This document shows positions 1-36,791 of a stretch of DNA of 36,791 bases, one piece after another. The stretch is from Bacteroidales bacterium. GTDB lineage: Bacteria; Bacteroidota; Bacteroidia; Bacteroidales; UBA932. The position numbers were made by a program, and so were the translations under genes. Position 1 is the first letter of the stretch, and each line of letters starts with the position of its first letter. The notes beneath the pieces were generated by a model, which saw only the letters and a program-made list of their open reading frames with translations, had not been told where the DNA came from and made no database searches. The stretch covers positions 1 through 36,791 of the forward strand of contig JAFYEM010000009.1 of assembly GCA_017544265.1 (NCBI GenBank), in the 5' to 3' direction.

Positions 1-69
1 CTCGCAGGCAGTACCCAGACCGCCGGCGATATGAGGAGGGAATTCCCAGCCGAACATCAGTACTCTCAT
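1..69 (-). CDS. glgA: Glycogen synthase, N-terminal fragment cut by the window edge
   Basis: Only the first 23 codons are inside the window. The translation opens with MRVLMFGWEFPPHIAGG, the nucleotide-sugar-binding start of GT5/GT4-type starch and glycogen synthases, in which the G-G-L-G stretch binds the diphosphate of the sugar donor. The ATG overlaps the stop of the upstream debranching gene as ATGA, a normal coupling arrangement. With glgB and the debranching homologue just upstream it completes a glycogen module that would extend alpha-1,4 chains in the cytoplasm. The N-terminal motif is typical of Bacteroidetes glycogen synthases as I remember them. The rest of the protein cannot be judged. 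Confidence 0.8.
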   Translation of the reverse strand, partial: MRVLMFGWEFPPHIAGGLGTACE

Positions 70-2012
70 TTTGCGTCCTCCTTATATTTGTTGATAAGAT
101 AGTTAATGTTCAGAAGGGCGGCGGTTGTGACGGCCGAGGAAATCACAGCGTGCGGCTCGTGAGGCGGGTCTCCGTCATAAAGTTCGGAGAATGCGCCCAC
201 TCCGTGCTTGGAAAGGTCCTCATAGAAGCCTTCGGTCAGCCACTCGGCTCTCTTTATGAAGGCTTTGCCCAGCATGGAGAAGGAGACATAGCAGTACTGC
301 GCAAGCAGGTGCGGGAAGGCGCAGCCATTGTAGTACGCAAGGTCGCGCTCCGTCTGGGTGCCCTCATAGACTCCCTTGTAACGGGAATCGCGGGGTGAGA
401 GGGAACGGATGCCGCGGCTGGTGAGAAGTTCCCCGCGGATTATGTTCATTACGGAGACTATGACCTCGTCGTCAACGGCCTTGTAATCCAGTGAAATGGC
501 CCAGAGCTGGTTCGGGCGAACCGAAAGGTCCTGTCCGGAAGGGCCGACCACGTCTGCGAGATAGCCTGCCTGAGGATTCCAGAACATAGGCTGGAAGTTC
601 TGGAGCACCAGTTCACGCACCGGAGTCCAGCTGGAAACGAATTCGCTGCGCTTCGGACCGTATTTCTTTTCCATGTCTATGGCCATGCAGAGGGCATTGT
701 ACCAGAGGGCGTTGGTCTCCACCTGATAGCCTGCGCGCTCAGTCACGGCGCGGCCGTCCACATAGGTATTCATCCATGTCAGAGCGACGCCGTCCATCTG
801 GGCCCACAGCAGCCCGTTCGGCTGCATGGACACTTCGGCGCGGCGGCCGGGGCCGTAGCTTTCGATAATACCTTTGAGCACATTGCCATACTTCTCCCAG
901 GCATGTTTTTCCTCCCCGGTGTAGGCGATGTACTGCTGGAGAGTTACCGCGAGGAACAGCGGAGCCTCGACCTGGGTTGTGCGGCGGTAAAGCCTTTCCT
1001 GATTGTCTGCAATAAGGTTGTCAAGTATTTCTTCGAACTCCTTGGGATCGTCCTTGCCGTAGAGCGTGAGACCCGGAAGGGCAAAGAGGGTTTCCCTGAG
1101 AAGGCCGGTATAAAGCCATGAGAATCCGGCGGTAATCTGCTTGCGGCCTCCGCGGTTGCGGATAAGAAGGTCCGCCTGGCTCACCAGCTGGTCATGGAAG
1201 GAGGTAATTCCGCCTTTCTTTTCCACTATGGAACTGAAGCGGCGCTTCAAGGCGGTCGCATTGACCGGTTCATCCGCGGCTGCAGAGAAAACCACCGATT
1301 CACCTTCCCTGAGAGTCACGTCGAACCAGCCGGGGACGTAGAGGTCTTCGCGGCAGTCGAATCCGCGGCGGTACTCATCTGAATAAGTCACGCCTTCATA
1401 CCATACGGGCTGGCTGCGGAAGACCGCCTTGGAGGTGGAAAGCTGGAGGTTCAGGTCCGGGAAGCCGCGGTACATGTTGAAAGCGACGCCGCCGGGAATC
1501 TCGTCATACTCCAGACGGGCCTCGTCGTTCCTGTGGGTCAGATTGTGCATCCTGCGGAACGCGAGGAAGGGCTTCAGGGAAAGGGTCACCGCCCCAGGGG
1601 CTTTCTCGAGTTCATAGCGGATAAGGACCTGGTCTTTGTCCGGAGCCAGGACTATGCTCTTGGAAAATACGATAGACCCGATTTTGTACGTGATTTTCGG
1701 CACGGGGTCAGCATCGAAGTCCACGATATACTTGTGTCCCCTCGGCTGGTAGATATCTCCCCAGCAATGGATGCCGAGGTTGAATTTCTTGAAATTGAGG
1801 GTCAGGCTCTCGTCAAGCGACGAAAGGAGCAGATACTTGTGCCCGCCGAAATTATCCACCGGGACACAGAGCAGGCCGTGATAACGCCTCGTATTGCAGG
1901 TTACAATGGAGGTGTTGCAATAGGCACCCGTCTTGTTAGCCAGGATAATTTCCCTGCGGAGGGAATATTCCAGGTTGACGAGTTCTCCTTTGTTGAATTT
2001 CAAAAATGCCAT
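66..2012 (-). CDS. Glycogen debranching enzyme homologue with an eroded catalytic half
   Basis: A 648-residue cytoplasmic protein with the two-part layout of bacterial amylo-alpha-1,6-glucosidases. The N-terminal beta-rich domain (about 1-265) carries the hallmark NTRRYHGLL at 40-48. The C-terminal (alpha/alpha)6 part (about 290-645) is recognisable from LPGLTL, NALWYNAL, SVRPNQLWA and LYDGDPPH. The family hydrolyses alpha-1,6 branches of glycogen. However, motifs I recall as near-invariant are changed: W-GRDT reads LLRET (304-308), TWMD reads TWMN (N415, codon 768-770), HQGTVWP reads YNGCAFP (561-567) and the C-terminal QAWS is lost. The gene starts 6 bp after glgB and overlaps glgA by 4 bp. 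Family membership is clear. Whether it is an active enzyme is doubtful; it may be a regulatory or binding paralogue. Confidence 0.85.
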   Translation of the reverse strand: MAFLKFNKGELVNLEYSLRREIILANKTGAYCNTSIVTCNTRRYHGLLCVPVDNFGGHKYLLLSSLDESLTLNFKKFNLGIHCWGDIYQPRGHKYIVDFDADPVPKITYKIGSIVFSKSIVLAPDKDQVLIRYELEKAPGAVTLSLKPFLAFRRMHNLTHRNDEARLEYDEIPGGVAFNMYRGFPDLNLQLSTSKAVFRSQPVWYEGVTYSDEYRRGFDCREDLYVPGWFDVTLREGESVVFSAAADEPVNATALKRRFSSIVEKKGGITSFHDQLVSQADLLIRNRGGRKQITAGFSWLYTGLLRETLFALPGLTLYGKDDPKEFEEILDNLIADNQERLYRRTTQVEAPLFLAVTLQQYIAYTGEEKHAWEKYGNVLKGIIESYGPGRRAEVSMQPNGLLWAQMDGVALTWMNTYVDGRAVTERAGYQVETNALWYNALCMAIDMEKKYGPKRSEFVSSWTPVRELVLQNFQPMFWNPQAGYLADVVGPSGQDLSVRPNQLWAISLDYKAVDDEVIVSVMNIIRGELLTSRGIRSLSPRDSRYKGVYEGTQTERDLAYYNGCAFPHLLAQYCYVSFSMLGKAFIKRAEWLTEGFYEDLSKHGVGAFSELYDGDPPHEPHAVISSAVTTAALLNINYLINKYKEDAK

Positions 2013-2018
2013 ATGGTG

Positions 2019-4022
2019 TCAGTCTACTTTCTTCAAAACCTGTACGGTACGTGCGGGGAGGTAGAGATAGAGCGTATCGCCCAGGCTCTGGTCCCCGTTG
2101 GGGGATTTCTCGGGAACGGTCAGGTGCTCTTCACCCACGCTCACGCGCGCGAAACCGTCAAAGACGGGATCGTCGCTCGAGAGAACCGTTTCCCATTTTC
2201 CTGCGGGAGCCGCGAAGCCATAGTCCGCAAAGGAACCGGCAGGAGAGAAATTGAATGCAAATATACAGTTTCCGCGTTGGAAAATCAAGACTTTTTTCTG
2301 TTCATCCAGGACGAGCAGGCGGGGTTTCGAGAAGAGCGTGCGCTCCCTCTTGAGAAGATGTACCATGGACACATCGAAATTCCTGAGGTAGCGGTATCGC
2401 AGATACTCCGGATCAGCCAGGGACCACTGGCGACGGGCGTGCGCGAAGGACCATCCGTTCCCCTCACGCGGGAAGTCTATCCACTCGGGATGGCCGAATT
2501 CATTGCCCATGAAGTTGAGATAGCCGTCGCCGGCGGTGGCCGCGGTCACCAGGCGGATCATCTTGTGAAGGGCTACTCCCCTGTCCACGATGCTGTTGGA
2601 GGAATCTTTGTTCATGGAGAAGTACATTTCCTTGTCCATCAGGCGGAAAATCAGGGTCTTGTCACCGACCAGGGCCTGGTCGTGGCACTCAGCGTATGAG
2701 ATGGTCTTTTCGTCCGCCCGCTTGTTGGTCAGTTCCCACCAGATTGCCCCCATGGACCACTGCTCGTCGCTGAGTTCCTTAATCCACTTGATCCAGTGGT
2801 CCGCGACACCCATGGACATGCGGAAGTCAAAGCCCACGCCGCCCTCATTGAATGGGGCCGCGAGGCCGGCCATGCCGGACATGTCCTCCGCGATAGTGAA
2901 ACCATTGGGATTCATACTGTGTACCAGCATATTGGCAAGGGCTAGATAGGTCACGGCATTCTCATCCACACCGGCGTCGAAATAACTTTCGTAGCCGTTG
3001 AAATCTTTCCCCAGGCCGTGGTCCCAGTAGAGCATCGAGGTCACTCCGTCGAAGCGGAAACCATCTATGTGATACTCCTCAATCCAGTATTTCACGTTTG
3101 AAAGGAGGAAGTACTTGACCTCGTCCTTGCCGTAGTCGAAGCAGCGGGAGCCCCATGCCGGGTGATGCCCCTGCGGGCCGCTGTAGAAATAGAGGTCGTC
3201 CCGGCCGTCCAGACGGGAAAGGCCTTCGGCCTCGTTGTCAACGCTGTGGCTGTGGACTATGTCCATGACGACGGCAATACCCTTGCCGTGCGCGTCGTCC
3301 ACCAGCCGTTTGAACTCCTCGGGCGTACCGAAACGGGAAGACAGGGCGAAGAAATTGGATACCTGATAGCCGAAGGAGCCATAGTAGGGATGCTCCTGGA
3401 GGGCCATTATCTGAAGGGTGTCGTAGCCGAGTTCCTTCACCTTCGGAAGCACCTCGGTACGGAACTCCTCGAAACTCGCCACTTTCTCTTTTTCAGAGGA
3501 CATTCCGATATGGCATTCGTAAATCATCGGATGGGGACGTTTTCCAGCATGGGGATGCTTCCAGGCATATTTCTCTTCCGGCTCCCATACCTGGGCGGAA
3601 AATATCTTCGTGATGGGATCCTGCACCGCACGGGTGACATAGGCTGGAAGACGCTCGCCGCCTCCGCCAGGCCATTCGACGAAGAGTTTGTACAAATCGC
3701 CGTGATGCATGAACATCTCCGGAAGCACTATCTCCCAGTTTCCCTGCCCAATGGGCTTGAGCGAATAGGCATCGGTGCGTTTCCAGTTGTTGAAGTCGCC
3801 GATAAGGTAGATTCTGGATGCGCTCGGGGCCCACTCGCGCAGCACCCATGAGCCGTCTTCCTTGCGGTGAAGGCCATAGAAGAGGTGGTTGTTTATGGCA
3901 TCCGCAAGGGGCCTGTCCCCCGCAAGATGCTTCTTTGTGTCCAGAATTCTCTGGTGCCTCGCATCTATAGCCCCCCTGAAGGGCATCAGATACGGGTCCT
4001 GGTTGTAAATCATCTTTTTCAT
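2019..4022 (-). CDS. glgB: 1,4-alpha-glucan branching enzyme
   Basis: A 667-residue GH13 protein that cuts an alpha-1,4 glucan and re-attaches the segment through an alpha-1,6 bond. A CBM48-like N-terminal domain (about 45-145, with REWAPSASRIYLIGDFNNW) precedes the TIM barrel. The catalytic residues are all present: the nucleophile D325 in DGFRFD, the acid/base E379 in TIAED, and D448 in ECHDQ. HPYYGSFGYQVSNFFA and VVMDIVHSH are the usual conserved strands. It looks like the eukaryote-type branching subgroup. I chose the ATG at 4022, 7 bp after the xseB stop. An upstream TTG at 4040 would add six residues but overlap xseB. The next gene is the debranching homologue 6 bp downstream. Confidence 0.95.
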   Translation of the reverse strand: MKKMIYNQDPYLMPFRGAIDARHQRILDTKKHLAGDRPLADAINNHLFYGLHRKEDGSWVLREWAPSASRIYLIGDFNNWKRTDAYSLKPIGQGNWEIVLPEMFMHHGDLYKLFVEWPGGGGERLPAYVTRAVQDPITKIFSAQVWEPEEKYAWKHPHAGKRPHPMIYECHIGMSSEKEKVASFEEFRTEVLPKVKELGYDTLQIMALQEHPYYGSFGYQVSNFFALSSRFGTPEEFKRLVDDAHGKGIAVVMDIVHSHSVDNEAEGLSRLDGRDDLYFYSGPQGHHPAWGSRCFDYGKDEVKYFLLSNVKYWIEEYHIDGFRFDGVTSMLYWDHGLGKDFNGYESYFDAGVDENAVTYLALANMLVHSMNPNGFTIAEDMSGMAGLAAPFNEGGVGFDFRMSMGVADHWIKWIKELSDEQWSMGAIWWELTNKRADEKTISYAECHDQALVGDKTLIFRLMDKEMYFSMNKDSSNSIVDRGVALHKMIRLVTAATAGDGYLNFMGNEFGHPEWIDFPREGNGWSFAHARRQWSLADPEYLRYRYLRNFDVSMVHLLKRERTLFSKPRLLVLDEQKKVLIFQRGNCIFAFNFSPAGSFADYGFAAPAGKWETVLSSDDPVFDGFARVSVGEEHLTVPEKSPNGDQSLGDTLYLYLPARTVQVLKKVD

Positions 4023-4029
4023 TATGCGG

Positions 4030-4218
4030 TCAGTTTTCAAGCGAGTCGATTTTGTCTTTGATGGTGCGGAGGTAGTCGCGGCAAGCTTTAAGAAGGTCGC
4101 GGCTGCGGCCCACCAGAGTGTCTATGTCTGCGAGGGAGGTTTCGGGATTCTCCACTTTCGCTGCTATCTGCTCGAGTTCTTCAAGAGCCTTGGAATAGTC
4201 AAATTGTTCTGCCTTCAT
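4030..4218 (-). CDS. xseB: Exodeoxyribonuclease VII small subunit
   Basis: A 62-residue acidic, helical protein with the expected order of the small subunit: FDYSKALEELEQIAAKVEN, then SLADIDTLVGRSRDLLKACRDYL, and a short tail. Several copies coat the helical region of XseA and control the nuclease, which degrades single-stranded DNA to oligonucleotides. Length matches the family (60-80). The ATG overlaps the xseA stop as ATGA, so the two subunits are translationally coupled. The position next to xseA makes the call secure despite its size. Confidence 0.93.
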   Translation of the reverse strand: MKAEQFDYSKALEELEQIAAKVENPETSLADIDTLVGRSRDLLKACRDYLRTIKDKIDSLEN

Positions 4219-5546
4219 GCTGATTTTTCTTTAGCGGGGGTTTCAGAATAGACCTCGTCCACCTTGGCGAGGAGAGAACCGTCGCTGAAACGCACACCTA
4301 TCCTGTCACCCACCGCGACGCGGTTCACAGTTTTAAGTACCTTGTTGTCCTTCCCCGTCACCAGCACATAGCCGAGGGAAAGGATATTCCTGGGGTCGGA
4401 GGCCTTGATGAGAGCCTCTTTCAGGGCCACAGCGGACACTTCATGGCTGATGCGCCCGGTAACCGCAAAGCGTATGCGGTGCGCCGCTCCTTCAGTTTTC
4501 TGCTGCAGGGCGGAAAACCTGGAACTCAGGCCGCGGGAAATACGCGAAGAACGCCTCTGAAGTGCCATATCCATCATGGAGACGCGCCTCTGAAAGCCGA
4601 GGCGGATGCGTGACCAGGCCTGCTCAGGGCGCTTTTCAGAAGCAGTGACAAGTCTTTCCAGGCCAAGCCGGATGCGCCCTGAAATACTGTCTATGGCGTC
4701 GTCCTCCCTGCGGAAAGCATCCAGGAACAGATCCGCCAGTGCAGTCGGAGTCTTTACGGAAATATTCGCCACCATATCCGCCACATGGACATCTTTGTCA
4801 TGGCCTATGGCAGTGACGACCGGCACCGGGCAGGTGGCTATAGCGAGCGCCAGGTCATAGTCATCGAAACAGGACAGATCCGACTCGGAACCGCCTCCGC
4901 GCAGTATCAATACCGCGTCGAAGGGCATTTCGGAGATTTGGGAAAGCCGCCCGGCAATCTCCGCAGGGGCGCTCTCACCCTGCATCAGGGCCTCGAAAAG
5001 TTCCAGTTGGAAAGCATAGCCCCAGGGATTGTCCAGAAGATGATGGCGGAAATCGCCGTAACCGGCAGCTTTTGCAGAGGAAATCACCGCGAGCCGCCGC
5101 GGGAGCGGAGGAAGCGAAAGTTCCTGCTGCATCTGCATATAGCCCCCGGCAGTAAGTTTCTCAATGGTTTTCTTCTTCTGGAGAGCCTTGTCGCCGACCG
5201 TAAAGGCCGGGTCTATGTCATCGATGAACAGGGATATTCCGTAGATTTCGCTGAAATTGATCTGCGCACGCACCAGAACTGTAATCCCGGGACGCAGCTG
5301 CTCTCCTGCGGACTGCCTGAAGAAATCCCGGATTGTCGGGAAATTCCACTTCCATATCATAGCCCTCACTTCGGCCACCACCCGGCCTCCCTCGGACTGC
5401 GAAAGCGACAGATAGCAGTGCCCGTTGGCGCGGGGACTCCATTCCCGGATTTCAGCCCTAACCCAGAACCGCTCAGGAAAGAGTTCTTCCACTCCCTCCT
5501 TGAGGCTTGCAAGAACCTCGGCAAGTTCCAGGTACTCTCTGCTCAT
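4215..5546 (-). CDS. xseA: Exodeoxyribonuclease VII large subunit
   Basis: A 443-residue nuclease subunit. An N-terminal OB-fold (about 8-110) binds single-stranded DNA. The catalytic exonuclease VII domain follows, with [12 protein letters not shown] and [28 protein letters not shown], the conserved GH-x-x-D...D...TPTA core. A long Arg-rich helical segment (about 285-385) is where XseB subunits should dock. Length is close to the family norm. The gene overlaps der upstream and xseB downstream by 4 bp each (ATGA), so the order der-xseA-xseB is tightly coupled. Confidence 0.95.
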
Positions 5547-6850
5547 TTAGCTCGGGCGTATATGTGTATCGGACAGCCGGAGAAATCGAACTTTTCGCGC
5601 AGCTTGTTCTCCAGGAAACGCTTGTACGGATCTTTTATCCACTGGGGAAGGTTGCAGAAGAAGGCGAAGGACGGCACGGCCGTGGGGAGCTGGGTGACAT
5701 ACTTGATGCGGATATACTTTCCTTTCCATGCCGGCGGCGGATAATTCTCTATTTCGGGAAGCATCGCATCGTTCAGTTCCGATGTGCTGATGCGCCGCTT
5801 CATGTTTTCCGCCACGCGCGCAGCCGCATTGAGCACATCCATGATCCTCTGCTTGTTAGTCACGGAAGTGAAGACTATGGGCACGTCGTCCGAAGGGGCC
5901 AGGCGTGAACGCAGGGACTCGGTATAATCCCTCAGGGTATTGGTTTCCTTCTGGAACAGGTCCCACTTGTTCACCACGATCACGCAGCCTTTGTTGTTCT
6001 TCTGGATGATATTGAAAATATTCATGTCCTGCGCCTCCATTCCGAGTGTGGCATCCAGCATAAGCACGCACACATCCGAATGTTCAATGGCCCTCATGGC
6101 CCTCAGGACAGAATAGAACTCGAGGTCCTCGTTGACCTTTGCCTTCCGGCGGATGCCGGCAGTGTCCACGAGCACGAACTCGTGGCCGTACTTGTTGTAA
6201 TATGATGAAATCGAGTCGCGGGTAGTGCCTGCAACCGGAGTGACTATGTTTCTCTCTTCGCCGAGAAGGGCGTTCGTAAGGGAAGACTTGCCTGCGTTGG
6301 GGCGGCCCACGATAGCGATTCTCGGGACACCCGCATGGTCGTCATCCGCCGTGGCGTCGTCTGGCAGCTGGCGCACGATTTCGTCCAGCAGATCGCCGGT
6401 TCCCGAGCCGTTGGCTGCGGAGATGCTCCATAGTTCGCCTAGACCGAGGGAATAGAACTGATAGCTGTCGTACATCTTATCCCCAGAATCCACCTTGTTC
6501 ACTGCCACGACAACGGGTTTGCGGCTGCGGCGGAGCAGGTCGGCGATTTCCTGGTCATAGTCGGTTATCCCGGCAGCGGCCTCGCACATGAACAGCACAA
6601 GGTCCGCTTCCTCCACAGCCAGGACCACCTGGCGGCGGATGGCATCCTCGAACACATCGTCCGAATTGGATGTGTAACCTCCGGTGTCCACTACGGAAAA
6701 CTCTCTTCCGCACCATTCACACTTTCCGTAATGCCTGTCACGGGTAACCCCCGCCGTTTCATCCACAATGGCCTGCCGCATTCCGACAAGCCTGTTGAAA
6801 AGCGTTGATTTTCCCACGTTCGGTCTCCCGACTATCGCAACTAATGCCAT
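5543..6850 (-). CDS. der: Ribosome biogenesis GTPase Der (EngA)
   Basis: A 435-residue protein with two tandem Era-like GTPase domains and a C-terminal KH-like domain, the diagnostic Der layout. The first P-loop is GRPNVGKS at 8-15 with DTGG at 55-58 and NKVD at 118-121. The second is GRPNAGKS at 182-189 with DTAG at 229-232 and NKWD later. The KH-like part is about 350-435. Der acts in maturation of the large ribosomal subunit. It starts 8 bp after a small membrane-protein gene and overlaps xseA by 4 bp. Confidence 0.97.
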
Positions 6851-6858
6851 ATTTTCTA

Positions 6859-7101
6859 CTATTTTTTCATTTCAGTTACAATATATGAGCAGGAAGAGCA
6901 GTCACCGGAACAGAGTTCGGGGTTCGAGCGGCGGAGCCGTTCCAGTTCCTCTTCCTTTGCACATTTGATTCCCCGTCGGCGAAGTTCCTCGTTGCGCGAA
7001 ATCTCCCCGTCCGGAAAAGGCTTCTTCAGGAAAAAGATATTGAAACCCAATCCGATTACGGCGAGAGCCACGAACAATACTGCCGCGAGAAAGACTTTCA
7101 T
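6859..7101 (-). CDS. Small membrane protein with a Cys-rich cytoplasmic or periplasmic tail
   Basis: An 80-residue protein of unknown function. Residues 3-24 form one hydrophobic helix. The charged remainder contains RRRGIKC (C47) and a C-terminal cluster, C63, C67 and C70, in a C-x3-C-x2-C arrangement that could bind metal or form disulfides. I recall small Bacteroidetes proteins with one membrane helix followed by an RRGI-x-C motif, but no function. The ATG overlaps the prs stop by one base (TAATG), and der follows 8 bp later, so it is cotranscribed with housekeeping genes. Good start context and operon position argue that it is real. Confidence 0.75.
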
Positions 7102-8102
7102 TACATTATGAATTCAGTACTGATTGGCTGATAATTATAAACCTTGAGAATCATCCTCGCAAAGGTCTCCGCCATGGATACCACGCGGAACTTGCCCTGC
7201 AGCGCAAGTTTTTCCGGCTCCGATGAGAGCGGAATGGTATCCGTCACATAGACCTCCTCGAGCGCCGAGGAATCGATTCTTTCATAGGCCGGGCCTGAAA
7301 GGATGGCATGCGTGGCGATGGCGCGGACGCTGTTAGCCCCACGCTTGAAAAGTTCATTCGCCGCGGCGGTCAGCGTTCCGGCGGTGTCTATGATATCGTC
7401 CACTATGACTATGTCGCGGCCTTCCACGTCGCCGATAGGCTGAATCCGCTCCACCACATTGGCCCTCGCGCGGGTCTTGTGGCAGATTACCACCGGACAG
7501 CGGAGAGCTTTCGCGTATGTGTTGGCCCTTTTCGCCCCGCCCATATCCGGAGCAGCTATCGTGAGAGTGTCGCCGAACTTGCGTTTAAGCTTGTTCAGCG
7601 GCCCCAGAAAGTCCATGCTGGCATAGAGATGGTTCACCGGAAGGTCGAAGAAGCCCTGAATCTGATCGGCGTGAAGGTCGCAGGACATCAGGCTGTCCGC
7701 GCCGGCCGCCTTGAACATGTTCGCCACCAGTTTCGCGCCTATGGACACACGGGGCTTGTCCTTGCGGTCCTGGCGGGCCCAGCCGAAATACGGCACCACG
7801 GCGATGACCTTGTTCGCGGAAGCCCGCTTGGCCGCGTCTATGGCAAGCAGCAGTTCCATCAGGTTGTCTGACGGAGGGAAGGTGGACTGGATTATGAAAC
7901 AGGTCGCCCCGCGGACACTCTCGGCATAAGAGGGCTGGAATTCCCCGTCGCTGAACTGTGAAACCTCGAGCTGTCCGAGCTGGATGTCAGACTCGTCCGG
8001 AGACTTCATCTTGTTCATTTCTTCAATTACCCGCCTGGCGAAATCCAAGGATGCCCTGCAGGAAAAAATCTCCATCCTGTGTGTGTGGACTTGGTTTAAC
8101 AT
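7101..8102 (-). CDS. prs: Ribose-phosphate pyrophosphokinase
   Basis: A 333-residue class I PRPP synthase, making 5-phosphoribosyl-1-pyrophosphate from ribose 5-phosphate and ATP for purine, pyrimidine, His and Trp synthesis. Conserved segments: FSDGEFQPSYAESVRG, PYFGWARQDRKDKPR (ATP-binding), DLHADQIQGFF, and the PRPP-binding loop VIVDDIIDTAGT. The chosen ATG overlaps the engB stop by 7 bp. A start at M10 (MEIFSCRAS) is equally possible and closer to the usual N-terminus. A one-base overlap links it to the small membrane protein downstream. Confidence 0.96.
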   Translation of the reverse strand: MLNQVHTHRMEIFSCRASLDFARRVIEEMNKMKSPDESDIQLGQLEVSQFSDGEFQPSYAESVRGATCFIIQSTFPPSDNLMELLLAIDAAKRASANKVIAVVPYFGWARQDRKDKPRVSIGAKLVANMFKAAGADSLMSCDLHADQIQGFFDLPVNHLYASMDFLGPLNKLKRKFGDTLTIAAPDMGGAKRANTYAKALRCPVVICHKTRARANVVERIQPIGDVEGRDIVIVDDIIDTAGTLTAAANELFKRGANSVRAIATHAILSGPAYERIDSSALEEVYVTDTIPLSSEPEKLALQGKFRVVSMAETFARMILKVYNYQPISTEFIM

Positions 8103-8698
8103 GATTTCAAATTATTGAGAATGGTTCCTATGTACGAAAGCAGTTCTTCCTTGCCGGAAGCCTTCTGGGAAGAGGTTACGAAAACCGGAGGCAGGCTTTC
8201 CCAGTCTTCCAGAATACGCTGTTTGTTCTTTTCGAGCTGGCTCGCAAGCGCCACGGGGCCGAGTTTGTCCGCCTTTGTAAAGATGATTCCGAAAGGGATT
8301 TCCCTCTCGGCGAGCGAGGCCATGAACTCAAGGTCTATCTTCTGCATGTCGTGACGGCTGTCCACCAGCACGAACAGCATCACCAGTTCTTCGGAATTAT
8401 TGATATAGTCCTGGATTACCTCCCAGAGGTGCCGGCGGAACTTTTCAGAGGCCTGGGCATATCCGTAACCCGGAAGGTCCACCAGGTACCATTTGCCGTT
8501 TATGAGATAGTGGTTCACCACCCTGGTCTTTCCAGGAGTGCCTGAAGTCTTGGCCAGGGAGGTCCCTGTGAGCATGTTGATCAGGGAGGACTTCCCGACA
8601 TTGGAACGGCCTATAAACGCGAATTCCGGCAGTCTCTGCGAGGGCTTCTGGGCAATCCTCGTCGAGCTGGCGGAAAACTTTGCATCTGTGATTCTCAT
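8096..8698 (-). CDS. engB: Ribosome biogenesis GTP-binding protein YihA/EngB
   Basis: A 200-residue single-domain TRAFAC GTPase. The P-loop GRSNVGKSS is at 30-38, followed by TPGKTRVVNHY (switch I), DLPGYGYA (switch II) and FTKADK (base recognition). Length and motif set are exactly those of EngB/YsxC, which helps assemble the large ribosomal subunit. The ATG overlaps the stop of the upstream histidine kinase as ATGA; its own stop overlaps prs by 7 bp. Confidence 0.96.
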   Translation of the reverse strand: MRITDAKFSASSTRIAQKPSQRLPEFAFIGRSNVGKSSLINMLTGTSLAKTSGTPGKTRVVNHYLINGKWYLVDLPGYGYAQASEKFRRHLWEVIQDYINNSEELVMLFVLVDSRHDMQKIDLEFMASLAEREIPFGIIFTKADKLGPVALASQLEKNKQRILEDWESLPPVFVTSSQKASGKEELLSYIGTILNNLKSC

Positions 8699-11600
8699 AC
8701 ACGTGCGTTATTATCTGCAAATATAGCAAAATTCTTTGGATATCGCACGGTAAATGAAGCACCCGAAAGGAAGGCCGAACGACTGTAGAAAAGAGTGCCT
8801 CCGCAGCGGTCCACAATGCTTCTGGAAATTGCCAGGCCGAGCCCGGAACCGCCTGATTTGGTGGTGAAATTAGGGGTGAAAAGCTTGTCCGTATTTTCGG
8901 GCGGCACACCGGGTCCGTTGTCCTCGATGACAATGTCGTAGAAGCCGTCCACGGTGGAGTTACGAAGCGATACCATTATCGCGCCCTCCCGGCCGTCCGC
9001 CGACACAGCCTGAACCGCATTTGTCAGCAGATTCACAATCACGCGGGTAAGCTGGGGCTTGGGGCCCATCACCACCGCCCCGTCCAGGCCGATATAATCG
9101 AATTTGATGTCCGAACGGCTGGAGAACATGGACACTTCCTCCTCCAGAAGCATTCCGAGGTCTATCCTGACGGGATCTTCGGTATAGAGCTTTGCGAAGG
9201 TGGAGAACTCTCCCGCAGTGTCTGCAAGTATGTCTATATGGCTGAGCACAGTGGACGCGACTTCGTCGAATTTCTCCGTCCATGCGCCCTTTCCGGACTG
9301 CTTCATGCGGATGAGCATCTGCAGCTGCAGTTTGATAGGCGTGAGCGGATTTTTGATTTCATGGGCCACCTGTCGGGCCATTTCGCTCCAGGCCTTGTCG
9401 CGTTCGCTGCGGGCCAGGAGTTCAGTGGACTCAGCAAGATCATGGACCATCATGTTGTAGGTCCTCACAAGTGCGCTTATCTCATCCTCGCTGTCATACT
9501 CTATCGGCTCCAGTTCCCGGACATCCCTCACGTTCATCTTCCGGCCCATCTCCTCGAGAGGAGAGAACATGTGCAAAATCACCGTGGAGACTATCATTCT
9601 GGCCACCATAAGCACCACCAGGAAGAAGACTATGATTGTAGCTATATGGAAAATCGCGTCCGAACGGAAGTCTCCGGAATCTTCCGCATAGGGGGTGCAT
9701 ATTATAGCTGTCATGTCCCCGCTGTGGTTGAATACGGGAGCGTAGAGCGCATAATACGGGTGATTCCCGAGTTTTTCCCTGTTGAAGAAGTAGCGGCTGT
9801 GACGGTCGCGGATATTATAGACAGCCTCCCCGGCCATCCTGCGGCCTATTATCATCCTGTCCAGGAGTTCGGGCGCGGTGGTCAGCAGCAACCTGCCGTC
9901 AGGGCTGTAAAGGTTGATGTCGCTCTTGAGATTCGTGCCTATATTGTCAAGTGAGGTGATTATTCTCTGCTCCCGGAGTTCCTCCTGGGTTTCGACCATT
10001 CTCAGGCGGCTCTGGACGCTGTTGGTTATGGCGCCGAGTTTCGACATCATATTGGCCCGGCTGTCCGACAGGGCCCTCTTATAGACAAACCACACGCTGA
10101 ATCCGGTCAGTAAGACCAGGGTGAGCGTCAGAGAGGTATAGAGCACCATGTTTATCCTGGCCCTGTAGTACGAACGGGAGACAAAATACTTCTTCGGACG
10201 GGAAATCAAAAAGAGCGACACCAGGATAAGGGAGGCAAGAGTGAAAATCATCCACTCCACAAGGTATTGCGTCACGGATACTCTCTCGCGTGAGACCACC
10301 ACCGCTGACGAAGGAGAAGAGCAGTGCACGAAATGCACGAAGCCTTCGAAGCCGACGGTATAGTCCTCTCCCCTGTCCCTGGCTGACAATGCCTCCGGAA
10401 GCATGGTCGGATAGGGGTACGCCCCCTTGAAGGTGGACAGCTTCCCGCCATGGTATTTCGCATAGGAATAATTCTTCGGAATCATCACCCGGCCTGGCTC
10501 CGAAATTCCCATAAGCGACAGATAACCAAGATCTTCCCTGTTGGATTTAGGCTCCACCCCGAGAAGCATCGCAGAGGCTCCGCCCTGCTCCGAATAATAG
10601 GTGTAGAAACCCGAATAACGGGCCCGGCCACCCTGGGTGAGGCTGTAGAAAAAACGGGAAGTTTCCGAAATCTGGACACCGTCCCGTATCCTCTCGCCGA
10701 GCATGGCATCCTGGGCCGGAGACGGAGCGTCCCCGAGCAGCACGACCGAAATGTCATAGGCCTGGGAAAGCCGGCCCATGTAATTGTCAATAATCCTGCT
10801 TCGTATGATTCCGCTGGTGTTTCCCAGCACTGAAAGTGATGCTATCACGGGATCGGAGGCTATGGCGTCCTCGACGCCCTGCAACTGTATTTCCAGGGAA
10901 ATATCCCTGTCCAGGGCAAGGGAATTGGCCCACACATCCACCCGGTTTTTCTCTTTCTGGAAGCCCGTGATGGACGATACCAGCACGAAATACAGCGAGA
11001 GCGAGCAGGCGAAAGCCAGCCTGGAAGTGCGGGAGAAAGTATCGTAGCGGAAATGCATCCGGCGTCGCACATAGGGGGAGATAATCTCCGTCAGCATGGG
11101 CAGCGACAGTCCCAGCAGCAGGTACGAGGCATAGACCATCGCCGTATAATAACTCAGCGAGGATATCCGGAAAAGTTCCAGGGTAATTCCGGAATTGAGC
11201 ACTATGCTCCTGAAAGACAGGTGGGTATAGGCAATTATCCCGACCTGCGCCAGCACGGGCAGGATTATTCCGAAAACAGAACCCCGGCTGCGGCGGAAAA
11301 TATCTTTTCTTACAAGCCAGACCGCAAAGACCAGTTCAGTTATGAATGCGTTCAGTATCAATACCGCACCGAGGGAATACAGCACCCCGCCGCCGGCATA
11401 GACAATTGGCGAGAACAGCGGGATCAGCGAACCCAGCGAGCGGCCGCTGAAATAGACTGCGGCCATCAGCGCGGAGAAGGCGGGAAGAGCCCATGAAAAA
11501 CGCCTGAGCGAAGGCCTCACGGCCTGAAGCAGCACCAGGGCAATCGCAGCCATCAGAAACGCTATCCACAGCAGCGGCGAAGTCGCCCTGGAACGCAGCT

Positions 11601-12183
11601 GGAAACTGCCCGGGTCCAGCTTGAAAAGCGGCTGTCCGAGCGCGGATACGACCGGGCCTGTACCGGAAGACAGCGGCACGGGAGCATAGACGCGGCTGAA
11701 TCTTTTGTCTATTTCCTCTCCGGCAATGACGCTGCGTCCGTCCAAATTGCTGCGCCGGAGGACATACCATTTGGACCCGAGATTGGTGTAGGTGTAATGT
11801 GTGCCGACTTTCGAAAGCGGGGAAATCAGCGGGCTCCGGTTATCGCCTATACGCTGAATCAGAATCCTGTCGGTAAGATCGTCGCTGCCGATGGGAAAGG
11901 TGTGAATCCACGATTCCAGGGTGTCCGCTTCATAGCGGTAGAGGACCATGTCGTCGGGGACTCTCGGGAATGAGGCCCAGAGCGGTTCTTCCTGCTCCAG
12001 AGCCTTCCGGGTCAGTACGTCAAGCCTCTCGAGCCGCCTTTCCAGGACCCGTGAAACCTTCGCGGCCTCTTTGTCCGGCTGGCTTCCGTAGGGCGGAAGC
12101 AGCAACGACGCCACCCCCAGCAGCAGTGCCGCCGCAAGCAGCGCAACTGCAATCCACTCCGATATTAGCTTACCTCGTTTCAC
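8695..12183 (-). CDS. Large multi-pass NtrY-like sensor histidine kinase
   Basis: A 1162-residue membrane kinase. TM1 lies at about 9-30 and is followed by an extracytoplasmic region (32-200). A block of about six helices spans 203-405, a second sensor region 408-638, and helices lie near 642-661 and 679-701. A third sensor region (702-843), a helix at 845-870 and a HAMP domain (about 870-920) lead into the kinase. H941 in VAHEIKNPLTPIKL is the phosphorylated His. ATP-binding boxes are N1055 (NLLTNAVQAV), EDNGPGVP and GGSGLGLAIS. Such PAS-less, multi-sensor NtrY relatives usually pair with an NtrC-like regulator, and one lies in the same chain at 15645-16793. The start is GTG, overlapping the rlmH stop as GTGA; the next ATG would remove TM1. 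The ligand is unknown. Confidence 0.9.
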   Translation of the reverse strand: MKRGKLISEWIAVALLAAALLLGVASLLLPPYGSQPDKEAAKVSRVLERRLERLDVLTRKALEQEEPLWASFPRVPDDMVLYRYEADTLESWIHTFPIGSDDLTDRILIQRIGDNRSPLISPLSKVGTHYTYTNLGSKWYVLRRSNLDGRSVIAGEEIDKRFSRVYAPVPLSSGTGPVVSALGQPLFKLDPGSFQLRSRATSPLLWIAFLMAAIALVLLQAVRPSLRRFSWALPAFSALMAAVYFSGRSLGSLIPLFSPIVYAGGGVLYSLGAVLILNAFITELVFAVWLVRKDIFRRSRGSVFGIILPVLAQVGIIAYTHLSFRSIVLNSGITLELFRISSLSYYTAMVYASYLLLGLSLPMLTEIISPYVRRRMHFRYDTFSRTSRLAFACSLSLYFVLVSSITGFQKEKNRVDVWANSLALDRDISLEIQLQGVEDAIASDPVIASLSVLGNTSGIIRSRIIDNYMGRLSQAYDISVVLLGDAPSPAQDAMLGERIRDGVQISETSRFFYSLTQGGRARYSGFYTYYSEQGGASAMLLGVEPKSNREDLGYLSLMGISEPGRVMIPKNYSYAKYHGGKLSTFKGAYPYPTMLPEALSARDRGEDYTVGFEGFVHFVHCSSPSSAVVVSRERVSVTQYLVEWMIFTLASLILVSLFLISRPKKYFVSRSYYRARINMVLYTSLTLTLVLLTGFSVWFVYKRALSDSRANMMSKLGAITNSVQSRLRMVETQEELREQRIITSLDNIGTNLKSDINLYSPDGRLLLTTAPELLDRMIIGRRMAGEAVYNIRDRHSRYFFNREKLGNHPYYALYAPVFNHSGDMTAIICTPYAEDSGDFRSDAIFHIATIIVFFLVVLMVARMIVSTVILHMFSPLEEMGRKMNVRDVRELEPIEYDSEDEISALVRTYNMMVHDLAESTELLARSERDKAWSEMARQVAHEIKNPLTPIKLQLQMLIRMKQSGKGAWTEKFDEVASTVLSHIDILADTAGEFSTFAKLYTEDPVRIDLGMLLEEEVSMFSSRSDIKFDYIGLDGAVVMGPKPQLTRVIVNLLTNAVQAVSADGREGAIMVSLRNSTVDGFYDIVIEDNGPGVPPENTDKLFTPNFTTKSGGSGLGLAISRSIVDRCGGTLFYSRSAFLSGASFTVRYPKNFAIFADNNARV

Positions 12184-12650
12184 TCGTTATGGTAGGGTTC
12201 GTGGCGGATTATCGTGAAGGCGCGGTATAGTTGCTCGACGAAAAAGAGGCGGACCATCTGGTGTGTAAACGTCATTTTCGAAAGCGCCAGCAACCCGTCC
12301 GCTCTGGAATAGACAGCCTCGCTGAAGCCTAAAGCACCTCCGACCACGAACACGAGGTCGCGGCCGCCCCTGGACAGCTTTCCTTCCAGAAATGCCGCAA
12401 ACTCCACCGAACGGTACTCCCTGCCTCTTTCATCCAGAAGTATAACCTCGTCCGAAGCTTTCAGCTTGGAAAGAATCAGTTCCCCCTCCTTTGCCTTCAC
12501 CGCCTCAGGAGTCCATGACGACGCGCCTTTGACCGCCGGGATTTCCACCATCGCGAACTTTGCATAATGACCAAGCCGCGACACATAATTGTCTATGGCG
12601 TCGCTTATCCAGCCGCCATCAGTCTTCCCAACCGTCAGCAGCGTTATCAT
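12180..12650 (-). CDS. rlmH: 23S rRNA pseudouridine-1915 N3-methyltransferase
   Basis: A 156-residue SPOUT-class methyltransferase that uses S-adenosylmethionine to methylate Psi1915 in helix 69 of 23S rRNA. The trefoil-knot signature is clear: [19 protein letters not shown], then [13 protein letters not shown], then [24 protein letters not shown], ending in [10 protein letters not shown]. Length equals that of the family. The ATG overlaps the lptB stop by 4 bp and its own stop overlaps the GTG of the kinase gene by 4 bp. Confidence 0.96.
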
Positions 12651-13735
12651 TCCTCCCCCTGCTGCTCCGCAGCGGCAGATTCCTTCTCTTGCTGCACTGC
12701 AGTGGCAGATTCCTCCGCTTGCTGCACTGCAGCGTCAGAGGCACCTGCCGAACCTTTATAGGGGGTCGATGGTTCGCCAGATGCCTCTGACGCTGCGCCG
12801 GAAGCGGCAGCTGGCATGGTTTCGGCGGCATAGACACCATTTAAAGCTGCCGGGGCCATGTCAGATGACGGCGGTGCGGTTGGAGCGGCGTTGACGTTCC
12901 GGGGGGCATCGACCCCCTGAACAGCCCCACGGGGCGTCAACGACGCGGCAGAAGCGGCAGAGGCGGCAGAGGCGGCCTGGGCCTCGGCGCGTGCGCGTTC
13001 GACGGACTTGGAGCGCTTCAGCACAAAGCCCGAACCAAGATACTTTGTACGCACATCCTCATCGGCAGACAGAGCCTCCGGAGTACCCTCCTGAAGGATG
13101 GTTCCCTCGTAAAGCAGGTAGGCCCTGTCAGTGATTGCAAGCGTTTCGCCGACATTGTGGTCGGTGATAATGACGCCGATATTGCGGTACTTGAGCTTTG
13201 CGATGATATACTGGATGTCTTCCACGGCAATAGGGTCAACTCCGGCGAAAGGCTCGTCCAGCAGAATGAATTTCGGGTCCACGGCAAGCGCACGGGCGAT
13301 TTCGCAGCGGCGTCTCTCACCACCGGAAAGCTGGATGCCTTTGCTCTTGCGGACCTTCGAAAGATTAAACTCATTAATCAGGTTCTCCAGCCTCTGCGAC
13401 CTCTCCTCCTTAGTCATGTCCGCCATTTCCATGACAGACATGATATTGTCCTCGACACTCATTTTACGGAAGACGGAAGCCTCCTGCGGGAGGTAGCCGA
13501 CTCCCTTCTGGGAGCGCTTGAACATCGGGAGGTCCGTGATTTCCTCGTCATCGAGGAAAATGCGGCCTTCATTGGGGACTATCTGGCCGGTTATCATATA
13601 GAAACTGGTCGTCTTGCCAGCGCCGTTAGGACCGAGGAAGCCGACGATCTCGCCCTGGCTCACCTCCATCGAAACGCCCTTCACGACAGTGCGGACGCCA
13701 TATTTCTTAACCAAATTCTCTGCTCTGAGTTTCAT
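12647..13735 (-). CDS. lptB: LPS export ABC transporter ATPase LptB with a repeat-derived C-terminal tail
   Basis: A 362-residue protein. Residues 1-245 are a complete LptB: Walker A GPNGAGKT (35-42), Q-loop Q84, signature LSGGE (136-140), Walker B FILLDEPF (157-164) and H193. It powers extraction of lipopolysaccharide from the inner membrane by the LptFGC complex. Usual length is about 240-255. The extra roughly 110 residues are Ala/Ser/Pro/Glu-rich and come from a 286-bp block of hairpin repeats (12661-12946) that is also inside dnaX, read in the same frame. An AS-AAS tandem run (12945-12975) joins core and tail. The tail is probably disordered. The gene starts 6 bp after dnaX. Confidence 0.95.
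12661..12946. repeat. Palindromic element block A, translated as the LptB tail
   Basis: A 286-bp block with no gaps against block B and about 12 differences by hand count. Three roughly 30-bp tandem units (12661-12735) come first. Hairpin A1 (12729-12796) has perfect 15-bp arms GCAGCGTCAGAGGCA/TGCCTCTGACGCTGC. A2 (12808-12867) has imperfect 12-bp arms. A3 (12885-12946) has 11 of 12 arm pairs plus two inner hairpins (GGGGG/CCCCC and GCCCC/GGGGC). Each apical loop holds ATCGACCCCCT or a close variant; A1 carries it on the opposite strand. Confidence 0.93.
12945..12975. repeat. 9-bp tandem repeat
   Basis: About three copies of GAGGCGGCA, coding for AAS repeats at the junction between the LptB core and the repeat-derived tail. 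Confidence 0.7.
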
Positions 13736-13741
13736 ATTCTT

Positions 13742-15640
13742 CTACTTGACATCCAGTCCGAGGTCCTGGACGAATTTATTCACGTCTGGATTTGTTTCAA
13801 TGAGCACTTTCGCCTTCTGCTCAGGCATATAGGGCTCCACGCTTTTCATTTCACTCTCCGGAGTGACGGAAACCACCACGTTCACCTTCGTACATCCGAG
13901 AGCTGAGCGAAGTCTCGTTTCGAGTTCTCTGAGGAGTTTTTCCTCCACCCACTGCTTCTGCGATGTGTTGGTAACTTCGAAGTCTAGGATTTTCACTCCG
14001 CCTTCTTCGGAAACCGTGATTTTTCCGGAGGAAATCATATTTGCAAGGCGCGGTTTCGAGGCATAGGCAGCCGAGAGTTCTTTCCACTTCTGCTGCATAA
14101 GTTCGTCAGAAGGCAGCATCTCCTGTGCATTTTCCTGCTCGGTTTCGTCTTCTGCAGGAGTTTCGTCCATCAGTGCATTCATGGAAAGCGCGGACCCGGT
14201 CTTCGCCGCCCTGCGCCTTGCAGGTGCAGCTTTCGCCGGCTGCTCCGCAGCGGCAGATTCCTTCTCTTGCTGCACTGCAGCGTCAGATTCCTTCGCTTTC
14301 TGCACTGCAGCGTCAGAGGCACCTGCCGAACCTTTATAGGGGGTCGATGGTTCGTCAGATGCCTCTGACGCTGCGGCGGAAGCGGCAGCTGGCATGGTTT
14401 CGGCGGCATCGACACCCTTTGAAGCCGCCGGGACCATGTCAGATGACGGCGGTGCGGTTGGAGCGTCGTTGACGTTCCGGGGGGCATCGACCCCCTGAAC
14501 AGCCCCACGGGGCGTCAACGACGCAGCAGGGGCGGCGGGAATGGCATTGACGATGAAACAGAGTTTCATAAGGGCGAACTCTATATGAAGCCTCGGATTC
14601 ACCGCAGACTTATAGCCGGATTCACAGGAAGTCGTAATCTCCAGAGCGTCGTAAAGGAATTTCAGCGGACAGCGCGCAGCCTGCTCCGAATAACTTTGCC
14701 TGAGCGCATCCGGCATATCCAGCAGAGCCGCTATCGAAGCCGTCTTTGACACTACCAGGTTACGGATATGCGACGAAAGCGACGACACGAAATAAAGAGC
14801 GTTGAAGCCCTTGGAAAGCACCTCGTCGAAGGTCATCAGCGCAGCCTGGTAATCCCCGGAAAGGAAATTGTCAGTGAGGGAGAAACTATATTTGTAGTCC
14901 AGCACATTCAAGTTCCGGATGACATCGTCATACTGGATATCAGTGCCGCAGAAGGCAACAGTCTGGTCGAAAATCGTGAGTGCGTCACGCATCGCCCCGT
15001 CTGCCTTCTCAGCAATGACATGAAGCGAACGCTCATCCACCGTAATCCCCTCCTTAGATGCAATATCACTCAGATTACGGACCATGTCCCGAACCGAAAT
15101 ACGGTTGAAATCGTAAGTCTGGCAGCGGGAGAGAATAGTCGGGAGAATCTTGTGCTTCTCCGTTGTCGCAAGTATGAAAATCGCATGTGCAGGAGGTTCC
15201 TCAAGTGTTTTCAGGAAAGCATTGAAGGCCGCCTGCGAGAGCATGTGCACCTCGTCGATAATATAGACACTGTAACGCCCGACCTGCGGAGGCACCTGGA
15301 CCTTCTCCATCAGCGTCTTGATATCCTCAACACTGTTGTTGGACGCCGCGTCCATCTCGTGGATGCAGTACGAGCGCCCCTCCCTGAAGGAAATGCAGGA
15401 TTCACACTCTCCGCACGGCTCCATGTCAGGTCCCGGATTGGAACAGTTTATCATCTTCGCGAAAATTCGCGCAGTAGTGGTCTTTCCGACGCCCCTGGGG
15501 CCGCAGAAAAGATAGGCATGGGCGAGCTGGCCGCGACGGATGGAATTGGACAGCGTGCGGGCGATGTTGTCCTGCCCGATAAGGGTGCCGAACGACTCCG
15601 GGCGGTACTTTCTGGCCGAAACCATATATTGTTCTGACAT
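13742..15640 (-). CDS. dnaX: DNA polymerase III subunit gamma/tau with a repeat-derived insert
   Basis: A 632-residue clamp-loader ATPase. Residues 1-365 hold the AAA+ module and collar: Walker A GPRGVGKT (47-54), zinc-binding C66, C76, C79 and C82, the DEVH box (129-132) and sensor 1 (ATTEKHKILPTILSRC). A low-complexity segment at about 369-470 follows, nearly identical to the LptB tail and encoded by the 14239-14524 repeat block. After an RRR-rich stretch comes a C-terminal domain (about 500-632) like the tau-specific region. The insert lies in the flexible linker between collar and C-terminal domain, where it should be tolerated. The gene starts 4 bp after the response regulator. Confidence 0.95.
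   Translation of the reverse strand: MSEQYMVSARKYRPESFGTLIGQDNIARTLSNSIRRGQLAHAYLFCGPRGVGKTTTARIFAKMINCSNPGPDMEPCGECESCISFREGRSYCIHEMDAASNNSVEDIKTLMEKVQVPPQVGRYSVYIIDEVHMLSQAAFNAFLKTLEEPPAHAIFILATTEKHKILPTILSRCQTYDFNRISVRDMVRNLSDIASKEGITVDERSLHVIAEKADGAMRDALTIFDQTVAFCGTDIQYDDVIRNLNVLDYKYSFSLTDNFLSGDYQAALMTFDEVLSKGFNALYFVSSLSSHIRNLVVSKTASIAALLDMPDALRQSYSEQAARCPLKFLYDALEITTSCESGYKSAVNPRLHIEFALMKLCFIVNAIPAAPAASLTPRGAVQGVDAPRNVNDAPTAPPSSDMVPAASKGVDAAETMPAAASAAASEASDEPSTPYKGSAGASDAAVQKAKESDAAVQQEKESAAAEQPAKAAPARRRAAKTGSALSMNALMDETPAEDETEQENAQEMLPSDELMQQKWKELSAAYASKPRLANMISSGKITVSEEGGVKILDFEVTNTSQKQWVEEKLLRELETRLRSALGCTKVNVVVSVTPESEMKSVEPYMPEQKAKVLIETNPDVNKFVQDLGLDVK
14239..14524. repeat. Palindromic element block B, translated inside DnaX
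   Basis: The same 286-bp arrangement as block A in the same orientation and reading frame, 1.58 kb away. Hairpin B1 is 14307-14374 (perfect 15-bp arms), B2 14386-14445 (inner CGGCGGC/GCCGCCG is perfect here) and B3 14463-14524 (12 of 12 pairs, GCGTCGTTGACG/CGTCAACGACGC). Loop cores are at 14338-14348, 14408-14418 and 14486-14496. Its stems are more regular than those of block A. Confidence 0.93.
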
Positions 15641-15644
15641 AGGC

Positions 15645-16793
15645 CTATATATTTACGTAGTTGCGCACATCATCCTCCGTGACGGTATCGCCGCCGAGAA
15701 TCAGCAGACGTTCCACCACATTGCGGAGTTCGCGTATATTTCCTGTCCATGTCTTTTTGACCAGCAGGTCCATCGCCCCGGCGGAGAAGGCCTTCTTCTG
15801 AAGGCCGCTCTCGGAAAGCGCGCCTATGAAATAATTCACCAGCAGCGGAATATCGCTTTTCCTCTCGTCGAGGGTAGGCACCCGTATGACTATGACGCTC
15901 AGGCGGTGGTAAAGATCCTCGCGGAATCGCCCTGCGGCAATTTCGCTCATAAGGTCCTTGTTGGTCGCCGCCACCACACGCACGTTCACCTCTATGTCCT
16001 TGTCCGAGCCCACGCGGGAAATCTTCCTTTCCTGAAGCACCCGGAGCACCTTCGCCTGGGCCGCCAGCGACATGTCCCCGATTTCATCGAGGAAAAGGGT
16101 CCCGCCGTCCGCCTGTTCGAATTTTCCCTTGTGCTGCTTTATGGCAGAGGTGAACGAGCCCTTTTCGTGGCCGAAAAGTTCACTCTCGATCAGTTCCGAG
16201 GGGATGGCGGCGCAGTTGACCTCGATATAAGGCGCCATGGACCTCTGCGAAAGCTGGTGCAGGCTGCGCGCGACCAGTTCCTTGCCCGAACCGTTCGCGC
16301 CCGTGATAAGCACCCCCGCATCGGTGGGAGCTACCTTCGCTATCATCTCCCGGATATGCGAAATGGCCTCGGACTCCCCTATCATCTCCTGCCCATAGAC
16401 TTTCTTCTTCAGGGCCCTTGTCTGGGTTACCAGCGAAGCCTTGTCAGTGGCATTCTTGAGCGTTATCAGAATACGGTTTATGTCCAGGGGCTTCTCTATG
16501 AAATCATAGGCCCCCTTCTTGATGCAGTCCACTGCCGTGGAAATGTCCGCGTGCCCTGAAATCATGATTACAGGCGACTCTATCCCTTCCTCGCCGAGTT
16601 TCACAAGGAGTTCCACCCCGTCCATTCCCGGCATCTTGATGTCGCAGAATATCGCATCGAATTTTTCCTTCGACACGATGGAAAGGGCCGTGGATGCATC
16701 CTCGGCCGTCTCGACCTTATAGTCCTCCATTTCCAGTATTTCCCTGAGCGAATTCCGGATAGCCCGCTCATCATCGACAATCAGAACTTTCAT
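15645..16793 (-). CDS. NtrC-like sigma-54 response regulator without a DNA-binding domain
   Basis: A 382-residue regulator. The receiver domain (1-118) has the acidic pocket VDDE and the phosphoacceptor D51 in CDIKMPGMDG. The AAA+ sigma-54 activation domain (about 137-365) has Walker A GANGSGKE (165-172), the sigma-54 contact loop as GSFTSA (212-217, usually GAFTGA) and Walker B GTLFLDEIGD (231-240). The protein ends right after the helical lid (EDDVRNYVNI), with no Fis-type helix-turn-helix. It may activate sigma-54 polymerase from solution, or need a partner for DNA binding. It heads the long minus-strand gene chain and is a plausible partner of the NtrY-like kinase at 8695-12183. A weak promoter candidate, GATATTTG (minus strand, 16821-16828), lies upstream. 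Confidence 0.92.
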   Translation of the reverse strand: MKVLIVDDERAIRNSLREILEMEDYKVETAEDASTALSIVSKEKFDAIFCDIKMPGMDGVELLVKLGEEGIESPVIMISGHADISTAVDCIKKGAYDFIEKPLDINRILITLKNATDKASLVTQTRALKKKVYGQEMIGESEAISHIREMIAKVAPTDAGVLITGANGSGKELVARSLHQLSQRSMAPYIEVNCAAIPSELIESELFGHEKGSFTSAIKQHKGKFEQADGGTLFLDEIGDMSLAAQAKVLRVLQERKISRVGSDKDIEVNVRVVAATNKDLMSEIAAGRFREDLYHRLSVIVIRVPTLDERKSDIPLLVNYFIGALSESGLQKKAFSAGAMDLLVKKTWTGNIRELRNVVERLLILGGDTVTEDDVRNYVNI

Positions 16794-16840
16794 CTCTAAA
16801 ACAGCATCTTAATAATTTTACAAATATCGCAAAAATTTTC

Positions 16841-16848
16841 TACATTTG
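16841..16848 (+). promoter_or_regulatory. Candidate -7 promoter element for cmk
   Basis: TACATTTG matches the Bacteroidetes TAnnTTTG -7 consensus in an A/T-rich divergent spacer. Only 7 nt separate it from the cmk ATG, so the leader would be extremely short. I see no clear TTG at the -33 distance. Confidence 0.5.
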
Positions 16849-16855
16849 TACCATT

Positions 16856-17542
16856 ATGAATGTACCTGATATCATCATAGCGGTCGATGGCTATTCATCG
16901 ACGGGAAAAAGCACTTTTGCAAAACTTGCCGCGGGCCGTTTCGGCTTCCTTTATCTGGACAGCGGCGCGATGTACCGCGGAGTGACGCTGCACGCGATGG
17001 AAAGCGGCTTCGCCGGGGCTTCCGGGTCTATAGACACTGCGGGGCTGCTTGCATCTCTGGACGGAGTGGACCTTCATTTCGAAGCGGACGGCCTGCATAT
17101 CGGCAAGCGCCTGATTGAGCCGCTAATCCGTTCGCTGGAGGTCTCTTCGCTGGTCTCCCCCGTCGCCGCCATCCCCGAAGTCAGGGCCTGGGTAGACAAG
17201 AGGCTGCATCTGTTTTCCGAAGGCGGACGAGTCATAATGGACGGACGCGACATCGGAACGACCGTTTTCCCGAATGCGGAACTGAAAATTTTCATGACCG
17301 CGGATCCGATGGTCCGTGCCCGCAGGCGCTTCGACGAGATGGTCGCAAAAGGCGAAAGCCCATCCATAGACGATGTCTATAAGAACCTTCTCGAACGCGA
17401 CCGCATAGACTCCACCCGCGAAACTTCTCCGCTGACGCAGGCCCCCGACGCCTTTGTCCTGGACAATACCGACATGACGCTCCATGAGGAAATTGTCTGG
17501 CTGCAAGGGCTTATACAGGGCCGTTTTTCCATTCTCGGATGA
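16856..17542 (+). CDS. cmk: Cytidylate kinase
   Basis: A 228-residue nucleoside monophosphate kinase that phosphorylates CMP and dCMP with ATP. The N-terminal P-loop region reads IAVDGYSSTGKST, followed by LDSGAMYRGVTL, the CMP-binding segment. DGRDIGTTVFPNAELKIFMTA and the Arg-rich lid RARRRFDEM are also typical. Length is normal. The stop overlaps the ispH start as ATGA. It opens a short plus-strand operon that diverges from the response-regulator chain. Confidence 0.96.
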   Translation: MNVPDIIIAVDGYSSTGKSTFAKLAAGRFGFLYLDSGAMYRGVTLHAMESGFAGASGSIDTAGLLASLDGVDLHFEADGLHIGKRLIEPLIRSLEVSSLVSPVAAIPEVRAWVDKRLHLFSEGGRVIMDGRDIGTTVFPNAELKIFMTADPMVRARRRFDEMVAKGESPSIDDVYKNLLERDRIDSTRETSPLTQAPDAFVLDNTDMTLHEEIVWLQGLIQGRFSILG

Positions 17543-18399
17543 AAGCCGTAATAGACAGCCGCGCCGGCTTCTGCGGCGGAGTCATCCGGGCCATTTCCAG
17601 GGCGGAGGACATTCTCGCGACCAAGGACCAGATCTTTTCCCTCGGCGCAATTGTCCACAACGAAGAAGAGCTCCGCCGGCTCGGTGCGAAGGGGCTTTTG
17701 GCGATAGACAAAGACGAGATGTCTTCGCTTCCCGGTGGTTCGTCAATACTCATCCGCGCCCATGGCGAGCCGCCCGCGACATACAGCAAGGCAAAGGAAC
17801 TGTCTCTGAATGTCATAGACTGCACCTGTCCGGTGGTTCTGAAACTCCAGAAAGACATACTCAAGGCCCACGGCTCCGGGAAAATCATAATTTTCGGGAA
17901 AATCGGCCATGCGGAGGTGCTGGGACTTATGGGGCAGGTAGACGGCGACGCCATTATAGCAGAGAATGCCCAGATGCTTGAAGAGTTTATCTCGGAAGGG
18001 AAAATCACTGTCGGGGAAAGGCTGGAGGTGTTTTCCCAGACCACAGGCAATCCCGAAGAATACCGGAAAATCTGCCTCCGCCTTAAAGAACTCTCCCCGG
18101 AGGTCAACATCCACGAGACCATCTGCACGGAGGTCTCCTCGCGGCACTCCCTGCTCCGCTCATTCGCCGCGGCCCACGACGTAATCATTTTCGTTACCGG
18201 CGATTCCTCTTCAAACGGGAAAGTGCTTTTCAACCTTTGCAAAAGCGTGAACCCCCGCACATATAGGATTGGTTCCGTGAAGGATATCCGCCCGCAATGG
18301 TTCCGGAAAGGCGACACGGTCGGAGTTTCCGGAGCCACCTCCACTCCCAAGTGGCTGCTTGAGGAAGTGGCGCGGAATTTGCAAGGATTGAACCCTTGA
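17539..18399 (+). CDS. ispH: 4-hydroxy-3-methylbut-2-enyl diphosphate reductase
   Basis: A 286-residue iron-sulfur enzyme, the last step of the MEP isoprenoid pathway, making IPP and DMAPP from HMBPP. The three cluster ligands are C12 (FCGGV), C97 (CTCPVV) and C196 (ICTEVSSRH). Substrate-binding residues are visible as H40, H75 with E77 (RAHGEP), H124 and the SSSNGK loop. Length fits the short, single-domain form. The ATG overlaps cmk by 4 bp and its stop overlaps the next start by one base. Cmk-IspH adjacency is common in Bacteroidetes as I recall. Confidence 0.96.
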   Translation: MKAVIDSRAGFCGGVIRAISRAEDILATKDQIFSLGAIVHNEEELRRLGAKGLLAIDKDEMSSLPGGSSILIRAHGEPPATYSKAKELSLNVIDCTCPVVLKLQKDILKAHGSGKIIIFGKIGHAEVLGLMGQVDGDAIIAENAQMLEEFISEGKITVGERLEVFSQTTGNPEEYRKICLRLKELSPEVNIHETICTEVSSRHSLLRSFAAAHDVIIFVTGDSSSNGKVLFNLCKSVNPRTYRIGSVKDIRPQWFRKGDTVGVSGATSTPKWLLEEVARNLQGLNP

Positions 18400-18803
18400 T
18401 GAAACGCCTGTTCAAGACATTGCTTGCAGTCTCCCTCATGCTCGCGCTGATTCCCTCAGCCCGGGCCCAGGGCGGAGAATATTCTGTCTTCGAGCCCATA
18501 TCGAAGTATATCGCCGCCGGGGACGCCGCTTCGCTTTCCTCATGGTTCGCAGACAATCTGGAAATCAGCATAGGTTATCAGGCCAACACCTCTTCGAAAA
18601 GCCAGGCCCGGCAGATTCTGAAGTCTTTCTTTGAGCAGAACAGCCCCCGTTCCTTCATAATCACGAGCAAAGGAGCTCAGGATAATATGAAATACGCCTT
18701 CGGGCAGATGAGCGCCGGTGGCGAGGTCTATCTGGTAACCATCCGGGTCTATTACAAGAACGATTCATTCAAAATAGGACAAATAAAAATCGACCCCCAG
18801 TAG
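18399..18803 (+). CDS. DUF4783 secreted protein
   Basis: A 134-residue exported protein of unknown function. A signal peptide occupies residues 1-23 or so (KRLFKTLLAVSLMLAL, cleavage after ARA). The mature part has the DUF4783 pattern: a helix (ISKYIAAGDAASLSSWF), then QARQILKSFFEQNSPRSF, and a C-terminal beta strand pair, giving an NTF2-like small fold. I chose the ATG at 18399, which overlaps the ispH stop as TGATG. A TTG three bases upstream is the alternative. It is probably cotranscribed with cmk and ispH. Assignment rests on remembered family pattern. Confidence 0.8.
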   Translation: MKRLFKTLLAVSLMLALIPSARAQGGEYSVFEPISKYIAAGDAASLSSWFADNLEISIGYQANTSSKSQARQILKSFFEQNSPRSFIITSKGAQDNMKYAFGQMSAGGEVYLVTIRVYYKNDSFKIGQIKIDPQ

Positions 18804-18822
18804 GGAGCCGATTCTTTATTTT
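18788..18822. terminator. Possible shared terminator between convergent genes
   Basis: An imperfect stem (ATCG...CGAT enclosing CCC...GGG around the DUF4783 stop codon) is followed by T-rich sequence on the plus strand (TTCTTTATTTTT). On the minus strand a T-run also follows. It separates the cmk operon from the convergent lipoprotein gene. Confidence 0.4.
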
Positions 18823-18833
18823 TCGCCCGGAAC

Positions 18834-20090
18834 TTACTTCTCCTTGACGCACCTGACAGAATAGCCGGCCGCACGGGGAGAAGGAATTGTCATTGCATTC
18901 TTGAGTATATTCGAGTCATCCCAGCTTTCCGGAGCAAAACTGTAGTGAAGATTGGATGAATCGAACACGAAAGCCCGGCCTTTCCTGTTCGGAGCCACAT
19001 CGGAAATCCAATAATAACCTACCACATTCATATAATTATTGGACTTGTCCAGTTCAGCGGCGATATAATGATTGGCCTTTTCATCATCATAATGGCCTGC
19101 GGCAGGCAAATAAATGGTCGGCTCACCTTCAGCGGCAAACTCCCAGCCACTGCCATGCCAGATATGGGTTCCATGATATACCGGCTTTCCGCCCACCCAT
19201 TCGACATTGTCATATTTTTCGATAAGTTCCTTGGTCAGATTGAAATCTGCCAGGCGACCGACCTTATATCCTGCAGGACAGGGGTCCAACATGGTTTTCT
19301 TTCCGGAAACACCTCCCCAGAGATCGTCGAAACCGGTCTCACCGCTGATGTAGTCTCCTGTACCCCGTACCGGGTCGGAACCCATACCGAAGGAGTCAGT
19401 GCCCATAAACATCAGAGGCTCCTGGATGACTCCGCCGGGAGAGCATATCGTAGAGGCGTTGAACGCTGTCGGATGAGACCATTTTACGGGTTCGCCGTCC
19501 GGGCCGTAGAGCGTAGCGACCGCGTGAGGAGCAGCCTCTTCTTTTGTATATTGCAGCTTAATTCCTGAAGGGAAGGGCTCTTTACGGCCCCACTGATACA
19601 GGAAGCCCAGTACTCCGGGGTTGTCATATTCCGCGGACGTCGCGCCGAGATTGACGCTGCCCGGGTCGATACCGCTTCCGGGACTCCAGACATGCCAGCT
19701 CCACAAAAGCACGCCGTACTGGGAATAACCTCCGACGAGAGCATTGCCAGGCGTCCCTTTGGTTGCGAATTCTATGCTTTTTTTGTCGGAATTGAAAGAT
19801 AGAGTCGTAATCCAGCCCGGTTCTCCTTCCCAGATAAGCTTGGTGTCCGTGATTTCAGCAGTAAGATTGAGGCTCTGAAACGCCCTGTCGGTCAGACCAT
19901 CTGGCTGGACTCCGTTTCCGCGCACAGTCACGTCAATCGAATGGGATTCAGCATCATTGACCACGATGCAGTTGGCCCCGGAGGGTTCATCCAGTTTAAG
20001 GTATTTGGTACCTTGCTCCGGTTTGTCTTTTTTGTTGCAGCCGACAATCACCATTACGGCCGCAGCGAGCATGAATAAAAACTTTTTCAT
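18834..20090 (-). CDS. FISUMP-like lipoprotein
   Basis: A 418-residue exported lipoprotein. The signal peptide ends in a lipobox, VIVGC, with C18 as the lipidated residue. The mature protein contains LLWSWHVWSPG and WGRKEPFPSG, a DPCPAGYKV motif, and ends in AGYSVRCVKEK. This combination is typical of the Fibrobacter succinogenes major paralogous (FISUMP) domain found in many Bacteroidetes surface proteins. The N-terminal part (about 40-130) may be a BACON- or Ig-like strand domain. Function is unknown; an outer-membrane or surface location is likely. The ATG lies only 22 nt after the tRNA-Arg gene, so the two are likely cotranscribed. Confidence 0.75.
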   Translation of the reverse strand: MKKFLFMLAAAVMVIVGCNKKDKPEQGTKYLKLDEPSGANCIVVNDAESHSIDVTVRGNGVQPDGLTDRAFQSLNLTAEITDTKLIWEGEPGWITTLSFNSDKKSIEFATKGTPGNALVGGYSQYGVLLWSWHVWSPGSGIDPGSVNLGATSAEYDNPGVLGFLYQWGRKEPFPSGIKLQYTKEEAAPHAVATLYGPDGEPVKWSHPTAFNASTICSPGGVIQEPLMFMGTDSFGMGSDPVRGTGDYISGETGFDDLWGGVSGKKTMLDPCPAGYKVGRLADFNLTKELIEKYDNVEWVGGKPVYHGTHIWHGSGWEFAAEGEPTIYLPAAGHYDDEKANHYIAAELDKSNNYMNVVGYYWISDVAPNRKGRAFVFDSSNLHYSFAPESWDDSNILKNAMTIPSPRAAGYSVRCVKEK

Positions 20091-20112
20091 GGAGAGGAGA
20101 ATTATTTAGATG

Positions 20113-20186
20113 TGATCGAGTTGGGACTCGAACCCAAGACCCACAGCTTAGAAGGCTGTTGCTCTATCCAACTGAGCTACTCGACC
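20113..20186 (-). tRNA. tRNA-Arg (anticodon UCU)
   Basis: The minus strand folds into a full cloverleaf of 74 nt. The acceptor stem GGTCGAG pairs with CTCGATC (one G-T pair), the D-arm includes AGCTCAGTTGG, the anticodon stem ACAGC/GCTGT closes the loop CTTCTAA with anticodon TCT, and the T-arm TTGGG/CCCAA closes TTCGAGT. The discriminator is A. CCA is not encoded. It reads AGA and possibly AGG. Confidence 0.96.
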
Positions 20187-20209
20187 ATAACGCATAGCGT
20201 CACAGCTGG

Positions 20210-20217
20210 CAAAGATA
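20210..20217 (-). promoter_or_regulatory. Candidate -7 promoter element for tRNA-Arg and lipoprotein
   Basis: TATCTTTG on the minus strand matches TAnnTTTG and lies 23 nt upstream of the tRNA 5' end, a suitable distance for a short leader. An A/T-rich stretch precedes it. Confidence 0.5.
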
Positions 20218-20233
20218 GCAATTTTTTAATACA

Positions 20234-20258
20234 TAAAAAAGGGACTTTGTCAGTCCCT
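20234..20258 (-). terminator. Rho-independent terminator of the His-rich protein gene
   Basis: On the minus strand AGGGACT - GACAA - AGTCCCT forms a perfect 7-bp stem followed by TTTTTT. The stem includes the stop codon of the gene ending at 20250, so termination occurs right at the end of translation. Confidence 0.85.
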
Positions 20259-20915
20259 CTGGTTGCCGTATTTGTCGTAGTAATAATTCCGGTCGTTTCG
20301 GTGGCAGCGGAAAAGGCCGTTGTCCATGAGTTCCACCCAGTCGCCCCAGACATTGAATATGCGGCTGCCCTGCTCGTCGGCAACGTAGAACTTTCCATCA
20401 CGCTCGTACACATAACAGCCGTTCCAGAGCTGCTCTATGACATAGTGGGAAGATATTCCGGTGAACCAGTTGCCGTCCTCGTCATATATCCGCCATGTGT
20501 CGCCCTTGCGTACGCAGTAGCTTCCAAGCGGCAGAAGTATCACCTCGTCCCCTCTCAGGAGTTCATCCCCGTTCTTACGGAATATGCACACCTGGTTCAT
20601 CTTCAGCCGCACATGACGGCCGTTCCAGAGTTCCTGCCAGTCCCCGGTGCAATAGACCTCGGCCCTGGGACCGCCATGATGGTGTTTCAATACTTTCTGG
20701 GAGCCGTGGTGAGGATCGGCATGGCAGCCGCCTCTGTCAAGGTGTTTGACATGGTTCTTTCCATGGGACTTGCCGGGCTTCTTTTCATGTCTGCCCCTGT
20801 CCCCTCTTTCACGATATTCACTCTTGTGCCTGCGGAACTGATTTGCATCCCTGTGCTGCCCGTAAGCGAGACTTACTGACAGAACCATCATCAGTAGTAT
20901 TACCAGTCTTTTCAT
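20250..20915 (-). CDS. Secreted His-rich protein with aromatic repeats
   Basis: A 221-residue exported protein that I do not recognise. A signal peptide (1-20, KRLVILLMMVLSVSLAYGQ) is followed by a very basic, His-rich segment (21-84) with groups such as HADPHH and KHHHGG, which could bind metal or a polyanion. Residues 85-221 contain repeating beta-hairpin-like units with Trp, Tyr and Gly (GDWQELWNGR, DTWRIYDEDGNW, QLWNGCYVYERDGKFYV, YYYDKYG), resembling WG-type repeats. I chose the ATG at 20915 because it begins the signal peptide; a TTG at 20945 is the only upstream alternative. The gene diverges from the transpeptidase-TIR gene. No function is assigned. Confidence 0.7.
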   Translation of the reverse strand: MKRLVILLMMVLSVSLAYGQHRDANQFRRHKSEYRERGDRGRHEKKPGKSHGKNHVKHLDRGGCHADPHHGSQKVLKHHHGGPRAEVYCTGDWQELWNGRHVRLKMNQVCIFRKNGDELLRGDEVILLPLGSYCVRKGDTWRIYDEDGNWFTGISSHYVIEQLWNGCYVYERDGKFYVADEQGSRIFNVWGDWVELMDNGLFRCHRNDRNYYYDKYGNQRD

Positions 20916-20971
20916 AGCCTTCAGATTTTCCTGCAAGATAGTCAATTATCGCGCCAAAAGAAAAAATTGTT

Positions 20972-20979
20972 TAACTTTG
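20972..20979 (+). promoter_or_regulatory. Candidate -7 promoter element for the transpeptidase-TIR gene
   Basis: TAACTTTG matches TAnnTTTG and lies 20 nt before the ATG at 21000. The same octamer precedes the pRiA4b-like gene. Confidence 0.5.
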
Positions 20980-20999
20980 AGCCGTTCAAAGAATTTCTG

Positions 21000-21911
21000 A
21001 TGAAGAAACTGCTTATAGCGCTGTTGCTGGCGATGCTGCTTTCCCCGCTGTCTCTTGCACAGGGAAAGTACGGAGTTTTCCTTAAATATGTGGATTCCGC
21101 GCCATTTATTCTGGTAAACAAACAGTTGCTCACCCTGGCCCTGGTGGACAAAGAGGGCGAGCCTGTCGTGGAATATGGAATCGCATGCGCCCATAACTAC
21201 GGCAACAAGCACAAAAGAGGAGACCACAGGACTCCGGAAGGGATTTTCCCCATCAACGAATTCCTTTATGCGGCACGTATTCCTCACGATTTCCATGACG
21301 GGAAAGGCCCCGTAAAAGGAGCATACGGTCCCTGGTTCCTCAGGCTGGACGTACCTGGAATAAGGGATATCGGAATACACGGGACACACCTGCCCGAGTC
21401 CATAGGCAGCAGGGCCACGGAAGGATGCATACGGCTGCGTAACGAGAACATCCTGGACCTCAAGTCAAGAGTTAAACTCGGGACGCCTGTGATAATCACT
21501 CCCGATCCACTGCTGGATGCCAGTTGGAATGATGCCGAAATCATCAGGGCCTTCGCCCCGGAAAAGGGCGCTGATATTTTTATCAGTTACTCTCCCCGGG
21601 ACATCTCCGCCGCAGAATCCCTCTGCCGTAAACTGGACAGTACCGGCATTACATATTATATGGACAGGGACGGCCTGGACGGAGGCATGGACCATCCGAA
21701 AGTCCTTGCTGCAAATATCCTGCAGTGCAAAGTCTTCCTCTGCATCTGCGGTGAGAATTCCGCACAAGACGTCTTCCAGCAGAGCGCCATTGCCTATGCT
21801 GAGGCCAAAAAGCCTGCGGACCAGATAGTCCGCTACGAAAAAGAGGGCGACCTCTCGGAGGACGCCCTCATTCGTTCGCTTATAATAAACAACTACGTTA
21901 CGGCACTTTAG
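21000..21911 (+). CDS. Exported L,D-transpeptidase (YkuD) fused to a TIR domain
   Basis: A 303-residue protein. A signal peptide (1-21, KKLLIALLLAMLLSPLSLAQ) is followed by a YkuD catalytic domain (about 24-168). It has the active-site H127 in IGIHGTH and C143 in SRATEGCIRLRN, the residues that form the thioacyl intermediate in 3-3 peptidoglycan cross-linking or lipoprotein attachment. A TIR domain (about 190-275) follows: ADIFISYSPRD, GITYYMDRDGLDGGMD, CKVFLCICGENS. In related Bacteroidetes TIR domains a Glu follows F-T-Q-S; here the position is A263 (FQQSAIAY), so NAD cleavage seems unlikely. I chose the ATG at 21000 because it starts the signal peptide. The stop overlaps that of the convergent DUF1015 gene. 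Domain calls are confident; the joint function is unknown. Confidence 0.88.
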   Translation: MKKLLIALLLAMLLSPLSLAQGKYGVFLKYVDSAPFILVNKQLLTLALVDKEGEPVVEYGIACAHNYGNKHKRGDHRTPEGIFPINEFLYAARIPHDFHDGKGPVKGAYGPWFLRLDVPGIRDIGIHGTHLPESIGSRATEGCIRLRNENILDLKSRVKLGTPVIITPDPLLDASWNDAEIIRAFAPEKGADIFISYSPRDISAAESLCRKLDSTGITYYMDRDGLDGGMDHPKVLAANILQCKVFLCICGENSAQDVFQQSAIAYAEAKKPADQIVRYEKEGDLSEDALIRSLIINNYVTAL

Positions 21912-23215
21912 AAGGTGTGGATTGCAAGGCCTGAGCGGAGCTTCGGCTCGAACCATGTAGTCTTAGGCGGCATTATGTTGCCGGAGTCGGCAATGTCCAT
22001 AAGTTGTTTCATGGAAACCGGATAGAGCGCGAAAGCAACTGCCATTTCGCCGCTGTCAACCCTGCGGGAGAGTTCCCCGAGTCCGCGTATGCCACCCACG
22101 AAGTCAATCCGCTTGTCCGTACGCAGGTCCTTGATTCCCAGAATCTTGTCAAGCACGAGGTTTGACAGTATCGTAACGTCCAGGACTCCTATGGGGTCAG
22201 TGTCGTCGTAGCGTCCGTCTCTGGCGTCCAGGCGGTACCAATGCCCGTCCAGATACATCGAGAATCGGTGCAGGCGGTCAGGTGCAATGTCCGGATTATT
22301 GATTGGCGACAATTTGAAGTCCTCTTCAAGGGCATTCAGGAACTCTTCCTTCGACAGGCCGTTCAAATCTCGTACGACCCTGTTGTAATCGATAATCTTC
22401 AGATGGCTTTCGGGGAAGCAAACGGCCATGAACCAGTTGTATTCCTCCTTTCCGGTGTGGGCGGGATTCTGGGCCCGCCTTTCAGCACCGACGCGTGCAG
22501 CTGCCGCAGTGCGGTGGTGCCCGTCAGCGACATAGAACGCCTCAACCTCATAATTGAATATGGTGGTTATGCGGGAAATCAGTTCGTCGTCAGACACGAC
22601 CCAGAAAGCGTGCGTGAAGCCGTTTTCGTCTATGAACTCGTACTCGGGCGCATTCTCGTAACGCGGAGAATCGGCCGGGGAGAGTGAGGGGAAAGTGGAT
22701 GTCCCGGCCTCCGGGAAATGGATTCCGACCACCGAGAAGATGATTTTTTCAAGTTCCGCATTGTCCTTGAAGGCAAAAAACACCGGCTCAATGTTGGCGC
22801 TCTGAATCCTCACATGTACCATGCGGTCGTCCTCTTTGTCGCGGCGGGTCAGTTCGTGTTTCTTGATGACTCCTGAGGCATAGTCGTCGGTATTGGCGCA
22901 GAGGACGATACCGTACTGGGTACGGCCCTCCATGGTCTGGGCATAGATATAGTACTCTTCCTTGGGGTCCCGGACCAGCCAGCCCCTGTCCTTCCAGGCC
23001 TTGAAGTTCTCGACAGCTTTTGCATAGACCTTTTCGGAGTGCTCGTCCGCTATCGGGCTGAAGTCGATTTCAGGCTTGGTTATGTGAAGGAGCGACTTTT
23101 CGCCGGCCATGGCCAGGGCTTCCTCCGAGTTCAGTACGTCGTAGGGTGGTGCAGCGACCTCAGTCACGAGTTCGCGCGGCGGCCTGAGGGCCGCAAAGGG
23201 CTTTACTCTTACCAT
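21908..23215 (-). CDS. DUF1015 family protein
   Basis: A 435-residue cytoplasmic protein of the DUF1015 family, whose biochemical role is not established. The N-terminus VRVKPFAALRPPRELVTEVAAPPYDVL and the central YVADGHHRTAAA motif are diagnostic, the latter resembling a nuclease- or kinase-like HHR site. It overlaps the serA stop by 7 bp. In many bacteria this family sits beside serA and serC, which suggests a link to serine or phosphoserine metabolism; that is inference from context. It is the last gene of the operon. Confidence 0.9.
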   Translation of the reverse strand: MVRVKPFAALRPPRELVTEVAAPPYDVLNSEEALAMAGEKSLLHITKPEIDFSPIADEHSEKVYAKAVENFKAWKDRGWLVRDPKEEYYIYAQTMEGRTQYGIVLCANTDDYASGVIKKHELTRRDKEDDRMVHVRIQSANIEPVFFAFKDNAELEKIIFSVVGIHFPEAGTSTFPSLSPADSPRYENAPEYEFIDENGFTHAFWVVSDDELISRITTIFNYEVEAFYVADGHHRTAAAARVGAERRAQNPAHTGKEEYNWFMAVCFPESHLKIIDYNRVVRDLNGLSKEEFLNALEEDFKLSPINNPDIAPDRLHRFSMYLDGHWYRLDARDGRYDDTDPIGVLDVTILSNLVLDKILGIKDLRTDKRIDFVGGIRGLGELSRRVDSGEMAVAFALYPVSMKQLMDIADSGNIMPPKTTWFEPKLRSGLAIHTF

Positions 23216-24132
23216 TTGTTTACCTGGAATTTAGTGTTACCTGTTGCAAAGAAATCCACAATCTGGCGTGCCGCGGCAAGGCCGGCATTGATATTGGCCT
23301 CGGAGGTCTGGGCGCCCATTTTCTTGGGAGTGGCGAAAACCCTGAGACCGAATTCCTCGCGAAGTGCGTCATAATTGTCAGGAGCCACGTCCGCGACGTA
23401 TTTCAGGTCAGCACGCTCGCGCAGGGCCTTTGCCAGGCCATCTTCGTCTATGACTTCCTTGCGGGCCGTATTCACAAGGCAGGCGCCTTTCGGCATCTTA
23501 GAAATCAGGTCGTAGCCTATGGACTTGATGGTCGACGGCAGGGCCGGAATATGGATGGAGAGATAATCCGAAGCGGAGTACAGTTCCTCCAGGGAATGGA
23601 CCGGAGTGGCCTTCCCTGCAATAATCTGCTCGTCGGAAAGGAAGGGATCGAAGGCGCAGACTTCCATACCGAGTGCGCGGGCTTTTTCTCCCACCAGGCG
23701 GCCTACGTTACCATAGGCCTGGACACCGAGCCGCTTGCCCTGGACTTCGCTGCCAGTCGCGGGGGTGAACTGGGTGCGGGCCATGAATATCATTAGCGCG
23801 AGTGCGAGTTCAGCCACGGCGTTGGAATTCTGCCCCGGCGTGTTCATCACTACAATCCTGCGCTCAGATGCCGCCGCAAGGTCCACATTGTCGAACCCCG
23901 CACCGGCGCGCACGACTATTTTAAGTTTCGGAGCTGCCGCAATGACCTCCGACGTGACTTTGTCCGAACGGATGATAATCGCATCGACATCTCCCACAGC
24001 AGCCACCAGATCTTCCTGGGCTGCGTATTTTTCAAGTTTCACCACTTCGTGACCGGCCTCCGTAAGGATTCCGGAAATGCCCTCTACGGCTGCAGCCGCG
24101 AAAGGCTTCTGGGTTGCGAGAAGTATTTTCAT
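23209..24132 (-). CDS. serA: D-3-phosphoglycerate dehydrogenase, short form
   Basis: A 307-residue 2-hydroxyacid dehydrogenase that oxidises 3-phosphoglycerate to 3-phosphohydroxypyruvate with NAD, the first step of serine synthesis. The Rossmann loop is GVQAYGNVG (136-144), and NTARKEVID carries the substrate Arg region. There is no C-terminal ACT domain, so serine feedback of the Escherichia coli kind is not expected. The usual catalytic His motif TPH-x-GA reads TPKKMGAQT; I recall this form as normal for Bacteroidetes SerA, so it is not a defect. The gene starts 2 bp after serC. Confidence 0.92.
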   Translation of the reverse strand: MKILLATQKPFAAAAVEGISGILTEAGHEVVKLEKYAAQEDLVAAVGDVDAIIIRSDKVTSEVIAAAPKLKIVVRAGAGFDNVDLAAASERRIVVMNTPGQNSNAVAELALALMIFMARTQFTPATGSEVQGKRLGVQAYGNVGRLVGEKARALGMEVCAFDPFLSDEQIIAGKATPVHSLEELYSASDYLSIHIPALPSTIKSIGYDLISKMPKGACLVNTARKEVIDEDGLAKALRERADLKYVADVAPDNYDALREEFGLRVFATPKKMGAQTSEANINAGLAAARQIVDFFATGNTKFQVNKW

Positions 24133-24134
24133 GA

Positions 24135-25205
24135 TTATTCGTGCAATTTTTCGAATTCCTGCATACAGTCAACCAGGGCCTGGACGTCTTCGAGGGAACA
24201 GGCGTTGTAGATGGAGGCGCGGAAGCCGCCGACGGAGCGGTGCCCCTTGATGCCCACCATGCCCTTATCTTTTGCGAAAGCAAAGAACTCATCCTGAAGG
24301 TCCTCGTGACCGGGTGCCATGACGAAACAGACGTTCATTATGGAACGGTCCTCTTTCTCGGCGGTTCCGATGAAGAGGGAGTTGCGGTCTATTTCATCAT
24401 AGAGGATGCGGGCCTTCTCGAGATTGATTTTGTAGATGGCCTCCACCCCGCCGATACTCCTGAGCCACTTCAGAGTCTCGTTCATGACGAAAATCGAGAA
24501 CACCGGAGGAGTGTTGAACATGGAGAGTTTGTCTATGTGGGTGCGATAATCCAGCATTGTGGGGATATGCCTGGACACCCTGCCCAGGAGATCCTTGCGG
24601 ATGATGGCGAAAATGACCCCGGCGGGACCTACGTTCTTCTGCGCACCGCCGTAGATGAGGGCGTACTTGGAGACATCCACGGGACGGGACATGATGTCCG
24701 AAGACATGTCTGCGATCAGCGGGACGGGGCAGTCCATATCTTCGTGGATTTCAGTGCCGTAGATGGTATTGTTCGTAGTAATGTGCAGATAGTCTATATC
24801 TTCCGGAATCTCGAACCCCTTGGGAATATAGCAGTAGTTGCGGTCCTTGGAGCAGGCGATTGCATAGGCCTCGCCTATTCCCTGGGCCTCCACAAGAGCC
24901 TTGTGCGCCCAGACTCCGGTGTCCAGATAGGCCGCCTTATGCTCCAGGTAGTTCATCGCCACATACAGGAACTGGAGGGAGGCGCCGCCGCCGAGGAACA
25001 CGACTTCGTGGGTGTCCGGAATGTTCAGGAGTTCTTTCCACAGAGAGCGGCATTCATCCATTACGGCGTCCCATTCCTTGGTGCGGTGAGAGATGGAAAT
25101 AAGTGAAATTCCGGTACCGGAGAAATCTTTCAGCGCGGCGATGGCATTGTCGATGGCAACTTGCGGGAGCAGGCACGGGCCTGCATTGAAAACGTGTTTG
25201 GTCAT
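24135..25205 (-). CDS. serC: Phosphoserine aminotransferase
   Basis: A 356-residue class V PLP enzyme, converting 3-phosphohydroxypyruvate and glutamate to phosphoserine. The N-terminus [10 protein letters not shown], the [10 protein letters not shown] segment and the PLP lysine K190 in [12 protein letters not shown] are diagnostic. Near the C-terminus [14 protein letters not shown] binds the phosphate. Length matches the family (about 355-362). The ATG overlaps the yigZ stop as ATGA, and serA follows 2 bp downstream, so two consecutive steps of serine synthesis are coupled. Confidence 0.96.
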
Positions 25206-25798
25206 ATTTTAGCGAATGTTAAATTGTCTATTTTGCCGGCACGCTCCTCAAAGGCGGGAGCGCTGTCCAGCGGAACGGGCGCCTCAATGAGGCAGGACAG
25301 GGAAAAATCACGCAGAGAAGGCTGGATGTCCATATCTTTGAGAATCCGCATTACGGACTCCATAGACTCGTAGCCGAACTCCAGCCGGTAATGCGCACAG
25401 GCGGTCTTTTCTATGATGGAAGCATTGGCGATGGCGTCCGCTGAAGCGTCTTTATAGGCCTTTATCAGCCCCGGCACCCCGAGGAGGATACCGCCGAAAT
25501 AGCGCACCACCACAATCAGCACATCGCTCAGTCCAGCTGAGTCTATAGACCCGAGGATAGGCCTGCCTGCGGTTCCGGAGGGTTCTCCGTCGTCATTGGC
25601 ACGCCACTCTTTCCCGCCCAGGCCGATCCGGTACGCGTAGCAATGATGGCGGGCCGCATGGTGTTCCTTCCGCAGGGCGTCCACCTTCTCTTTGACCTCT
25701 GCCTCCGAAGTGAGCGGATAGGCATAGGCGATGAAGCGGGAACCGGATGCCTTGTACAGGCCCTCGGACGGAGCAGCTATGCTACGATACTTGTCCAT
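25202..25798 (-). CDS. YigZ/IMPACT family protein
   Basis: A 198-residue cytoplasmic protein. The N-terminal UPF0029/IMPACT domain includes [27 protein letters not shown] and [20 protein letters not shown], all signature segments; a DUF1949-like ferredoxin fold fills the last 65 residues. YigZ proteins are linked to ribosome association or to regulation of translation, without a firm reaction. It heads the serine operon, and its ATG lies 7 nt after a candidate promoter. Confidence 0.92.
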
Positions 25799-25805
25799 TA
25801 GTTTT

Positions 25806-25813
25806 CAAATTTA
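25806..25813 (-). promoter_or_regulatory. Candidate -7 promoter element for the yigZ-serC-serA operon
   Basis: TAAATTTG on the minus strand matches TAnnTTTG. Seven nucleotides separate it from the yigZ ATG, the same very short spacing as at cmk. Confidence 0.5.
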
Positions 25814-25886
25814 ACAATTATTTAGAAAAAGAGAAAAAATAACTTGGATAAAGCACAAAGATATTTTTTCGGCACATTATTTTTAC

Positions 25887-25894
25887 TAACTTTG
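25887..25894 (+). promoter_or_regulatory. Candidate -7 promoter element for the pRiA4b-like gene and miaA
   Basis: TAACTTTG matches TAnnTTTG and lies 18 nt before the ATG at 25913. Confidence 0.5.
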
Positions 25895-25912
25895 AACTCT
25901 AAAACAGTTGGT

Positions 25913-26500
25913 ATGGTACTTCAGTATAGAGTTTCGCTTCCCGGCATCAAGGGTTTCAACAGGGTTTATCATATTGATTCCAAGGCCACCTTGTATGATT
26001 TTCACAAGCAGATGCGCTCCGATATGGAATTCCCGCAGGACCAGTTGATAATGTTCAAGGCCCTCGGCGAAGACGATCAGGTAATAGCCCGCTACGGACT
26101 TTTCAGCCTCGGCTACGGTGCCGTGGACGAGATCTCCATGGAAAAAACCATCGCCGACGGCATCACTCATTTCATATATTTCTATGACGTCACCTTCCGG
26201 AAGAGCGTAGTGGTCACTTTCGAAGGCAAGGTCGATGACGCCGCGCCTGTGTCCTATCCCACCATAGTGGAGGAGAAAGGCCCGAATCCCGTTGAATTCG
26301 AGAACGGTTATGTGGCCTATGAGGACCTTCCGGAGGACCAGAAGCACATCCATCCCGGAGCCCGCGCAGCCCTGGCGGCGATTCTCGCCGGTGGCTCGGA
26401 CGACGAGGATGAGGATTTCGATGAAGACGATGAAGACCTCGAGGAGGAGGACGATTCGGACGAAGACGGCAAGGAAATTTACGACGGCTCTGAATTCTGA
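25913..26500 (+). CDS. Plasmid pRiA4b ORF-3-like protein with an acidic tail
   Basis: A 195-residue cytoplasmic protein. The first 110 residues (VLQYRVSLPGIKGFNRVYHID, then TLYDFHKQM and HFIYFYDVTFRKSVVVTFEG) match the pRiA4b ORF-3-like fold, also annotated as an IS1096 TnpR-like domain. The last 35 or so residues are an extreme acidic tail (runs such as DEDEDFDEDDEDLEEED), which may contact a basic partner such as RNA-bound protein. I chose the ATG at 25913 since the family begins here and a promoter lies just upstream; a TTG at 25844 would include the promoter. The stop overlaps miaA as TGATG. No transposase is nearby, so the mobile-element name should not be read as function. Confidence 0.8.
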   Translation: MVLQYRVSLPGIKGFNRVYHIDSKATLYDFHKQMRSDMEFPQDQLIMFKALGEDDQVIARYGLFSLGYGAVDEISMEKTIADGITHFIYFYDVTFRKSVVVTFEGKVDDAAPVSYPTIVEEKGPNPVEFENGYVAYEDLPEDQKHIHPGARAALAAILAGGSDDEDEDFDEDDEDLEEEDDSDEDGKEIYDGSEF

Positions 26501-27360
26501 TGCGGCGGCGGATCCTACTCATCGTCGGCCCCACTGCGGTGGGAAAAACGGCCTACAGCATTGAAAAGGCCCTTGAGTACGGCTCCCCGATAATTTCCTG
26601 CGATTCCCGCCAGATATACAAGGAAATGCCCATAGGCACTGCTGCTCCTTCCATAAGGGACAGGCAGATGGTGCGGCATTATTTCGTACGCGACCGTTCC
26701 ATAACCCAGACATGCACTGCGGGAGACTATGAACTTGAGGCGATAGATCTGGTGGAAAAACTTTTCGACCGCGGCCATGAAACGCTTGTCATGACCGGTG
26801 GCTCGATGCTATGGGCAGATGCCTTCTGCTACGGCCTGGACGAATTTCCTGACATTCCTTCCGAAATCCGCACCCACCTCATGAAGTGCCTGGAGTCCGA
26901 GGGACTGCCGGTGCTTGCGGACGAACTGCGGAGATGCGATCCCCAATCCTATAATACTATAGACATAAATAATCCACAAAGGGTGATTCGCGCCCTCGAG
27001 GTCACTGTTTTCACAGGCAGACCCTTCTCCTCTTTCAAGACTGCTCCCAAGCGCCAGAGGAGCTTCGAGATTGAAAAAATAGGCCTTCGCCGCGACCGGG
27101 ACGAACTCTACAGAAGAATAGATGAAAGGGTGGACCTGATGTTCAAGCGCGGCTTGATCGAGGAAGCCCGCCGGCTCTATGACTACCGCAGTCTGCCCGC
27201 CCTGCAGACCGTCGGATACCGCGAACTCTTCGAATATTTCAGCGGTCAGTGTTCCCTGGACGCAGCCATAGGCCACATCAAGCGCGCCACCCACAACTAC
27301 GCCAAGCGCCAGATGACCTGGTGGAAACGCGACAGTTCCATTCAGTGGATTGACCTTTAG
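26500..27360 (+). CDS. miaA: tRNA dimethylallyltransferase
   Basis: A 286-residue enzyme that transfers a dimethylallyl group to A37 of tRNAs reading UNN codons. The P-loop GPTAVGKT is at 10-17, with SCDSRQIYKEMPIGTAAP and TGGSMLWADAF for substrate binding. The family's C-terminal segment LQTVGYRELFEYF and HNYAKRQMTWWKR is intact. At 286 residues it is slightly shorter than the E. coli enzyme but similar to Bacteroidetes homologues. It shares a TGATG overlap with the pRiA4b-like gene. A region of hairpin repeats begins about 20 bp after its stop. Confidence 0.95.
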   Translation: MRRRILLIVGPTAVGKTAYSIEKALEYGSPIISCDSRQIYKEMPIGTAAPSIRDRQMVRHYFVRDRSITQTCTAGDYELEAIDLVEKLFDRGHETLVMTGGSMLWADAFCYGLDEFPDIPSEIRTHLMKCLESEGLPVLADELRRCDPQSYNTIDINNPQRVIRALEVTVFTGRPFSSFKTAPKRQRSFEIEKIGLRRDRDELYRRIDERVDLMFKRGLIEEARRLYDYRSLPALQTVGYRELFEYFSGQCSLDAAIGHIKRATHNYAKRQMTWWKRDSSIQWIDL

Positions 27361-27378
27361 TTTCTTTTGATCCTTCCA

Positions 27379-27545
27379 ACTGACGGCGGTGCGGAGTACG
27401 TCGGCAGCGGCGGTGACGTTCCGGGGGGGGCATCGACACCCTGAACGCCCCACGGGGCGTCACCGACGCGGAAGACGACGGCAGCTGGCAGGGTTCCGGC
27501 GGCATCGACCCCCTATTAAGCCGCCGGGGCCCTGTCAGCTGGCGG
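27379..27545. repeat. Palindromic element, third copy, intergenic
   Basis: Lies between miaA and the convergent TolC-family gene. It starts with CTGACGGCGGTGCGG, matching the junction between hairpins 2 and 3 of blocks A and B. Hairpin C3 (27407-27469) follows, with CGGTGACG/CGTCACCG in place of CGTTGACG/CGTCAACG. C2 (27482-27541) has CAGCTGGCAGGG/CCCTGTCAGCTG and a perfect inner CCGGCGGC/GCCGCCGG stem. Loop cores are at 27432-27442 and 27504-27514. The order of the hairpins is reversed relative to A and B. There is no open frame like those in lptB and dnaX. Confidence 0.9.
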
Positions 27546-27558
27546 CGGAGGAAGGCTC

Positions 27559-27581
27559 AGGTGGTAATTCTTTGACCACCT
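27559..27581. repeat. Inverted repeat between convergent genes
   Basis: AGGTGGT and ACCACCT form a 7-bp stem with a 9-nt loop. No T-run follows on either strand, so a terminator role for miaA or the TolC-family gene is only possible, not shown. Confidence 0.45.
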
Positions 27582-27629
27582 AAGCCCACTCTGCAAGGGT
27601 TGGACGACGGGGAGGAAGGAGCCGGGGCG

Positions 27630-29135
27630 TTACGGGCGGAGTTCGCCCTGGGCCCGGAGGAGGTTGGAGGTGGCGAGGCGGAGTTCGACGGAGGCGTCGA
27701 TGGCCTCGGTACCGGCCTGGAGCCATGCGGTCTGGGCGGAAAGCAGGGTCCTGGTGTCTATTGTGCCGGCTTCGAAACCGGCGGTGGCGACGCTGAGGTT
27801 TTCACGGGCACTCTCAAGGTAGTCCGAGGAGAGTTTCACCCGCTGCAGGGCCTGGTCGCAGGCGTCTGAGCACTGGCTCACCTGAAGGCTTATCATCTCG
27901 CGGGCATCCTGGTAGCGCTCGCGGTAGAGACTCGCTTCGGCTTTCGCCCTGCGGTACTTCTGAAGAGCCTCGAAGCCGTGGAAAATAGGAATCTTCACCA
28001 TTATGCCCACGCTGAATGCCCCTCCGAACTTCTTCTGGAAGCCGTGGTACATGTTTGGATTCGACAACATGTAATTTGCCGTAAGTCCGACCTGGGGCAT
28101 CATATCGGCCCGGGCCATTCCGGCCTTCTTGTCATAGATATCCCCGGCAAGGGCAAGGCTGCGGGTTTCCGGGCGGTCTGACAATATGGACTCCAGGTCC
28201 TTTTCCGCGACTGCTTCCGGCTGGGGAGAAAGCATGGACTCTTCGTCTTCCAGGACAATCTCCGAATCAAGGGGAAGGCCCGTCCTCTTGCAGAGGAGCA
28301 TTTTTGCAAGGGCAAGGCCGTTTGTAGCCTTGTTGAGCATCAGTTCAGCCTCTCCCGCCTTGACCTTTACCGACAGGGCGTCAGAAGCCGTCGCCACTCC
28401 GGCCCCGACAGCTATCTCGACATCCTTCTGAATGCTTTGGAGAAGGTCCGAATAGGCCTCGGCGAGCCGCTTCTTGCCCGCAATCGACACTATCTGCCAG
28501 TAGGCTGCGTCCACATCCACAATAATGTCCGCATACTGCATTCCGTACTGCTCCCTGGCGAGTTCTTCGGCAAGCCGGGCCGCCTGGTTTGCAAGAACGA
28601 TTTTCCCTCCGGCAAAGACCGGCTGGGTCAGCGAGACCACTCCCAGATAGACATTGCTTATGTCCAACACGAATTCTTTGGCGACACTCTGCCCGATCTG
28701 GTCTATCGGACCGGCGATTCCCAGGTCCGCTATCCTGTCCATGAACTTCTGCCAGAGAGGACTGGCGATGTATTCCGCAAAGAGGTCCGGGCGGGAATTG
28801 ATTTCGTCCTGGACCAGCCTGGCCCACTCATTTATGCCCCCCTGGATATTGGTTCCCAAATTGCTCAGAGCGTCTATGCGCTCGTCGGAAATCATCTGCA
28901 GGGGCTTCTGGTGCCACATATAGGCGCCAGTCGCACTGATTGAGGGGAAATAGTTCGCCATGGCTATCTTGCGGTCATAGCCGGCCAGCTCGATTTCAGT
29001 GCGCTTGATTGAGAGGTCCCTGCTGTTTTCCACGGCAAGGGACCTGCATTTATCCAATGTCAAAACTTCCTGCCCCTTCACAACCAGGGGCAGGAAGACT
29101 AAAACCGACAGAAGGACGCGCCTCACAGTTCCCAT
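27630..29135 (-). CDS. TolC-family outer-membrane protein
   Basis: A 501-residue exported protein with a signal peptide (about 1-22, RRVLLSVLVFLPLVVKGQ) and two outer-membrane-efflux repeats. Family features are the start LTLDKCRSLAVENSRDLSIKR, long alpha-helical stretches, and the closing SVELRLATSNLLRAQGEL. TolC proteins form trimeric channels for efflux or protein export. No adaptor or inner-membrane pump gene is adjacent, so the partner must be elsewhere. The ATG overlaps the ROK kinase stop by 13 bp; co-location with sugar genes may be chance. Substrate cannot be predicted. Confidence 0.9.
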   Translation of the reverse strand: MGTVRRVLLSVLVFLPLVVKGQEVLTLDKCRSLAVENSRDLSIKRTEIELAGYDRKIAMANYFPSISATGAYMWHQKPLQMISDERIDALSNLGTNIQGGINEWARLVQDEINSRPDLFAEYIASPLWQKFMDRIADLGIAGPIDQIGQSVAKEFVLDISNVYLGVVSLTQPVFAGGKIVLANQAARLAEELAREQYGMQYADIIVDVDAAYWQIVSIAGKKRLAEAYSDLLQSIQKDVEIAVGAGVATASDALSVKVKAGEAELMLNKATNGLALAKMLLCKRTGLPLDSEIVLEDEESMLSPQPEAVAEKDLESILSDRPETRSLALAGDIYDKKAGMARADMMPQVGLTANYMLSNPNMYHGFQKKFGGAFSVGIMVKIPIFHGFEALQKYRRAKAEASLYRERYQDAREMISLQVSQCSDACDQALQRVKLSSDYLESARENLSVATAGFEAGTIDTRTLLSAQTAWLQAGTEAIDASVELRLATSNLLRAQGELRP

Positions 29136-30085
29136 GCGAGCGCCGAAGCACCCAGAATGGCGGCATCGCTCTCCTTGAGGGAAGAGAACACAAGTTTCAC
29201 CTTACCCTTCCATAGGTTGAGGACACTGTCGTCCATAGCTTTGCGGATTGGCTCTTCGAGGAATTTCCTCGCTCTGGCGAGACCTCCGAAGAGGACTATC
29301 GCCTCCGGCGCGCTGAAAGCGATGAAGTCTGCGAAAGCGCGGCCGAGAAGGGTTCCGGTGTAGTCGAAAAGCTTCAATGAGAGTTCGTCCCCTTCCTGCG
29401 CGGCTTCGAAAATATCTTTGGAAGTGATATTCTCAATATCCCTCAGACGGGAAGGTTCATCACTTGCAGCCAGCCATTCGCGTGCAGTGCGGGCTATGCC
29501 TATGGCGGAGCAATAGGCCTCGAGACATCCCGCCCTGCCGCAGCCGCAGAGGCGGCCGTTGTTGCGGATGATATTGACATGGCCGAGTTCGCCGGCGAAA
29601 CCGTCATGGCCGTAGAGAACCTTTCCGTCTATCACGATACCGCTGCCGACGCCGGTGCCGAGAGTGATCATGATGAAGTTCTTCATACCCTTGGCAGCAC
29701 CGTAGGTCATCTCACCCACGGCGGCGGCGTTGGCGTCGTTGGTAAGCGACACGGGGATGCCGCCCATAGCCTTGCTGAGCATCTTGGAGAATTCCACTCT
29801 CTCGCGGCCCCATGCCAGGTTCGGAGCATTCTCGATAGTGCCGGTGTAATAGTTCCCGTTGGGAGCGCCGACACCGATACCGCGTATCCGGCCTTCAGCC
29901 TTGGCTTCCGCTATTATAAGTTTGAGTGCGTCTGCAAGATCTTTGATGAAAGGTTCCGCCGTCGGATGATTGTCCGTGCGGATTACAGTCTGGGCGAGGA
30001 TGGTGCCACGGGCATCGACGACGCCGCATTTGGTAGTCTGTCCGCCTGCATCGACGCCGACTACAAGTTTTTCAGTTTCCTGCAT
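29123..30085 (-). CDS. ROK-family sugar kinase, probable glucokinase
   Basis: A 320-residue kinase. ATP-binding VGVDAGGQTTKCGVV (9-23), catalytic D117 in LTNDANAA, and the phosphate loop TLGTGVGSG are present. The ROK zinc site is complete: H169 with C180, C182 and C187 (GRLCGCGRAGC). No DNA-binding domain is fused, so it is an enzyme, not an NagC-like repressor. The neighbouring FucP/GluP-type transporter (3-bp gap) suggests glucose or a related hexose; N-acetylmannosamine or other hexoses remain possible. Confidence 0.9.
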   Translation of the reverse strand: MQETEKLVVGVDAGGQTTKCGVVDARGTILAQTVIRTDNHPTAEPFIKDLADALKLIIAEAKAEGRIRGIGVGAPNGNYYTGTIENAPNLAWGRERVEFSKMLSKAMGGIPVSLTNDANAAAVGEMTYGAAKGMKNFIMITLGTGVGSGIVIDGKVLYGHDGFAGELGHVNIIRNNGRLCGCGRAGCLEAYCSAIGIARTAREWLAASDEPSRLRDIENITSKDIFEAAQEGDELSLKLFDYTGTLLGRAFADFIAFSAPEAIVLFGGLARARKFLEEPIRKAMDDSVLNLWKGKVKLVFSSLKESDAAILGASALAWEL

Positions 30086-30088
30086 AGC

Positions 30089-31369
30089 TTATTTTTTTAC
30101 GGGTTTAGATCCGAGAAGAGCGTACCAGAGCAGGTAGCATACTGCCAGGAGGACGACTATATAGCTCAGCAGATAGTTGCCTGCCGCATCTGCCACTGCG
30201 CCCTGGATCAGAGGGAGGATACCTCCGCCCATGACCATGACCATGAATATGCCGGATGCGATGGAAGTATATTTTCCAAGGCCCTCGACGGCAAGATTGA
30301 AGATAGCGCCCCACATAACAGAGGTACAGAGACCGCAGAGCACAAAGAACATCACACCGACAGGAATTGCCTCGAGGGAGAATCTGAGGTCAGAAGTGAT
30401 GGCCGGGAAGCGGACTGTAGCGGAATTGCCAAGGCACATACCCAATATAAGAAATAACACAGCGAGTGCACTGACGCTGGTAATCATAACCTTGCTGGAA
30501 ACTTTACCGCCAATGGAAGCACCCACCAGACGGCCGCAGAGCATGAGGAACCAGTACATACCGACTATAGTACCTGCCACGGCAGCGCTGATGCCGATCA
30601 CAGGAGAAGTCATATAGAGGTTTACGAAGTTAGGAATACCAACCTCGACACCTACGTAAAGGAAAATTGCGATAATACCGAAAACGAAATGCCTGTAAGA
30701 AAGGGCGCCCTTGACGGAAGCCATGGTGCCTTCTTTCACTTCACCTGCAGGAGCAGCTTTTGCGGCCTCGAGTTCAGGCTCGGGAATATCTGAGAAGAGG
30801 ATGATGACGAATGCCAGGGCGAAGATTCCCATTGCGATGAACAGGGCGGGATTCGCATCGGAAATCTTTGCATTTGCAGCATCCCCGATGAGGTAACCCA
30901 CGAAGACAGGGCAGATGGTCGCAGCGAGAGAGTTGCAGGAACCGCCCCACTGAATCAGCTGGTTGCCCTTGTTTCCGCCGCCGCCGAGAGTATTGAGCAG
31001 AGGATTGACAACCGTGTTGAGCATGCACATTGAGAATCCGGAAACGAAGGCGCCGAGGAGATAGACCCCGAAACTGCCGGCGATGCCGGAAAGGAAGGTA
31101 ATGCACACACCGATGAAGCCGACTGCGACAGCGCCGAGCGCAGTGAACTTATAACCCTTTTTGGCGAGGATCAGTCCGGCCGGCAGGCCCATGAAAGCAT
31201 AGGCAATGAAATTAGCCGCATTTCCAAGCTGGGACATCAGGTTGGATGCGGCAAACTGGTTCTTGACGATGACGCCGAAGGGATTCTGGAGTCCGGTTAC
31301 GAAGGAAATCATCATGAAAAGGAAAAACATGATTCCTATCGCAAGGACATTACTGTTTTTTTTGGCCAT
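30089..31369 (-). CDS. FucP/GluP-type sugar:H+ symporter (MFS)
   Basis: A 426-residue inner-membrane protein with about twelve hydrophobic helices. Its start, LAIGIMFFLFMMISFVTGLQNPF, and the segment LGAFVSGFSMCMLNTVVNPLLNTLG resemble the fucose/glucose/galactose permease group, where the conserved N-P-L loop and a following QLIQWGGSCNSLA segment are typical. It probably imports glucose, galactose or a similar hexose for the ROK kinase encoded 3 bp downstream. A good -7 element precedes it and it diverges from eno. Exact substrate is not determined. Confidence 0.88.
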   Translation of the reverse strand: MAKKNSNVLAIGIMFFLFMMISFVTGLQNPFGVIVKNQFAASNLMSQLGNAANFIAYAFMGLPAGLILAKKGYKFTALGAVAVGFIGVCITFLSGIAGSFGVYLLGAFVSGFSMCMLNTVVNPLLNTLGGGGNKGNQLIQWGGSCNSLAATICPVFVGYLIGDAANAKISDANPALFIAMGIFALAFVIILFSDIPEPELEAAKAAPAGEVKEGTMASVKGALSYRHFVFGIIAIFLYVGVEVGIPNFVNLYMTSPVIGISAAVAGTIVGMYWFLMLCGRLVGASIGGKVSSKVMITSVSALAVLFLILGMCLGNSATVRFPAITSDLRFSLEAIPVGVMFFVLCGLCTSVMWGAIFNLAVEGLGKYTSIASGIFMVMVMGGGILPLIQGAVADAAGNYLLSYIVVLLAVCYLLWYALLGSKPVKK

Positions 31370-31419
31370 TTTGTTTAGATTTTATAGTTGGTATTGTTAT
31401 CTTTCCTCTTAAAATCCTC

Positions 31420-31427
31420 CAAATATA
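31420..31427 (-). promoter_or_regulatory. Candidate -7 promoter element for the sugar transporter operon
   Basis: TATATTTG on the minus strand matches TAnnTTTG, leaving a leader of about 45-50 nt before the transporter ATG. The 147-bp spacer is shared with the divergent eno promoter. Confidence 0.55.
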
Positions 31428-31443
31428 ACAATTCTTTTTCAAT

Positions 31444-31474
31444 TTGTAAATATTGCAGGAAATGGTTAAATTTG
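31444..31474 (+). promoter_or_regulatory. Promoter of eno
   Basis: TTG (31444-31446) and TAAATTTG (31467-31474), separated by 20 nt, match the Bacteroidetes -33/-7 pair. This is the best promoter in the window. The leader would be about 35-40 nt. Confidence 0.65.
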
Positions 31475-31509
31475 CGTCGCAATTTTGACAAACACCTAAT
31501 AACTTATAA

Positions 31510-32826
<1,317 letters not shown>

Positions 32827-32947
32827 ACGCAGCTGCGCCGGTCCCTGTCAGGCAGGGCTCGTTTGGACCGCTATTGGACCGCGTTTGGGCTGCTTTGGAC
32901 CTCTTCCGAGCGTTCTGTGCAACTGCTTGACAGTGAGCGAATTGCTA

Positions 32948-32981
32948 AAAATCGGGTGCTGAGTTTTCAGCACCCGATTTT
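32948..32981. terminator. Strong bidirectional terminator
   Basis: A perfect 15-bp inverted repeat, AAAATCGGGTGCTGA and its complement, encloses the loop GTTT. The A-start and T-end of the stem give U-tracts in both directions. It serves eno and the convergent lipoprotein gene. Confidence 0.9.
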
Positions 32982-33019
32982 CGTTATTCTATTGTTACTC
33001 AACAAGTTACACAGAACGC

Positions 33020-34897
33020 CTATTCGATGGTAACCTTGTAAATACGTTTGTTGCTCTTATCTGATACATAAATATGTGAATAAGAGCTATCAAATGCCAA
33101 ACCATCAACTCGAGGTAACACACCACTTGCCGTAAGCGTTACAATAGTACCGTCTTCAAATCCAGTTGTTCCTCGAACCAACTTTCTGAGGCAATATTGA
33201 TCAGCAATATAGAGGTTGCCTGCACTATCAAATTCCATATCTTGAATATCAGGAGCAAAAGATGCATTTGCGGATACTCCATCTGCTATTGCATCATAAT
33301 TTCCAGATTTTGTTCCGCTTCCAAACATAGCAACAGGGGCAGCACCCTTGGAAGTCACTTTGTATAGCTTGAAACACTCACTCGGTGATCCAGATGAAGC
33401 AGATACAGCAACCACCATCGAACCGTCAGTATCGAACGCAAATGAAAGAGGCCAAGCATATCCAGAAGAAGCAATCCCACTAAAATCAGCATATACTTCA
33501 GAAGGAACCTCACCAGGCAAACCATTCGGAAAAACATAAATCTTTCCAGCAGCGCTACCATCTCCACGACATAGCAAATAGATGCTTCCGTTGTGTTCCT
33601 TTATCTGCATTGGATTATTATATCCCGTACATCCCGTCACTATTGAATAAATCTTTGTAGATAAATCATATTTATAGATGGCGTTTCCAGTAGTTGCGAC
33701 CTTATTTGCAATGTAAAGATTATCTCCTGAATAGCAAACACCATAAGGAGATGCAGGATACTTGGATGCGCTATTCGTTGCGCTTTGGGTTGCCGTCTTA
33801 TTATTAACATCCAGGAAATAAACGTGATACTGCTCACCAGTAACGATAAATTCATCGTCAGTTCTCCTAATAATATCGTGAGGAGTCCTGGCAATAGATG
33901 AAATTAATGTTTCAACTGTGTACTTAGTCAACGTAATCGGCCGCATTTTCTTGATGGTGGCGCGCTCGATTTTCACGTTTTTGGCTACGCGCTCGCTACC
34001 GGGGACGGTTGTGCCGTCTGCGAAGGTAAGGCGGATGTCTATCTCTGGATAGGTATGGGCATCCCCCGGGCCTACGGGAAGAGGTATATAAACTGTAACG
34101 CCATCGTCAGAAGCTCTCTGAGCGGCAGTGGCAGCCGCAATATTCTGGGTAATCTCTTTCTTTCCTGTCACCGCATATGCCTGAAGATACGGTGTTTCTC
34201 CCGTGAATCCACCTGCGGCTGTTTCCCAGTTAACCAAAGATTTCTGAACGTCGCAAATCTTATAGTATTGTCCTGCTTCGCTGGCGGGAGCTGAAATGAC
34301 GAGTTTTGCTGCCTTTGGCGGAAGATACTTATAAGTAACCTTCAAAACTCCGCCAAGGTGCTTAAACTGAAGTGCGGTACCGTCGTCGGTTACTTTTGCA
34401 AGCATCGGAGCTTCAACATTACCATCAAACCAGGTATATCCATCTTTCAATACCAGCTTCAAAGAGCCTTCATCCTCACGCGGAAAAGCTGTTGCACCAG
34501 AGCCGGACGTCTTTGCGGGATAATAGGCGAAAGAATTATTTCCAGTCACGATTTTATCCTCTGAATCAGCATCACGAATAGCGAATTCAGCTTCTCCGGC
34601 CGTATCTTCACCTGAGTAAGTAAAAGTCGTGAATCCATTGGCATTGTTAGAGCGGACTACGATATTATTGCCCTCCTTCCACATAAAGGTTCCGCCGACG
34701 AATGCGGTTTTACTATCGACATCCACGGCGCCTTCGGCAGGAGCCGCGACTAGTGTTTGGATGTTACTGCCGGATAATGGTTCTTCAGTAGCCTCTGACG
34801 CTTCAGGGGCGTCGGTTTCAGGTGCGATTTCCTTGCTGCAGGAAAGAATAGCGGACAGAGTAATAGCTGTCACAAAAAAGAATCTGTTAGTTTTCAT
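33020..34897 (-). CDS. Fimbrillin-like lipoprotein with a C-terminal NHL-type propeller
   Basis: A 625-residue surface lipoprotein. The signal peptide ends at AILSC with C20 lipidated. An N-terminal region (about 40-325) has fimbrillin/Mfa-like segments: FMWKEGNNIVV, FAYYPAKT and LQFKHLGGVLKVTYKYLP. The C-terminal part (about 340-625) is an NHL/SMP-30-like beta-propeller with repeats such as PYGVCYSGDNLYIAN and DMEFDSAGNLYIADQYCLRKL. The start is the ATG at 34897, behind a good GGAGG ribosome site; a TTG five codons upstream is less likely. The propeller part is visibly more A/T-rich than the rest. It follows a 52-residue small gene by 15 bp. Function is unknown; a binding role at the surface is likely. 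Confidence 0.82.
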   Translation of the reverse strand: MKTNRFFFVTAITLSAILSCSKEIAPETDAPEASEATEEPLSGSNIQTLVAAPAEGAVDVDSKTAFVGGTFMWKEGNNIVVRSNNANGFTTFTYSGEDTAGEAEFAIRDADSEDKIVTGNNSFAYYPAKTSGSGATAFPREDEGSLKLVLKDGYTWFDGNVEAPMLAKVTDDGTALQFKHLGGVLKVTYKYLPPKAAKLVISAPASEAGQYYKICDVQKSLVNWETAAGGFTGETPYLQAYAVTGKKEITQNIAAATAAQRASDDGVTVYIPLPVGPGDAHTYPEIDIRLTFADGTTVPGSERVAKNVKIERATIKKMRPITLTKYTVETLISSIARTPHDIIRRTDDEFIVTGEQYHVYFLDVNNKTATQSATNSASKYPASPYGVCYSGDNLYIANKVATTGNAIYKYDLSTKIYSIVTGCTGYNNPMQIKEHNGSIYLLCRGDGSAAGKIYVFPNGLPGEVPSEVYADFSGIASSGYAWPLSFAFDTDGSMVVAVSASSGSPSECFKLYKVTSKGAAPVAMFGSGTKSGNYDAIADGVSANASFAPDIQDMEFDSAGNLYIADQYCLRKLVRGTTGFEDGTIVTLTASGVLPRVDGLAFDSSYSHIYVSDKSNKRIYKVTIE

Positions 34898-34912
34898 AAG
34901 ACTGTCCTCCAA

Positions 34913-35071
34913 TTATTCCCATTCACCGATTTCATCATCGTACAAAAAGCCTTCAAGGCCGGAGCTACTGTCGGTCTTTACACTGTCGACTTTGGTACTT
35001 GCACAGAAACAACGCTCAAAGTCAAGCCTCGACGACCCGACAAATGGCGGAATGTAGTTTGTTTTCATCAT
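34913..35071 (-). CDS. Small protein (52 aa) preceding the lipoprotein gene
   Basis: A 52-residue ORF between the NHL-phosphatase gene and the lipoprotein gene, with an MMKTNYIPPFVGSS start, a central ERCFCAST (two Cys) and an acidic end, YDDEIGEWE. There is no signal peptide. Small proteins with a Pro-rich start, a C-A-S segment and an acidic Trp-containing end often precede surface-lipoprotein genes in Bacteroidales, as I recall; their role is unknown. The gene fills the gap with correct spacing on both sides (29 bp and 15 bp), which supports a real gene. Start may be either of two adjacent ATGs (35071 or 35068). Confidence 0.6.
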   Translation of the reverse strand: MMKTNYIPPFVGSSRLDFERCFCASTKVDSVKTDSSSGLEGFLYDDEIGEWE

Positions 35072-35100
35072 GTTAATTAATTATTTATTTGGTTATTATT

Positions 35101-36791
35101 TCAGTCAAGGGCAAACTTCACCATCAGCGGCCAGTGGTCGGACGGGAAATACCCGTTGTATTTTGCGTCTATTACCTGATACTTCACAACATCAAGATTG
35201 CCTTTGAAATAAAGGTAATCAATGCGATGATACCATTTTGAGCGCTGGTCGCTTTCATAGCTATACGCATTATATGTGGCGACAGGCCCTTCCATTACTT
35301 TAAGTTCTGCGCTGCGATAGTAAGAATCGCTTAGTTGGTCTTTGAAAAAATCAACGTGGGTAGCTTCTGTTGTGGGGCCGTTCATATCGCCGCCGAGAAT
35401 CACGGCATAAACAATACTTTCATTCAGCGATGCAATCCTGTTGCAAATAAGCTCAGCAGACTTGGTTCGTATGGTAAGGGCTTCATCTTCAGTAATTGAT
35501 GTCCCAGAGCTTGCCACCTCAAGGTGAGTGTTGAGGTAAAGAATCTTTTTCCCTGTCGCGACATCCTGCAATTTTACCCACTGGCAAAGCCTGTTTCGCT
35601 CCGGGTCGGTCGATACCCAGTCGGGATAGGGATTACTGGCCTCGTCCGGCGTCGCAGAAAGATAGAACAATCCTTTTTGCTCAAGATTGAATTTTGAGGT
35701 CTTCCACGCAAGACAAGGCTCTTCTTCTGTCTCAAAGAAGGTATAGCCGGAAAGGTTTGCCTTCAAATATGTCCTCTGTTCGGGGCGACTCTCCTGGAAG
35801 CCCACTATATCGAAATCAAAGTCTTTAATAAGCTGTACTACGCCAGATTTACGGCTGTCCCAGCTACGCTCACCGGTATCCTTGTCGGTCAGGAAACGCA
35901 CGTTAAACGTTGCTGCGGTTACGACCGGCTTACCTGCGACCGGAGTGTTATCCACTCCCAGGTAAAGTTCGCGAATCTGCCCGACGCCCTGGTCGGTAAT
36001 ATACAAAGTCTTTGCATCTCTGCTCAAAAGAAGGCCGCCAAGCTGACGGAAATTAGCCTCGGTGCCGACTCCGTCGAGTATTTCACCGATATTCGCGGCC
36101 TGTGCGTCTCCCGCTATTGTGCTCACAAGAGCATTGTCATATCCCGATGAGCCTTTACGTATTCTGCGGACACGGTACCAGTCAGCAATATAGATATCGC
36201 CATTGGGAGCAATTGCAATGTCGGCAATATTGGCAGAGAACTTGGCTGTAAGAGGAATTCCGGGGGTTCCTTCGTCAAAGGCTTTTGCATCTTTTACTCC
36301 GGCTATAGCAGAGAAACTGCCCGTTGCGGGATTAACTTTCACAATCTGGCAGCCGTTTGTCGCCACAATCAGATTTCCGTCCGTGTCGAAAGCCATTGCA
36401 TTCGGCCATTTCCCGAGATTGATTGTTAAAGCGGGGTCGGAGTCAAAATCACCGTCAGTGAACTTGAATATGGTATTCAAATCCCTGACTGCCACGAATG
36501 CATCGCCATCATCATTGAAGACTACATCCATAACGCTCTTTCCGCTCCAGTCACCAATTGCAGCCTCTTCTTCGAATTGTTTCGTCTGTGGATCGAAACT
36601 GAACACTTTGGCTTTAGCCTTTTCAGCAAACCATACTTTCCCTTCATACAATATACCCTGCCAGGGCACATGAGCGCCATCACCGTAGGTATAAGGCTCG
36701 GAGAGTATTCCCGATTCCAGATCCCAGATTCGGACAGTCTGGGCCTGCTCCAGGATGAAAGCCTGCTTGTCTGGAACAATCCATCCCAATC
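35101..36791 (-). CDS. NHL-propeller/endonuclease-exonuclease-phosphatase fusion, N-terminus missing
   Basis: The open frame runs off the right edge, so the N-terminus and any signal peptide are not visible. The visible 563 codons begin with a propeller of NHL-like repeats (about 1-280: MAFDTDGNLIVATNG, IAIAPNGDIYIADWYRVRRI). A DNase I-like domain follows (about 295-562) with the metal and catalytic motifs intact: FQES, LNTHLEV, GGDMNGP, HRIDYLY and SDHWPL. Such domains hydrolyse phosphodiesters or phosphoesters (DNA, RNA, phosphoinositides). Given its lipoprotein neighbours it is probably a secreted or surface enzyme. The propeller resembles that of the downstream lipoprotein. Substrate is unknown. 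Confidence 0.85.
   Translation of the reverse strand, partial: LGWIVPDKQAFILEQAQTVRIWDLESGILSEPYTYGDGAHVPWQGILYEGKVWFAEKAKAKVFSFDPQTKQFEEEAAIGDWSGKSVMDVVFNDDGDAFVAVRDLNTIFKFTDGDFDSDPALTINLGKWPNAMAFDTDGNLIVATNGCQIVKVNPATGSFSAIAGVKDAKAFDEGTPGIPLTAKFSANIADIAIAPNGDIYIADWYRVRRIRKGSSGYDNALVSTIAGDAQAANIGEILDGVGTEANFRQLGGLLLSRDAKTLYITDQGVGQIRELYLGVDNTPVAGKPVVTAATFNVRFLTDKDTGERSWDSRKSGVVQLIKDFDFDIVGFQESRPEQRTYLKANLSGYTFFETEEEPCLAWKTSKFNLEQKGLFYLSATPDEASNPYPDWVSTDPERNRLCQWVKLQDVATGKKILYLNTHLEVASSGTSITEDEALTIRTKSAELICNRIASLNESIVYAVILGGDMNGPTTEATHVDFFKDQLSDSYYRSAELKVMEGPVATYNAYSYESDQRSKWYHRIDYLYFKGNLDVVKYQVIDAKYNGYFPSDHWPLMVKFALD

Follow-up and report, generated by a model that had tools for sequence, protein, structure and literature searches.

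We describe a family of small DNA hairpins in a Bacteroidales bacterium that is probably restricted to its genus and non-autonomous, with copies that have spread within the genome. Each unit measures about 63-66 bp and consists of a conserved 16-nt loop on a stem of about 25 bp, the sequence of which is hypervariable and covaries between the two arms. Units occur singly or in tandem groups, and many of them lie in frame within genes. The starting point is one stretch of 36,791 nucleotides (the window), which holds eight copies.

Six of these copies belong to a duplicated block in lptB and dnaX (Table 1). The sequence-only reading of this DNA had described the two blocks as 286 bp each, gap-free and about 96% identical, which agrees with the ungapped alignment (12 mismatches, 95.8% identity); in the output of a repeat finder the two appear as a 300-nt repeat with 95% identity (12658-12957 and 14236-14535). 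As that reading also held, both blocks are read in one phase, each within a single open reading frame. Profile searches assign these frames to LptB (NCBIfam TIGR04406, 355.7 bits) and DnaX (NCBIfam TIGR02397, 430.1 bits). Among 80 loci of relatives we found eight complete LptB proteins (identity of 45% or more, match beginning at the start, with a stop codon) of 248-267 aa, and the 362 aa observed here therefore include some 95-100 extra residues, confirming the proposed C-terminal tail of about 100. The DnaX block is positioned in the linker, which had been supposed to be permissive and is indeed variable across 10 aligned relatives. Each block is made up of short tandem repeats (seen by eye) followed by three tandem hairpins, A on the minus strand and B and C on the plus strand, with different stems and a common loop (ATCGACCCCCTATTAA and variants). 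The earlier description as a palindromic element thus stands as far as palindromic DNA is concerned, but it has to be revised from one palindrome to three hairpins. A further pair, of types C and B, is intergenic. An Rfam scan of the window at the gathering score returned tRNA only and no match to the hairpins.

Table 1. Hairpins, blocks and host genes in the window (positions refer to the window; bit scores are from covariance model R1 unless a profile is named).
Feature	Position	Strand	Evidence
lptB ORF, 362 aa, with extra C-terminal tail of ~100 aa	12647..13735	-	TIGR04406; LptB lengths in relatives
Block 1: short tandem repeats (by eye) and hairpins A, B, C	12661..12946	.	12 mismatches to block 2 over 286 bp
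Hairpin A, block 1, sense to lptB; loop ATCGACCCCCTATAAA, encodes ..STPYK..	12730..12795	-	72.6 bits
Hairpin B, block 1, antisense to lptB	12805..12870	+	61.8 bits
Hairpin C, block 1, antisense to lptB	12883..12948	+	68.4 bits
dnaX ORF, 632 aa, block 2 in linker	13742..15640	-	TIGR02397; alignment of relatives
Block 2: short tandem repeats (by eye) and hairpins A, B, C	14239..14524	.	Repeat finder; alignment to block 1
Hairpin A, block 2, sense to dnaX	14308..14373	-	71.9 bits
Hairpin B, block 2, antisense to dnaX	14383..14448	+	70.0 bits
Hairpin C, block 2, antisense to dnaX	14461..14526	+	68.1 bits
C-type hairpin, intergenic, convergent genes either side	27405..27471	+	56.6 bits
B-type hairpin, intergenic, loop ATCGACCCCCTATTAA	27479..27544	+	79.8 bits; phase-2 stops in both readings

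The loop core GGCATCGACCCCCT occurs 98 times in the genome with at most two mismatches, against 14 occurrences of the reversed pattern, so the recurrence of the hairpins is not a matter of chance. At least 15 of the 22 inner pairs are formed by 16 of 18 exact core matches and by 30 of 39 matches with at most one mismatch, which indicates that pairing is more than a by-product of the way the copies were selected. In alignment A1 (25 units, ungapped) 91.7% of the cells are paired (58.0% in shuffles) and 24 of 25 pairs have changed on both sides, and in alignment A3 (37 units from seven genomes) 90.9% are paired (57.5% in shuffles); these counts are inflated, given that A1 holds 25 of 27 reference units and its members were selected for at least 17 of 22 inner pairs, and that the copies behind models R1 and R2 (see below) had either been picked for pairing or come from a search with a model of that kind. 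When the partners in A1 are slid, the paired cells drop to 34-45%. It also speaks against the covariation that 2 of 500 shuffles had as many double-changed pairs as A3. No variation is seen at loop positions A, T, G and C across the 37 units of A3; in other species, where the loops read ATCGGCCCTCTTTTTA and similar, the motif is absent in 3 of 56 copies. Of 63 units listed, 54 form at least 15 inner pairs, and inspection of these 54 by eye (30 nt either side of the loop) revealed no conserved tetranucleotide outside the stem that could serve as an end tag. Among 14 close C-type copies in the own genome we counted 9 double changes where 4.7 are expected for independent arms (a twofold excess), together with a larger number of single-side mismatches (19 cells), which suggests that correction between arms is partial and not constant.

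With covariance model R1, 64 sites were obtained in the own genome of 1.87 Mb (67 rows minus three opposite-strand repeats), including near-identical stems and copies at unrelated loci. Two outcomes envisaged by the sequence-only reading, relatives that carry the same tail and a block with no other genomic copies, are therefore not what we observe: the eight complete LptB proteins of relatives end without it, and the sites are many. Across 101 genomes (own and relatives, strict filters) R1 matched the own genome and one other, and across nine genomes preselected by a loop-pattern search it matched six, with 13 rows in one of them (G172). Of the 95 R1 rows 73 were used, after removal of 21 opposite-strand repeats and one weak hit (L300:3017-3065); the 74 rows from other species were reduced to 56 by removal of 18 opposite-strand repeats. 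In a survey of 400 genomes of the genus, model R2, a broader covariance model built from the units of A3, had matches in 37, the own genome among them; the own genome aside, it matched none of 394 genomes elsewhere in the phylum. As 13 candidates were scored per genome under strict filters, copy numbers from the R2 surveys are lower bounds and genomes with weak copies may be missed. As negative controls, R2 was run on 176 kb from 50 other loci of the genus (19 RAYT loci of relatives among them) and on 681 kb from 80 DnaX loci of relatives; neither set gave a match. Further families were sought with a de novo scan for hairpins, which recovered 4 of the 8 window copies and is too insensitive to be decisive; its yield was 1 hairpin for the miaA loci (101 kb), 6 for the RAYT loci (71 kb) and 23 for the DnaX loci (681 kb).

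Genes were called with a simple caller of our own, and the phase was assigned by locating the loop near the centre of the unit (3 of 45 genic copies from other species have no assignable loop). In the own genome 36 of the 64 copies fall in called open reading frames and 28 do not; 33 of the 36 are in phase 2 (14 sense, 19 antisense) and the other three, all antisense, in phase 1, which at the gene level amounts to 16 of 18 genes in phase 2. If we set aside two copies at locus L305, which probably lie upstream of the true rpiB start, 34 copies in 17 frames are left, 32 of them in phase 2. The probability of at least 16 of 17 genes in one phase is 2.7e-7 under equal and independent phases, although lptB and dnaX, with their common block, are not independent. 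The 56 copies from other species show the same tendency: 11 are intergenic, and phase 2 is found in 40 of 42 assigned copies and 35 of 37 genes (some of them mutually orthologous). The five off-phase copies are at L305, L280 (twice), L268 and L277. Spacing follows the reading frame as well. For neighbours less than 200 bp apart it is a multiple of three in 14 of 15 pairs within own genes (the exception being L305) and in 1 of 6 pairs between genes; within genes of other species this holds for 3 of 3 pairs.

Among 73 copies (nine of which come from G172 and G334), phase-2 stops are absent from all 18 genic copies in sense orientation and occur in 1 of the 25 antisense ones; of the 30 copies not wholly within a called gene, 25 have them when read sense and 20 when read antisense. 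Avoidance of stops was considered as the sole cause of the preferred phase and rejected: re-read in phase 1 the genic copies remain open in 23 of 36 cases (own) and 28 of 42 (others), the corresponding counts for phase 0 are 12 of 36 and 17 of 42, and the make-up of the peptide differs more. The residues Ala, Ser, Pro, Gly, Thr, Glu, Gln, Lys and Asp account for 76-81% in phase 2 against 48-52% otherwise, and the share of Arg is 2-5% against 16-19%. One site in an RsmF-like protein is occupied off-phase in the own genome (G000, L280) and in G172 (L268) and in-phase in G268 (L386). Other phases are thus possible, which favours a filter acting after insertion over targeting that is aware of the phase.

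The host genes are diverse. By profile match they encode LptB, DnaX, CysS, AtpG, AtpB, phosphomannose isomerase, MiaA, UvrA and RsmE (the last matched as RNA methyltransferase domain); further hosts we take, from their sequences, to be RsmF-like, M20 peptidase, YfhO-like, MMPL-like, biotin carrier, glycosyltransferase, outer-membrane and DUF1573-like proteins. UvrA aligns end to end with a solved UvrA (1007 bits, with a few other gaps), and the longest stretch of the query without a counterpart (24 positions) spans the hairpin element. Likewise, the elements in AtpG, MiaA and RsmE are found in stretches that the best solved chain leaves unmatched or gapped. Judging from the open frames, genic copies should be read as extra protein.

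One gain of a copy is seen in miaA. Here the site is a length-variable loop after the Walker A helix, with one hairpin in G172 and two in the own genome. In the other 30 genomes that were compared, this place either lacks an insert or holds one of another kind, up to about 40 residues long (L341), and R2 matches in none of them. Alignment of G172 with G028 shows an insertion of one ~63-bp hairpin against an empty site, and no target-site duplication is evident at this single empty site. Together with the 64 sites, the 36 copies in open reading frames and the near-identical copies, this bears out the earlier proposal that a palindrome spreads at the DNA level, in frame, within genes. In cysS an insertion is shared by three other species (G109, G375 and G405), at the same place as in the own cysS (G000; gene match and own site by eye). 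Between G375 and G405 three stem pairs have changed on both sides and one wobble has become a standard pair, whereas no standard pair is broken; two of the three double-changed pairs are next to each other, which a single template switch could explain.

Given these observations, we consider it likely that we are dealing with a non-autonomous, genus-restricted hairpin family that spreads in the genome, is tolerated in frame and has arms that change together. Near-identical stems at unrelated loci and one clean empty site show that copies have spread within the genome. A transposing enzyme would have to be postulated: no mobilising enzyme was found, and with no evident target-site duplication at the one empty site transposition is something we infer. 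Genic insertions would survive if the frame is kept and if, with few exceptions, the phase yields a peptide of small residues that is poor in Arg, a pattern that suggests selection; intergenic copies are seen to carry stops. After insertion both arms keep changing together, as the covariation indicates, most likely through arm-to-arm correction of imperfect palindromes by template switching or conversion, or else through selection on the hairpin. Given its conservation, the loop may be recognised by a loop-binding protein or a nuclease. It might even be argued, though only tentatively and with the odds against it, that an undescribed, genus-specific, loop-recognising DNA machinery both mobilises the hairpins and preserves the complementarity of their arms, with the result that essential proteins would steadily gain segments of about 22 residues in a nearly fixed phase. 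If such machinery is real, the host sites common to several species would be a record of repeated, tolerated insertions.

The most serious competing explanation is that the hairpins are kept for a function of the site (mRNA stability, transcript ends, or binding of gyrase or a nucleoid protein via the loop), with in-frame copies as a side effect. The invariant loop positions, the covariation of stems even at one orthologous site and the many intergenic copies near gene ends would all fit. A strand-specific role in RNA, however, is hard to reconcile with the occurrence of both orientations in genes; moreover, there is no relation among the host genes, strict filters leave 363 of the 400 genomes surveyed in the genus without a match, and the miaA element is absent from all 30 compared relatives, for which reasons we regard this explanation as rather doubtful. 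Two other readings of the duplicated block are highly improbable. The translated segments of lptB and dnaX are alike, as expected for a protein-level repeat or domain shuffled between the two proteins, but copies occur in both orientations with different peptides, intergenic copies have stops in that phase, and the pairing is conserved in the DNA; the intergenic and antisense copies already refute this reading. That the block is an assembly artefact might be suspected for a fragmented assembly of 65 contigs, yet the two blocks differ at 12 positions and in their flanks, and the family recurs in 36 other genomes, leaving hardly any room for an artefact.

Alternatively, the genome's own RAYT-like tyrosine transposase could be moving the hairpins, which would then be REP elements. 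One such gene is indeed present (REP_Tyr_transpos, 30.1 bits, below the cut-off of 80), and the layout is REP-like in its tandem groups and in the 21 intergenic places, of which 6 are convergent, 11 same-direction and 2 divergent (2 have one neighbour unseen). This RAYT gene, however, is flanked by a different hairpin (GGTTGG...CCAACC, by eye) and lies ~4.2 kb from the nearest family copy; the RAYT loci of relatives show GGTCC...GGACC pairs in 5 of 19 cases (by eye) and no family member in any of the 19. The stems of ~25 bp lack a visible conserved end tag (by eye), and RAYT-like genes are present in 165 of 200 genomes of the genus against 37 of 400 for the hairpin elements. The RAYT link suggested by the sequence-only reading is thus not borne out, and we consider this explanation unlikely. 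Another candidate mover, an Rpn-type nuclease (TIGR01784, PF12784), was retained as a lead only: one such gene has a C-B pair on either side (L299), and there is a split one close to a copy (L290), but a C-terminal signature of the nuclease was counted only twice in 240 kb of own loci, and not at all in 188 kb of element loci from other species or 172 kb of control loci. As to carriage, two 20-nt loop patterns had no match in viral contigs and the block had none in plasmids.

Several known systems resemble the preferred hairpin family in part. REPIN/RAYT systems consist of genome-specific palindromes that are often paired, and MITEs are defined by shared terminal inverted repeats and a target-site duplication. 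The family has the genome specificity and frequent pairing of REPINs, but the own RAYT has its different flanking hairpin and RAYT presence does not track the family. Like MITEs it is short, non-autonomous, multi-copy and able to give in-frame fusions (PMC10969869); the variable stem, on the other hand, seems to leave no terminal inverted repeat common to the family, and no target duplication is evident at the single empty site compared. PMC3733652 describes intragenic GTAG/CGTC-tagged REPs in Opitutus terrae, R. conorii, Xanthomonas and others as small stem-loops, dimers and groups in uvrA, recB, dnaE and tRNA synthetase genes, with intergenic copies chiefly between convergent or same-direction genes, and mentions CGTC REPs in Bacteroidetes with no detail given. 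The hairpins resemble these in forming groups within genes, uvrA and a tRNA synthetase gene (here cysS) included. The same paper reports stems of 5-13 bp (GTAG) or 8-9 bp (CGTC), a tag at one end and a chiefly intergenic location, unlike the 25 stem pairs, no tag seen and about half of the copies in called genes observed here.

The closest parallel is found in the Rickettsiales. According to PMC3767692 and PMC10969869, RPE and Wolbachia palindromic elements interrupt many unrelated genes in frame, at positions exposed to solvent and at matching sites in orthologues, including the same region of one gene in Wolbachia and Rickettsia. The sequence-only reading had named these two genera as the known cases; the likeness to RPE holds, but they are less exclusive than supposed, given that PMC3733652 reports palindromes in frame inside genes of other bacteria, among them Opitutus terrae and Xanthomonas. 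A literature search returned no description of such a hairpin family in Bacteroidales, which is weak evidence as most subscription papers fall outside its coverage. The family would add a Bacteroidales member to the translated palindromes of Rickettsiales and some REP-rich genomes, and it allows the phenomenon to be put in numbers, by way of phase, spacing, stops and the empty sites of sister species with sequenced genomes. New peptide segments may enter essential enzymes by this route, and the family provides a naturally occurring example of a hairpin within genes with co-evolving arms, the gain, loss and maintenance of which are directly testable with at least 400 sequenced genomes of the genus. 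Like RPE, the hairpins are in-frame palindromic insertions in unrelated genes (34 copies in 17 frames) and share an insertion site among orthologues (cysS). Unlike RPE, reported at ~100-150 bp, they form a 66-column unit and belong to another phylum, a separation that is based on description and not on sequence. Overall, the family works like Rickettsia palindromic elements with a different anatomy: in-frame palindromes themselves were already known, and this family is set apart by the unit size, the stem length, the constant loop, the hypervariable covarying stem and the lack of a visible end tag.

In an RsmF-like protein, what appears by eye to be one and the same site carries a hairpin in the genome under study (locus L280) and in two others, G172 (L268/L314) and G268 (L386). 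Since the orientations and phases of these hairpins differ among the three genomes, the comparison suggests a tolerated site that was hit by repeated insertion.

Within both blocks, short imperfect tandem repeats, recognized by eye, run into hairpin A and lengthen the encoded Ala/Gln/Glu-rich segment. A repeat search of the window additionally yielded a 33-nt stretch with 82% complementarity to one arm of hairpin A. This may be the degenerate remnant of half an element or a coincidental resemblance; the long ORF enclosing the stretch had no match in a Pfam profile search. The window also holds a gene that, as judged by eye, resembles miaA; it is a second one next to the hairpin-bearing miaA, which is on contig C16.

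Coordinates of the features (window positions or locus:positions)
Feature	Location	Contig
Tandem repeats, block 1 (lptB)	12661-12728	window
Tandem repeats, block 2 (dnaX)	14239-14306	window
Second miaA-like gene	26500-27360	window
Partial match to hairpin A	34774-34806	window
Hairpin-bearing miaA	L294:2238-3359	C16
Rpn-family putative transposase gene	L299:4672-5844	C31
Hairpin near split Rpn gene	L290:3002	
Single RAYT-like gene	L162:6500-7384	C4

C-B hairpin pairs lie on either side of the Rpn-family gene, and the split Rpn gene is about 290 bp away from its hairpin. The gene resembling a REP-associated tyrosine transposase (RAYT) is flanked by its own hairpins (GGTTGG...CCAACC); at RAYT loci of some relatives (for example L361, L365 and L367) paired GGTCC...GGACC hairpins are present, which at L365 start with GTAG.
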